Shown here: one piece after another, positions 1 through 42,631 of the stretch | Layout of the letters: the number at the start of each line of letters is the position of its first letter | How positions within the stretch are numbered: the first letter of the stretch is position 1 | Virus record (IMG/VR): IMGVR_UViG_3300033182_000933 | Coordinates: 1-42,631 of that record | DNA from: a virus | DNA: 42,631 nt | Strand: one strand, 5' to 3' | The notes under the pieces: generated by a model | Seen by the model: the letters and a program-made list of their open reading frames with translations, nothing else | Told to the model about the DNA's origin: nothing | The model's database searches: none | Position numbers and translations under genes: made by a program

Positions 1-1
1 T

Positions 2-742
2 TGGTCAATACCTGTTCCAAAAGCAGATGCTACATATACACTTCTATCATCAAAAGATAAAGCTGTAAAAGCATTGGAAAATGCTGATAACCCTTATCAA
101 GCAGTTGTAGTTGGGGTTTCAAAAGATGGGACTTTATATTGTGCAGTAGGTGATGTACCATTTAGATATAGTCGTGGTAGATCAAAATATCATGTTTTGG
201 AAGTGACTCCTGAAGGTAATCGCGATTACGATGTAGTATCAACAGCAAGAAAAGCATTGCAAACGTTCAAGAATGTTTCTGCATATTATTTTACTGAATT
301 GGGAAAGACAATTTTGCAACCTGCTAAGGATGATCAACAAAATAATGATGAATTGGTTAAAAGACTAACTGATTTAATCATGAAAGATGCTGAAAAAATG
401 TTTGCTGATTTTAAGAACCAAGCAATAGAAAAGGCAAATCAAAAAATGTTGAGTGGAGATTTTGCTGGTGCCCAAAAAATTATGAGTAAATTTACCCGAT
501 CATACGGTGGTAGAATTACTGATGTCCCACTTGAAGATTTTGTAATTAATCGTTTTTCTGGAAAAAAATTAAGGTTCTACTTGGGGGAAATCATTGCTGG
601 TAAAAAATATGAAAGTTATGATCAAAAAATTATTGATAAAATTTTAAATTCAGCTAATGATAAAGAACTAAAACTTGCTGGAGCTGAATTATTGAGACAA
701 ACTAGAATCAATTTAGTAAACGCTTTTAACGATAATCTGTGA
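2..742 (+). CDS. Unknown protein, 5' end cut by window edge
   Basis: The frame is open from base 2 to the stop at 742, so the true start lies upstream of the window. A TTG at 74 is an internal codon and not a needed start. About 246 residues are visible. The middle, roughly residues 110-175, is rich in Lys, Asp and Gln and probably helical (MKDAEKMFADFKNQ). The N-terminal part reads as beta-rich (YQAVVVGVSKDGTLYC). I see no catalytic motif, signal peptide or membrane segment. It could be a structural or DNA-associated phage protein, but I do not recognise the family. Confidence 0.8.
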   Translation, partial: WSIPVPKADATYTLLSSKDKAVKALENADNPYQAVVVGVSKDGTLYCAVGDVPFRYSRGRSKYHVLEVTPEGNRDYDVVSTARKALQTFKNVSAYYFTELGKTILQPAKDDQQNNDELVKRLTDLIMKDAEKMFADFKNQAIEKANQKMLSGDFAGAQKIMSKFTRSYGGRITDVPLEDFVINRFSGKKLRFYLGEIIAGKKYESYDQKIIDKILNSANDKELKLAGAELLRQTRINLVNAFNDNL

Positions 743-783
743 GATTAGTTGTTGGAGCACTTGGCAAAACTTAGTAAAGAAAA

Positions 784-900
784 ATGATGTGTAACAATCC
801 AGAATGTAAAAATCCACAGTGCGACTGTGAAGACTGTAACTGTTCTGAACAGTCGCCGTGTCCATGTTGCTACGATGATAACCAAGTTAGTGAGGTATGA
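784..900 (+). CDS. 38-aa cysteine-rich mini-protein (metal-binding-like)
   Basis: A short ORF (ATG ATG TGT...TGA) whose stop is followed at once by the ATG of the nuclease gene at 901, so the two are probably translationally coupled. Nine of 38 residues are Cys, in clusters CDCEDCNC and CPCC. This spacing resembles metallothioneins and other small metal-thiolate proteins, although no family was recognised. There is no signal peptide, so it is expected to be cytosolic. Possible roles are zinc or copper binding, or a small zinc-knuckle adaptor; function is inferred from composition only. The ORF is short, but the Cys pattern and the tight junction with the next gene support it. Confidence 0.6.
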   Translation: MMCNNPECKNPQCDCEDCNCSEQSPCPCCYDDNQVSEV

Positions 901-1728
901 ATGAAAACTCTTCTCAATGTATTGTTTGCCTTCATGGTATTCACTCCTGTGTACGCAGGAACCAAAGGTGATGTGTCCAAGACCACTCTCAATGATGTCA
1001 AATCAGTTTTCAATGATGAGAACTGTGATGTGATTCTTCAGGACTATTTCACCACCTGCTACAGTTATGATAAAAAATCACCAGTTGCAGTTTATACTGA
1101 GGTTGAGGGTAAAAAAGTGGCAGGTGAAGGCATTGAGAAGAGACCTTCTTTTTATACCGACAGTCGTCTCCCTGCTGAATACGCAGTGAACACTGAGGAT
1201 TATACCAACACAGGATATGACCGTGGACATTTTGGTGCGTCAGATGCATCATTTGACTGGTCACAAGACTCATTGGAGTCAACCTATAAAATGTCTAATA
1301 TCGTGCCACAGACACCAAGGGCTAACAGATACAAATTTGTAGCTTTGGAGAAACTGGAACGAGAAATGGCAGTGAAACATAAGGTACTAGAAACTCTAAC
1401 TATTGCCTACTGGAATGAACGGCCGAAGAAGATCGGAGATAGTCAACAAAGTGTGCCCTCGGCCTTTGCGAAAGTGTTTTCTGCAAGTGATGGATACCGA
1501 GAGTGTTTCTTTGTGTGGAACAACGATGAGTATGATGCCAAGACGGGTAAAGACCCCTATAGCTACAAAACCGACTGTAAGCAGGTATTTTCTTTGGTCG
1601 GGACAGTAGTGGGTAAGGCAGAAGGTTGGACTGCTCAAGATAGAATTGATCTATTACAGCTCCTTGAGAAATATAAGACAGAGTCTAAATCAAAGGTTAT
1701 TGATCAGATGATTAAACTACTCAAGTAA
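901..1728 (+). CDS. Exported DNA/RNA non-specific endonuclease (DRGH / NUC family)
   Basis: 275 aa. The N-terminus MKTLLNVLFAFMVFTPVYA is a classical signal peptide ending in an AxA-like site (VYA), so the product should reach the periplasm. The catalytic DRGH motif is at about residues 107-110, followed by a conserved Asn region, MSNIVPQTPRAN, at about 131-142. Together these define the beta-beta-alpha metal (His-Me finger) NUC/EndA family, which cuts DNA and RNA using Mg2+. The length is normal for the family. A phage nuclease carrying a signal peptide is unusual. It may degrade DNA entering a second time, salvage nucleotides, or clear extracellular DNA. It follows the Cys-rich mini-gene directly and precedes a nucleotidase-like gene. 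Confidence 0.88.
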   Translation: MKTLLNVLFAFMVFTPVYAGTKGDVSKTTLNDVKSVFNDENCDVILQDYFTTCYSYDKKSPVAVYTEVEGKKVAGEGIEKRPSFYTDSRLPAEYAVNTEDYTNTGYDRGHFGASDASFDWSQDSLESTYKMSNIVPQTPRANRYKFVALEKLEREMAVKHKVLETLTIAYWNERPKKIGDSQQSVPSAFAKVFSASDGYRECFFVWNNDEYDAKTGKDPYSYKTDCKQVFSLVGTVVGKAEGWTAQDRIDLLQLLEKYKTESKSKVIDQMIKLLK

Positions 1729-1735
1729 AGGTTCC

Positions 1736-2257
1736 ATGAAACTGTTCACAGACTTACGAAAACAACTGATAGAGTTTGATTATCCTCAAATCTATTGTGA
1801 TATGGATGGAGTCGTTGCTGACTTCCTCAAATTTACCAAAGACCATTTGGGACATGCCTTCAAGGACAACTCTTGGGCTGAACTCCCATTGGACACCTAC
1901 GCTCAACTTCCACTGATGCCAGATGCAAGAATACTCTGGAACTACATCAGTAAGTTTGACCCCATCATGTTGACTGCGATTCCTAAACCTACCAGAGGAC
2001 CAATCTCATTACAGGCTGGGAAAGACAAGACCGATTGGATGAAGAGACACTTCAACCTCTCACCGAAGGACATGCGAGTAGTCTATCGCCAAGACAAGAA
2101 GAAGTTTGCCAAAGACGGGAGAGATGGAAGACCTAACCTCCTGATTGATGACGATGCTGGTAACATCAAAGAGTTCAAGAATGCTGGTGGACTTGGTATC
2201 GTACATACTAGTGCAGAGTCAACGATTAGAGAACTCAAAAGACTCGGTTATCCGTGA
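1736..2257 (+). CDS. HAD-superfamily 5'(3')-deoxyribonucleotidase-like phosphatase
   Basis: 173 aa. The HAD motif I, YCDMDGVVADF, is near residues 20-30, with both catalytic Asp residues present. Motif II is probably the Ser/Thr in MLTAIPKP, and the motif IV acidic patch is LLIDDDAGNI near residue 136. This pattern fits the NT5C-type nucleotidases found in many phages, which remove phosphate from deoxynucleoside monophosphates. It starts 7 nt after the nuclease gene, so a nuclease plus nucleotidase salvage pair is plausible. It could act on another phosphomonoester. Confidence 0.78.
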   Translation: MKLFTDLRKQLIEFDYPQIYCDMDGVVADFLKFTKDHLGHAFKDNSWAELPLDTYAQLPLMPDARILWNYISKFDPIMLTAIPKPTRGPISLQAGKDKTDWMKRHFNLSPKDMRVVYRQDKKKFAKDGRDGRPNLLIDDDAGNIKEFKNAGGLGIVHTSAESTIRELKRLGYP

Positions 2258-2264
2258 GGTCAAC

Positions 2265-2492
2265 TTGTCTGACATTTTTTCTGAATACCAAAAACTAAAA
2301 GAAGAGCTGCATCGGAAACCTCCAACAGTCTTTGACAGGTATGAGGAACTCCAGAGAGAACTCACTGAGAAGAGACAACAGAGGGAACATGAGGCCCTTG
2401 ATCGTCTTGAGAACTTGATGGAATCTCTAGTACAGGTGCCTGAACCACCTGTTGAAGTGTTGAAGGAGCAACCACAAACAATGACGATGTGA
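2265..2492 (+). CDS. Small coiled-coil protein, TTG start
   Basis: 75 aa. I choose the TTG at 2265 because GTGAGGT lies 4-8 nt upstream and the previous stop is at 2257; the same frame is open further up but only inside the HAD gene. The protein is charged and strongly helical (heptad-like EELQRELTEKRQQREHEALD) with a Pro-rich tail (VQVPEPPVEV). No family recognised. It looks like a small oligomeric adaptor. Confidence 0.6.
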   Translation: MSDIFSEYQKLKEELHRKPPTVFDRYEELQRELTEKRQQREHEALDRLENLMESLVQVPEPPVEVLKEQPQTMTM

Positions 2493-2544
2493 TTGCTTCT
2501 CTGTCTTGGATGGAGCATATCAGTTGAGCTCAATAGGAGAACCT

Positions 2545-2619
2545 ATGGATGAAACCATCATCATATGGATTCTCGGTGTACTCATTTGGATACTCTCATT
2601 TGTCGCACTCACAATCTAA
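2545..2619 (+). CDS. 24-aa single-span membrane peptide
   Basis: A short ORF starting with MDET and followed by one hydrophobic helix (IIIWILGVLIWILSFVALTI). AGGAG lies 6-9 nt before the ATG, and the next gene begins after a 9-nt gap. Such mini-membrane proteins are common in T4-like phages. Function unknown. Confidence 0.5.
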   Translation: MDETIIIWILGVLIWILSFVALTI

Positions 2620-2627
2620 GGAATTCA

Positions 2628-3020
2628 ATGTTGAACTTTACAGACTATCTCAATCTCAATGAAGAAATTACCAAGGCGGACCTAGACCAGATTGAGAAGT
2701 ATGCAGACAAACTATTCGCATCAGTCAATATTGATGTAGAGTTCACAAAACACTTCCTAGATCGTGCGAACGATGAGAGAAACAAGAAACCAATAAACAC
2801 CGCAGAACTTACGAGGCTGTTTAGACAGACCTACAAGAAACATGGGAAGAAAATTCCCCTGCTCGGGCCAGATGCTCAGGCAGTCATCAAGGACATGGAA
2901 ACCGATATCAACATGCCATTTGTTTTGGCAGTGGATCGTAATGGAATGCTTGACTTGGTTGCAAAGACTATCATGAGGAAAAAGAATTTCAAAACATCTA
3001 ACACGGAGTTGACTGTATGA
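2628..3020 (+). CDS. Conserved small phage protein, unknown function
   Basis: 130 aa. The ATG at 2628 is preceded by AAGGAATTCA, a good ribosome site, so I prefer it to an upstream in-frame start inside the previous gene. The sequence begins MLNFTDYLNLNEEITKADLD and ends with NMPFVLAVDRNGMLDLVAK and a basic tail. From memory, proteins with this C-terminal pattern occur in marine T4-like phages, without a known role. No membrane segment or catalytic motif is obvious. The stop overlaps the next start by 4 nt. Confidence 0.75.
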   Translation: MLNFTDYLNLNEEITKADLDQIEKYADKLFASVNIDVEFTKHFLDRANDERNKKPINTAELTRLFRQTYKKHGKKIPLLGPDAQAVIKDMETDINMPFVLAVDRNGMLDLVAKTIMRKKNFKTSNTELTV

Positions 3021-3310
3021 ACAGGCAAGAAATGAAGGATTGGATCGTAATGTTTTTGGCCTTGGGATTGATGGTGTTGTTATTCATCATCACACTGGGT
3101 GACTTTTGGCTGTCAATGGAGACAGGCCGGGCAGCAAACAAAGACATTATCAATCTCCTCTCTATGGCTATCACTGGTATCGTTGGTATTGTTGCTGGTT
3201 TCATCTCTGGCAAGAATGCAGCAGACGAGGCAAAGAACAAGGCCAAAGAAGTTGAAACCCAAAACAAAGCAGTCCAAGACGCATTGAATACACCAACACC
3301 GAAAGCATAG
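3017..3310 (+). CDS. Small two-span membrane protein (holin-like in size)
   Basis: 97 aa, overlapping the previous gene by 4 nt (ATGA). Two hydrophobic helices are visible: WIVMFLALGLMVLLFIITLG (about residues 9-28) and LSMAITGIVGIVAGFISG (about 47-64). A charged, Lys-rich helical tail of about 30 residues follows. The size and hairpin topology are compatible with a holin, but no lysis gene is adjacent, so this remains an inference. Confidence 0.72.
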   Translation: MNRQEMKDWIVMFLALGLMVLLFIITLGDFWLSMETGRAANKDIINLLSMAITGIVGIVAGFISGKNAADEAKNKAKEVETQNKAVQDALNTPTPKA

Positions 3311-3321
3311 AAAGGAATTAG

Positions 3322-4359
3322 ATGAAGCTGAACGATTTCGGCTACACTTCAGTAGACAGTTTACAGTCCCTGACTGATGCTGTACAACAAGTATTAGGTG
3401 GCCAAGAAGAGACCCAACAGTTAGACGAGAAACTCATCATGTACAACCAAGGCAAGAGATACGGGCAGATCGTGTTCTTGGCTGGAGGTGCAGGTTCAGG
3501 TAAAGGGTTCGCGATCAAGAACTTCATGGAACCAGAAAAGTTCAAGATCCGTGATGTGGACGAGTGGAAGAAGGCTTTTCTCAAGATGGCTGAGTACAAA
3601 GACAAATATGCCGAACTTCGTGGTCTGAATCTAAGAACACCAGAGGATGTCTTCAAACTCCATATGTTCGTGAAAAAATTGGGAATAAAAGACAAGACTC
3701 TTGACCTGATGTTGGCTAACGCAAAGAACCCTGAGACACTGCCAAACATCATCTTTGACATTACCTTCAAAGACGTTGATGACATCTCGGGTGTGATACC
3801 TCAGCTACTGGCTGCTGGGTACAAACCAGAGAACATTCACTTGACGTGGGTGTTGACCAATTATAGAGTTGCTGTGAAGAACAATGCTGAAAGAGAAAGA
3901 GTAGTCCCCGAGGATATTCTGTTGGGTACACACGAAGGTGCTGCTGACAATATGTACAGTGTTATCGGTGGCAAAATTCCATACGGAGTGAATGGTGCGG
4001 TGAGAGTGATTCTGAACAACAGAGAGAATACCATTCCTTATCTGGACGCCAACAATAAACCGATGAAGGCCAAAAATAAAGTGAAGAAGACCAAAGACGG
4101 TGAAGACGGCGAGATTCAGGTGCTTGACTTTACTTATCTCACGCTGAAACCCGAAGGGAAGCCACCTCTTTCTGCCGCTGATGTGAAGAAACAGGTGTAC
4201 TACTGGATCATCAATAACATTCCGAAGACCAAGGGGACCAAAGGATTGTTCATGATTCGTAGCGAATACCAGACTACCGATGCTGAACAGGCAGCAAAGA
4301 AGAAAGATCCCAGTACCTTTGGTGTTGGTAGAAGGATTGCTACAAGACTAGGAAAATAA
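3322..4359 (+). CDS. P-loop NTPase / predicted kinase
   Basis: 345 aa. A Walker A motif (GGAGSGKG) sits at about residues 56-63 after a hydrophobic strand (IVFLA), and a possible Walker B strand is NIIFDITF near residue 149. The architecture resembles small-molecule or zeta-toxin-like P-loop kinases of T4-like phages, but the substrate is unknown. The C-terminal part is basic (KKTKDGEDGE). A consensus-like promoter lies immediately downstream, so this gene closes its operon. Confidence 0.75.
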   Translation: MKLNDFGYTSVDSLQSLTDAVQQVLGGQEETQQLDEKLIMYNQGKRYGQIVFLAGGAGSGKGFAIKNFMEPEKFKIRDVDEWKKAFLKMAEYKDKYAELRGLNLRTPEDVFKLHMFVKKLGIKDKTLDLMLANAKNPETLPNIIFDITFKDVDDISGVIPQLLAAGYKPENIHLTWVLTNYRVAVKNNAERERVVPEDILLGTHEGAADNMYSVIGGKIPYGVNGAVRVILNNRENTIPYLDANNKPMKAKNKVKKTKDGEDGEIQVLDFTYLTLKPEGKPPLSAADVKKQVYYWIINNIPKTKGTKGLFMIRSEYQTTDAEQAAKKKDPSTFGVGRRIATRLGK

Positions 4360-4362
4360 TAC

Positions 4363-4422
4363 TTGACTTTTCCTGTGAATTTGATACTATAATCATGTGG
4401 GGTCTCTCTGTGTTGACCCCAC
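4363..4422 (+). promoter_or_regulatory. Promoter plus hairpin leader
   Basis: TTGACT at 4363 and a TACTAT -10 region at 4385 (spacer about 16, weaker than the other copies). The transcript would begin near a perfect 8-bp hairpin, GTGGGGTC at 4397-4404 pairing with GACCCCAC at 4415-4422. Same layout as the other promoter-hairpin modules in the window. It drives the long primase-thyX-nrdJ operon. Confidence 0.7.
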
Positions 4423-4453
4423 TATGATTCACCCACTTCCAAATGGAGACATC

Positions 4454-4615
4454 ATGTCTGATCGTGATAGAGAGAACGCACGAGGGACTCCCGTTAAGAC
4501 CCTTGAAGATTTATTTAGAGAAGGTGAAATAGGTGAATTTGATCATCTGAAAGAGTTGTCGGATGACAAATATACCGTTCCCACCCCCGAAAAAGAAGAC
4601 AACAAAGGAAACTAA
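4454..4615 (+). CDS. Small acidic protein, unknown
   Basis: 53 aa, acidic (MSDRDRENARG..., LEDLFREGEIGEFDHLKE). I choose the ATG at 4454 over an in-frame ATG at 4397, because 4397 falls in the leader hairpin and GGAGACATC precedes 4454. First gene of the replication operon. No family recognised. Confidence 0.6.
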   Translation: MSDRDRENARGTPVKTLEDLFREGEIGEFDHLKELSDDKYTVPTPEKEDNKGN

Positions 4616-4638
4616 ACCACCCCATTGAAATTATCGTT

Positions 4639-5655
4639 ATGAGTCTAATCTTAGACACCAAGTACATCAACTTGCTGTCGCCACGATTGGATAGGTACAA
4701 GAGAGTCCGAGACTATCTCTGGAACTTTCGGTGCCCTATCTGTGGTGACAGTCATACCTCAAAGTCCAAGGCTCGGGGATACGTCTACCGTAAGAAGTCG
4801 GATCTGTTCTACAAGTGTCATAACTGTAGTGCAGGGATGTCTTTGGGTAATCTAGTCAAGGAACTGGACCCTAACCTTTACAACGAATATGTCTTAGAAC
4901 GATACAAGACTGGTGAGACGGGTAAGAGAAAGACCAAGGAACCAGACTTCAAGTTTGAGGCACCAAAGTTTGTACCCAAACCGATAGACATTGGTCTCCC
5001 CTCCATTGAAGAACTGGAAAACGGCCATTTTGCCAAAGTCTACGTAGAAAAACGAGCCATTCCGACAAAATTCAGGAAGAGGTTATTTTTCTCTGACGAC
5101 TTCCGTCAGTGGGCTATGAGAGTATCTGAAGTGGATTACTCTAGTCTAATGAAAGAAGAACCACGGTTGGTGATTCCGTTCTTTGACCAGAAGGGTCTCC
5201 TTATCGGTGCACAGGGTAGGGCACTGGGTAAGTCTCAGTTGAGGTATGTGACAATCAAAATACATGAAGACTCTCAGAAACTTTTTGGTCTGGAACGGTG
5301 GAAACCAGAGGACCATACATATGTCGTGGAGGGACCGATTGACTCCCTCTTCCTTCCGAACTGTATTGCCATGGCAGGTGCTGACGGAAGTGATCTAGAC
5401 CAACTCCTAGACAAATCCAATACCACAATCGTACTTGACAACGAACCAAGAAACTTGGAGATCATCAAGAGAATGGAGGCATTACTCTCTGCTGGATGGA
5501 GTGTTTGTGTGTGGTCGGAACGAATAAAACACAAGGATATCAATGACATGATTCTAAACGGTATGGACATTGATGAAATAGTTGACATGATAAATAAGAA
5601 TACCCATTCAGGATTGGAGGGCCAATGGCAAGTGAAAAGTTGGAAGAGAATCTAG
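4639..5655 (+). CDS. DNA primase, T4 gp61-like
   Basis: 338 aa, close to T4 gp61 (342 aa). The N-terminal zinc ribbon is CPICGDS (about residue 32) with the second pair at YKCHNC (about 60). A TOPRIM-type catalytic core follows, with YVVEGPIDSLFLP near 230, the acidic loop IVLDNEPRN near 264, and KDINDM near 300. It should make RNA primers for lagging-strand synthesis together with a gp41-like helicase encoded elsewhere. Its last 31 nt overlap thyX, tying primer synthesis to dTMP supply in one transcript. Confidence 0.9.
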   Translation: MSLILDTKYINLLSPRLDRYKRVRDYLWNFRCPICGDSHTSKSKARGYVYRKKSDLFYKCHNCSAGMSLGNLVKELDPNLYNEYVLERYKTGETGKRKTKEPDFKFEAPKFVPKPIDIGLPSIEELENGHFAKVYVEKRAIPTKFRKRLFFSDDFRQWAMRVSEVDYSSLMKEEPRLVIPFFDQKGLLIGAQGRALGKSQLRYVTIKIHEDSQKLFGLERWKPEDHTYVVEGPIDSLFLPNCIAMAGADGSDLDQLLDKSNTTIVLDNEPRNLEIIKRMEALLSAGWSVCVWSERIKHKDINDMILNGMDIDEIVDMINKNTHSGLEGQWQVKSWKRI

Positions 5656-6530
5656 TACAGGTTCATGAACACGGGTTTGTGAAGTTAGTGGAGGTCATGG
5701 GAAGTGACCAAGAAGTAGAGAATGCTGCTAGACTTAGTTATGGGACAGGAACACGAAAGGTATCCCAAACACGAAACCTCATTCGTTACCTAGTAAGACA
5801 CAAACACACCTCACCCCTTGAGATGTGCGAGGTCAAGTTCCATTTGAAGTTACCAATTTTCGTAATGAGACAACTGGTCAGACATAGGACTGCAAGTCTA
5901 AATGAGTACAGTGGACGTTACTCTATCATGAGTGATGAGTTCTATGTACCCGAACCAGATTACCTCCAGAAACAATCAAGCACAAATAATCAGGGTAGAG
6001 AAGGCTCTCTATCGGACAAATCAGGCAAACTGCAGTATGAGTTCAACAGACTCCATGATAATGCACACATGACCTATCAGAATCTGTTGGACGAAGACCT
6101 AACGAGGGAACTTGCTCGTGGTGTATTACCTGTGACCAACTACACAGAATGTGTCTGGAAGATTGACCTACACAACTTCTTTCACTTCTGTAAACTGAGA
6201 ATGGACTCACACGCCCAGAGGGAAATTCAAGACTTTGCAAAGGCTATGTATGAACTGGTCAAACCGAAGTTTCCTATCTGTTGTGAGGCATTTGAGGACT
6301 ATGTGGTTGGAGCGGTGACCTTCACTCGGTCGGAGATGAAATTTCTCCGAGAGTGGGTTATTGGTGATTTCGCCAATGCAGAAGGATGGGAAGACTATCT
6401 ACATGATGCCTACAATGAGCAAGACCAAGAAGCACTGACTCTTGCTGAATCCGAAACCCGATTGTGCGAAGAATATGGACTCTCTAAACGAGAACTTTCA
6501 GAACTAAAAGACAAGATTGGAGTAAAATGA
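5625..6530 (+). CDS. thyX: Flavin-dependent thymidylate synthase ThyX
   Basis: 301 aa. The ThyX signature RHRTASLNEYSGRYS begins near residue 86 (RHRxxSxxxxSxR), and the preceding region SPLEMCEVKFHLKLPIFV is typical. It converts dUMP to dTMP using methylene-tetrahydrofolate, NADPH and FAD. The start overlaps the primase gene and the stop overlaps nrdJ by 4 nt (ATGA), so dTMP synthesis and ribonucleotide reduction are coupled. It is somewhat longer than many bacterial ThyX proteins (about 220-250 aa), with an extra C-terminal helical extension. Confidence 0.93.
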   Translation: MASEKLEENLVQVHEHGFVKLVEVMGSDQEVENAARLSYGTGTRKVSQTRNLIRYLVRHKHTSPLEMCEVKFHLKLPIFVMRQLVRHRTASLNEYSGRYSIMSDEFYVPEPDYLQKQSSTNNQGREGSLSDKSGKLQYEFNRLHDNAHMTYQNLLDEDLTRELARGVLPVTNYTECVWKIDLHNFFHFCKLRMDSHAQREIQDFAKAMYELVKPKFPICCEAFEDYVVGAVTFTRSEMKFLREWVIGDFANAEGWEDYLHDAYNEQDQEALTLAESETRLCEEYGLSKRELSELKDKIGVK

Positions 6531-8485
6531 GACTACCTACCACATACCAAGAGTACATTCACCTTTCCCGATACGCACGATGGGATTATACCAATCAGAG
6601 AAGAGAAACATGGGATGAGACTGTACAACGGTATTTCAACTTCTTTCAAGAGTGGTTGAAAGAGAAACACGATTACGATCTAGTCAATGGACAACGAGCA
6701 GAACTTGAGAACTCAGTCAAGGCACTCAAAGTCATGCCATCTATGCGATGTCTGATGACGGCTGGTGAAGCCCTGAGAAAAGAGAACGTCGCAGGATATA
6801 ACTGTAGTTACATCAAAGTGGACTCTCCACGGTCTTTTGACGAAATCCTGTACGTATTGATGAACGGTACAGGTGTGGGGTTTAGTGTAGAAGAGGAATA
6901 CACTTCTAAACTTCCAGCCGTACCAGAAGAGCTTTATGATACCGATACAACCATTGTTGTGGCTGACTCCAAGTTGGGTTGGGCAAAAGCATACAAAGAA
7001 CTGGTAGGTATGTTGTATGCAGGTGCAGTACCACAGTGGGATGTGTCCAAGGTAAGACCAGCAGGTGCTCCTCTGAAGACTTTTGGTGGTCGTGCATCTG
7101 GCCCTCAGCCGTTGGTGGACTTGTTCCAATTCACAGTGGAAACTTTCAAAAACTCAACGGGCCGAAAGTTGAAACCGATTGAGTGTCATGATATCGTGTG
7201 TAAGGTGGCTGAGATTGTTGTGGTTGGTGGTGTAAGACGATCTGCCCTGATCTCTCTATCTAACCTGAATGACGGAGAGATGCGATACGCAAAGTCTGGG
7301 TCTTGGTGGGAGAACAACGTACAACGGGCCCTGGCAAACAACTCTGTCAACTACAAAGAGAAACCAGACGTTGGAACCTTCATGCGAGAGTGGTTATCAC
7401 TGTATGACTCCAAGTCAGGTGAACGAGGAATCTACAACGGTGCAGCAGCACGTAAAGCAGTGGAGAGACTAAATGAACGATATAGAGGAGATGATGGTGA
7501 GTTTGTTACCCGAAGAACTCCAAAGGACGACTTTGGGACAAATCCGTGCTCTGAGATCATACTCAGGTCCAGAGAATTTTGCAATCTATCTGAAGTCGTT
7601 GTCAGAGCCGATGACACTATCCAGTCTCTCAAAGACAAAGTTAGGGTTGCAACTATCCTTGGAACATTTCAATCAACCCTTACCGACTTCAAATACCTCA
7701 GTAAAGAGTGGAAACGAAACTGTGATGAGGAACGACTCCTTGGAGTTTCTCTTACTGGAATAATGGACAACAATCTAACTAATGGTAAGGTTGGAATGGA
7801 CAAACTCGCAGAGGTATTAGAGGAGCTCAGAAATGTTGCATATCAGACAAACTGTGAATGGGCAGACCGTTTGGGTATTCCCCGATCAGCTGCAATCACT
7901 TGTGTCAAACCGAGTGGCACGGTCTCACAGCTGGTTGACTCTGCATCAGGAATTCACGCTCGTCACAATCCATACTATATAAGAACAGTAAGAGCGGACA
8001 ATAAAGACCCACTATGTCAGATGATGAAGGAGCAAGGGTTTCCTTATGAGCCCGATGTGACCAAACCAGACCATACAACTGTCTTCAGTTTTCCAATGAA
8101 ATCACCAGAGGGTGCTGTGTGCAGAATGGATATGACTGCACTGGAACAGTTGGAACTCTGGAAGGTCTACCAAGAACAGTGGTGTGAACACAAGCCTTCT
8201 GTCACCATTTCGGTGAAAGAACATGAATGGGTTGAAGTTGCATCATGGGTATACGAGAACTTTGACAACATCAGTGGAATTTCATTCCTACCCTTTTCCG
8301 AACACACCTATCGGCAGGCCCCGTATCAGGACTGTACCGAACAGGAGTATTTGGAAGCATTGGAACTGATGCCTGAAACCGTGGATTGGAGTAAATTGTC
8401 CGATTATGAATCCAAAGACTACACCGCAGGTTCTCAGGAATTGGCTTGTTCTGCTGGAGGCTGTGAGGTGGTAGACCTAACCTAA
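6527..8485 (+). CDS. nrdJ: Class II (adenosylcobalamin-dependent) ribonucleotide reductase
   Basis: 652 aa. The active-site Cys is in YNCSYIKV (about residue 92). The radical-site loop NPCSEIILRSREFCNLSE is at about 339-356. The C-terminal redox pair is in ACSAGGCEVVDL (about 640). There is no NrdB-like partner or glycyl-radical motif (RVxGY), so it fits the single-chain B12-dependent class, near the size of the monomeric triphosphate reductases. It supplies deoxynucleotides in the cytosol without oxygen dependence, but requires host cobalamin. It is coupled to thyX by a 4-nt overlap. Confidence 0.92.
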   Translation: MRLPTTYQEYIHLSRYARWDYTNQRRETWDETVQRYFNFFQEWLKEKHDYDLVNGQRAELENSVKALKVMPSMRCLMTAGEALRKENVAGYNCSYIKVDSPRSFDEILYVLMNGTGVGFSVEEEYTSKLPAVPEELYDTDTTIVVADSKLGWAKAYKELVGMLYAGAVPQWDVSKVRPAGAPLKTFGGRASGPQPLVDLFQFTVETFKNSTGRKLKPIECHDIVCKVAEIVVVGGVRRSALISLSNLNDGEMRYAKSGSWWENNVQRALANNSVNYKEKPDVGTFMREWLSLYDSKSGERGIYNGAAARKAVERLNERYRGDDGEFVTRRTPKDDFGTNPCSEIILRSREFCNLSEVVVRADDTIQSLKDKVRVATILGTFQSTLTDFKYLSKEWKRNCDEERLLGVSLTGIMDNNLTNGKVGMDKLAEVLEELRNVAYQTNCEWADRLGIPRSAAITCVKPSGTVSQLVDSASGIHARHNPYYIRTVRADNKDPLCQMMKEQGFPYEPDVTKPDHTTVFSFPMKSPEGAVCRMDMTALEQLELWKVYQEQWCEHKPSVTISVKEHEWVEVASWVYENFDNISGISFLPFSEHTYRQAPYQDCTEQEYLEALELMPETVDWSKLSDYESKDYTAGSQELACSAGGCEVVDLT

Positions 8486-8493
8486 AGGCACGA

Positions 8494-8895
8494 ATGTTCA
8501 AAACCACTCTACTCATGGGGGCACTCTTTTTTGTGGCCTCAACCACCCTGGCACAAACCCTGCCAGGGTTTTCACTCCCAAGTGATAATGGGACTAAACC
8601 GTATTACGGAGCCGTACTCACAGATAGACCTTACTCAGGCGATTACTCTACTGGAATGATAAGGTCTATCTGGAATGCGTGTTGGCAGGGCAACCAGATG
8701 GTGAACCCACAGATGCCACCACAAATTGCAGGGCTGTTCTGTGACTGTGTTACGGACTTGATTCGTAACGGCCAATCTGCCGCAGAACACCAGTTCGCAG
8801 GTAGAGAGTACTTACAGAACAAAATACAGACTACTTACGCACCAGTCTGTATGGATCTGACCATGCAACGAGTACTGGCTCCACAACTACAATAA
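8494..8895 (+). CDS. Secreted protein of unknown function
   Basis: 133 aa. The N-terminus MFKTTLLMGALFFVASTTLA is a signal peptide with an ALA-like cut site after TLA, so the mature 113-residue protein should be periplasmic. Four Cys residues (WNACWQ, LFCDCV, PVCMD) could form disulfides. I do not recognise the family. It starts 8 nt after nrdJ. An envelope or superinfection role is possible but not shown. Confidence 0.72.
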   Translation: MFKTTLLMGALFFVASTTLAQTLPGFSLPSDNGTKPYYGAVLTDRPYSGDYSTGMIRSIWNACWQGNQMVNPQMPPQIAGLFCDCVTDLIRNGQSAAEHQFAGREYLQNKIQTTYAPVCMDLTMQRVLAPQLQ

Positions 8896-8916
8896 TGGAT
8901 ATACAAGGAGTTTATT

Positions 8917-9099
8917 TTGCCAATACAAACTGAAAGAGACAGTGACGATTCGTTAGTGTACAGAGTACAGTGTGACTTTTGTGAGTGTCAATACTCTATT
9001 ACTTGTGAGGTGGTCAGACCAAAACAGGCGATTGAATGTTGTCCGTTTTGTAGTAATCTGATAGAAGAAGAGGACTACGGTGCAGATAGTTGGGATTGA
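8917..9099 (+). CDS. Small zinc-ribbon protein, TTG start
   Basis: 60 aa. TTG start with AAGGAG 7-12 nt upstream. Two Cys pairs, CDFCEC (about 20) and CCPFCSN (about 42), make a zinc ribbon, followed by an acidic tail. In T4-like marine phages similar mini zinc-ribbon ORFs sit next to the RuvC-like gene, as here (20-nt overlap). It may be a transcription or nuclease accessory factor; this is inferred from position. Confidence 0.7.
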   Translation: MPIQTERDSDDSLVYRVQCDFCECQYSITCEVVRPKQAIECCPFCSNLIEEEDYGADSWD

Positions 9100-9661
9100 T
9101 TATTCCCTGACTTCACCAGCTATATGTGTTTGGCATGGCACCAGTGCAACCTTCACGGTCTCTGACTGTGACCTCTTTTTTCTAAATACAAAGAAACAGG
9201 CTGTAACCACGGCCTGTACATTCCTGCACTCTGAGCAGTATCCGTCTTGGTCTACTGAAGAAGAAAGGCATGACATACTCTCAGAGTGGAGTCTAAACAT
9301 CATACCAGAGGATGCAATGGTCTACATTGAAGGATACGCATTCGCAACAGTAGGTAAGTCACACGTGCGTTCTGTTGCTGAAAACACAGGTCTCCTCAAG
9401 TACAAAATGTTCAAACGACACATGCCCTTCTGGTCTATTCCACCAACAACGATCAAACAATTTGCGACAGGTAAAGGTAATGCCAACAAGGACGCCATGT
9501 ATCAGGCATTCTTACAAGAACCCAATGCAGTCGCACTACTGGAACTCCTCACACCGAAATCTACCAAGGTGGGTAGTCCAGTCTCGGATATAGTGGACGC
9601 ATACTTCATCGCAAAAACAGGACACGCCCAATGGAAACAGAGTCAAGAGAAGCCCGTATAA
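9080..9661 (+). CDS. RuvC-like Holliday junction endonuclease
   Basis: 193 aa with GTG start at 9080. The RNase H-fold first strand with catalytic Asp, MQIVGIDYSLTSPAICVW, is followed by the acidic motif MVYIEGYAF (about residue 76) and the C-terminal Asp in VSDIVDAYFIA (about 175). This arrangement matches the poxvirus/RuvC-type resolvases of marine T4-like phages. It would trim recombination and replication intermediates before packaging. It overlaps the zinc-ribbon gene upstream and a small basic gene downstream. Confidence 0.82.
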   Translation: MQIVGIDYSLTSPAICVWHGTSATFTVSDCDLFFLNTKKQAVTTACTFLHSEQYPSWSTEEERHDILSEWSLNIIPEDAMVYIEGYAFATVGKSHVRSVAENTGLLKYKMFKRHMPFWSIPPTTIKQFATGKGNANKDAMYQAFLQEPNAVALLELLTPKSTKVGSPVSDIVDAYFIAKTGHAQWKQSQEKPV

Positions 9662-9888
9662 GAAGACATAAGCGAGAATGGTATCACCGTAACAAGGACA
9701 AGGTACTCGCTCAACAGAACAACCCAGAGAAGAAGGCGTACTACAAACGATGGTATCAGGAAAACCGTGCATACAACATCCAACGAGTACGTGCGTGGGA
9801 AAAAGAAAATCCACATCAAGTGGCTCTAACCAAACAACGTGCAAAACAAAAGGAGTTGGGCGAATGGCACTATCCAAACAAGAAATGA
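9631..9888 (+). CDS. Small basic protein, possible HNH-nuclease fragment
   Basis: 85 aa, very rich in Arg and Lys (RRHKREWYHRNKDKV, KRWYQENRAYNIQRVRAW). The repeated xxWYxxNRxKV-type segments look like the N-terminal region of phage HNH endonucleases, but no HNH catalytic core is present. It overlaps the RuvC-like gene by 31 nt and the next ORF by 25 nt. A nucleic-acid-binding role is likely from composition alone. Confidence 0.55.
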   Translation: METESREARIRRHKREWYHRNKDKVLAQQNNPEKKAYYKRWYQENRAYNIQRVRAWEKENPHQVALTKQRAKQKELGEWHYPNKK

Positions 9889-10019
9889 AGGAAAAGGTCT
9901 TGGAATACTTACAGTTCATGGCAGACAAAGACCTCAGAGAAATCAACGTCGCCATCTACAATCTCTCTAAACTCAGAGAGACACTCAAAAACCACAAAGA
10001 GGGTTCTTATTATGACTGA
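9864..10019 (+). CDS. Small helical protein, unknown
   Basis: 51 aa. The ATG at 9864 has AGGAG about 8 nt upstream, so I prefer it to an upstream in-frame ATG at 9750 that would overlap the previous gene deeply. MALSKQEMKEKVLEYLQFM begins a short amphipathic protein. No family recognised. Confidence 0.55.
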   Translation: MALSKQEMKEKVLEYLQFMADKDLREINVAIYNLSKLRETLKNHKEGSYYD

Positions 10020-10203
10020 CTATTCAAAACTACCTGACACCATGCTGCCTCAAGTCAAACAGCAGATCACACAACGTATAGCAGCACTTGAAACTGCCCT
10101 CACTGCTCAACGAAACGCATTCAACGAGGCCATAGCAATCATAGAGTCTAGTATCACAGAGGCCGAAACAGAACTCAAGCAAATCAATGCAAGGCTCAAA
10201 TAG
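10012..10203 (+). CDS. Small coiled-coil protein
   Basis: 63 aa, overlapping the gene before by 8 nt and the SET gene after by 1 nt (TAGTG). The sequence is an almost continuous helix with heptad character (ITQRIAALETALTAQR, EAETELKQINARLK). Probably a small oligomeric protein; function unknown. Confidence 0.65.
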   Translation: MTDYSKLPDTMLPQVKQQITQRIAALETALTAQRNAFNEAIAIIESSITEAETELKQINARLK

Positions 10204-10601
10204 TGTTAGATCTCTCCACGTTCTACACTGAACTCAGGCCGAGTCTGCTACCCAATGCTGGTGTAGGTGTCTTCGCCATCAGGTACATACCACAGAACAC
10301 ACCCCTGTTCATGGAATGTCCAATTGACACTGACTTCATTCCAGCATCAGCACTCCGTAAGTATGACCCAGCAATTAGCAAAACACTCAAACGGCTATGT
10401 CTTGAAGAGGCTGGTGGTATCTACCTCTCCATACACCCTAATCTAATCAACATGAGTTACTACGTGAATCATGCAGAGACACCCAATCTAACCTTCTCAG
10501 AAAAGACACAGATCTACCTGACGCTTAGAGACATCAGACCGAATGAAGAGCTCACAGTAACCTACACACCAGAGGAACGCAATGGCTTACCTGAATCATG
10601 A
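10203..10601 (+). CDS. SET-domain protein (lysine methyltransferase-like), copy 1
   Basis: 132 aa, GTG start at 10203. SET hallmarks in order are GVGVFAIRYIPQNTPLF (N-terminal SET strand), YYVNHAETPNLTF (the NHxxxPN SAM-binding knot) and IRPNEELTVTY (the EELxxxY motif). These are the residues that bind S-adenosylmethionine and the target lysine in SET enzymes. The phage target is unknown; ribosomal proteins or host DNA-binding proteins are possibilities. A second SET protein is encoded at 28580-28879. It overlaps the next gene by 20 nt. Confidence 0.8.
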   Translation: MLDLSTFYTELRPSLLPNAGVGVFAIRYIPQNTPLFMECPIDTDFIPASALRKYDPAISKTLKRLCLEEAGGIYLSIHPNLINMSYYVNHAETPNLTFSEKTQIYLTLRDIRPNEELTVTYTPEERNGLPES

Positions 10602-11235
10602 TGTACCCACATTTACCTGCTTCATACGCAATGAGTACCTCTACAATCACCAATCTGGCCACGGTGAATACACACCCTGTGACGTACACTCAGTGACTTC
10701 AATGGAAAAACGTGTACCACTCTTCGAGGCCTTCCTAGAGAATGGCGTCAACTGGACGCGTAGACCCATACACGCATTCTGTTGGCAAAAAGACGCACCA
10801 CGTCACTCGCTCAACATACATATGTACTGGGACTGTTTCTCACCCTACATTGACGTAGCAGTACGTAATAGACTGGCCAATCTCAAGGCTGAACTGATAG
10901 ACTACCAGAACAACAGACACGCAGGTATCTACCTCTTCACACTTGACTGGGGGTGGGAAAACAAAGCAGGTAACCTAGACACCAACTTCTCAGAGTCACC
11001 AGAACACAAGTGTGCTCACGTCTTCAAAATGGATGACGGCAACTACTTCGCGTATCCCAACAATCGGATCATCTGGCATGACGACGCATGGGTATACAAA
11101 CCGATCACATCAAACCCAGGCTATCAGATAGACCTAAACACATACTCAGTAGAGAATTCACGTAAGGTATACACAGACAACTCGTACTTCACAGAGTTCA
11201 ACACTACAGGTGCAACCATAGGAGATTCACTATGA
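10582..11235 (+). CDS. Unknown conserved-looking protein, Trp/Tyr-rich
   Basis: 217 aa beginning MAYLNHDVPTFTCFIRNEYL. It is rich in aromatic residues and His, with short strands, and has no signal peptide or membrane segment. No catalytic motif recognised. It sits between the SET gene (20-nt overlap) and a small ORF (4-nt overlap), so it belongs to the same transcript. Confidence 0.75.
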   Translation: MAYLNHDVPTFTCFIRNEYLYNHQSGHGEYTPCDVHSVTSMEKRVPLFEAFLENGVNWTRRPIHAFCWQKDAPRHSLNIHMYWDCFSPYIDVAVRNRLANLKAELIDYQNNRHAGIYLFTLDWGWENKAGNLDTNFSESPEHKCAHVFKMDDGNYFAYPNNRIIWHDDAWVYKPITSNPGYQIDLNTYSVENSRKVYTDNSYFTEFNTTGATIGDSL

Positions 11236-11411
11236 ACTACAAACCAGGCAACCCGTACTACGACAAACTCAATGCCATACTCAGGCACCATCTACAACGA
11301 TACGATGAACCCTACTCACATCACGCAGAGATCATCAATGACATACTCAATGCACTGTTCAATCCAAACACGGCTCAAGGTGTAGATCCAATAGGAGACG
11401 AATGGGACTAA
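11232..11411 (+). CDS. Small unknown protein
   Basis: 59 aa (MNYKPGNPYYDKLNAILRHH...DPIGDEWD). It starts in the ATGA overlap with the previous gene and ends inside the next. Acidic C-terminus, mostly helical. No family recognised. Confidence 0.6.
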   Translation: MNYKPGNPYYDKLNAILRHHLQRYDEPYSHHAEIINDILNALFNPNTAQGVDPIGDEWD

Positions 11412-11608
11412 TCCTAAGTTGTACACCCATTTCACCATGTATTCGCCGATGTAAACTCAACCAAGCCAACACTTGTATCTCATGTCACAGAACGATCACA
11501 CAGATAACCAATTGGCGATACTACACAGACTCAGAACGTATGTCAATCATCAAATCACTACGTACAAAAACCCCCACTGGCAGTCAAATCAACCCAGAGA
11601 CCACCTGA
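11402..11608 (+). CDS. DUF1289-family protein
   Basis: 68 aa. The segment SPCIRRCKLNQANTCISCH followed by RTITQITNWRYYTDSER is the DUF1289 pattern: SPCxxxC, CxxC, then a W and a DxER helix. The four Cys residues likely bind zinc. DUF1289 proteins are widespread in proteobacteria, including alphaproteobacteria, and have no established function. Start overlaps the previous gene by 10 nt. Confidence 0.78.
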   Translation: MGLILSCTPISPCIRRCKLNQANTCISCHRTITQITNWRYYTDSERMSIIKSLRTKTPTGSQINPETT

Positions 11609-11787
11609 CACTCATACTCTATACACTGTTTCACAAGGAGCCATGGTATGGATGGCGTACATGGTTCTACAATACACTCCTCTCTCTACCATTCATGCTC
11701 ATAACACCAGTACGATATCGGCCAAAATTCTTGCAACTTTCAGTATATGCTTTCACTATTACAATTATAGTTGTAAATTGTAAATAA
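11482..11787 (+). CDS. Possible membrane protein overlapping DUF1289 gene
   Basis: An open frame of about 101 aa from ATG 11482, overlapping the DUF1289 gene by 127 nt in another frame. The non-overlapping part (LFHKEPWYGWRTWFYNTLLS, then a hydrophobic tail VYAFTITIIVVN) looks protein-like, so some gene probably ends at 11787. The start is uncertain. An alternative short ORF in a different frame starts at 11642 after AAGGAGCC. Low confidence. Confidence 0.4.
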   Translation: MSQNDHTDNQLAILHRLRTYVNHQITTYKNPHWQSNQPRDHLTLILYTLFHKEPWYGWRTWFYNTLLSLPFMLITPVRYRPKFLQLSVYAFTITIIVVNCK

Positions 11788-12047
11788 AGTTGTCAAATGT
11801 AAAATAAATCGGTATATAGTGTATCAGAGAGGGTATATGATGTATGATCTGTGTAAAGGTGTGCAAAAGAGTGCAATCGTGTGTGAAGGCGGGTTATCGT
11901 GTGTGATCGTGTGTGATCGTGTGTGATCGTGTGTGAAGGTGGGTTATCGTGTGTGATCGTGTGCTATCGTGTGCAGTAGTAGTCATCTTAGTCCACGGTT
12001 CAAAAGCACTCCACCACCCACACCCCCACAACACTGCTCAGACCCAC
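11788..12047. other. Non-coding interval holding a 10-bp repeat array
   Basis: No supportable gene. The left part is A/T-rich (AAATAAATCGGTATATAG). The centre is the 10-bp repeat array listed separately. The right part is C-rich (CCACCACCCACACCCCCACA) and leads to the bS21 promoter. An A/T-rich stretch beside tandem short repeats is a layout seen at replication origins or at regulator-binding clusters. Confidence 0.7.
11842..11980 (+). repeat. Tandem 10-bp repeat array (about 13-14 units), iteron-like
   Basis: From about 11842 to 11980 the sequence repeats with a strict 10-bp period. The consensus is GTGTGATCGT, with variants GTGTGAAGGT, GGGTTATCGT, GTGCTATCGT and GTGCAATCGT. Four exact units occur at 11901-11930 and 11951-11960. 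A two-unit block (GTGTGAAGG[CT] plus GGGTTATCGT) occurs at 11881-11900 and again at 11931-11950. A 10-bp period is close to one helical turn, so a protein bound to each unit would line up on one face. This could be an origin, a packaging or partition site, or a repressor array. Confidence 0.85.
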
Positions 12048-12108
12048 TTGACAACCACTTGACACCGTGGTATATTATAGGTGTAGGGTTTGATGAGACA
12101 TTCCCTAC
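12048..12108 (+). promoter_or_regulatory. Promoter and hairpin leader for bS21
   Basis: TTGACA at 12048-12053, a 17-bp spacer, and TATATT at 12071-12076. The leader contains GTAGGG (12083-12088) pairing with CCCTAC (12103-12108). A second TTGACA at 12059 is too close to the -10 to serve as its -35. Confidence 0.75.
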
Positions 12109-12143
12109 CTACTGATTACTAACCCCATTGAATAGGTGACTCC

Positions 12144-12383
12144 ATGACCAAAGGCCTTACTGTAACTGTACGCCCGAATGAATCCCCCCTCCGTGCCATC
12201 TCTCGGCTCAAGTCAAAGGTGCTACGAGAGGGTACACTCCAGATGCTCAAGGACAGACGGTACTACATCAAGCCGTCACTGCAGAAACAACTCAAACGAG
12301 AGGCTGCTGAACGACAACGTGTGAAGGACATGCACAAGGAAGTCAAGGCCATCCTGCGTGAGGAACAAGAATTTTTGAGTTGA
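12144..12383 (+). CDS. rpsU: Phage-encoded 30S ribosomal protein bS21
   Basis: 79 aa. The opening VTVRPNESPLRAISRLKSKV and the following segment with REGTLQMLKDRRYYIKPS match the bS21 pattern (VxVxxNESxxxALRRxK, then RRxxYxKPS), with a basic helical tail (KQLKREAAERQRVKDMHK). bS21 binds the 30S platform beside the 3' end of 16S rRNA and is needed for initiation on natural mRNAs in E. coli. Phage bS21 genes are known from marine phages, including pelagiphages. It has its own strong promoter and a purine-rich ribosome site (TAGGTGA). It heads the block of small early genes. Confidence 0.88.
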   Translation: MTKGLTVTVRPNESPLRAISRLKSKVLREGTLQMLKDRRYYIKPSLQKQLKREAAERQRVKDMHKEVKAILREEQEFLS

Positions 12384-12397
12384 CCTCATTTTTTCTG

Positions 12398-12457
12398 TTG
12401 ACATCCCTGTCAGACTCACGTATACTATAGGTGTGAGTGAGAGACAGGGTGTCTCTC
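12398..12457 (+). promoter_or_regulatory. Early-type promoter with GAGAGAC hairpin leader
   Basis: TTGACA 12398, 17-bp spacer, TATACT 12421. Leader hairpin GAGAGAC (12439-12445) / GTCTCTC (12451-12457), loop AGGGT. Followed by CCGAGACAGACA just before ATG 12482. Confidence 0.88.
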
Positions 12458-12481
12458 CGATAATCCTTGCCGAGACAGACA

Positions 12482-12784
12482 ATGGCTGACAATTACTTTG
12501 ACTTCTACCGAGTGTCCTTCTTTGGTTCCCGTAAGATGCCTATGAAGAAAGCCCTCAAGGAACTGGGCTTTGACCCGAAGTCTCCTCACTTCCCCATTCG
12601 CACCACTCAGACGTGGGAGAATGGCCGATGGCCCAGGCTCTTTCACGAGGCCACCGTCAAGACCTTTGACGTGGGAAGTAGGGGTGCTGGTCTAGCTTCT
12701 GAGGAGGCTGGAGCCTTTGCCAAAGAGTTGATGCAAAGGTTCCCCGAGTGTCAGGTCAGTGTGGTCTACCACGCAGTGGACTGA
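12482..12784 (+). CDS. Unknown small early protein
   Basis: 100 aa from the ATG at 12482, chosen because the conserved CCGAGAC leader block ends just before it; an in-frame upstream start at 12467 would remove that block. Sequence MADNYFDFYRVSFFGSRKMP..., with a Gly-rich segment (GSRGAGLASEEAGAFAKELM) near the end. No family recognised. Confidence 0.75.
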   Translation: MADNYFDFYRVSFFGSRKMPMKKALKELGFDPKSPHFPIRTTQTWENGRWPRLFHEATVKTFDVGSRGAGLASEEAGAFAKELMQRFPECQVSVVYHAVD

Positions 12785-12815
12785 GAAAAAAGTGAAGTCA
12801 ACGTGTTTTTTTCTG

Positions 12816-12874
12816 TTGACTTCCTTGGCTGGATCTTCTATACTGTTCTTGTGAGTGGGGGTCAGCCTGACTCC
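12816..12874 (+). promoter_or_regulatory. Early-type promoter with variant hairpin
   Basis: TTGACT 12816, 17-bp spacer, TATACT 12839. Hairpin GGGGTCA (12857-12863) / TGACTCC (12868-12874), one G-U pair, loop GCC only. The stem sequence differs from the GAGAGAC type but pairing is kept. Confidence 0.85.
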
Positions 12875-12902
12875 CTGACAGAAACCCTTTCCGAGACAGG
12901 AA

Positions 12903-13058
12903 ATGACGAACGTAGACCGAATCAAAGAGTTGGAGTTGGAGATCAGCGAGTTGGAAGATGCCTTGTGCGAAGAGGAGTTTGGATCATGCGTCTACGACTA
13001 TCTGTCAGTTGACCTGATGGAAGCCGAGATTGAACTGAGAAACCTGAAAAGAGACTGA
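12903..13058 (+). CDS. Small acidic coiled-coil protein
   Basis: 51 aa (MTNVDRIKELELEISELEDA...), a short leucine-zipper-like acidic helix. The ATG follows the CCGAGACAGGAA leader block. Two nt separate its stop from the next ATG. Function unknown; small acidic proteins are common among phage host-takeover factors. Confidence 0.65.
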   Translation: MTNVDRIKELELEISELEDALCEEEFGSCVYDYLSVDLMEAEIELRNLKRD

Positions 13059-13060
13059 AC

Positions 13061-13306
13061 ATGACTCATCAAGAGAAGCTCTATGCCTTCCATGAGGCAG
13101 AACGGAAGCGCCTGAATGCCATTGCTGAGAAGGTCTCCGTGGTCAAGGAGAACAAGAAGTCCAAGATCGTGGAGTACAACGGCAAGGAGTATCGGTGCTC
13201 CATGTATCGGAACTTCTTTTGGAGGGCGACCCTGAACGGTAAGGTGTTTGTGTCCGATTGCCGAAGTTTCCGTGAACTGCGAATCTTCATTGCAAGACAC
13301 GGATGA
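13061..13306 (+). CDS. Small basic protein, unknown
   Basis: 81 aa, strongly basic (AFHEAERKRLNAIAEK, VVKENKKSKIVEYNGKEYRC) with a C-terminal segment FRELRIFIARHG. Probably binds nucleic acid, judged by charge only. Co-transcribed with the preceding acidic mini-protein; opposite charges may hint at interaction. Confidence 0.7.
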   Translation: MTHQEKLYAFHEAERKRLNAIAEKVSVVKENKKSKIVEYNGKEYRCSMYRNFFWRATLNGKVFVSDCRSFRELRIFIARHG

Positions 13307-13318
13307 GGCAAAAAAGTG

Positions 13319-13378
13319 TTGACTTCCCTGCTAGGTGTAGGTATACTATAGGTGTAGGTGAGAGAGATTCCCTCCCTC
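13319..13378 (+). promoter_or_regulatory. Early-type promoter with hairpin leader
   Basis: TTGACT 13319, 17-bp spacer, TATACT 13342. Leader stem GAGAGAG (13360-13366) / CTCCCTC (13372-13378) with one A-C mismatch. CCGAGACTGGAA lies just before ATG 13403. Confidence 0.85.
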
Positions 13379-13402
13379 CGACAACCCTTTCCGAGACTGG
13401 AA

Positions 13403-13714
13403 ATGACCAAGAACCAAGTCACTGCCAAACTCATCCTTGACCAAGCCATGGCCTATGGCTGGTCAGTGGACATTCGTCGGAATGTCTTGTCCATCACCAA
13501 GCATATTCCCATTGGGGACAAGGATGCCTTCTGTAAGGCTGATTCAGAATGGTACTTCATTCTGAGTCTGCTCCCCGAGACCTCCGCTGGTTCCACGTGG
13601 GGCACTGATGGGGGTGGTGTTGGTGCCATCTCGGCAGTGGAGAAGGGTGTCTTTCGGATGAACAAATCTGGAGGCTCCAAACGAGTGCTGAAGGCTCTTG
13701 AGAAAATGATCTAA
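13403..13714 (+). CDS. Unknown early protein with partially duplicated 3' end
   Basis: 103 aa from ATG 13403, directly after the CCGAGACTGGAA block. MTKNQVTAKLILDQAMAYGW..., then a Gly-rich region (STWGTDGGGVGAISAVEKG) and a basic C-terminus. Its last codons and the bases after them are repeated, with a 24-nt deletion, at 13772-13819. No family recognised. Confidence 0.72.
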   Translation: MTKNQVTAKLILDQAMAYGWSVDIRRNVLSITKHIPIGDKDAFCKADSEWYFILSLLPETSAGSTWGTDGGGVGAISAVEKGVFRMNKSGGSKRVLKALEKMI

Positions 13715-13819
13715 ACCCTAACCGAGAAGGGAGTCTTTCGTCGGATGAATAAGTCCGAAATTTCGGATGATTTCGGATGAATAAGTCTGGAGGCTCCAAA
13801 TGATCTAAACCCTAACCGA
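13653..13819 (+). repeat. Imperfect direct duplication of a gene 3' end
   Basis: A 29-bp segment at 13653-13681 (TTCGGATGAACAAATCTGG...) recurs at 13772-13800 with two substitutions. The following stretch ATGATCTAAACCCTAACCGA at 13705-13724 recurs at 13799-13818. A third partial copy (TCGGATGAATAAGT) is at 13741-13754. The spacing between blocks is shorter in the second copy, so it carries a deletion. This looks like a scar of recombination between early-gene cassettes. Confidence 0.8.
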
Positions 13820-13827
13820 AACTGAAA

Positions 13828-13983
13828 ATGGATTCCGATTTCATTGACAAAATCATCAAGGAACTTGGATTCGCCAAGGTTGAACTTACCGAGGATGGCC
13901 AGTACAAGTGCTGGAACCTGCATCCGTGGTGGGTTGATACCATGACTAGGGAAGAACTTGAGTGGGAGTTGGAGCAAAGATGA
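13828..13983 (+). CDS. Small acidic protein, unknown
   Basis: 51 aa (MDSDFIDKIIKELGFAKVEL..., HPWWVDTMTREELEWELEQR). ATG preceded by CCGAAACTGAAA, the leader-type start block, although no promoter lies directly upstream. Stop overlaps the next start by 4 nt. Confidence 0.65.
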   Translation: MDSDFIDKIIKELGFAKVELTEDGQYKCWNLHPWWVDTMTREELEWELEQR

Positions 13984-14060
13984 TCACCGATGCCCTGATC
14001 TTTGGTGGAGTCTGGATCGGACTCCTGATTGCATACCTCATTGATAGGAGAATGTCATGA
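13980..14060 (+). CDS. 26-aa membrane peptide
   Basis: MITDALIFGGVWIGLLIAYL plus IDRRMS: one hydrophobic span followed by Arg-Arg. Joined to both neighbours by 4-nt ATGA overlaps, which strongly suggests it is translated. Function unknown. Confidence 0.55.
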   Translation: MITDALIFGGVWIGLLIAYLIDRRMS

Positions 14061-14245
14061 AAGGAAAACCCTTACAGCAGTACTACGTGGCCTACAAGGA
14101 CGGCACTCGTTTCTCCCTGTGGTTGCCGAAGATGTCAGCAAAGAAGACTCGTGCCTGTATCGTACAGGATGCCACAGATGCGGGTCAGGAGGTGGCCTGG
14201 CTCAGAGTGGTTGCTGCTGATGGTTCACTTACTTTCTTGAAATAA
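14057..14245 (+). CDS. Small unknown protein
   Basis: 62 aa (MKGKPLQQYYVAYKDGTRFS...), beta-rich appearance with alternating strands and a KKTR basic turn. It overlaps the membrane peptide by 4 nt, with AGGAG 7-11 nt before the start. No family recognised. Confidence 0.65.
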   Translation: MKGKPLQQYYVAYKDGTRFSLWLPKMSAKKTRACIVQDATDAGQEVAWLRVVAADGSLTFLK

Positions 14246-14255
14246 TGGAGATACC

Positions 14256-14462
14256 ATGTCCTACTACGAATCCCAATACGCAGTAATGTCCGATCAGGAG
14301 TTTGTTGACCTGTACAAGCTGGAGATCAAAGACCTCGTGAACAGTGGTGTTGGTTCTTGGTGCCACAACGAAGCAGGTAAGGCACTGGACAGGATGTTCC
14401 GTTGGTGGAAAGAGTCTGGTAAAGACACCAAGGTGTTGACCGCATGTTGGTCTTTCCAATAA
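14256..14462 (+). CDS. Small unknown protein
   Basis: 68 aa (MSYYESQYAVMSDQEFVDLY...CWSFQ), with a Trp-rich helical second half (LDRMFRWWKESG). GGAG lies 9-12 nt before ATG. Last gene before a strong terminator. Confidence 0.68.
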   Translation: MSYYESQYAVMSDQEFVDLYKLEIKDLVNSGVGSWCHNEAGKALDRMFRWWKESGKDTKVLTACWSFQ

Positions 14463-14470
14463 ACTGAAAA

Positions 14471-14543
14471 AAAGATGATCAATGGTTTCAGTGGTCAACA
14501 CGTAAATCACTGAAACCATGAGTGATCTTTGTTGTCTTTTTTT
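14471..14543 (+). terminator. Strong intrinsic terminator
   Basis: A perfect 12-bp stem, ATGGTTTCAGTG (14482-14493) / CACTGAAACCAT (14508-14519), extended by AAAGAT / ATCTTT pairing. A T-rich run follows at 14528-14543. It closes the 13319 operon just before the next promoter. Confidence 0.85.
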
Positions 14544-14544
14544 G

Positions 14545-14604
14545 TTGTGTTTTCTGCTCAGTATCTGTATACTATAGGTGTGAGTGAGAGACAGGGTGTC
14601 TCTC
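14545..14604 (+). promoter_or_regulatory. Early-type promoter with GAGAGAC hairpin
   Basis: TTGTGT 14545, 17-bp spacer, TATACT 14568. Hairpin GAGAGAC (14586) / GTCTCTC (14598), loop AGGGT. CCGAGACTGATC precedes ATG 14631. The -35 differs (TTGTGT) and is shared with the copy at 31742. Confidence 0.82.
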
Positions 14605-14630
14605 CGATAGAACCTCAGCCGAGACTGATC

Positions 14631-14888
14631 ATGACCTTCTCAAAAGACTTGTTTGACTACTCCAGTGGGCACCTCTACTACAACCACAAAGGCGAGCGTA
14701 AGTTCGTCGCTCGTCTCAAGTGGAAACGCTCTCCCTTCACCAAGGCGAAGTTCCTCAAGGAACTGATCGCCAATCACAGCCCCGAGGAGTACTTCCGTAA
14801 GTTGGAGGAGGAGCGAAAGGCCCCTCTGGAGATTCTCCGTGAGGCCAACCCAGTTTGGTACTCCGAACTGCTGAAAAAAAGTTGTTGA
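14631..14888 (+). CDS. Small basic protein with SGHLYYN module
   Basis: 85 aa, starting MTFSKDLFDYSSGHLYYNHK. The LFxYxSGHLYYN pattern resembles the N-terminal segment of phage HNH endonucleases (LFEYxxGxLYWK), but the HNH core is missing. A near-identical module forms the C-terminus of the protein at 35712-36143. The rest is basic and helical (KLEEERKAPLEILREANP). The next promoter -35 overlaps its stop region. Confidence 0.7.
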   Translation: MTFSKDLFDYSSGHLYYNHKGERKFVARLKWKRSPFTKAKFLKELIANHSPEEYFRKLEEERKAPLEILREANPVWYSELLKKSC

Positions 14889-14945
14889 CTTCCCTGTCAG
14901 CCGTAGGTATACTATTCTTGTGAGTGGGGGTCATGCCGACCCTCC
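14885..14945 (+). promoter_or_regulatory. Early-type promoter with variant hairpin
   Basis: TTGACT 14885, 17-bp spacer, TATACT 14908. Hairpin GGGGGTC (14926) / GACCCTC (14938), loop ATGCC, one G-U pair. CCGAGACTGGAAA precedes ATG 14973. Confidence 0.85.
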
Positions 14946-14972
14946 AGACAAAACCCTTTCCGAGACTGGAAA

Positions 14973-15332
14973 ATGGCTTACATCTCATCCGAAGACACCA
15001 AGCTCATCCGTGCTGCCCTAAAGGCAAAGTTCCCGAAGGTCAAGTTCGCTGTCCGTAAGCACCACCACACCGAACTGCGTGTAGTGATCAAGAGCGCACC
15101 GTTCAAGATTGAGGTCGGCGACGAGGGATACAAGGACATCAATCAGTACCACGTGGACCGATTTTATCCTGAGACCGAAGCGGCCTTCTACAAGGAGGTG
15201 CTGGACATCATGAACACGGCAGGCACCCGTGAGAACTTTGATGAGTCGGACATCATGACCGACTACTTCCATGTCGGGTACTACATCAGTTTGTCAGTTG
15301 GCGAGTGGAACAAGCCTTTCGTTCAAATGTGA
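14973..15332 (+). CDS. LPD29-like domain protein
   Basis: 119 aa. The opening MAYISSEDTKLIRAALKAKF then PKVKFAVRKHHH follows the LPD29 (large polyvalent protein-associated domain 29) pattern: xYISxxDTxxLIRxxLKxxFPxxKFxVR. LPD29 is found in phage and mobile-element proteins as a small accessory domain of unknown activity. The remainder is an alpha/beta extension ending in SVGEWNKPFVQM. It has its own promoter-leader module. Confidence 0.7.
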   Translation: MAYISSEDTKLIRAALKAKFPKVKFAVRKHHHTELRVVIKSAPFKIEVGDEGYKDINQYHVDRFYPETEAAFYKEVLDIMNTAGTRENFDESDIMTDYFHVGYYISLSVGEWNKPFVQM

Positions 15333-15348
15333 TGATGAAAAAAAGTTG

Positions 15349-15408
15349 TTGACATCCCTGACAGGTTCAGGTATTCTATTCTTGTGAGTGAGAGACAGGG
15401 TGTCTCAC
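15349..15408 (+). promoter_or_regulatory. Early-type promoter with hairpin
   Basis: TTGACA 15349, 17-bp spacer, TATTCT 15372. Leader GAGAGAC (15390) / GTCTC (15402), where the outer pairs of the 3' arm have decayed (CAC in place of CTC). ACTGAGATTTGAA precedes ATG 15434. Confidence 0.8.
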
Positions 15409-15433
15409 CAATAATCCTCAACTGAGATTTGAA

Positions 15434-15715
15434 ATGAAATATATTGAATTTTCAGCTCATCAGCAGCCAGTTCTTTTGGCAGCACTCAAGGAAGCCTCAA
15501 ATTTTTGGAATCGCTGGAGTCCTCCGACAAGATGGAAAACCAGGCTGAAAAGAGTGGTGAATAAAGCCAGCCAAAATTGCGTATTCACCCTTGACGAAGT
15601 TTCGCTAATATATGATGCAATTCTTGGAGTACCGACCTTGGACATCAATGCTTTGGATGAGGTTTACGAGGAAATTCTGGATATTTGTCACCATGCGGTT
15701 GGAGAAATGGTCTGA
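15434..15715 (+). CDS. Unknown early protein
   Basis: 93 aa (MKYIEFSAHQQPVLLAALKE..., WSPPTRWKTRLKRVVNKA...). Basic centre, acidic C-terminal helices (ALDEVYEEILDICHHAV). Placed by its own leader. No family recognised. Confidence 0.7.
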   Translation: MKYIEFSAHQQPVLLAALKEASNFWNRWSPPTRWKTRLKRVVNKASQNCVFTLDEVSLIYDAILGVPTLDINALDEVYEEILDICHHAVGEMV

Positions 15716-15721
15716 TGAATA

Positions 15722-15739
15722 ACCATCTCGCGAGATGGT
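15722..15739. repeat. Perfect 18-bp palindrome
   Basis: ACCATCTCGCGAGATGGT reads the same on both strands. It lies between the stop at 15715 and the start at 15773. It could be a dyad operator or a short attenuating hairpin; there is no T-run after it, so a terminator is unlikely. Confidence 0.6.
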
Positions 15740-15772
15740 CATGAAAACAATCACTGTTTGCCGAGAATGACA

Positions 15773-15898
15773 ATGGTGTACCAAAAAGGAATGCTGATCA
15801 AGTGCCGAAAGACTGGCCGCGAGTACGATCCGATGGTAGAGCTGTACAAGCTCCTTGAGGATAACAAAGAGCTTTTTCGGAGAATGAAGGAGCGATAA
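15773..15898 (+). CDS. 41-aa basic protein
   Basis: MVYQKGMLIKCRKTGREYDP..., helical basic end (LLEDNKELFRRMKER). The ATG follows CCGAGAATGACA, a leader-type start block without its own promoter. An 18-bp perfect palindrome (ACCATCTCGCGAGATGGT, 15722-15739) lies in the gap upstream. Confidence 0.55.
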   Translation: MVYQKGMLIKCRKTGREYDPMVELYKLLEDNKELFRRMKER

Positions 15899-15907
15899 AA
15901 AAAGTTG

Positions 15908-15967
15908 TTGACTTCCTTGTCTGGATATCTTATACTATTCTTGTGAGTGAGAGTCAGGGTGTCTCTC
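15908..15967 (+). promoter_or_regulatory. Early-type promoter with hairpin
   Basis: TTGACT 15908, 17-bp spacer, TATACT 15931. Hairpin GAGAGTC (15949) / GTCTCTC (15961), loop AGGGT, one mismatch. AACGAGACTGGAAA precedes ATG 15993. Confidence 0.83.
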
Positions 15968-15992
15968 CGATAACCCCAAACGAGACTGGAAA

Positions 15993-16220
15993 ATGGCGAT
16001 TTACTTGAAAGAGATGGTCAACGAGTGTGACCTCAACGGCATCACCTATGACTCCTTTGTTGAAGGAGCCCATCTCCTCGTCCGCGGCAACAGTGGCCGT
16101 GTCTGCCCGATCATGTATGTCGGGCCCGAGTACATCGCGGAACATGACCTCAAGGTCGTTGACTATGATACGGCCGTGGCCATGGTGGAAGCCATGCAAG
16201 ATGCCTTCGTGGGTTTCTAA
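15993..16220 (+). CDS. Small unknown early protein
   Basis: 75 aa (MAIYLKEMVNECDLNGITYD...), predicted alpha/beta, with an acidic helical end (AVAMVEAMQDAFVGF). GC-rich codon use compared with genes further downstream. No family recognised. Confidence 0.7.
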   Translation: MAIYLKEMVNECDLNGITYDSFVEGAHLLVRGNSGRVCPIMYVGPEYIAEHDLKVVDYDTAVAMVEAMQDAFVGF

Positions 16221-16290
16221 CACCGAATCCAGTTGGTGCCTCTGGAAGATCAAAAGGCACATTCAACAACAACCCTAGCCGAGAATGAAA

Positions 16291-16650
16291 ATGGCGACAA
16301 GATCAATGGTAGGAATGAAAACGGAGTCAGGCGAAGTGGTCGCCTCTTACGTTCACTTTGACGGCTACCTCTCAGGAGTTGGCCGTACTCTTGTTGAACA
16401 CTATACAGATCCAAAGGTCGTGAAGGATCTGTGTGAGATTGGATACCTCCGAAGTCTGAAGGACTCTCTGGACGAGAGTTATGCTACATCGGGATGGGTT
16501 AATGAAGATTCAGTCTATGCCATGTATCTGGATGATAGCGACTATTTGGAGGAAGCTTGGGACAATTACGGAGTTGATTTCATCTACCTGTACGACAATG
16601 GCACGTGGTACTACGCCATGCATGACGTAAGAACCTTCCAACCAGTATGA
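16291..16650 (+). CDS. Conserved phage protein of the MATRS...HxDGYLSGVG type
   Basis: 120 aa. MATRSMVGMKTESGEVVASY then VHFDGYLSGVGRTLVEHY matches a widespread phage family with the pattern MxTRSxIGxxxxDGxxxxIYxHxDGYxxGVGxxLxEHY. Its function is not known. I choose ATG 16291 over an ATG at 16285 because the conserved CCGAGAATGAAA block leads into 16291. tRNA-Asp begins 8 nt after the stop. Confidence 0.75.
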   Translation: MATRSMVGMKTESGEVVASYVHFDGYLSGVGRTLVEHYTDPKVVKDLCEIGYLRSLKDSLDESYATSGWVNEDSVYAMYLDDSDYLEEAWDNYGVDFIYLYDNGTWYYAMHDVRTFQPV

Positions 16651-16657
16651 AACATTC

Positions 16658-16734
16658 GGCCTGTTAGTTCAGATGGTTAGAACGCTGCCCTGTCACGGCA
16701 GAGGTCATCGGTTCAAGTCCGATACAGGTCGCCA
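16658..16734 (+). tRNA. tRNA-Asp (GTC)
   Basis: Complete cloverleaf: acceptor GGCCTGT / ACAGGTC, anticodon loop CTGTCAC, T arm with TTCAAGT, discriminator G and encoded CCA. It stands apart from the main tRNA cluster. Confidence 0.95.
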
Positions 16735-16970
16735 GAATACGGCTTGGTTGTGCCGTCAAACAACCTGACGTTGCCTGTTTGAAGAAGATACAACAGGACA
16801 CCTGCTGGTGATGAAGGAAGAACCAGATGAGGTCAGACGATACCAAGAGTAGAAAATCGTCAGTGGCAAGTGAAGGAACGGAAATGCATCACCAGATAGC
16901 AAAGTACGAACCAGGCACCGACTTGAGGAAAGCAACAGGTGCCACTCCACAATCCTAACCGAGACTGAAT
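16735..16970 (+). other. Gene-free stretch with several hairpins (candidate small RNA)
   Basis: No ORF of useful length. Local inverted repeats include ACGGC / GCCGT just after the tRNA, GACGAT / ATCGTC around 16836-16861, CACC-TGCT-GGTG near 16800, and GGCACC / GGTGCC around 16914-16943. The density of short stems after a tRNA suggests a structured transcript, but no known RNA family is recognised. Confidence 0.35.
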
Positions 16971-17147
16971 ATGACAATACAAGACCTACAGCAGTTCAAG
17001 TGGGCTCGGAGCCCCCTCTGGGATAACAACACGGTCAAGATTGTAAAGGTCCGAGAGGACGAGGATGGCATCCCTCTCATTGAGGGGATGGTCGGTGGAA
17101 AGATTCATCTCTTTCGGGCCTCTGAACTGACTGATTTTCGGGCTTGA
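16971..17147 (+). CDS. Small unknown protein
   Basis: 58 aa (MTIQDLQQFKWARSPLWDNN..., ASELTDFRA), SH3-like beta-rich appearance (TVKIVKVREDEDGIPLIEGM). The start follows CCGAGACTGAAT. No promoter directly upstream, so it may be read with tRNA-Asp. Confidence 0.62.
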   Translation: MTIQDLQQFKWARSPLWDNNTVKIVKVREDEDGIPLIEGMVGGKIHLFRASELTDFRA

Positions 17148-17271
17148 ACCACCTGAAAACACCAATCGTCATAGCTGACAGGAAACATTCGGTGACAGAG
17201 ATGGATTGGAACGTAAGTTACTGTAATCACACATGTTTTATCTCTTATCAACGTTTCAACCCATACTCTGG

Positions 17272-17353
17272 GTAGGGGTAGTGTTTTTATGCCCGTAGCG
17301 ACGATTCTAGACCCCTTTACGACCCATTCTAGGCGTCACTACCCCTACTTTTT
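17272..17353 (+). repeat. 12-bp perfect inverted repeat with 53-nt loop
   Basis: GTAGGGGTAGTG (17272-17283) and CACTACCCCTAC (17337-17348) are perfect complements, followed by TTTTT. The loop holds two copies of ATTCTAG. It may be a terminator with a long loop for the 15908 operon or a structured site; it lies just before the next promoter. The motif resembles the CTACACCCCT repeats at 17945-18008. Confidence 0.7.
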
Positions 17354-17377
17354 ACCGTCACCAGTGGAAAAAAGTTC

Positions 17378-17429
17378 TTGACTCTCATTCCACTATGGTT
17401 TATACTATTCTTGTAAGTGAGAGAGTCAA
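17378..17429 (+). promoter_or_regulatory. Early-type promoter with DNA inverted repeat, no RNA hairpin
   Basis: TTGACT 17378, 17-bp spacer, TATACT 17401. Here the leader hairpin is missing. Instead, TTGACTCTC at 17378-17386 and GAGAGTCAA at 17421-17429 form a 9-bp inverted repeat bracketing the promoter. AACGAG precedes ATG 17440. Confidence 0.78.
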
Positions 17430-17439
17430 CCCAAACGAG

Positions 17440-17739
17440 ATGTCTGATGAGTGCAAGAGTCCGTATACAGTGTGTAGCCTGGTTGCGTATGGTGATGTTC
17501 TGGTCAGGTCTGACTGGTTTCCTTTCAATGTTCAACCTCCTTGCAGAGATGATGCGATGAAGACGGCCAAATGGAAGTACCCCAAGATCAAAGAGAACAA
17601 ACGTTTCGCTGGTGCCAACAACGTGATGTTCTCTGTAGAGACTGCACTTGACAATGGTGTTGAGTTCAGTGAGAAGCCTCAACGGACTGTGAAGGCCCGT
17701 GTTGAGGTCATCAACGGTAAGAAGTACTACGTGATGTGA
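17440..17739 (+). CDS. Unknown early protein
   Basis: 99 aa from ATG 17440, placed by the promoter (an upstream in-frame start at 17395 lies inside it). MSDECKSPYTVCSLVAYGDV..., ending in basic beta strands (TVKARVEVINGKKYYVM). No family recognised. Followed by a weak terminator. Confidence 0.7.
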   Translation: MSDECKSPYTVCSLVAYGDVLVRSDWFPFNVQPPCRDDAMKTAKWKYPKIKENKRFAGANNVMFSVETALDNGVEFSEKPQRTVKARVEVINGKKYYVM

Positions 17740-17823
17740 GTGTGACCTTACCGTTAACCTACCGACAACCCTAACCCGACAGAAGGGATACAGGTGATTC
17801 ATGACGTAACGTGATGAGAGTGA

Positions 17824-17850
17824 GGGCAGCTCTGTGGTGGGGCTGCCTTT
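17824..17850 (+). terminator. Probable intrinsic terminator
   Basis: GGCAGC (17825-17830) pairs with GCTGCC (17842-17847), followed by TTT. The stem is GC-rich but the T-run is short. Confidence 0.55.
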
Positions 17851-17944
17851 CATAACGGTGTTTATATTTTCCTGAGGCAATGCCCTAGGGAACCCTCCCC
17901 CCCGTAGCTCCCCCCACCAAAACACTAACCCAAACCTTTTTGTG

Positions 17945-18008
17945 CTACACCCCTACTGCACCTTTACTACACATTGCTACACCCCTACTGCACTGTCACT
18001 ACACCCCT
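17945..18008. repeat. CTACACCCCT direct repeats
   Basis: CTACACCCCT occurs at 17945, 17977 and 17999. The first two copies extend to CTACACCCCTACTGCAC (17 bp identical). Related ACTACACAT sits between them. On the other strand this reads as AGGGGTGTAG repeats. Likely protein-binding or recombination remnants; function unknown. Confidence 0.7.
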
Positions 18009-18125
18009 CTATACATTATCATAACGACCCCTTGGAAAACTTGAAGCAATTGCCGTAAGGTATCCACCCCCCAGTATATAGCTAGCCTATTACTGGACTT
18101 TAAAACCTCTCTTGTATGGAGACGT

Positions 18126-18437
18126 ATGATGACCAAACAAATGACTAATGAGAAAATGACCAATGAGCAAATGACTTCTGAACAGACTACTGATGGAAGG
18201 AAGACACTCTGGCAACTCTATGTGAATAGCTGGAAGACACTATGGGCAGATGTCAAGTTCTTCGTGAGCATGTGGGACTACCTTGGCTTTGTGTTTGTGG
18301 CTACTATACTGAACTTCATGATAGTGGACGCATTCATCTTGGATAGGCCTTGGTTTACACTGGTGAGTATAGTGGTCTGTAATGCCATGTTGCTTACGAG
18401 CTATGGTACATACCGTGACTGGAAGAGGCAGAAGTAG
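18126..18437 (+). CDS. Small two-span membrane protein with N-terminal MTNE repeats
   Basis: 103 aa. The N-terminus has tandem heptads (QMTNEKMTNEQMTSEQ). Two hydrophobic spans follow, YLGFVFVATILNFMIV (about 57-72) and FTLVSIVVCNAMLLTSY (about 81-97). The repeat may be slippage-prone. GGAGAC lies 5-10 nt before ATG. Function unknown; the size would suit a holin or inner-membrane modifier. Confidence 0.68.
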   Translation: MMTKQMTNEKMTNEQMTSEQTTDGRKTLWQLYVNSWKTLWADVKFFVSMWDYLGFVFVATILNFMIVDAFILDRPWFTLVSIVVCNAMLLTSYGTYRDWKRQK

Positions 18438-18482
18438 ACAGTACGCTTTGTGTGTATGGGAGCATGTGATGGTGAAATTATG

Positions 18483-18549
18483 TTGACATGAGAGTACATG
18501 AGTGATATACTATAAGTACTGTTGTTGTTGATGAGTATAACGTACTTAT
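18483..18549 (+). promoter_or_regulatory. Promoter and hairpin for the glycan cassette
   Basis: TTGACA 18483, 17-bp spacer, TATACT 18506. Leader stem ATAAGTAC (18512-18519) / GTACTTAT (18542-18549), a perfect 8-bp stem with a long loop containing GTTGTTGTT. Different stem sequence, same position as in other modules. Confidence 0.82.
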
Positions 18550-18562
18550 GTGGAGTAAGACT

Positions 18563-18766
18563 ATGCGAGAGAGTGACACCGTGACACTGCGTGGTAAGTC
18601 ACGCAAGGGTAAGAATCGTGTGCATGAGAATGGGCCTGAGTGGCGAGTGGAGCGTGTGTTGCCTGGGCGTGTGTTGGTACGGCCAGTACGAGTGGGGCGT
18701 GAAGCTCAGTGGCGTTGGGTAGATCTACCTGTAGATGTTGACATGGAGATACTGTGCGGAATGTAG
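18563..18766 (+). CDS. Small basic protein, unknown
   Basis: 67 aa from ATG 18563 (GGAGTAAGACT upstream; the in-frame ATG 18548 falls in the leader hairpin). RGKSRKGKNRVHENGPEWRV then VLVRPVRVGREAQWRW: basic, beta-rich, KOW- or SH3-like in appearance. The stop overlaps the next gene's GTG start by 13 nt. Confidence 0.62.
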   Translation: MRESDTVTLRGKSRKGKNRVHENGPEWRVERVLPGRVLVRPVRVGREAQWRWVDLPVDVDMEILCGM

Positions 18767-19455
18767 CCTATGTGATAGGTAATGGGCCTAGCAGACGAGA
18801 GCTTGATCTCAGTAGCTTGAATGGCAGAGTCTATGGGTGTAATACGTTGTACTTGGAGTATGCTCCTGATGTACTGGTCTGTGCTGATCCGTGGTATCAG
18901 TTTGGTATCGTGATGGCTGGGTATCCGGCGGGCAATAAGTGTGTCTTCGTCGGGTGGAATCCAGTACCTGCTGAGGTGCCACCTGAGGCCTTGCCGAATC
19001 TGTGGGCCCAGTATGAGCCATATGAGGTCAATCCAGCCATGAAGCCGGATGCTGAGTGGTGGGTGACCTATGCTATAGATGAGACAGCTTATCAGAATGC
19101 CCTGGCTATGAGTATAAACGTACCTGCATACTGGCAGCCTAACAGAGCGTATATCTGTTGGGTGCCTAGAGGGTTTTTGATAGAGCCATTGAGCAGTGAG
19201 GTCTTACCCATAACTGCTCCCAATGGTATGATGCCACCCAGTGGGGCGTATGCTCTTGATCTGGCTTTAGCCAGTGACGTACAGCGAGTTGAAGTCTATG
19301 GTTTTGATGCATTGGTCGGTGTCTGGGAGACGAGCAGCAATCAGTATCGTAATGACCATCAGCTCGTTGGTGACAGTGAGCGACAGATACCCTGGCATGA
19401 GTGGTATAGCCGAGTGGAACGACATCATGGTAAGGAAGTCATATGGCATACGTAG
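18754..19455 (+). CDS. GT42/DUF115-like putative glycosyltransferase, tandem copy 1
   Basis: 233 aa, GTG start. AYVIGNGPSRRELDLSSL then YGCNTLYLEYAPDVLVCADP resembles the start of GT42 sialyltransferases such as Cst-II (IxGNGPSLxxID...RCNxFY) and the related DUF115/MptE-like fold. PPSGAYALDLALASDVQ then VEVYGFDAL fits the second Rossmann block (TSGxxxxxxAxxLGYxxIYLxGxD). A C-terminal His-rich stretch (WHEWYSRVERHH) could supply the catalytic His. Such enzymes use CMP-sugars. The gene two positions downstream makes CMP-Kdo, so a Kdo-type transferase is a reasonable inference. About 35% identical by eye to the next gene. Confidence 0.62.
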   Translation: MRNVAYVIGNGPSRRELDLSSLNGRVYGCNTLYLEYAPDVLVCADPWYQFGIVMAGYPAGNKCVFVGWNPVPAEVPPEALPNLWAQYEPYEVNPAMKPDAEWWVTYAIDETAYQNALAMSINVPAYWQPNRAYICWVPRGFLIEPLSSEVLPITAPNGMMPPSGAYALDLALASDVQRVEVYGFDALVGVWETSSNQYRNDHQLVGDSERQIPWHEWYSRVERHHGKEVIWHT

Positions 19456-20144
19456 CATATGTCATCGGCAATGGGCCGAGTAAGGCCTTACTGGACCTTA
19501 CACGAGTACAAGGTGAGACTTATGCCTGTAATCTCTTTTACCGACAACACAGAGTAGACCATCTCTTCAGTGTAGACTATCTTTATCAGCTAGACATCCT
19601 TGCGGACGAGTATCCATTGCATGGACAATGTTACTTTAGTAACTGGTATCCACTACCCAAGGAATTTCCACCCGAGCATATGGACATACCAAAGGAGTTT
19701 GAGTTGGTGGAGGTGAATCCAGCTGACAAGGAGACCGCTGTGAGTTGGACTTCACATTTTTATCCGAGAGCCCGTTACAATCAACTATGCAATGATGATT
19801 TGGTGCAGTTGCCTTCGTGTGTTCGTCCGAATGTGGGCCTGATCTATTGGGTGTCAGCAGGTATGCAAGTTGAGAATCTGGAGAGTAAAATACTACCATT
19901 GGATGCCAGAGTACCACCGAGTGGTGCATTTGCACTAGAGAAGGCTCTACAGTCAAGTGCTGACCGTGTGGAGGTCTATGGTTTTGATGCTGTGGCTGGG
20001 AATTATACGACAACGAGTGATACCTATTTCGGTAACCAGCAGAAGAACAGAGACAGTAAACGTTCTGTCTCGTATAAAGCATGGTACGATTTGGTAGTAA
20101 CACATTACGATAAGGAAGTCATATGGCATTTACCGAAGGCGTGA
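19443..20144 (+). CDS. GT42/DUF115-like putative glycosyltransferase, tandem copy 2
   Basis: 233 aa, the same length as the gene before it. Shared motifs are AYVIGNGPSKALLDLTRVQG, YACNLFYRQHRVDHLFSVD, PPSGAFALEKALQSSADRVE then VYGFDAV, and the C-terminal HYDKEVIWH. Both copies end in the string AAGGAAGTCATATGGCAT, where the next start codon is embedded, so the duplication unit carried the overlap with it. Divergence in the middle third suggests different acceptors. Function inferred from motifs and from adjacency to kdsB. Confidence 0.62.
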   Translation: MAYVAYVIGNGPSKALLDLTRVQGETYACNLFYRQHRVDHLFSVDYLYQLDILADEYPLHGQCYFSNWYPLPKEFPPEHMDIPKEFELVEVNPADKETAVSWTSHFYPRARYNQLCNDDLVQLPSCVRPNVGLIYWVSAGMQVENLESKILPLDARVPPSGAFALEKALQSSADRVEVYGFDAVAGNYTTTSDTYFGNQQKNRDSKRSVSYKAWYDLVVTHYDKEVIWHLPKA

Positions 20145-20875
20145 TCGTTATACCTGCAAGATATGAGAGTAGCCGATTGCAGGGTAAGCCACTTGCCGAT
20201 ATCGGTGGCAAGTCGTTGATTCAACGGACCTATGCACGGGCTATACTGAGTGGTATTGAGTCTGTGGTGGTTACAGACTCTGAACGCATTCGTGTACACT
20301 GTGAAGAAGAGCGTATACCTGTGACCATGATCACGGAACCCTGTGCCACGGGTACTGATCGTGTAGCGAGGTATGTGGAGCAGTATGCCTCAGAGAAGAA
20401 GTGGGTGATCAATTTACAGGGCGATGAGCCGTTTGCTAACCCTGCAGACATTCTAGCAGTTGCTCGTATACTTGCGACCAATGATGACTATTCTTATGTG
20501 ATCAATGGTATGAAGAGAATTGAGTCTTATGAAAAGTTTTATAGTGACTCTATTCCCAAGGTGTTGTGTGACTCTGCAAGTTTTCTGCAGTACATGAGTC
20601 GTGCTCCTGTGCCGTTTCCATTTCAGGGTAAACCATTGGATGCATGGGAGCAGGTTTGTATCTACGGGTTCAGACCCTGGCACTTACGTAAGTTCTTAGA
20701 GCAGAAGACTAAGACTTACTATGAGGCCATAGAGGACATAGAGATTCTTCGTTTTTTGGAAATTGGTATTCGTGTGCGTATGGTAGAACTACAGGGGTCG
20801 CCACTTCATGTGGACACACCTGCTGACCTAATGGAAGCTATAAGGATATGTCATCTTTATGATAGAAAAGAGTGA
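20123..20875 (+). CDS. kdsB: CMP-Kdo synthetase (3-deoxy-manno-octulosonate cytidylyltransferase)
   Basis: 250 aa, matching E. coli KdsB (248). The nucleotide-binding start is VIPARYESSRLQGKPLADIG, then INLQGDEPFANP near residue 94, VCIYGFRPWHLRKF near 180, and the C-terminal GSPLHVDTPADL. It activates Kdo as CMP-Kdo, the donor for LPS inner-core sugars. It starts inside the preceding transferase gene (22-nt overlap). In a phage this is probably for glycosylating a virion part or remodelling host LPS, and the donor may feed the two neighbouring transferases. Confidence 0.9.
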   Translation: MAFTEGVIVIPARYESSRLQGKPLADIGGKSLIQRTYARAILSGIESVVVTDSERIRVHCEEERIPVTMITEPCATGTDRVARYVEQYASEKKWVINLQGDEPFANPADILAVARILATNDDYSYVINGMKRIESYEKFYSDSIPKVLCDSASFLQYMSRAPVPFPFQGKPLDAWEQVCIYGFRPWHLRKFLEQKTKTYYEAIEDIEILRFLEIGIRVRMVELQGSPLHVDTPADLMEAIRICHLYDRKE

Positions 20876-21464
20876 GAGTGTAAATCTAAGTTCAGTGAAG
20901 ATGATCAAAAATTTTTTCACTGCTGATGAATGTAATCGTTTGATTACGACTGCTGAACAGGCTTGGACGAGAACACATGCTTCAATTCAAAATACTGATA
21001 ATGCCCAAGAACATTATCAGATGGATAAGGACTATCGTGCTACTGTGCTTCTTCAGCCGAAAACCCCTGATCATAAACTTTGTAAAAAAATTTATAACTT
21101 TGTACGAACAGTCAATTATGCTGATAAGGGTTGGCAATTCCACTTGGCGGGTATGTATGAGCCACCAACGATTATGTTATATGATGCGTCAGAGTCTGGC
21201 CGTTATGACATGCATCTTGATTTGGGATTAGGGTATGTATCATCACGCCGAAAAATTGCATATTCAATACTATTGAATCCACATGAATACGAAGGTGGAG
21301 AGTTGGTTTTTCAGCTTGGAAGAGATGCCGAACCTTTGGTAGACCAAAGTATACAAGGTGCTATAATTCTTTTCCCTACCTACCTGCTTCATGGTGTGAA
21401 ACCTGTGATCAAAGGTAAGCGGTATGTTATGGTCGGGTGGGTACATGGAAATACTTTCAAATAA
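20859..21464 (+). CDS. 2-oxoglutarate/Fe(II) oxygenase (PKHD-hydroxylase-like)
   Basis: 201 aa. The facial triad is in YDMHLDLGLGY (HxD, about residues 115-117) and FPTYLLHGVKPVIKGKRYVM (distal His about 176, with Arg about 185 to bind 2-oxoglutarate). The jelly-roll strands and length fit the prolyl-4-hydroxylase-like/PKHD family common in T4-like marine phages. Substrate unknown. It overlaps kdsB by 17 nt, so it may modify a sugar or protein acceptor in the same pathway; this is inference. Codon use is more A/T-rich than in the transferases. Confidence 0.82.
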   Translation: MIEKSESVNLSSVKMIKNFFTADECNRLITTAEQAWTRTHASIQNTDNAQEHYQMDKDYRATVLLQPKTPDHKLCKKIYNFVRTVNYADKGWQFHLAGMYEPPTIMLYDASESGRYDMHLDLGLGYVSSRRKIAYSILLNPHEYEGGELVFQLGRDAEPLVDQSIQGAIILFPTYLLHGVKPVIKGKRYVMVGWVHGNTFK

Positions 21465-21499
21465 ATATCAATGAATCCCCCCTTCATTGGAGAGTACTT

Positions 21500-21706
21500 A
21501 TGGCAAAACGAAAAGATGATGAAATGTCACATGAAGAACTCCTGCATGAACTCAGAATCATGCGTAAGCAGATCAGCCATCATCGTGCTCTTACCAAGGA
21601 AATGAACCTCTTGGATGCCGAGTTCTGGCAAATTTACAAACTTGATAAACTCAACTCACTACCATATATTCGGATACCCAACAATGCCCCTACAAGCGAT
21701 ACCTGA
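21500..21706 (+). CDS. Small charged helical protein
   Basis: 68 aa from ATG 21500 (GGAGAG upstream). MAKRKDDEMSHEELLHELRI then MRKQISHHRALTKEMNLLDA: a coiled-coil-like N-terminal two-thirds. Overlaps the next gene by 23 nt. Unknown function. Confidence 0.65.
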   Translation: MAKRKDDEMSHEELLHELRIMRKQISHHRALTKEMNLLDAEFWQIYKLDKLNSLPYIRIPNNAPTSDT

Positions 21707-21836
21707 ATATGATGCCAATGGTGACATCGTCCTTATACTGCGAGAGGATGAACAGACTGAGACCGAGAAAGAGCGCCAGATGCGAATGGCCAGGTTTGAA
21801 CGGAATATGTGCCCACCCGATTATGACCAAGACTAA
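21684..21836 (+). CDS. Small acidic protein
   Basis: 50 aa (MPLQAIPEYDANGDIVLILR..., RFERNMCPPDYDQD). Starts within the previous gene; charged central helix EDEQTETEKERQMRMAR. No family recognised. Confidence 0.58.
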   Translation: MPLQAIPEYDANGDIVLILREDEQTETEKERQMRMARFERNMCPPDYDQD

Positions 21837-21860
21837 ATTGTAACAAAGTGTAACAGCGTA

Positions 21861-21889
21861 TTGACTTCTCTGCAAGGGGTTGTTATACT
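21861..21889 (+). promoter_or_regulatory. Early-type promoter
   Basis: TTGACT 21861, 17-bp spacer, TATACT 21884, transcript start region GTAAGTGAATGCG. No strong hairpin in this leader. Drives the metallopeptidase-like gene. Confidence 0.8.
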
Positions 21890-21930
21890 GTATCTGTAAG
21901 TGAATGCGATAACTCTTTTCGGTATGCGTC

Positions 21931-22404
21931 ATGCAGATTTTGATCCCCGCTAGAATTGATAGACACCTCAAGGCCCAGATCAGTTCTCTCGCCAAACATG
22001 TCTTGGAACGAATGGTCGCTGAGGCTGACCGAGAGACGTTGAAGGTGACAGTACGGTTTGACTCTATGCTTGCTCATCAGGGCACCTGTGAACCGCTCTG
22101 GGAAGAAGACATCGGCCTTGAGAAACAGTCAGTCATTGCGGTGACACTGAATCGTAGTGCTGTCTTCAATACGGACCAGTTTCTACGACTCGTCTCGCAT
22201 GAGTTTGTTCATGTCGGCCAGATGGCCAATGGTTCACTCCAGTTTCGTGATGATGGTGAATACTGGCATGGTGAGTTCATTGACGACAGCCTTTATCGTG
22301 ATCCGAACCATGAACGTCCTGAAGAGGTTGAGGCCTATGCTTTGGAGGGCAGGATGCTCGGTAGTTGGAAACGGTCTGCAAGTTTCAGAGAACTTTTGAA
22401 TTGA
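21931..22404 (+). CDS. Zinc metallopeptidase-like protein (HExxH)
   Basis: 157 aa. HEFVHVGQ at about residues 90-97 is a classical HExxH zinc site, and the downstream RPEEVEAYALEGRM (about 130) supplies a likely third Glu ligand. This is the short gluzincin/minimal metallopeptidase layout. A Glu-rich central region precedes it. No signal peptide, so it should act in the cytosol, for example on a host regulator or a capsid precursor. Substrate unknown. Confidence 0.75.
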   Translation: MQILIPARIDRHLKAQISSLAKHVLERMVAEADRETLKVTVRFDSMLAHQGTCEPLWEEDIGLEKQSVIAVTLNRSAVFNTDQFLRLVSHEFVHVGQMANGSLQFRDDGEYWHGEFIDDSLYRDPNHERPEEVEAYALEGRMLGSWKRSASFRELLN

Positions 22405-22406
22405 TA

Positions 22407-22414
22407 TATAAATA
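22407..22414 (+). promoter_or_regulatory. Candidate T4-type late promoter TATAAATA
   Basis: TATAAATA just after the metallopeptidase stop and 38 nt before the next ATG. This is the T4 late-promoter octamer. A related GATAAATA lies at 24109. No late sigma factor is in this window, so the assignment is by sequence only. Confidence 0.45.
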
Positions 22415-22417
22415 ATC

Positions 22418-22435
22418 AGTTATTGTTCAATAACT
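22418..22435 (+). repeat. Perfect 8-bp hairpin
   Basis: AGTTATTG (22418-22425) pairs with CAATAACT (22428-22435), loop TT, between the candidate late promoter and the ribosome site of 22453. It would lie in the 5' leader of the downstream mRNA. Confidence 0.55.
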
Positions 22436-22452
22436 CCTTTAGGGAGATTCCT

Positions 22453-22581
22453 ATGCTGTTTAGACACAAAATCAAACTGGAGATCCTGCGTGGTGAACGT
22501 CAGTCAGAGAAGCAAGTCTATCAGACCGAGTCTGGTGGCACTCTGACTGTATTCACCCGCCTTAGTCCTTGGACCTACTAA
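22453..22581 (+). CDS. 42-aa protein, unknown
   Basis: MLFRHKIKLEILRGERQSEK then QVYQTESGGTLTVFTRLSPW: basic N-terminus then beta strands. GGGAGATTCCT lies just before the ATG. Function unknown. Confidence 0.55.
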   Translation: MLFRHKIKLEILRGERQSEKQVYQTESGGTLTVFTRLSPWTY

Positions 22582-22595
22582 ATCATTAGAGACAC

Positions 22596-22781
22596 ATGAC
22601 ACCCCCCTTGAAGAAATGGATTCGGGTTCCATCCAACCCAAGTGACCCGAATCCCGCACGATTGGAGTTGAGGCTAGTTATTGCAGAGATTGCGGAGTTG
22701 GTACAAAGTGGTGTGCCGACATCCGACCCTCAGCTCCAATCGTTGCGAAAAAAATACGCCATCCTCCAGAAAAAGGGTTGA
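22596..22781 (+). CDS. 61-aa protein, unknown
   Basis: MTPPLKKWIRVPSNPSDPNP then a helical part (ARLELRLVIAEIAELVQSG). The next promoter's -35 overlaps its stop. No family recognised. Confidence 0.58.
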   Translation: MTPPLKKWIRVPSNPSDPNPARLELRLVIAEIAELVQSGVPTSDPQLQSLRKKYAILQKKG

Positions 22782-22838
22782 CATTCCTTTTCAGTTCCTT
22801 TACAATGTTATTTGTGAGTGAGAGAGATGTCCTCTCTC
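22778..22838 (+). promoter_or_regulatory. Early-type promoter with GAGAGAG hairpin
   Basis: TTGACA 22778, 17-bp spacer, TACAAT 22801. Hairpin GAGAGAG (22820-22826) / CTCTCTC (22832-22838), loop ATGTC: both arms changed together relative to the GAGAGAC/GTCTCTC form. Confidence 0.85.
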
Positions 22839-22866
22839 CAGCCGTAACCTCTTTTGAGTCTTTATC

Positions 22867-23082
22867 ATGGCAAAGCGAATCCCCCGTAAAGAAGATCATG
22901 TTCCCCCCGTTACTCGTAATGAAGTTGAGGATGCCGTTCAGCGGTTCCTTGCCCAGGGCGGATCTGTTACTAAACTCCCTGATGCTCCAGACCTTGACCT
23001 GCACTTTCGTAAGGACACTGGCTTCATCATGAAGGATGGTGTGGTCAACGTTGACTGGACACCGTTTCAAAACCTTGACTGA
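22867..23082 (+). CDS. Small unknown early protein
   Basis: 71 aa (MAKRIPRKEDHVPPVTRNEV..., DGVVNVDWTPFQNLD). Basic start, acidic middle (LPDAPDLDLHF). No family recognised. Confidence 0.66.
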   Translation: MAKRIPRKEDHVPPVTRNEVEDAVQRFLAQGGSVTKLPDAPDLDLHFRKDTGFIMKDGVVNVDWTPFQNLD

Positions 23083-23090
23083 GATTGATT

Positions 23091-23504
23091 ATGGAACCTG
23101 TGGCTTCTATCAATGTAGCCTCACCTGAGTTTGCCCGTGACGTTGTGGCCTTCTGGTACAAGAACCGAAAGGTGCCCAACTCCATGGGCGTCACATGGTG
23201 GTGTAATAACAGGGATGACTCCCACCTATACTTCAGTGCTCCAAATGTTCGTGACGAGGATTCTGAGTCCAAACGAGAACAGATTAGAGAGTGGTGCCGT
23301 ACCTTCTGGAAAGAGATGAGGTCTGCAAAAGATAAGGCCAGTGAGTTTATCAATCCAGAGTACAACTACATATTCTTCAAGACCAAGTTTCCAAGTAAGT
23401 GTGCTGAAACAGGAAATTGGATTCGTAGAGGTGATGTAGCAGTCTTTGTGCCAGAGATCAAAAAGGTTTACTGCAAAGATTCAAACGTTTTCAAACACGC
23501 ATGA
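23091..23504 (+). CDS. Unknown protein, aromatic-rich
   Basis: 137 aa from ATG 23091; a TTG at 23085 is possible, but the GAGATTGATT block leads into 23091. ARDVVAFWYKNRKVPNSMGV, WWCNNRDDSHLYFSAPN, then a basic segment. No catalytic motif recognised. Followed 9 nt later by a conserved phage gene. Confidence 0.7.
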   Translation: MEPVASINVASPEFARDVVAFWYKNRKVPNSMGVTWWCNNRDDSHLYFSAPNVRDEDSESKREQIREWCRTFWKEMRSAKDKASEFINPEYNYIFFKTKFPSKCAETGNWIRRGDVAVFVPEIKKVYCKDSNVFKHA

Positions 23505-23513
23505 GGTGAGTGT

Positions 23514-24113
23514 ATGGCTAAGGAGAAGAAGGAAAGGAAACCAAGGCAGAAGAGAGTCTTATCAGAAGAAGCCCGAGAGAAGCTCCGTGCACATTTGGCA
23601 AAGGCTCGTAAACGAAAGAAACCGCCCGAGTATAAAAATGTCCATCCTTATGTCATGGCTAAAGATGAGGACGACAGCATGTCTTTTATCAAGGTCAAGG
23701 AATGGATAACTCTGAACAAAGAAGAAGCAAAGGAGTACACTAAACAGTCCAAGGCTCGTGGGTTGAGTGATAAGCAACGAAACGAGTACTTGGGTATGGC
23801 TAGTTCTAGAATTGGTTATGTTCGGTGGCTTGAACACTATCTCAAGACCTCCGAATGGATTGGTGATAACATTGGTGAAAAAGAGGATGAACCCGTGATT
23901 AGACAATGTATTGCAATGGCATACTACCCTGATGGCACACCGAAGCGCACAGTCGGAGTGTATTACAGAGATATTCGTATGGTCTGGCAAAAGGGTATGG
24001 TTGAGCAGGACTATACGAAGTATTGTGAAGATGGCAGATGGACGCCCCCGACCGAGAAAGAGAAGATGGTGCCTGGTATGACCGACAAGGAATTCACATC
24101 TGACCTTGGATAA
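23514..24113 (+). CDS. Conserved marine-phage protein with basic N-terminus
   Basis: 199 aa. The first 40 residues are highly basic (KEKKERKPRQKRVLSEEARE then KLRAHLAKARKRKKPP), followed by an acidic/aromatic folded part (YRDIRMVWQKGMVEQDYTKY). From memory, proteins of this composition recur in T4-like cyanophage and pelagiphage genomes without a known role. A nucleic-acid-binding tail is likely. Confidence 0.72.
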   Translation: MAKEKKERKPRQKRVLSEEAREKLRAHLAKARKRKKPPEYKNVHPYVMAKDEDDSMSFIKVKEWITLNKEEAKEYTKQSKARGLSDKQRNEYLGMASSRIGYVRWLEHYLKTSEWIGDNIGEKEDEPVIRQCIAMAYYPDGTPKRTVGVYYRDIRMVWQKGMVEQDYTKYCEDGRWTPPTEKEKMVPGMTDKEFTSDLG

Positions 24114-24116
24114 ATA
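24109..24116 (+). promoter_or_regulatory. Candidate late promoter GATAAATA
   Basis: GATAAATA 36 nt upstream of ATG 24152, one base off the T4 late octamer TATAAATA and matching the NATAAATA form described for T4-like cyanophages. Sequence match only. Confidence 0.35.
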
Positions 24117-24151
24117 CAGATGAAACCCCAAACCCCTACCTATGGAAATTC

Positions 24152-24463
24152 ATGCAGGATAAAGTATTGAGGAGACTTCAGGCAACAGTCCAAAAAGCAT
24201 CCAAGGCCTTGGCTGCGGGTGAAGGATTTGATGGACACTCTGACCCATACATCAAGGAAGCTAGACTTGAACTGAGAACTGATAATGGAATGGTTTTTGG
24301 TTTTGAGTTAGAACTTGAGAACAAGGACGTTATTGGCAACATGGCCGTATTTCAAGAGAATGGCGATGGTGATCTAATCCCACTTGATATGGAGTCCTTA
24401 CAGATGATGCAGGAAGATGCTGAACAACAGCACTTTGAGGAGATGCGTTTAAAATTGAACTAA
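24152..24463 (+). CDS. Small phage protein, unknown
   Basis: 103 aa (MQDKVLRRLQATVQKASKAL..., RLELRTDNGMVFGFELELEN). Helical N-terminus, beta strands, then an acidic helical end with many Met and Gln residues. No family recognised. GT gene starts 13 nt later. Confidence 0.68.
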   Translation: MQDKVLRRLQATVQKASKALAAGEGFDGHSDPYIKEARLELRTDNGMVFGFELELENKDVIGNMAVFQENGDGDLIPLDMESLQMMQEDAEQQHFEEMRLKLN

Positions 24464-24476
24464 TGGAGAATTATGT

Positions 24477-25469
24477 ATGTCGTTGAAGATTGATTTTTCT
24501 GGTGATGGAAGTCAAAAAAACTATGCCCCTGATGACTCGCCTAAAGCCAGAGGTGGAACAGAACTCATTCAAGAGTGGCTGTTCCAACGGCTTGACCCTG
24601 AACTGACCGAGTACTTTCAGTTCATTGCCTCTCGCAAACGAACTCTAGAAGACAAACCAAGATTGTTCTGGGTACATGATCTTGCTCATGATCCAGAGGT
24701 GCAGTTTCTGAAAGACAAGAACTCTCTGTTGGAATTTGAGAAGATCATCTTTGTCAGTAACTGGCAACAGTATCAATATGGTGCATACCTTGGTGTACCT
24801 TATGATCATGGTGTAGTGATTCAACACGCGATTGATCCTATTCCAGAGCATCAGAAACCTGATGACAAGATCAACTGTGTTTACTTCAGTACTCCACACC
24901 GAGGAATGGAAATTCTATTGGAGGCATGGGAGTTCATGAAGAACAACATTCAGTCTGAAGCTGTCCAGAAGGCTGAATTGAACATCTTCTCTAGTTTCAA
25001 GATCTATGACCGACCTCATATGGATGAGCAGTATCGTCACGTCTATAAGAAGGCTCAGGACATGGAGAGTGTGAACTATAGTGGGTCTGTGCCGAATGAA
25101 CAGATTCGTGAAGAACTTCAGAAGATGCACATTATGGCATACCCCTCTGTGTATATGGAGACTGCGTGTATCTCGGCCATTGAGGCACTATCGGCGAAGT
25201 GTATGGTGGTTTGTCCTAACCTTGGGGCTCTTCCTGAGACCTGTAAAGACTTCGCATGGATGTATGGATATGAACCTGATCCTAAGAAACACGTGCTAGT
25301 CCATGCACATATTTTGGCAAGAGCCATTGAGTCTTATTGGAAACCAGAGACTCAGAGTCTTCTGAACCTGCAGAAGAACTACATGGACATCTTCTATAAC
25401 TGGGATATTCGTATCAACCAGTGGACATCATTTTTGAAATCCTTGAAAGAGGGTATTGAGACAAGATAA
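24477..25469 (+). CDS. GT-B glycosyltransferase (GT1/GT4-like)
   Basis: 330 aa. RGGTELIQEW near residue 25 is the N-terminal GGxE glycine loop. FWVHDLAHDPE and IIFVSNWQQYQYGAYLGVP then VIQHAIDPIP are typical of GT4 first-domain strands. The second domain has VNYSGSVPNEQIREELQKM then MAYPSVYMETACISAIEALS, with the ExxxxxxxE donor-binding motif (E at about 226 and 234), then VCPNLGALPET. It would transfer a sugar from a nucleotide-sugar to an unknown acceptor. It overlaps the RNase H gene by 1 nt (TAATG). It may belong with the kdsB glycan cassette 4 kb upstream, although other genes separate them. Confidence 0.8.
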   Translation: MSLKIDFSGDGSQKNYAPDDSPKARGGTELIQEWLFQRLDPELTEYFQFIASRKRTLEDKPRLFWVHDLAHDPEVQFLKDKNSLLEFEKIIFVSNWQQYQYGAYLGVPYDHGVVIQHAIDPIPEHQKPDDKINCVYFSTPHRGMEILLEAWEFMKNNIQSEAVQKAELNIFSSFKIYDRPHMDEQYRHVYKKAQDMESVNYSGSVPNEQIREELQKMHIMAYPSVYMETACISAIEALSAKCMVVCPNLGALPETCKDFAWMYGYEPDPKKHVLVHAHILARAIESYWKPETQSLLNLQKNYMDIFYNWDIRINQWTSFLKSLKEGIETR

Positions 25470-26308
25470 TGGCTATACTAATTGATTATTCTCAGACTGT
25501 AATTGCATCATTCTGTGCAATGTCTAAAGGGTCAGCAGAGGTGGATGAAGACCTCCTCCGTCATACCATTCTCAACATGATTCGGCAGTACCGAAATCAG
25601 TTCTCAAAGAAGTTCGGTGAAGTGGTCATCTGTTGTGATCATTACAAGAACTGGAGAAAAGACATCTTCCCACAGTACAAGGCCAATCGTAAGAAGGGGC
25701 GAGATGCTTCGGAGATGGATTGGCAGAAACTGTTTGAATGCCTCAACGTTGTTCGTGATGAGATCAAAGAAAACATGCCCTACCGAGTAGTTCAAGTAGA
25801 GGGGGCAGAAGCCGATGACATCATTGCAACTCTCTGTACGAAACAGAATCCTACGGTAATCGTTTCCAGTGACAAGGACTTCCTACAACTACAGAAGTAT
25901 GATGGTGTATCTCAGTGGTCACCCATTATGAAAAAGTACCTCAAAGGTGATCCTGCGGAGTCACTGTACGAGAAAATCATCAAGGGTGACAGTGGTGATG
26001 GTGTGCCCAATATTCTTTCCTCAGATGAGACCTTTGTTTCCGAGGATATGAGACAACGGCCTATCTCTAAGAAGAAGATGGATGCTTGGAGAGGTAAGGC
26101 ACCTGAAGAGTTTTGTGATACGCATGAAATACTGAGGAACTATTATCGGAATAAACAGATGGTTGACCTTAGTGAGATTCCAGAATCACTTCGTATAAAT
26201 ATAATCACTGAATACGAGAGTCAGAGTGAGCAATCTCGTAGTAATCTTATGAACTACTTCATCAGTAAAAGACTCAAAAACCTGATGGAGCACATTGAAG
26301 AGTTTTGA
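25469..26308 (+). CDS. T4 RNase H-like 5'-3' exonuclease (FEN/PIN-like)
   Basis: 279 aa. N-terminal MAILIDYSQTVIAS carries the first metal Asp. VVICCDHYKNWRKDIFPQYK then ANRKKGRD is the flap-nuclease DxxxxxRxxxFPxYKxxR motif. VEGAEADDIIATL and VIVSSDKDFLQL provide the remaining acidic residues, and KGDSGDGVPNI is the helix-hairpin-helix loop. This matches T4 rnh (305 aa), which removes RNA primers from Okazaki fragments. It lies just before a conserved T4-like marine phage gene. Confidence 0.88.
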   Translation: MAILIDYSQTVIASFCAMSKGSAEVDEDLLRHTILNMIRQYRNQFSKKFGEVVICCDHYKNWRKDIFPQYKANRKKGRDASEMDWQKLFECLNVVRDEIKENMPYRVVQVEGAEADDIIATLCTKQNPTVIVSSDKDFLQLQKYDGVSQWSPIMKKYLKGDPAESLYEKIIKGDSGDGVPNILSSDETFVSEDMRQRPISKKKMDAWRGKAPEEFCDTHEILRNYYRNKQMVDLSEIPESLRINIITEYESQSEQSRSNLMNYFISKRLKNLMEHIEEF

Positions 26309-26309
26309 T

Positions 26310-26726
26310 ATGGCAGTAAGTTTACCATTCATCTTTGAAGAAATCAGTAAGGCGAAGAACAAGGAAGAAAAGAAAGCACTGTTGATCAAGTATAACACTG
26401 GTGCTCTCAAGGAGATTCTTAGGTACGCATTTCATCCAGACATAAAGTTTCTTTTACCAGCTGGCGAACCCCCGTACAAGTCTGTAGTAGATGAATCAGA
26501 AAATCCTACTTACTTGTACCCTCTTATTCGTAAGTTATACCTTTTCGTTGAAGGCGGTAACCCAGGGCTGACACAGGTTAGACGAGAATACCTGTTCATA
26601 GAATTGCTAGAAAGCATTCACCCAAAGGAAGCTACTCTTCTTCTGCAGATCAAAGATAAGAAGATCAAGTGCAGGGGATTGACTTACAACTTGGTAAAAG
26701 AAACATTTCCAGACCTACTACCATGA
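26310..26726 (+). CDS. Conserved T4-like marine phage protein (DUF6433-like)
   Basis: 138 aa from ATG 26310, 2 nt after the RNase H stop. MAVSLPFIFEEISKAKNKEE then LLIKYNTGALKEILRYAF and LPAGEPPYK. This pattern is, from memory, the family (DUF6433) that follows RNase H in cyanophages and pelagiphages, of unknown function. Mostly helical, no catalytic motif. Overlaps the next gene by 4 nt. Family name moderately sure. Confidence 0.7.
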   Translation: MAVSLPFIFEEISKAKNKEEKKALLIKYNTGALKEILRYAFHPDIKFLLPAGEPPYKSVVDESENPTYLYPLIRKLYLFVEGGNPGLTQVRREYLFIELLESIHPKEATLLLQIKDKKIKCRGLTYNLVKETFPDLLP

Positions 26727-27034
26727 AGACACTAGAAGAACGAATTATAAATCTAAAAAAAGAAAAGAATGGTGAGGAGAAAATAGAACCAGCAGAATTG
26801 CGACAACTTGTGATGACTGAAGATGGTATCCCCCATTACATCAAGGTAGTTCCTGCACGACTTTTTGCTGTGCAATTAGACTTATTCTGGAATGATGATA
26901 ACAAAGAATTTTCAACTGAATATGATGATGCACGGTGGACAGTACAATTCAACTACAAAGACTTCCTTCCACAACCGTGGTCTGTTGGTAAAATTACCAA
27001 GAGTCCACGATCTGGTAGAGCATCCTTGCTCTAA
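26723..27034 (+). CDS. Unknown small protein
   Basis: 103 aa from ATG 26723 (ATGA overlap). MKTLEERIINLKKEKNGEEK then a beta-rich domain (RLFAVQLDLFWNDDNKEFS) and a basic C-terminus (KITKSPRSGRASLL). No family recognised. Confidence 0.68.
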   Translation: MKTLEERIINLKKEKNGEEKIEPAELRQLVMTEDGIPHYIKVVPARLFAVQLDLFWNDDNKEFSTEYDDARWTVQFNYKDFLPQPWSVGKITKSPRSGRASLL

Positions 27035-27103
27035 TTCTAGCCAAAAAGATGATTGGTTTTCACTTCCGATGGAGTGATATTCTCAACTCAGTCTAGAGGG
27101 CAT

Positions 27104-27670
27104 ATGAAAAAATACATTCTATTTTTGTCTTTATTTTTCATTGAGTTTAGTACAATGGGAAATCAGACATTGAAGGGTTATCCATTTGATGGCTTCACTA
27201 TCAATATGGTCATTCCACAAATCACACCGGCACCATTGAATTATGTGAATCCTGATGAATTGGATTGCTTAGCAAAGAACATTTACTTTGAGGCAGCTGT
27301 TGAATCTACGGCAGGAAAACTTGCTGTTGCTCAGGTAACAATCAACCGTGTGAATTCACCGAAATTTCCAAACACCGTTTGTGGTGTAGTCAAACAGGGC
27401 ATACATTACAAAAGCGGCATTCCTGTTCGCCATCGTTGCCAATTCAGCTGGTACTGTGATGGTAAGCCAGATGTTCCATACAATGGACAGATGTGGGCCG
27501 AATCCAAGAGTATTGCGAAGTTTGTATTGACTACACGATCTAAAGTGCTGGACATTACCGATGGAGCAACACACTATCATGCCGATTACATCAAACCTCC
27601 ACGTTGGGTTGATGCCAAAGTCAAAACTACACAGATAGATAAGCATATTTTCTATAAGTTGAAAATATGA
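27104..27670 (+). CDS. Exported SleB-type cell-wall hydrolase
   Basis: 188 aa from ATG 27104, chosen because it gives a clean signal peptide (MKKYILFLSLFFIEFSTMGN). The Hydrolase_2/SleB domain follows: LDCLAKNIYFEAAVESTAGK (catalytic Glu in the YxEA motif), AVAQVTINRVNSPKFPNTVC then GVVKQ, CQFSWYCDG and ATHYHADYIKPPRW. These enzymes cleave peptidoglycan between MurNAc and GlcNAc. With a Sec signal, it could act as a signal-exported endolysin or help release the phage. Confidence 0.88.
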   Translation: MKKYILFLSLFFIEFSTMGNQTLKGYPFDGFTINMVIPQITPAPLNYVNPDELDCLAKNIYFEAAVESTAGKLAVAQVTINRVNSPKFPNTVCGVVKQGIHYKSGIPVRHRCQFSWYCDGKPDVPYNGQMWAESKSIAKFVLTTRSKVLDITDGATHYHADYIKPPRWVDAKVKTTQIDKHIFYKLKI

Positions 27671-27671
27671 G

Positions 27672-27700
27672 TTGACATAGTGTTAGGGTTATGTCATACT
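27672..27700 (+). promoter_or_regulatory. Promoter overlapping an inverted repeat
   Basis: TTGACA 27672, 17-bp spacer, CATACT 27695. TGACATA (27673-27679) and TATGTCA (27690-27696) form a perfect inverted repeat covering -35 and the edge of -10, so a dimeric repressor could block it. Confidence 0.65.
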
Positions 27701-27738
27701 GTACACATAGGTAAAACAATGACTATCAATGAGGTGGT

Positions 27739-28038
27739 ATGGATCAGGAAGTGTACATGGGAGAACTTGGAGAAAAGAAAAAACTTTTTCTCAAGCTAAC
27801 CAAAAAAATTATTCGGGATGACTACACCGTTCACAAACTGAAAGATCGTCAGAATCGTGAGGCAATGTTCTACAACTACAAAGGACTTGACTTTGAAGTT
27901 GAAGATTGTATTCTAGTTGAGGCTAGAATCAAAGACTTCCGTAGTTACAAACAGGTTCCGTTTACCTACTTGAATTATGTAAAAGTATTGGAAAATAAAG
28001 GTAATCCCGATAATCCTAAAGATGAAAAGTTGACATGA
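27739..28038 (+). CDS. Unknown small protein
   Basis: 99 aa (MDQEVYMGELGEKKKLFLKL..., LDFEVEDCILVEARIKDFRS). GAGGTGGT precedes ATG. Basic N-terminal helix then beta strands. Overlaps the next gene by 4 nt. Confidence 0.68.
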   Translation: MDQEVYMGELGEKKKLFLKLTKKIIRDDYTVHKLKDRQNREAMFYNYKGLDFEVEDCILVEARIKDFRSYKQVPFTYLNYVKVLENKGNPDNPKDEKLT

Positions 28039-28574
28039 ATGTTTTTTATCTTGACAGTGATCCTGTTTTGGCAGCACAATATCATTGTGATAAACACTGT
28101 GTGAAAATGATCATTGAATACGCACAGCTGTTATCAACTGCCCACAGAATGTTAGATGGTGAACTATATATTGACAAGACTCTAAACGGTCGTAAAATCA
28201 AGCGATGGAGAATTGACGATGAGCGAGAAGGATATCTATATAAGGCTAGTCATACTGGCCATCCTTCTAGCGTTTGGACTCGCTCCTCTATTGAAAATTA
28301 TTATTGGTTACACGAACTTTTTGTGAATCTATGTGAAGAGTATACTGTTCGGTATGGAAAGATTCACGCGACACAAAGTCTAAATCCCTTCATTTGTGTT
28401 GCCCCCATGAACATACCCAATGTTCCCTTCACAGAACCCCCACCTGCAATGCCAGATTATTGTAAGGTACATGGTGACTCGGTTTCTTCATATCGTAAAT
28501 ACTATCTAAACGAGAAACCATTTGCTAAATGGAAAACTGGTAATGTGCCAGAATGGTATACTGAAACGGTTTGA
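28035..28574 (+). CDS. Conserved marine T4-like phage protein, unknown function
   Basis: 179 aa. MNVFYLDSDPVLAAQYHCDK then HCVKMIIEYAQLLSTAHRM; TGHPSSVWTRSSIENYYWLH; KPFAKWKTGNVPEWY. From memory, this is the pattern of a family found widely in cyanophages and other T4-like phages (MxxFYxDxxPxxxAxxxxDKHxxKMxxExAQxLxTA). No biochemical role is established. Several invariant His, Lys and Glu residues suggest an enzyme. Confidence 0.78.
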   Translation: MNVFYLDSDPVLAAQYHCDKHCVKMIIEYAQLLSTAHRMLDGELYIDKTLNGRKIKRWRIDDEREGYLYKASHTGHPSSVWTRSSIENYYWLHELFVNLCEEYTVRYGKIHATQSLNPFICVAPMNIPNVPFTEPPPAMPDYCKVHGDSVSSYRKYYLNEKPFAKWKTGNVPEWYTETV

Positions 28575-28579
28575 TAAAA

Positions 28580-28879
28580 ATGTCTTACAAATCTTTACCA
28601 GATGTGGTCACAATAAAAGACTCAGGTATTCATGGCCTAGGTTTGTTCGCTAAAACTGATATTCCAAAAGGTGTGTCTTTGGGGATGATTCATTTTGAAT
28701 TCAATGGCGAATTGATGCGGACTCCTTTAGGTGCATTTGGAAATCATTCTGATGATCCTACTTGTGAAAAGTACTGGGACACATCAGAAAGTGGAACAGG
28801 TTGGTATCTTCGCACAATACGTGATGTGGTTGCAGGTGAAGAATTGACTTGGATTTACACACTGTATAAAGTAGAATAA
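28580..28879 (+). CDS. SET-domain protein, copy 2
   Basis: 99 aa from ATG 28580. SET motifs are GIHGLGLFAKTDIPKGVSLG, GAFGNHSDDPTCEKY (NHxxxP SAM-binding loop) and IRDVVAGEELTWIYTLY (GEEL...Y). It is a minimal SET domain without pre- or post-SET regions, as in other phage and bacterial small SET proteins. It may methylate lysine in a host or virion protein. It is only distantly similar to the SET protein at 10203. Confidence 0.82.
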   Translation: MSYKSLPDVVTIKDSGIHGLGLFAKTDIPKGVSLGMIHFEFNGELMRTPLGAFGNHSDDPTCEKYWDTSESGTGWYLRTIRDVVAGEELTWIYTLYKVE

Positions 28880-28900
28880 CCTAACTCCTGAAAGGATTTT

Positions 28901-29023
28901 ATGCTATTTGTATTCTTTGTAGGTTTTTTAGTTGGCTGTTGGTTTACCGATTCATTTCCAGATACTGTTTCTATTCAGATTGACAGAGTAAAAAAGTTTC
29001 TTGGTGTGGAAAATAAATCTTGA
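28901..29023 (+). CDS. 40-aa membrane protein
   Basis: MLFVFFVGFLVGCWFTDSFP then a short basic tail. One N-terminal hydrophobic span with a Cys; AAAGGA lies upstream. Function unknown. Confidence 0.5.
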   Translation: MLFVFFVGFLVGCWFTDSFPDTVSIQIDRVKKFLGVENKS

Positions 29024-29047
29024 TATCCTAGTCCGATAGAGGTTGAT

Positions 29048-29287
29048 ATGCGAAGTGTTATGATTCCAGTGAGTCCGACTGAGTACATCAAACTGTACGA
29101 GGATGGAACGATCAACACTAATTTGTCTGACCTAGATGGTCAACAATACATGAAGCCTGCTCATAATTCCTATGAGCAACTACTTGGTAGAATGGTAGCA
29201 CAGTTCCTCTTCCATTATTCTCAGTTGAATTTTCAGATGGATGATGAGGAACCATTGTTGGCAAACAAACCAAAAAACGAACGATGA
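29048..29287 (+). CDS. Unknown small protein
   Basis: 79 aa (MRSVMIPVSPTEYIKLYEDG..., SYEQLLGRMVAQFLFHYSQL). GAGGTTGAT precedes the ATG. Its end overlaps the region upstream of the PRPP synthetase start. No family recognised. Confidence 0.65.
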   Translation: MRSVMIPVSPTEYIKLYEDGTINTNLSDLDGQQYMKPAHNSYEQLLGRMVAQFLFHYSQLNFQMDDEEPLLANKPKNER

Positions 29288-29301
29288 ATGGGAGTGCAGT
29301 G

Positions 29302-30222
29302 ATGCGAATATTAGATGGTAAAAGCAATTCAGACTTTTGCGACAAACTTTGTAAGTATTTGGATGTCAAAAAGGTTGAAATGAACCTTTCAAAGTTTTCT
29401 GATGGTGAAATTGCCTGTGAGGTACTGGAGAACGTGCGGGGTGACGATTGTTTTGTTGTACAGCCTATGACTCACAGTGATGCCATTCTTTCACTTATGA
29501 TCATGGCAGATGCATTAAAACGAGCATCTGCAGGACGAATTACGGCGGTCATTCCTTACTTTGGATATGCACGTCAGGATCGTAAATCAAAGTCAAGGAC
29601 TCCTATTACAGCAAAGTTGATCGCTGATCTACTGCAAACTGCAGGGTTTGACCGTGTGATCACAATGGACCTCCATGCAGGTCAGATTCAGGGGTTCTTT
29701 GATATTTCTGTGGATGATCTGTTTGCCAGAAAAACTTTCATTGAAGATATACAAAATCAAAACTTGGAAGATATTTGTATAGTGTCTCCTGACGTTGGTG
29801 GAGCGGCACGTGCCAGAAGTATAGCAAAACCTCTCAATGCTTATATTGCTTTGATTGACAAAAGACGTGAACAAGTAAATCAAAGTGAGGTAATGAACGT
29901 TGTCGGTGAGAAGAACGTTCTGGACAAGAACTGTATCATCGTAGACGACATTGCTGATACCTGTGGCACACTGGTCAATGCAGCACTGGCACTGGAAAAT
30001 GCTGGTGCTAAGTCAGTGAGAGCATACATCACACATGGTGTACTATCTGGTTCAGCAAAAGAACGAATTGCAAATTCTTGTTTGGAAGAACTGGTGATTA
30101 CGAATACTATATGCCATCCACATGAAATGAAAAAGATTCGGACTGTGAGTGTGTCTGAGGTATTTGCTGAAGCAATTCGTCGGATATACAACAATGAATC
30201 TGTATCAAATTTGTTCGTATGA
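29302..30222 (+). CDS. prs: Ribose-phosphate pyrophosphokinase (PRPP synthetase)
   Basis: 306 aa from ATG 29302, chosen because GGGAG lies 7-11 nt upstream and MRILDGKSN aligns with the usual start (MKLFSGNAN); an in-frame ATG at 29284 is the alternative. Key regions are FSDGEIACEVLENVRGDD, PYFGYARQDRKSKSRTPI (ATP loop), VITMDLHAGQIQGFFDI, and the PRPP-binding loop CIIVDDIADTCGT (canonical VDDMxDTGGT, so a Cys replaces a Gly). It makes PRPP from ribose 5-phosphate and ATP for nucleotide and NAD synthesis. No NAMPT partner is seen in this window. Confidence 0.93.
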   Translation: MRILDGKSNSDFCDKLCKYLDVKKVEMNLSKFSDGEIACEVLENVRGDDCFVVQPMTHSDAILSLMIMADALKRASAGRITAVIPYFGYARQDRKSKSRTPITAKLIADLLQTAGFDRVITMDLHAGQIQGFFDISVDDLFARKTFIEDIQNQNLEDICIVSPDVGGAARARSIAKPLNAYIALIDKRREQVNQSEVMNVVGEKNVLDKNCIIVDDIADTCGTLVNAALALENAGAKSVRAYITHGVLSGSAKERIANSCLEELVITNTICHPHEMKKIRTVSVSEVFAEAIRRIYNNESVSNLFV

Positions 30223-30389
30223 CTTGGGTTTTGGTTTTAGTTTTTTTCATCGGAGCTGAAGTACGTGTTGACAAACTTGGTGAATATGATACAATGGTAT
30301 CATGTTTTGAAGAAAGGGAAATACAGGTTGAAAGATTGGGTCGGCCGATTACTGGTTACCAAGTAATTTGTGTTTCTAAACCCCGTTAG
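30219..30389 (+). CDS. Small exported or membrane protein
   Basis: 56 aa in an ATGA overlap with prs. MTWVLVLVFFIGAEVRVDKL starts with a hydrophobic segment; the rest is charged and has two Cys (VSCFEERE, VICVSK). Could be a short signal-bearing protein. Function unknown. Confidence 0.5.
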   Translation: MTWVLVLVFFIGAEVRVDKLGEYDTMVSCFEEREIQVERLGRPITGYQVICVSKPR

Positions 30390-30419
30390 TAAAGTCTAAA
30401 TCCTTGGTTTTATGCGAAT

Positions 30420-30653
30420 ATGAATGGAATAGTTTCAATTTTAAATGGCAAACTCAAAATTAATGATGAGGTGTTTGAGCATCATGAACTTTTGAGGGCA
30501 AAACAATTCATAAAGCAAAATAAATTTGAGCAGTTAAATTTTTATCCAAATAGTGATGAAGAAGTAGAATTGCTACATGAAATAGCCATAAAAATGGCAG
30601 ATATTTCTCCTGAAGCATTGGACGATAAAGTTGAATCGTATTATATAAATTAA
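30420..30653 (+). CDS. Small acidic protein, unknown
   Basis: 77 aa (MNGIVSILNGKLKINDEVFE..., PNSDEEVELLHEIAIKMADI). A/T-rich codons. Ends 8 nt before the tRNA cluster. No family recognised. Confidence 0.6.
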   Translation: MNGIVSILNGKLKINDEVFEHHELLRAKQFIKQNKFEQLNFYPNSDEEVELLHEIAIKMADISPEALDDKVESYYIN

Positions 30654-30660
30654 CCTTTGT

Positions 30661-30736
30661 GCCCTTGTAGCCCAACGGCAGAGGCAGTGGACTTAAAATC
30701 CATCCAGTGTGAGTTCAAATCTCACCAAGGGCACCA
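30661..30736 (+). tRNA. tRNA-Leu-like (TAA) with short variable loop
   Basis: Acceptor GCCCTTG / CAAGGGC, anticodon loop CTTAAAA (TAA), variable loop only 5 nt (CCAGT), T arm GTGAG-TTCAAAT-CTCAC, A73 and encoded CCA. A normal bacterial tRNA-Leu carries a long variable arm; this one does not. Confidence 0.88.
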
Positions 30737-30751
30737 AAAAAATAATGTTTA

Positions 30752-30828
30752 GCCCATGTATCCCAATTGGTAGAGGAGACGGTTTTAGATGCCGTACAGT
30801 GTAAGTTCGAGTCTTACCATGGGCACCA
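30752..30828 (+). tRNA. tRNA-Leu-like (TAG) with short variable loop
   Basis: Acceptor GCCCATG / CATGGGC, anticodon stem ACGGT / GCCGT around loop TTTAGAT (TAG), variable loop ACAGT, T arm GTAAG-TTCGAGT-CTTAC, A73, CCA. Same class I shape as its neighbour. Confidence 0.88.
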
Positions 30829-30881
30829 TTTCTTAAAAAAGATTAGAAGTAAAAGAATTCTGATTTGACTAGAGTATTTAC

Positions 30882-30957
30882 GGGGAATTAGCTCAGTTGG
30901 GAGAGCGTCTGCCTTACAAGCAGAATGTCGGCAGTTCAAACCTGTCATTCCCCACCA
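30882..30957 (+). tRNA. tRNA-Val (TAC)
   Basis: Acceptor GGGGAAT / ATTCCCC, D arm GCTCAGTTGGGAGAGC, anticodon stem TCTGC / GCAGA with loop CTTACAA, encoded CCA. Confidence 0.95.
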
Positions 30958-30963
30958 CATTGT

Positions 30964-31039
30964 GGGCTCGTAGCTCAGTTGGGAGAGCATCTGCCTTGCA
31001 CGCAGAGGGTCGCAGGTTCGACTCCTGTCGGGTCCACCA
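30964..31039 (+). tRNA. tRNA-Ala (TGC)
   Basis: Acceptor GGGCTCG / CGGGTCC, including the G3-U70 pair that AlaRS recognises; anticodon loop CTTGCAC; A73, CCA. Confidence 0.95.
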
Positions 31040-31048
31040 CCAATAAAT

Positions 31049-31122
31049 GCTTCCTTAGTTAAATGGTATAACGGGTGACTTGTAATCTCCAGTTGTTGGT
31101 TCGATTCCATCAGGAAGCTCCA
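31049..31122 (+). tRNA. tRNA-Thr (TGT)
   Basis: Acceptor GCTTCCT / AGGAAGC, anticodon loop CTTGTAA, T loop TTCGATT with one T-T mismatch in the T stem, discriminator T, CCA. Confidence 0.88.
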
Positions 31123-31339
31123 GACTATAAAGAGAGCCGTGCGGACTAGTCATCCGCTAGTAGGGGTCGGAATCCCCCTATGAATAGAAGTGGTTTGACA
31201 ACCCCAACAAAAGTGTCCCGATGGCAAGTTGCCCGTAGATTAGGCTGCGTAGTGACCTCTGTGGCGAGGCCCGTGCGTGGGATTTGGAGTTCTAGAATTC
31301 TGTGCCAGATTGCCGATCCTCAAGTCACACCTATTTTTC
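31123..31339 (+). other. Gene-free gap in tRNA cluster, probable structured RNA
   Basis: 217 nt with no convincing ORF; open frames here are shadows. Local hairpins include GCGGA-CTAGTCA-TCCGC (31141-31157, a 7-nt loop like an anticodon arm), TAGGGG / CCCCTA just after it, GGCAA / TTGCC near 31222-31233, and CCTC / GAGG near 31256-31269. A possible long-range pairing joins GGGTCGG (31154-31160) with CCGATCC (31313-31319). Could be a processed small RNA co-transcribed with the tRNAs, or decayed tRNAs. Confidence 0.4.
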
Positions 31340-31427
31340 GGAGAGATGGCCGAGTGGTTGATGGCGCTGCTCTTGAAAAGCAGAAAGTGTAACAGCTTCG
31401 GGGGTTCAAATCCCTCTCTCTCCGCCA
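31340..31427 (+). tRNA. tRNA-Ser (TGA)
   Basis: Class II tRNA: acceptor GGAGAGA / TCTCTCC, anticodon loop CTTGAAA, long variable arm (about AAGTGTAACAGCTTC), G73, CCA. Confidence 0.94.
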
Positions 31428-31429
31428 CT

Positions 31430-31506
31430 CGGGATATAGCACAGTTTGGTAGTGCGCCTGCTTTGGGAGCAGGAAGTCGCAGGTTCAAATCCTGCTATCC
31501 CGACCA
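31430..31506 (+). tRNA. tRNA-Pro (TGG)
   Basis: Acceptor CGGGATA / TATCCCG, anticodon stem CCTGC / GCAGG with loop TTTGGGA, A73, CCA. Confidence 0.94.
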
Positions 31507-31514
31507 AACACTAA

Positions 31515-31588
31515 GCGGAATTAGTTTAGTGGTAAAACGGAGCCTTGCCAAGGCTCAGTCACGAGTTCAACTCTCGTATTCCGCTCCA
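31515..31588 (+). tRNA. tRNA-Gly (GCC)
   Basis: Acceptor GCGGAAT / ATTCCGC, anticodon stem GAGCC / GGCTC with loop TTGCCAA, discriminator T, CCA. Confidence 0.94.
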
Positions 31589-31598
31589 ATCAAATTTT

Positions 31599-31670
31599 GC
31601 GTCTGTAACTCAATGGTAGAGGCCCTGCATTGTAGTCAGGGGGTTCTGGGTTCAAGTCCCAGCGGACGCA
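31599..31670 (+). tRNA. tRNA with irregular anticodon arm (probably Thr TGT)
   Basis: Acceptor GCGTCTG / CGGACGC and T arm CTGGG-TTCAAGT-CCCAG are good. The anticodon arm is CCTG / CAGG with a C-T mismatch next to loop ATTGTAG, giving anticodon TGT. CCA is not encoded (ACAAAA follows). Anticodon uncertain; possible second tRNA-Thr or a decaying gene. Confidence 0.7.
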
Positions 31671-31741
31671 CAAAAAAAAAGATTTTCTTTCGTTTCAGTA
31701 TCTTACTTCTAAATATCTCATTTTATTGACGATCTTTTTTG

Positions 31742-31801
31742 TTGTGTTTCTTGAACGGTCCCTGTATACTGTATTTGTGAGTGAGAGACAGGGTGTCTCT
31801 C
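31742..31801 (+). promoter_or_regulatory. Early-type promoter with GAGAGAC hairpin
   Basis: TTGTGT 31742, 17-bp spacer, TATACT 31765. Hairpin GAGAGAC (31783) / GTCTCTC (31795), loop AGGGT. A second small stem CCC-TTC-GGG precedes ATG 31827. Confidence 0.83.
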
Positions 31802-31826
31802 CGATAAAACCCCTTCGGGATTGAAG

Positions 31827-32009
31827 ATGGATAAAGAACTTGCCAAAGAGATGTTTGAACTCGCCAAATCCTACGTTCACGGCTTCGGCCACGAGGACTT
31901 CAAGGCTGAGGCCTCCAAAGGGAATGTCTCGTCCGATCTCTATTTCGTTGTAGAGTCACTTGGGTGGTCAAGAGCGGTTGACCAATACGTTGCCACAATC
32001 TCTAACTGA
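31827..32009 (+). CDS. Small unknown early protein
   Basis: 60 aa from ATG 31827 (an in-frame TTG at 31821 is less likely). MDKELAKEMFELAKSYVHGF then GHEDFKAEASKGNVSSDLYF: helical, with several His. No family recognised. Confidence 0.66.
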   Translation: MDKELAKEMFELAKSYVHGFGHEDFKAEASKGNVSSDLYFVVESLGWSRAVDQYVATISN

Positions 32010-32017
32010 GAATAGAT

Positions 32018-32335
32018 ATGAATATGGAATCAGCAATTCACGACTATCTTGATGCCATCTGTGACAATTATGCAAAGAGCATGGACAACCCTGACATGAT
32101 CAACCAATTTGAGTCCAGCATTCGGTTTGATGTTGGGAACAAGTATGTCAAGGTCATCACAGGTTCTTCTACGCATCAAGAGTCGGTTCATTCGTTTATT
32201 GTTCGTGAGGATGGACCTAAATTTAAGAAAGGGGATATTCTGAAAGCAGCCAGTTGGGCGTCACCCGCAAGGAATTTTGCTCGTGGAAACATCTTCAAAG
32301 ATGTAAGTAATGCATCAAACTGGACAGGTGCGTAA
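32018..32335 (+). CDS. Unknown early protein
   Basis: 105 aa (MNMESAIHDYLDAICDNYAK..., KKGDILKAASWASPARNFAR). The start follows ACTGAGAATAGAT, a relaxed leader-type block. The C-terminal half (FKKGDILKAASWASPARNFARGN) resembles a short motif seen in small phage proteins. tRNA-Asn follows 12 nt after the stop. Confidence 0.7.
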   Translation: MNMESAIHDYLDAICDNYAKSMDNPDMINQFESSIRFDVGNKYVKVITGSSTHQESVHSFIVREDGPKFKKGDILKAASWASPARNFARGNIFKDVSNASNWTGA

Positions 32336-32347
32336 GTAGGTTCATAC

Positions 32348-32423
32348 TCCTCGGTAGTTCAGTAGGTAGAACACTCGGCTGTTAACCGATATGTCGCTGG
32401 TTCAAATCCAGCCCGAGGAGCCA
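32348..32423 (+). tRNA. tRNA-Asn (GTT)
   Basis: Acceptor TCCTCGG / CCGAGGA, anticodon loop CTGTTAA, T arm GCTGG-TTCAAAT-CCAGC, G73, CCA. Confidence 0.94.
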
Positions 32424-32470
32424 GGATCGTATGAGGGTCATAACCATTTTTACCCCATACGGCATCTAGT

Positions 32471-32547
32471 GCGGGTGTAGCTCAGTTGGTTAGAGCAAGG
32501 TTCTTATAAAGCAGAGGTCGGGAGTTCAAGTCTCCCCACCCGCACCA
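32471..32547 (+). tRNA. tRNA-Ile (TAT), weak anticodon stem
   Basis: Acceptor GCGGGTG / CACCCGC, good D and T arms, A73, CCA. Anticodon loop CTTATAA reads AUA. The anticodon stem AGGTT / AGCAG has two mismatched outer pairs, so it may be functional but relaxed, or decaying. Confidence 0.82.
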
Positions 32548-32569
32548 TCCTTTCTTGTAAGATAATCCT

Positions 32570-32797
32570 ATGAAAACTTATATCCACGTCAATCAACATA
32601 AAATCCGTGCCAACAAGAAACATGGCACGGATGAGCCTGTGATTACTGTCAAACAAGGTAAGCAGAACACCTACTGCCACGAGGTCAGAATTCTTGGCGA
32701 GAGTGTGGTTCGCTATGGGGGGAACGACAAACCCATTTTGAGTTGCGGTGCCCGAGTAGTCATTGAGACCGAAGGCGAAGTGGAAATTGTGAGGTGA
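32570..32797 (+). CDS. Conserved small phage protein (MKTYIHVNQHxIRxN type)
   Basis: 75 aa. MKTYIHVNQHKIRANKKHGT then EPVITVKQGKQNTYCHEVRI and LSCGARVVIETEGEVEIV: a short all-beta protein. From memory, it is a family common across unrelated tailed phages, without a known function. Confidence 0.75.
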   Translation: MKTYIHVNQHKIRANKKHGTDEPVITVKQGKQNTYCHEVRILGESVVRYGGNDKPILSCGARVVIETEGEVEIVR

Positions 32798-32830
32798 AAA
32801 AACTAAATCAGGATAATATATAATAAGTGA

Positions 32831-32926
32831 GAGACTGTGGCGTAATATGGCGTTGAAATAAGGAGGAGTTGGTACCGAACCGCAAGCCATGCGGAAGCTT
32901 CGTGGGTTCAAGTCCCACCAGTCTCT
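32831..32926 (+). tRNA. tRNA-like element, anticodon unresolved
   Basis: Acceptor GAGACTG / CAGTCTC directly next to a textbook T arm (GTGGG-TTCAAGT-CCCAC). The pairing can extend outward by two pairs (GA / TC). The interior of about 63 nt does not form a standard anticodon arm. Possible stems are CCGCA / TGCGG and AAGC / GCTT (the latter would give GCG). CCA is not encoded. It may be a degenerate, intron-bearing or non-canonical tRNA. Confidence 0.5.
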
Positions 32927-32940
32927 CTTTCATTTTTTTC

Positions 32941-32969
32941 TTGACTCCCCTCTCCCATCCTGTTATACT
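32941..32969 (+). promoter_or_regulatory. Early-type promoter
   Basis: TTGACT 32941, 17-bp spacer, TATACT 32964. The leader keeps GTAAGTGAG and the TTGAGATTAT start block but has no strong hairpin. Confidence 0.82.
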
Positions 32970-33009
32970 ATAAGTGTAAGTGAGATTTTTAACCCTCTTT
33001 TGAGATTAT

Positions 33010-33285
33010 ATGATGAAAATCAAACGAATTGGCAATCTGGAATTTATCTGGAGCGAGTTGAACCAAAAATACGAGATTATTCGTCACTGTGGCGACTGGA
33101 GCACTAACATCGCCATCGCTTTCATTGATTACGATCAGAACAAGGGAGAATACCCAGACCTGCGAACGGTCGGGGCTCGTCCATATGACCCAGAGGTCAA
33201 CTGGGAAGACTTTGGTGTTCTTTCCAAGTTTGCTTTGGACTACGCCCATCTGATGGGCACGATTGATTCTTATATTGAAGACTGA
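33010..33285 (+). CDS. Unknown early protein
   Basis: 91 aa (MMKIKRIGNLEFIWSELNQK then YEIIRHCGDWSTNIAIAF), beta-rich, ending in an acidic helix (ALDYAHLMGTIDSYIED). ATGATG start; either Met may be used. No family recognised. Confidence 0.7.
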   Translation: MMKIKRIGNLEFIWSELNQKYEIIRHCGDWSTNIAIAFIDYDQNKGEYPDLRTVGARPYDPEVNWEDFGVLSKFALDYAHLMGTIDSYIED

Positions 33286-33317
33286 GAGATTCAAAATGCG
33301 AGATATTGAAAGGTGAA

Positions 33318-33728
33318 ATGAAAATATATTTAGATATTTTCAAGAGCAACGAAGACCGAAAGATTGAAGACATTATCTCCAATGTCTGTATTGGTGAAAC
33401 ACGAGAAGGTATCACAATCCTTCACTTTAGCACAGTGGATAAGTACCACTATGTTGAAGAAATAGGTAGCGGAATGAATTGTGTTTACATTTCTATTCGT
33501 CCAATCCTGTACAGTGGTGGCAATGAATTATGTGATAATGATTTTGATGCCTACATCAAGCATCCTGATTATTATTTTCTACAGTTGAAAGTAATGGTGC
33601 CTGATTGTAATGTCATCATTATGCCGCTCAAACATCAGTATCAAGTGAACTTCATTCCAAACACTATGCTGTTCGGAAACGTGGATTATGAACCAGTCAA
33701 ACTTGGAGATGCGTCATGGAAGTTGTGA
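33318..33728 (+). CDS. Unknown protein
   Basis: 136 aa from ATG 33318 (AGGTGAA just upstream). MKIYLDIFKSNEDRKIEDII..., central IGSGMNCVYISIRPILYSGG, end NVDYEPVKLGDASWKL. More A/T-rich than its neighbours. Overlaps the next gene by 13 nt. Confidence 0.68.
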   Translation: MKIYLDIFKSNEDRKIEDIISNVCIGETREGITILHFSTVDKYHYVEEIGSGMNCVYISIRPILYSGGNELCDNDFDAYIKHPDYYFLQLKVMVPDCNVIIMPLKHQYQVNFIPNTMLFGNVDYEPVKLGDASWKL

Positions 33729-33934
33729 AACCTGTTCAAATGGTGCTCGTTGAGTACGTCTGTGACGAGTGTGGAGAAGGTAAGATGGTTCAGAAGGGTC
33801 ATCCCGACGCTCGGGAGTTCCCTTGGAAATATCCGCACCAATGTGAAAACTGTGGGCACGTGGAATGGCTCAACGAACCGCCTTACCCTCGTACTGAATG
33901 GAGAGAATATGAAAAAGCCGAAACAAAAACTTGA
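33716..33934 (+). CDS. Small zinc-ribbon protein
   Basis: 72 aa. VEYVCDECGEGKM (CxxC) and YPHQCENCGHVEWL (CxxC) form a zinc ribbon. Charged tail EWREYEKAETKT. Possibly a transcription-related adaptor; function unknown. Confidence 0.72.
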   Translation: MEVVKPVQMVLVEYVCDECGEGKMVQKGHPDAREFPWKYPHQCENCGHVEWLNEPPYPRTEWREYEKAETKT

Positions 33935-34214
33935 TAAAGTGATGTCGCTGTTTGGATCATGTAATCATGGGTATTCATCAGAAGACGCCGCTATGATGCT
34001 TCAGCGGTATAAGAAGCACATCTATCGGCAATGGAAAAAGTTCGCCAAGGATGAAGACGATTGGCGAACTGGTGAAGAGACCTTGGGATTCGGAGATGTT
34101 GCTGGACAACTCCACTACATCTCTGACCGATACCAGTGTGCTTTTCGGATGCGTTGGTTGTACGATATGATTGCTAAATTTGAGAAAGGAGATGAAAAAT
34201 GGGACTGGACCTAG
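33909..34214 (+). CDS. Unknown protein
   Basis: 101 aa from ATG 33909 (GGAGAGAAT upstream), overlapping the zinc-ribbon gene by 26 nt. MKKPKQKLDKVMSLFGSCNH then YSSEDAAMMLQRYKKHIYRQ and WKKFAKDEDDWRTGEE: helical, mixed charge. No family recognised. Confidence 0.66.
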   Translation: MKKPKQKLDKVMSLFGSCNHGYSSEDAAMMLQRYKKHIYRQWKKFAKDEDDWRTGEETLGFGDVAGQLHYISDRYQCAFRMRWLYDMIAKFEKGDEKWDWT

Positions 34215-34612
34215 CTTTAGTGCTTGATATGTATGTTTTCGCTAAAAAAACTGACTTGACAGATGACGTTCAGGTTGATTTTGATGTTGATTATGATTGG
34301 GAAAAAGATCAAATCTGCTATTGGAGAAAGCATCCAAGCCTTCATGGATGGATGCAAAGTCTTTATTATCAAAAAGGTGGGAAGATGGAAGAGTACACTG
34401 GTGGTAAACTTCGTCTGACTGATGAGGACGTGGATGCTCTAGAGAAAGCGATTGAAGAAGACGCATTGCCTTTCGTTCAAGGAGTCTTCATCGGTCAACC
34501 TCAAGGTGCCGAAGACCACGAAATCAGAAAAGCTCACGATCTTGAGTGCGTTGAACAAATGCGAGATGCTCTCTGTCAAGGATTTACTGTTTGGTATACT
34601 TCTAGTTTTTGA
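34199..34612 (+). CDS. Conserved phage protein, paralogue A (YWRKHPxLHGWMQ family)
   Basis: 137 aa. LDMYVFAKKTDLTDDVQVDF, ICYWRKHPSLHGWMQSLYY and VWYTSSF are shared with the protein at 38240-38650 (about 60% identical by eye). Family members in other phages are of unknown function. The N-terminus MGLDLALVLDMYVF has an extra LALVLD relative to the paralogue's MGLDMYVY, possibly a small duplication or insertion. Confidence 0.78.
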   Translation: MGLDLALVLDMYVFAKKTDLTDDVQVDFDVDYDWEKDQICYWRKHPSLHGWMQSLYYQKGGKMEEYTGGKLRLTDEDVDALEKAIEEDALPFVQGVFIGQPQGAEDHEIRKAHDLECVEQMRDALCQGFTVWYTSSF

Positions 34613-34623
34613 GAGATGATACA

Positions 34624-34992
34624 ATGAAAGTAGTAGTGATTGATGAACTGATTGGACAGGTCGCTAAAAGTGTCATCAACCATGATGATTGGGAATTGAT
34701 CTTTGAAATGACCGATGGCAGGGTGTTCAAATTCTTCCATGAGCAAGAGTGTTGCGAGTCAGTCTCCATTGAGGAGATTCACGGCGATTTGGAAGACTTA
34801 GTTGGCCGAAAAATTGTTCAAGCAGAATATGTCACTGAAGACGCAAGTGAAGAGGATGACGAAGGAACAGCAACTTGGACATTTTACAAGTTTGCCACTA
34901 ACCGAGGTTCTGTGACTGTCCGCTGGTACGGAGCATCAAACGGATATTATTCTGAATCTGTTGATTTTGGTTGGATAAATGGAAAAGACTAA
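34624..34992 (+). CDS. Conserved phage protein (DUF7448-like)
   Basis: 122 aa from ATG 34624. VIDELIGQVAKSVINHDDWE, FFHEQECCESVSIEEIHGDL then EDLVG, TWTFYKFATNRGSVTVRWYG then NGYYSESVDF. The HEQxCCESVxxExxxGDxxDL and FYKxxTxxGxVxxRWxGxSNGYYSExV patterns are a widespread phage family of unknown function; from memory the Pfam name is DUF7448. Overlaps the next gene by 14 nt. Confidence 0.78.
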   Translation: MKVVVIDELIGQVAKSVINHDDWELIFEMTDGRVFKFFHEQECCESVSIEEIHGDLEDLVGRKIVQAEYVTEDASEEDDEGTATWTFYKFATNRGSVTVRWYGASNGYYSESVDFGWINGKD

Positions 34993-35224
34993 GCGAATCG
35001 TAAAAAAAGTCTATTACAATCGTACCGAGCAATACTCAGATGGAAAGCTCCATCATGAATACAAACCAGCTTTTCATCTTAAAATTTTGGGACTGAAAAA
35101 GGGAATCTTTGGTGGTTGGATAGCAAATACCTTTGTGAAGATGATTCTGCCAAAATGTGATGACTCTGTGGAAATCGTTACCGAGAGGGCAGTGCTGACG
35201 AACCAAGGAGTGAAAGAGGAATGA
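34979..35224 (+). CDS. Small basic protein, unknown
   Basis: 81 aa (MEKTKRIVKKVYYNRTEQYS..., KGIFGGWIANTFVKMILPKC). Basic first half. No family recognised. The next promoter starts 4 nt after its stop. Confidence 0.64.
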   Translation: MEKTKRIVKKVYYNRTEQYSDGKLHHEYKPAFHLKILGLKKGIFGGWIANTFVKMILPKCDDSVEIVTERAVLTNQGVKEE

Positions 35225-35228
35225 TGAC

Positions 35229-35288
35229 TTGACTTCCCCGCCGGACTCACGTATACTATAAGTGTAGTTGAGAGACGCTTCGTCTCTC
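35229..35288 (+). promoter_or_regulatory. Early-type promoter with GAGAGACG hairpin
   Basis: TTGACT 35229, 17-bp spacer, TATACT 35252. Hairpin GAGAGACG (35270-35277) / CGTCTCTC (35281-35288), perfect 8 bp with a tight loop. Confidence 0.87.
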
Positions 35289-35318
35289 TTTGGTGATAAT
35301 TTCAAAAGAGTGCTTAGA

Positions 35319-35708
35319 ATGTCAGTATTTGCAGTTTTCCTGATCTCTCGCCGAAACCGTAATAAGATTCTTGTCACCACACGTGACAAGGGTCTGGCAG
35401 TTGGTCTGCCAGGTGGCAAGGTAGACCCAGACGAAACTGCCCATGCTGCCTGTATCCGAGAAGCAGCCGAGGAAGGTGTTGACACCACCAACCTCACGGA
35501 AGCAGACCTGACTTTCCACCATGAGCAGATGGTAGAAGGTCGGTTGGTCCGTTGGTATCGAACCAACAAGGTTCTCGGCACTCTGAGCGCCTACAAGGAG
35601 CAACACCGTGGCATTCGGGCCGTCTGGATGCCGCTGGATGAGTTCATTCGTCATCAAGACGAAGACGACACCTACGGCAATATCGCCGCACTCTCCAAAT
35701 TGAGATAG
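35319..35708 (+). CDS. Nudix hydrolase
   Basis: 129 aa from ATG 35319. The Nudix box lies at about residues 34-56: G-GKVDPDE...REAAEEGV fits GX5EX7REUXEEXGU with all catalytic Glu residues. It hydrolyses nucleoside diphosphate derivatives, for example damaged dNTPs, ADP-ribose or NAD. The substrate cannot be told from sequence. T4-like phages carry NudE-type enzymes; this one is shorter. A C-terminal acidic stretch (RHQDEDDTYGN) follows. Confidence 0.9.
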   Translation: MSVFAVFLISRRNRNKILVTTRDKGLAVGLPGGKVDPDETAHAACIREAAEEGVDTTNLTEADLTFHHEQMVEGRLVRWYRTNKVLGTLSAYKEQHRGIRAVWMPLDEFIRHQDEDDTYGNIAALSKLR

Positions 35709-35711
35709 ACT

Positions 35712-36143
35712 ATGAAAAAAATTCTGAACCTGACCCAACATCCTGCCACCGATGAGCAGGCCGCAGCAGGCGTCTTTGAACCTGCGAATAAGCAAGAGAT
35801 TCAGAAACTTCTCACCTTCACTGAAGTGCCGTCAAGTGAAGTCCTTCATCAAAGAGCGGCTCGTCTGGCAGAGATTGCCAAAGAGCATGAAGTGGGATCT
35901 GCCATGATCGGTGGAGCACCGTTCTTCATGTCTTCTCTGGAGAAGGCACTGCTGGAAGCGGGTATTGAACCCATCTACGGGTTCTCTCTGCGAACAATCG
36001 TGGAAGAAACTGCCAGCAATGGCGAGGTGAAGAAGACCTCGGTTTTTGTCCACGCAGGATGGGTACGGTTCGCAAAGAACTTGTTTGAATACCCCAGCGG
36101 TCACCTCTACTACAACTTCAAAGACGAACGTAAGGTGGAATGA
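35712..36143 (+). CDS. Unknown protein with appended SGHLYYN module
   Basis: 143 aa. MKKILNLTQHPATDEQAAAG, LLTFTEVPSSEVLHQRAARL, SAMIGGAPFFMSSLEKALLE then AGIEPIYGFSLRTIVEE, VFVHAGWVRF. The core (LNLTQHxATxxQ, MIGGAPxxMxxLExAL, PxYxFSxR, HxGxV) is a recurring bacterial/phage family whose function I do not know. Its last 24 residues (LFEYPSGHLYYNFKDERKVE) match the start of the protein at 14631 and look fused on, probably by recombination. Confidence 0.72.
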   Translation: MKKILNLTQHPATDEQAAAGVFEPANKQEIQKLLTFTEVPSSEVLHQRAARLAEIAKEHEVGSAMIGGAPFFMSSLEKALLEAGIEPIYGFSLRTIVEETASNGEVKKTSVFVHAGWVRFAKNLFEYPSGHLYYNFKDERKVE

Positions 36144-36169
36144 TTTGAAAAAAACTTGTTGAGGATGAA

Positions 36170-36364
36170 ATGAAAAAATTTGAAAAGTGGTTGAATGAGT
36201 GCCCATACCCCATTCTTCAACTGAACGAGGAGGAGTTTGAAATGAGAATGGTTGCTAGATTCGTTTGCTCATCGTCACACGTGTATGAGAAAAACACTCA
36301 TGTTGTTATGTCGTTAGATGATCTCAAAAAAATTTTGAAGGATAAAAATGAAACGAATGATTGA
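36170..36364 (+). CDS. Small unknown protein
   Basis: 64 aa (MKKFEKWLNECPYPILQLNE..., VVMSLDDLKKILKDKNETND). Helical ends with a short beta centre. Overlaps the next ORF by 17 nt. No family recognised. Confidence 0.6.
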   Translation: MKKFEKWLNECPYPILQLNEEEFEMRMVARFVCSSSHVYEKNTHVVMSLDDLKKILKDKNETND

Positions 36365-36527
36365 TGCTCCCGAGGGGTGGAGGTATGGGTTCCCCAAAGA
36401 GTTTCCTGACACCGTGGATCAGAACAACTTTGTTCAATGGTTCCTTGATCAAGGATATCCGCAAGAACTGATTGATCAGGGAATGCTGGAACACTGTGGA
36501 ATGTGGTTGGAGGAGAATGAAGTCTAA
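36348..36527 (+). CDS. Small acidic protein, unknown
   Basis: 59 aa (MKRMIDAPEGWRYGFPKEFP..., GMLEHCGMWLEENEV). Aromatic and acidic. Starts within the previous gene. No family recognised. Confidence 0.58.
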   Translation: MKRMIDAPEGWRYGFPKEFPDTVDQNNFVQWFLDQGYPQELIDQGMLEHCGMWLEENEV

Positions 36528-36539
36528 CAAAAAAAGTTG

Positions 36540-36598
36540 TTGACTTCACTGGCCAGATCAGATATACTATAAGTGTAGTGAGGGTTGCGGTGACCCTC
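36540..36598 (+). promoter_or_regulatory. Early-type promoter with GAGGGT hairpin
   Basis: TTGACT 36540, 17-bp spacer, TATACT 36563. Hairpin GAGGGT (36580-36585) / ACCCTC (36593-36598). CCGAGACTGAAA precedes ATG 36625. Confidence 0.86.
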
Positions 36599-36624
36599 CG
36601 ACAGAACCTCAGCCGAGACTGAAA

Positions 36625-36849
36625 ATGATGTATTTGGTTGAAATCATTAGATACGGAAGCCCAGAGTTGGGTGTTTCCGTATACGGGGTATTCAATGATT
36701 ATGAGTTGATTCACTCAACAATGACTGAATACAACGAATATCGGGGTGGCAAATACCCTGCGTATTACGTGACTCCCATTGGGGAAGTCAACCCCAAAGA
36801 CGATAAAGTGGGTTCACGAACCTTACATAAGGTCAGAAAAAATGTCTAA
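36625..36849 (+). CDS. Small unknown early protein
   Basis: 74 aa (MMYLVEIIRYGSPELGVSVY then GVFNDYELIHSTMTEYNEYR). Alpha/beta look with a basic end (RTLHKVRKNV). Overlaps the next gene by 8 nt. Confidence 0.65.
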   Translation: MMYLVEIIRYGSPELGVSVYGVFNDYELIHSTMTEYNEYRGGKYPAYYVTPIGEVNPKDDKVGSRTLHKVRKNV

Positions 36850-36997
36850 CTTTTATCTGTCCGTTTTTGGACTTGTCGCATTGATGGCGGCGATCATCAA
36901 AGGTGCATACCTTCTAAGTACCAAGATGATGGTTGAGGAGATCGCTGCCATCTTTGCCTTTTCGGGAGCAGTGGTTGCTCTTGCATTTTTTTATTGA
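36842..36997 (+). CDS. 51-aa two-span membrane protein
   Basis: MSNFYLSVFGLVALMAAIIK then GAYLLSTKMMVEEIAAIFAF and SGAVVALAFFY: two hydrophobic helices joined by a short loop. Similar in plan to other tiny phage membrane proteins. Function unknown. Confidence 0.6.
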   Translation: MSNFYLSVFGLVALMAAIIKGAYLLSTKMMVEEIAAIFAFSGAVVALAFFY

Positions 36998-37005
36998 GGT
37001 TATAA

Positions 37006-37308
37006 ATGTTTGACATCAACAAATACATTCAAGAAAATCGTTCGTTTGGCCCGACTCGTTTGGTCAAAGAGGTTGTTTGCCGGGACGGATTCAAAATGTC
37101 TGTCCAAGCTGGACCTGCTTTGTATTCCACTCCTCGTGACTGGGCAGACGAATACACCGAGGTAGAAGTCGGATATCCATCACAGATGGAAACTCGGCTG
37201 ATGCCATTCATTGGCGCGCCAGGTGCAGATCCGACAGACACCGTGTATGGTTGGGTGCCTGTTGAAACCATCAACCAAATTGTTGAGGATCACGGAGGTT
37301 TGGCATGA
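37006..37308 (+). CDS. Unknown small protein
   Basis: 100 aa (MFDINKYIQENRSFGPTRLV then KEVVCRDGFKMSVQAGPALY, YGWVPVETINQIVEDHGGLA). Compact alpha/beta. From memory, similar short proteins occur in other phages, with no known role. Overlaps the next gene by 4 nt. Confidence 0.68.
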   Translation: MFDINKYIQENRSFGPTRLVKEVVCRDGFKMSVQAGPALYSTPRDWADEYTEVEVGYPSQMETRLMPFIGAPGADPTDTVYGWVPVETINQIVEDHGGLA

Positions 37309-37586
37309 AGTTGTATGTGAAAAATCAAAAGGGCCGATATGAAGAACTCGGCGAGCGATGGGATGGATTTCCTTCCAATGGTTGGTGGGTCGTGGCAGAT
37401 GGCCGACGGAATCTGGTCGTCCCTATTGACAGCCCGAGACCCTTGGAGAAGTTGAAGTATCAACAACACAGAAATGCGATTGTTGATAGACTGGCGAAGG
37501 AGGAGAATGCTCATCTCAGTCTCCACGATTTCGTGGAAAAAACTCTAAATCTTTTAGAGGAGATTGTCAATGAAACTGACGACTGA
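37305..37586 (+). CDS. Unknown small protein
   Basis: 93 aa. A beta-rich start (MKLYVKNQKGRYEELGERWD then GFPSNGWWVVADGRRNLVVP) and a helical acidic end (VEKTLNLLEEIVNETDD). No family recognised. Overlaps the next gene by 17 nt. Confidence 0.66.
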   Translation: MKLYVKNQKGRYEELGERWDGFPSNGWWVVADGRRNLVVPIDSPRPLEKLKYQQHRNAIVDRLAKEENAHLSLHDFVEKTLNLLEEIVNETDD

Positions 37587-37749
37587 TATCTTTGAAAGCA
37601 TCCAACTCGCAAAGAGCAAGTGGAATGCTGAGGCTGACGAATGGAACCAATGGGAGGATCTGTGCCGTGATGAGAAAATAGACTTGGTTGCGGAAGAACT
37701 CCGTGACCATATCTATGCTGTCCTGAAAGAACTCGGAGAAGCGGAATGA
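37570..37749 (+). CDS. Small acidic helical protein
   Basis: 59 aa from ATG 37570 (GAGGAG about 8 nt upstream). MKLTTDIFESIQLAKSKWNA..., DHIYAVLKELGEAE. Helical, acidic. Overlaps the next gene by 4 nt. Confidence 0.62.
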   Translation: MKLTTDIFESIQLAKSKWNAEADEWNQWEDLCRDEKIDLVAEELRDHIYAVLKELGEAE

Positions 37750-38012
37750 GTAGATTTAACATTTTTTGGAATTCGCATTTTACGATATCTGAGAATAAAA
37801 CGTTTGAATCGGAACTCATATATTCTGACACCTCATGGTTTAAGTTTGAATTTTCTTGGTCTAGAAAACAAGATCATGCTGGTCTTTCATTGACGATGGG
37901 ATTATTTGGGTATGAATTTTGTGTTAAAATGCACGATAATCGTCATTGGGATCATGAGAAAAATTGTTGGTATAATTACTCATCTGAATCTCAGAAATGG
38001 GACTTAACGTAA
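37746..38012 (+). CDS. Unknown small protein, aromatic-rich
   Basis: 88 aa (MSRFNIFWNSHFTISENKTF..., KFEFSWSRKQDHAGLSLTMG). Rich in Phe, Trp, His; beta-rich. No family recognised. A/T-rich codons. Confidence 0.64.
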   Translation: MSRFNIFWNSHFTISENKTFESELIYSDTSWFKFEFSWSRKQDHAGLSLTMGLFGYEFCVKMHDNRHWDHEKNCWYNYSSESQKWDLT

Positions 38013-38021
38013 GGAGACAAA

Positions 38022-38216
38022 ATGGGTCTTGAATTGATGAAAGAAATTTATCAAGAAGAAAAGGAACTGAATGCGAATTATAAAGTGATCGTGGCACTTC
38101 AGAATATTCAGGAACTGGATTCAATTGAAATTCCAGACGTGGATAAGAACGGTGTTCGCTATTCTTTGGATAAGGAAATAGGAACGATTCTGATTCACTC
38201 AAACTTTCATTTTTGA
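38022..38216 (+). CDS. Small unknown protein
   Basis: 64 aa (MGLELMKEIYQEEKELNANY then KVIVALQNIQELDSIEIPDV). AAGGAG 8-13 nt upstream. No family recognised. Confidence 0.62.
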   Translation: MGLELMKEIYQEEKELNANYKVIVALQNIQELDSIEIPDVDKNGVRYSLDKEIGTILIHSNFHF

Positions 38217-38239
38217 TTATTAACGAGGAGACGAAAAAA

Positions 38240-38650
38240 ATGGGACTTGATATGTATGTTTATGCCAAGAAAACTGACCTGTCAGATGATGTTCAAGTTG
38301 ATTTTGATGTTGACTATCACTGGCAAGATGATGAACTTTGCTATTGGAGGAAACATCCAAACTTGCATGGATGGATGCAATCTCTTTACTACGAAAAGGG
38401 TGGAGAGAGTGATCAAGGGTTCAATGGCGACAATGTTCGTCTGACTGATGATGACTTGGTTGCTCTAGAGAAAGCGATTGAAGAGGATGCGTTACCCTTT
38501 ACGCAAGGGTTCTTCTTCGGTCAATCCCCAACAAAGGAAGATGACGAAGAGTATTATGAACGTAGAAAAGCACTAGATTTAGAGTGTGTTGATCAAATGC
38601 GAGCTGCTCTCTGGGAAGATCTGACGGTTTGGTATACTTCTAGCTGGTGA
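38240..38650 (+). CDS. Conserved phage protein, paralogue B (YWRKHPxLHGWMQ family)
   Basis: 136 aa from ATG 38240 (GAGGAG upstream; an upstream in-frame TTG at 38213 is unlikely). MGLDMYVYAKKTDLSDDVQV, LCYWRKHPNLHGWMQSLYY and LTVWYTSSW mirror the protein at 34199. Two diverged copies 4 kb apart in the same early zone suggest duplication and separate roles. Biochemical function unknown. Confidence 0.8.
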   Translation: MGLDMYVYAKKTDLSDDVQVDFDVDYHWQDDELCYWRKHPNLHGWMQSLYYEKGGESDQGFNGDNVRLTDDDLVALEKAIEEDALPFTQGFFFGQSPTKEDDEEYYERRKALDLECVDQMRAALWEDLTVWYTSSW

Positions 38651-38656
38651 GGAGAA

Positions 38657-38824
38657 ATGAATAAAACGGTATACGAAATTTTGGAGATACATCACAAGTT
38701 ACTTTTGGACAATGTAAATACTTGGAACCCTAAACATAAAGAACTGATTCAGCAATCAGGAGAGTTGATTGATCTGTTGAAGAATGGAACTAAAATCAAA
38801 GAGAATGAGCGAATGAATGACTAA
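38657..38824 (+). CDS. Small helical protein
   Basis: 55 aa (MNKTVYEILEIHHKLLLDNV..., LIDLLKNGTKIKENERMND). AGGAG 3-8 nt before ATG. Acidic/helical. Its end overlaps the start of the TGA-interrupted frame at 38817. Confidence 0.58.
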   Translation: MNKTVYEILEIHHKLLLDNVNTWNPKHKELIQQSGELIDLLKNGTKIKENERMND

Positions 38825-38960
38825 AGAAGAGTTGAATTCTTATTTGACAGTTAAGCTCTGAGAATGGAAGTTCAGTGAGGAGCAACTTGCATTGACTACT
38901 CCCGAGGAAAAGAAAACTCTTTATGCAAGAGAAGTGCAATGGAGGAAATCCCAGAAATGA
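38817..38960 (+). pseudogene. Small ORF interrupted by an in-frame TGA
   Basis: The frame starting at ATG 38817 (MTKEELNSYLTVKL) meets TGA at 38859-38861, then continues open as EWKFSEEQLALTTPEEKKTL... to TGA 38958-38960. The second half looks protein-like (WKFSEEQLAL), and its stop overlaps the next gene's ATG in ATGA fashion. TGG to TGA at this position would explain it: KLWEWKF. Could be a nonsense mutation, a sequencing error, or read-through. Confidence 0.45.
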
Positions 38961-39151
38961 ATATATGCCCTAAGTGTCGTACTGTAAATCGTAATGAAGA
39001 TGGTACTTGCTTTCAATGTGGTTACGAGATAGAATCCGACCAGACATATCTGTATAATCTATTGAAATATGCTGAAAAGTTGAGAGTTGAAAATCAAGAA
39101 TTGAAAAGTCAATCCTATCATTCATATTCAAACTGGAACTACAATGACTAA
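38957..39151 (+). CDS. Small zinc-ribbon protein
   Basis: 64 aa from ATG 38957 (ATGA overlap with the frame above, GGAGG 11-16 nt upstream); an in-frame ATG at 38939 is the alternative. MNICPKCRTVNRNEDGTCFQ with CxxC...CxxC, then a helical region (KYAEKLRVENQELK) and a Ser/Tyr/Asn tail. Zinc binding likely; role unknown. Confidence 0.66.
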   Translation: MNICPKCRTVNRNEDGTCFQCGYEIESDQTYLYNLLKYAEKLRVENQELKSQSYHSYSNWNYND

Positions 39152-39317
39152 TGCTGAGGAAGAGGCTAGAGAACTCTTTGAACAGTTTATAGAAGTCTGT
39201 GAAAAAAATAATGTACCTCCACAGTTGATAATGTATCAGAGTGCCCAGACAATGATCTTTGACATGATACGAGACTTCTGGGGAATACGAAAGGAAGACC
39301 TTGAATTGGACGACTGA
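39144..39317 (+). CDS. Small acidic helical protein
   Basis: 57 aa (MTNAEEEARELFEQFIEVCE then KNNVPPQLIMYQSAQTMIFD). Overlaps both neighbours (8 and 17 nt). No family recognised. Confidence 0.62.
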   Translation: MTNAEEEARELFEQFIEVCEKNNVPPQLIMYQSAQTMIFDMIRDFWGIRKEDLELDD

Positions 39318-39672
39318 GCAGATTTTGGAAATCAGAAAGTCATTGGAGCTTCAATTTCGGTACAAATTTTACTCTGATCTCAGATTTCCATATATGCATT
39401 CGTTGGGGGTTGACCATGTGTTTCAGTCTTTTGAGCACAATGGTCAACCCATTGGTGTTTTACATTTATGGTACGACACTTCAAAAGAATTGACTGAAGA
39501 AAACATTTGGAGGTCTGAGTGGATTGATAGTGCACTAGAAGCAATACGACAGGCTCAATTGGTCTCAGAGGCTAGGATGTATGATGAGAACCTCGTGGTA
39601 CACGCTAACCTAGACTATATTCAATCTAAGTATGGTGACCCCAGTCAACAGATTGTTGGAATGCTAAGCTGA
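39301..39672 (+). CDS. Unknown protein, TTG start
   Basis: 123 aa with probable TTG start at 39301 (AAGGA 7-11 nt upstream). ILEIRKSLELQFRYKFYSDL, GVDHVFQSFEHNGQPIGVLH, then a helical acidic end. No ATG exists near the start of this frame, which supports TTG. Function unknown. Overlaps the next gene by 1 nt. Confidence 0.62.
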   Translation: MNWTTEQILEIRKSLELQFRYKFYSDLRFPYMHSLGVDHVFQSFEHNGQPIGVLHLWYDTSKELTEENIWRSEWIDSALEAIRQAQLVSEARMYDENLVVHANLDYIQSKYGDPSQQIVGMLS

Positions 39673-39827
39673 TGAAACTTAGGTACATTATAGGAATACC
39701 TTTTCTTTACTCTATGGGCTTCTATGGAGCCAATGTCGTTTTTTGGGCTATTATGATTGGCATTTGTTGCTGGTTCTTAGACGACATAGATAATAAGGGA
39801 GACGGGAATGGACCCTTACCCTCATGA
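39672..39827 (+). CDS. 51-aa membrane protein
   Basis: MKLRYIIGIPFLYSMGFYGA then NVVFWAIMIGICCWFLDDID: two hydrophobic stretches and an acidic tail. Starts in TGATG overlap. Function unknown. Confidence 0.58.
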   Translation: MKLRYIIGIPFLYSMGFYGANVVFWAIMIGICCWFLDDIDNKGDGNGPLPS

Positions 39828-39836
39828 AAGGACTAT

Positions 39837-40100
39837 ATGCCAACATACGATTATGTCTGCACAGAGTGTGGACATGAGTTTGAGGAGATGCTCCTCATTT
39901 CAAAACGTGAAGAACCTACTCAACAGCCGTGTTCAGAGTGTGGCAAAGTAACAGTCAAGATGAAAGTGGCTGTACCATATTTTGCTTACGATAACATTTC
40001 AACATCTAAGAGTCAGAAGAAACCTCCTAGTTGGATGACTGACAAACTCAAGACAATCAAAAAAGAACAACCCAAATCAACTATGAGTGTGCCTTTCTGA
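39837..40100 (+). CDS. FmdB-family zinc-ribbon protein
   Basis: 87 aa. MPTYDYVCTECGHEFEEMLL then QQPCSECGKVTVKMK is the FmdB/CxxC_CxxC_SSSS putative regulatory domain: MPxYxYxCxxCxxxFE, then CPxCG. The second half is basic and Pro/Ser-rich (KSQKKPPSWMTDKLKTIKKE). FmdB ribbons are common in T4-like marine phages beside nuclease genes. It overlaps the exonuclease start by 1 nt. Confidence 0.86.
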   Translation: MPTYDYVCTECGHEFEEMLLISKREEPTQQPCSECGKVTVKMKVAVPYFAYDNISTSKSQKKPPSWMTDKLKTIKKEQPKSTMSVPF

Positions 40101-40762
40101 TGAAAAAATTTAATCATGTACCCCTTGACTATTCAGAGGTTTCTGATAGACTATTAACTGAAAATATTGATGGGAAGAGATACTATGTCACTCCAGAAGG
40201 TAACAAGTATGTATCTATCACAAGTCTACTCTCCAACCTCTCCAAAGCTTCTATACTTGAGTGGCGAAAACGGGTTGGAGAAGCAGAGGCCAATAAAATC
40301 TCAACTAGAGCCTCAAGAAGAGGAACCAGCCTACATTCTATCTGTGAAGCGTATCTCCGAAACGAATCGGACATACTCAAAGGAAAGATGCCGCATGTAG
40401 TGGAGATGTTTGAATCAATTCGTTCTCTTGTTGAACGAATTGACAATATACATATGATTGAGGGTGCCTTGTGGTCTGACCATTTCGGTGTTGCTGGACG
40501 CACAGATGTAATTGCAGAGTTTGATGGAAGACTCTCAGTGATAGACTACAAGACATCCTCTCGTATCAAAACACGGAGTCATTGCGAATCATATTTTATG
40601 CAGGGTTCATTTTATGCTATTGCCTTTGAGGAAAGGACTGGTATTCCAGTAGATCAGATAGTGATTATCATGGCAGTGGAAAATGAGGAACCTATTCTAT
40701 TTATTGAGAAAAGAGATGACTGGGCAGATTCTCTAACTGAAGTAGTGAATAAATATAGATGA
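40100..40762 (+). CDS. PD-(D/E)XK exonuclease
   Basis: 220 aa. Core motif GVAGRTDVIAEFDGRLSVID followed by YKTS gives the D-(x)n-DxK site (Asp about 136, Asp about 149, Lys about 151). RRGTSLHSICEAYL near residue 74 is the upstream helix with His/Glu, and SYFMQGSFYAIAFEE the QxxxYA motif of RecB/Cas4-like exonucleases. Such genes are standard in cyanophage-like T4 relatives. It should process DNA ends in recombination or host DNA breakdown. Preceded by FmdB. Confidence 0.86.
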   Translation: MKKFNHVPLDYSEVSDRLLTENIDGKRYYVTPEGNKYVSITSLLSNLSKASILEWRKRVGEAEANKISTRASRRGTSLHSICEAYLRNESDILKGKMPHVVEMFESIRSLVERIDNIHMIEGALWSDHFGVAGRTDVIAEFDGRLSVIDYKTSSRIKTRSHCESYFMQGSFYAIAFEERTGIPVDQIVIIMAVENEEPILFIEKRDDWADSLTEVVNKYR

Positions 40763-40784
40763 TAACCTTTTCAAAAAGTTTTCA

Positions 40785-40886
40785 ATGAATGAATGGTCCT
40801 TTTTTTATGTGTGGTGTTTTTTGGTGGCATCCTATATGTTTCTAGATGTGAGTCTAGATGCAATGATAAATTCTATAACAAGATAA
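40785..40886 (+). CDS. 33-aa membrane peptide
   Basis: MNEWSFFYVWCFLVASYMFL then DVSLDAMINSITR: one hydrophobic N-terminal span. I favour this frame over a longer alternative starting at 40793, because the next gene has its own ATG 2 nt after this stop. Confidence 0.45.
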   Translation: MNEWSFFYVWCFLVASYMFLDVSLDAMINSITR

Positions 40887-40888
40887 AT

Positions 40889-41146
40889 ATGTTTGGTAAA
40901 TTTTTAAATTGGCTTTCAAAAAAGTTTGAAGGTGATGGTAGAACGATTATTACTACAGCTCCCTCTAATTTGACTTTTGAAGATTTGGAGGAGACTGAAA
41001 AAAATTCTTATTCTGAAGAAGATCTTCGGAAACTGAAGAAAGATGATGTGTTTGAAATTGCAAAGAATGAGTTTGAACTTGATGTGAAGAAGAATACCTC
41101 AAAAAAAACTATGATTGAAATGCTACTTGAGGCACAAAGGTCATAG
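40889..41146 (+). CDS. Small protein with SAP-like C-terminal helix pair
   Basis: 85 aa (MFGKFLNWLSKKFEGDGRTI..., LRKLKKDDVFEIAKNEFELD then VKKNTSKKTMIEML). The end matches the LxxLxxxELxxxAxxxGIxxxxxxxKxxLIxxL pattern of SAP/Rho-N-type DNA-binding helices. A 5' extension of the frame to 40793 would add a hydrophobic segment; start therefore uncertain. Confidence 0.6.
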   Translation: MFGKFLNWLSKKFEGDGRTIITTAPSNLTFEDLEETEKNSYSEEDLRKLKKDDVFEIAKNEFELDVKKNTSKKTMIEMLLEAQRS

Positions 41147-41151
41147 TCTAT

Positions 41152-41288
41152 TCACTCTGACAAGATATTAGTCCTACGGCAATAGGGTCTTTGTGTGGCG
41201 GACTTAGTCGGCACAAGTTGATATCAAGCTGGTTTTGCCGAACTGGGAGTCCAGAGTGTATGTTTACATACCGTGGCTTTCAGAGTGA
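41152..41288 (+). ncRNA. Candidate structured RNA upstream of tmRNA, with competing helices
   Basis: No ORF. A 9-bp closing stem joins TCACTCTGA (41152-41160) to TCAGAGTGA (41280-41288). A second CAGAGTG copy at 41252-41258 can pair with the same 5' strand. Hairpin CCTA-CGGCAA-TAGG lies near 41174, TCGGCA (about 41209) pairs with TGCCGA (about 41236), and GGACT (about 41200) pairs with AGTCC (about 41248). The CGGCAA loop can instead pair with the same TTGCCG, as a pseudoknot. GTATG-TTTA-CATAC is at 41258-41271. It may be a regulatory RNA, or the 5' leader of the tmRNA precursor. Confidence 0.55.
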
Positions 41289-41350
41289 TACCTTAAATTT
41301 TCTTGATTTAGATACTTAAAAGAATTCATTTGATGACCTGAAAGGATAGT

Positions 41351-41590
41351 TACTTGTCACGAGGGGGCAGCACCCTCCACCTCCACCATAAACCCATTCA
41401 AGTGTGTGCTTATGATGGGGGTGAGATAGTTTCGGACAGGGACGAAAGTACCAGCGAGAATGGATAGGAGTGATGAACCTAATCATCAAATAAGTTAAAC
41501 GCAAACGACGTTGACTATACACCTGTTAGAGTAGCACTTGCTGCCTAATTAGGTCGGGGTTCGGGGACACCTTGTTATCAAAGTCCCCAC
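41351..41590 (+). ncRNA. ssrA: Circularly permuted two-piece tmRNA
   Basis: The acceptor piece comes first. P2 strand TACTTGTC is at 41351-41358, the T arm GAGGG-GGCAGCA-CCCTC at 41361-41377, the acceptor strand CACCTCC at 41378-41384, then A73 and CCA to 41388. After a 28-nt spacer the coding piece starts at GGGGGTG (41417-41423), giving a 7-bp acceptor with the G3-U70 alanine identity pair. GAC-GA-AAGTA (41441-41450) restores P2. The tag ORF GCA AAC GAC...TAA is at 41501-41548 and encodes ANDVDYTPVRVALAA, a ClpXP-type degron ending LAA. A final stem GGGGAC / GTCCCC (41563-41588) follows. The product rescues stalled ribosomes. Confidence 0.92.
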
Positions 41591-41611
41591 TTACAATCTA
41601 AAGGACAACCC

Positions 41612-41971
41612 GTGGAAGAACTTTTTACATCGTCTGACCTTATACTTGCGGCGATAATACTATTTTCCTCAATTTTCGTCTTCCTTTTCAATTTTCGGCA
41701 TGACAGTCTTGCAATAGGTGAGATTCACGATGAAGACGGTAATTTACGCTGGGGTTTGATCACATTGGACGTTTTCATTAACCTCGGTATGGCATTTACT
41801 GGTTACTTTTTTATCGTTGTTGTTTTTGCCTCTATACCCCAACTACAAGCACAGCAAGGATTTAAATATCCAGTTGCTTATCTATTTGCTTTGACATCAA
41901 ACGTAAGTATACCAATCGTATTGAAGTGGTTTCAGGCAGAGTTACAGAAACGAATCAAGAAGATAAAGTGA
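41612..41971 (+). CDS. Three-span membrane protein, GTG start
   Basis: 119 aa, GTG start with AAGGACAACCC upstream. Hydrophobic spans are LILAAIILFSSIFVFLF (about 10-26), VFINLGMAFTGYFFIVVVFA (about 55-74) and VAYLFALTSNVSIPIVLKWF (about 88-107), with a basic tail (QKRIKKIK). It could be a class I-type holin or a membrane partner of the CxxCH protein encoded next. Function inferred from topology only. Confidence 0.7.
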   Translation: MEELFTSSDLILAAIILFSSIFVFLFNFRHDSLAIGEIHDEDGNLRWGLITLDVFINLGMAFTGYFFIVVVFASIPQLQAQQGFKYPVAYLFALTSNVSIPIVLKWFQAELQKRIKKIK

Positions 41972-41978
41972 GAAAATT

Positions 41979-42410
41979 ATGGCACAGCAACCAAAACGTG
42001 AAATTACAACAGATGGAGACATAGAAGTAGTCAAGCACGTTGAACAAGAAACACTGACTACTTCAAAATCAATCAAGACATTTATTTTCATTGTTCTTGG
42101 TATTTTGGCATACCTTACTTTTTTTGTAATTCCAGAAATCAATACCAGAACAGTCAGAATACAGAAAGACCTTACTTCAATTTTATTACAGAGTCAAAGA
42201 TACGAACGATCTGCCAGAGTTTTCTCTAACGATCATGTATGTGCAAGGTGTCATCTTAACCCTGATTATTTGCTTCACGGTCTTATGTCAAAGTTTAGGA
42301 ATTTAAACGAGATGAAGGAATATCTCAATAACGAACACCAAAATTTTTACACAATGACTCAGCCCATGGAGGATGAGGAATTGATGGAGATTTTTCGCGG
42401 ACTTAGATGA
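41979..42410 (+). CDS. Membrane-anchored CxxCH protein (cytochrome c-like)
   Basis: 143 aa. A hydrophilic N-terminus is followed by one transmembrane helix (TFIFIVLGILAYLTFFVI, about 34-51), a helical linker, then SNDHVCARCHLNPDYLLHGL with CxxCH at residues 88-92. FYTMTQPMEDEELMEIFRGL at the end offers Met 126 or 130 as an axial ligand and a C-terminal helix, as in class I c-type cytochromes. The domain is very short (about 55 residues). If exported N-in/C-out, host Ccm machinery could attach heme. A zinc role for Cys/His is the alternative. Confidence 0.62.
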   Translation: MAQQPKREITTDGDIEVVKHVEQETLTTSKSIKTFIFIVLGILAYLTFFVIPEINTRTVRIQKDLTSILLQSQRYERSARVFSNDHVCARCHLNPDYLLHGLMSKFRNLNEMKEYLNNEHQNFYTMTQPMEDEELMEIFRGLR

Positions 42411-42631
42411 AAACAGCAGCACTCATACTGTTCGTAATGATGTGCATGATACCTCTGATGACAATTGCTCATAAAGGAGTAGAACCCCATTGTAATGTAA
42501 ATGATTATCAGTTACCTTGTTATGAAGATAAAACTGGTCAGATTCTTTACAAACAAGAGCCTGAAACAGTTATAGAGTTAGAAGAAGTAACTGAAAAAGT
42601 AGAAACAAAAAATAGAATAATTGGCAAAAAA
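42407..42631 (+). CDS. Exported or lipoprotein-like protein, cut by window end
   Basis: 75 residues are visible and the frame is still open at the window edge. The N-terminus MKTAALILFVMMCMIPLMTI is a signal-like hydrophobic segment (no clear lipobox). Two Cys (PHCNV, LPCYED) may form a disulfide, then an acidic linker (ETVIELEEVTEKVETK). Starts in the ATGA overlap with the CxxCH gene, so the two envelope proteins are probably made together. Confidence 0.6.
   Translation, partial: MKTAALILFVMMCMIPLMTIAHKGVEPHCNVNDYQLPCYEDKTGQILYKQEPETVIELEEVTEKVETKNRIIGKK

Follow-up and report, generated by a model that had tools for sequence, protein, structure and literature searches.

The window, which is the whole stretch of DNA analysed here, is a 42.6-kb linear virus record (IMGVR_UViG_3300033182_000933) and, like the other virus records used, a fragment of a genome. 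Judged from its genes, which include those for a primase, a class II ribonucleotide reductase, a thymidylate synthase, a RuvC-like resolvase, a PRPP synthetase and an exonuclease (phrog_298), the phage is T4-like. We confirmed that this marine phage carries, at 41328-41591 on the plus strand, a permuted two-piece gene of the alphaproteobacterial type for tmRNA, the bacterial RNA that frees stuck ribosomes and marks unfinished proteins for destruction. The initial annotation had proposed a permuted phage tmRNA, and the covariance models, the anatomy and the comparative evidence all bear it out. Its interval, 41351-41590, covers most of the gene but omits the first 23 or so nucleotides of the Rfam match. 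The features are as follows.

40100-40762, plus strand: exonuclease (phrog_298), the synteny anchor, which precedes the tmRNA in many relatives
41328-41388, plus strand: acceptor (3') piece, with the 3' strand of P2, the T arm with the loop GGCAGCA, CACCTCC and ACCA (RF04321 match, sequence reading and T-loop census)
41361-41365/41373-41377, plus strand: T arm GAGGG/CCCTC (sequence reading)
41366-41372, plus strand: T loop GGCAGCA (sequence reading)
41378-41384, plus strand: 3' strand of the acceptor, CACCTCC, followed by A41385 and by CCA at 41386-41388
41389-41416, plus strand: spacer between the pieces, 28 nt, without an ORF, presumably removed by tRNA-type processing (compared with relatives)
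41417-41591, plus strand: coding (5') piece, with GGGGGTG, the D-loop region, PK1, the tag and the downstream hairpin (RF01849 match; alpha_tmRNA model used to estimate the 3' end)
41417-41423, plus strand: 5' strand of the acceptor, GGGGGTG (sequence reading)
41465-41487, plus strand: PK1 pseudoknot, UAGG/CCUA and GAUGA/UCAUC (by eye; related sequences in L376 and L122)
41501-41548, plus strand: tag frame ANDVDYTPVRVALAA with resume codon GCA and stop codon TAA (reading; homologous tag ANNDDYTPAYVALAA in L376)
41551-41588, plus strand: hairpin GGGGAC/GTCCCC and possible pseudoknot AGGT/ACCT, 3' of the tag (RF01849 alignment and inspection; as in alpha_tmRNA)

As first proposed, the CCA-ending acceptor piece (41328-41388) is encoded upstream of the coding piece (41417-41591), and the two form a 7-bp acceptor stem. 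All seven pairs can be read from the sequence (G-C, G-C, G-U, G-C, G-C, U-A and G-C), the third being G3-U70. The resume codon and the LAA degron end of the initial annotation were also found, the latter as an ALAA-like end: UUAAAC stands before the GCA at 41501, the codons GCA AAC GAC GTT GAC TAT ACA CCT GTT AGA GTA GCA CTT GCT GCC TAA give ANDVDYTPVRVALAA, and the stop codon lies at 41546-41548. The tag is 15 aa long; tags in the phage clade are mostly of 15-17 residues, so that a long tag is typical there. In PK1, UAGG (41465-41468) pairs by eye with CCUA (41478-41481) and GAUGA (41472-41476) with UCAUC (41483-41487), and the arms of the GGGGAC/GTCCCC hairpin lie at 41563-41568 and 41583-41588. 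P2 is the least certain part of the structure. By eye, GACAGG (41435-41440) pairs with CUUGUC (41353-41358) over 6 bp with one G-U; several pairs of the Rfam register are non-standard, and another helix was favoured when helices were searched automatically. At the position of the conserved GGAC before the T arm the window has GTCAC.

The whole window was searched with all Rfam families using cmscan. RF04321 (tmRNA_permuted) scored 82.4 bits against a cut-off of 47 (E = 2e-14), with a match that begins at 41328. RF01849 (alpha_tmRNA), the model with which the initial annotation had proposed to check its reading, scored 67.2 bits against a cut-off of 50 (E = 2.3e-16), with a match that reaches 41591. 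The RF04321 model is specific, since only Caulobacter passed its cut-off among 14 control genomes. The RF04321 score of the window gene was below those of the alphaproteobacterial chromosomal genes tested (mostly 110-166 bits) and fell among those of its phage relatives (about 69-98 bits). ARAGORN called 12 tRNAs in the window and did not call the tmRNA gene at 41328-41591. It also missed the clear permuted tmRNAs of L376, L372, L379, L387 and L121, while in most of the 23 related loci tried it independently called a permuted tmRNA at the same place, with homologous ..ALAA tags. Because several clear permuted tmRNAs, the window's included, escape ARAGORN, phage counts based on it are too low; the published phage census, for example, misses genes like this one.

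The stems were compared in 22 phage genes downstream of a phrog_298-type exonuclease, the window and 21 others, with the sequences anchored on the resume site and the CCA rather than on pairing. G3-U70 was kept in all 22. Acceptor pairs 4-7 and T-arm pairs 1-4 varied, and nearly all the variants were standard pairs. Pair 5 of the acceptor is C-G, G-C or A-U, pair 6 is U-A, C-G or G-C, and T-arm pairs 1-3 come in three or four types each. The non-standard exceptions were L131 and L379, in both of which the script misplaced the start of the coding piece, and L372 (T-arm register). L383 and L384 show G4-U69 versus A4-U69 next to the constant G3-U70. Since the acceptor and T-arm pairs change compensatorily while G3-U70 stays, the window-type tmRNA gene is, as judged from these substitutions, under selection. 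The tag frame, the resume codon and the ..ALAA-like end are maintained throughout the phage clade. The exonuclease adjoins the tmRNA just upstream in many relatives, and in the exonuclease tree the window stands beside tmRNA-bearing phages. It is confirmed that the T4-like phages of the sea include a sizeable group with a ribosome-rescue RNA of its own under selection.

Phage-borne two-piece tmRNA is already known as a kind. The window gene is not the first, since the two-piece ssrA genes of the phages Melnitz and Mosig were published in 2022, and the same paper's tally of two-piece structures in phage genomes stands at 53, which includes 50 marine or aquatic ones (PMC9004378). In Rfam the permuted form is now covered by one model, and the tmRNA database holds 79 phage sequences of all forms (PMC11915505). 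A simple anatomy pattern matched at least 119 stretches of viral contigs. With the Caulobacter-type genes of RF04321 and RF01849 the window shares the order of the pieces, the G3-U70 acceptor, the encoded CCA, the GGC-type T loop, PK1, the GCA resume codon, the ..ALAA tag and the downstream hairpin; it differs in being phage-borne, in its 15-aa tag, its D-loop AUAGUUUCGGAC, the GTCAC before the T arm and its lower score. Like Pelagibacter phage Mosig EXVC030M (MT647606) and Methylophilales phage Melnitz (PMC9004378), the phage of the window is a marine, T4-like virus with a two-piece tmRNA. Mosig, an isolate, has the same synteny (PD-(D/E)XK nuclease, small gene, ssrA), whereas its T loop is TGCAACT and its spacer is 44 nt. 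In Melnitz a glutamine riboswitch was reported in the ssrA region (PMC9004378); our Rfam search of the window tmRNA region found no riboswitch family, the glutamine riboswitch included. Among the phage and alphaproteobacterial genes compared, the top alignment score to the window was that of L376 (IMGVR_UViG_3300030107_005598), which has a GGC-type T loop (GGCAGAA), the homologous tag, a short spacer and the tmRNA directly after the same exonuclease. Unlike the window, L376 has a spacer of 15 nt and lacks the 117-aa gene and the noncoding stretch of about 180 nt that precede the tmRNA in the window.

The T loop GGCAGCA had been taken for a departure from the usual form. In a sample of chromosomal genes gathered through RF04321 and a pattern scan, it turned out to follow the alphaproteobacterial norm: 27 of the 28 distinct genes have a GGC-type loop (GGCGGTA in 20, GGCAGTA in 4, GGCAGCA in 2 and GGCAGTG in 1), the other loop being TGCGACT, and the GGC type is therefore a lineage mark. 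Viral T loops are mostly of the TKCRAYT type, with the GGC type in the minority. Among the loops tallied, those with T in the first position have A in the fifth, and those with G have G. The window loop fits the GGC type (GGCRGYA) and the alphaproteobacterial lineage, and the acceptor and T-loop string of the window is also present in Alphaproteobacteria MAGs. The tmRNA had been called a strong host pointer. It does point to a host, but only moderately, because Melnitz, whose host belongs to the Methylophilales, has an ssrA of the alpha type (PMC9004378). The closest counterparts of the window's class II ribonucleotide reductase (62-65%) are in phages that infect SAR116, rhizobia and roseobacters, an affinity in keeping with an alphaproteobacterial host.

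We put the probability at about 0.88 that at this locus the phage has a functional ssrA gene of the two-piece type seen in alphaproteobacteria, which serves trans-translation together with host factors. This reading is based on the anatomy, the family score, the selection on structure and tag across the clade, and the lack of smpB in the window. No SmpB gene was found in this genome fragment, so that host SmpB is presumed. Transcription, cleavage, charging, tagging and the benefit to the phage we infer from the family. A single precursor would be transcribed from the gene, host RNase P would cut before G41417 and tRNA 3'-processing after the CCA at 41388, and the 28-nt spacer would be released. 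The two pieces would be held paired by the 7-bp acceptor stem and P2, and host AlaRS would charge the RNA through G3-U70. Host SmpB and EF-Tu would then bring the charged tmRNA to ribosomes stalled on broken mRNA, where translation would restart at the GCA at 41501 and append ANDVDYTPVRVALAA, whose ..ALAA end would direct the tagged product to ClpXP. The phage would benefit in that ribosomes are kept free during infection.

A processed and charged tmRNA might instead interfere with host trans-translation or retune it, for example through a tag with different proteolysis. Host tmRNA is inhibited in E. coli that expresses the DS6A phage tmRNA, which has no tag frame (PMC11915505), and most of the 28 alphaproteobacterial tags examined have a shorter middle than the DYTPVRV of the window tag. 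However, a decoy would not need a tag frame, a resume codon and an ..ALAA-like end, all of which occur clade-wide, and we regard such a dominant-negative role as unlikely. Less probable still is a functionless, decaying copy of a host gene left by past recombination. The model score below those of chromosomal genes and the failure of ARAGORN to find the gene would suit a relic, but all 12 acceptor and T-arm pairs, the tag and PK1 are intact, the place after the exonuclease is constant, and compensatory changes across relatives are not expected of a neutral relic. There was also no integrase among the window ORFs annotated with PHROGs, which are a part of all its ORFs; on this and on the conserved paired stems we rejected a tRNA or integration-site relic. 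That the locus resembles tmRNA by chance, or is some other structured RNA, is refuted by the family scores (E = 2e-14 and 2.3e-16) and by homologues in synteny; beyond the uncertain P2 nothing speaks for it.

The relatives of the window tmRNA gene have a further property, which belongs to its kin, because the 28-nt spacer of the window has no ORF. In the anatomy scan, the spacers of the 130 distinct genes among the matches listed were 9-47 nt long in alphaproteobacterial genes and 11-235 nt in viral ones. A spacer-blind scan, which relied solely on the clade's resume/tag motif, together with loci from the other scans gave at least 90 distinct tmRNA genes. Spacer counts were taken from the spacer-blind and exonuclease-based scans, with one ORF-biased scan left out, and they are not counts of independent events, the tmRNA genes of the phage clade being mutually related. 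Among the matches listed, spacers of at least 70 nt, often 96-205 nt, were found in 74 of 90 distinct tmRNA genes, and 68 of these 74 spacers are occupied over at least three quarters of their length by an ORF that begins with ATG. The start codon most often lies 9 nt beyond the CCA. Upstream of 55 of the 68 ORFs there is a string that resembles a Shine-Dalgarno sequence by a loose definition, and 39 of the 68 end with their stop codon one base short of G1, where the coding piece begins and RNase P is expected to cut. ORFs so long were uncommon in dinucleotide shuffles (p 0.003-0.05 for each of 18 ORF-bearing spacers from the exonuclease-based scans). Examples are found at L125:5927-6055, L380, L453 and L379.

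Two unrelated small-protein families occupy the same spacer slot. By hydrophobicity, one membrane span is possible in 56 of the 68 ORFs (e.g. MEKKLMWLAIMILLGLCLTYATLYIGYDFR), and the main type consists of predicted single-span membrane proteins of 26-32 residues. The second family is basic, about 50-58 residues long, with the C-terminal end ..HFNKDWDADLWD (..DWDADLWD). In the largest family (22 distinct sequences) the median dN/dS was 0.35, and changes were commonest at third codon positions and rarest at second. The ORF statistics and the dN/dS argue for a coding reading of the spacers, and the spacer ORFs in related marine phages are, on these sequence comparisons, under purifying selection. 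No convincing family for the nested microproteins was found in Pfam and PHROGs, and tblastn found none of them in cultured phages. We found no report of ORFs in tmRNA spacers in the open-access literature, and a protein gene inside a tmRNA spacer, a place in a split RNA gene so far seen as waste, appears to be new. L262, with a GGCAGTA T loop, has a 235-nt spacer with a 69-aa ORF that has a C-terminal membrane segment and is unlike the other two families.

In the exonuclease tree the sister of the window is a group of 29 rows, the majority of which carry the label of an ORF-bearing spacer. Close relatives differ in what the spacer holds, with membrane-type, basic-type and empty ones intermingled, as expected if the slot gains and loses cargo. 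The tmRNA of this clade is probably a compound gene, with a spacer slot that holds a translated microprotein gene, so that both a rescue RNA and a very small mRNA would come from one precursor; tmRNA maturation may be linked to the translation of the spacer. Maturation in these relatives could free the spacer as a minimal mRNA that ends one base after the stop codon, or the ORF could be translated from the precursor. Ribosomes on the spacer ORF might, speculatively, delay or aid cutting by RNase P.

Several other features surround the window gene. A 117-aa protein with an N-terminal hydrophobic segment is encoded between the exonuclease and the tmRNA (40793-41146); no relatives of it were found in IMG/VR, and the closest phages examined have no such gene at this position. 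The noncoding region that follows (41147-41300) has long inverted arms, CACTCTGA...TCAGAGTG, and a folding energy z of -1.87. The stretch of about 180 nt before the tmRNA gave no match in a low-stringency Rfam search, its exact 23-mer was absent from IMG/VR, and nhmmer with this stretch in 201 loci matched only itself. Just 3' of the tmRNA, at 41612-41971, a 119-aa protein with a GTG start and several hydrophobic segments is encoded, for which no family was found. Eleven of the 12 tRNA genes of the window are clustered at 30661-32547, two tRNA-Thr(TGT) genes among them.
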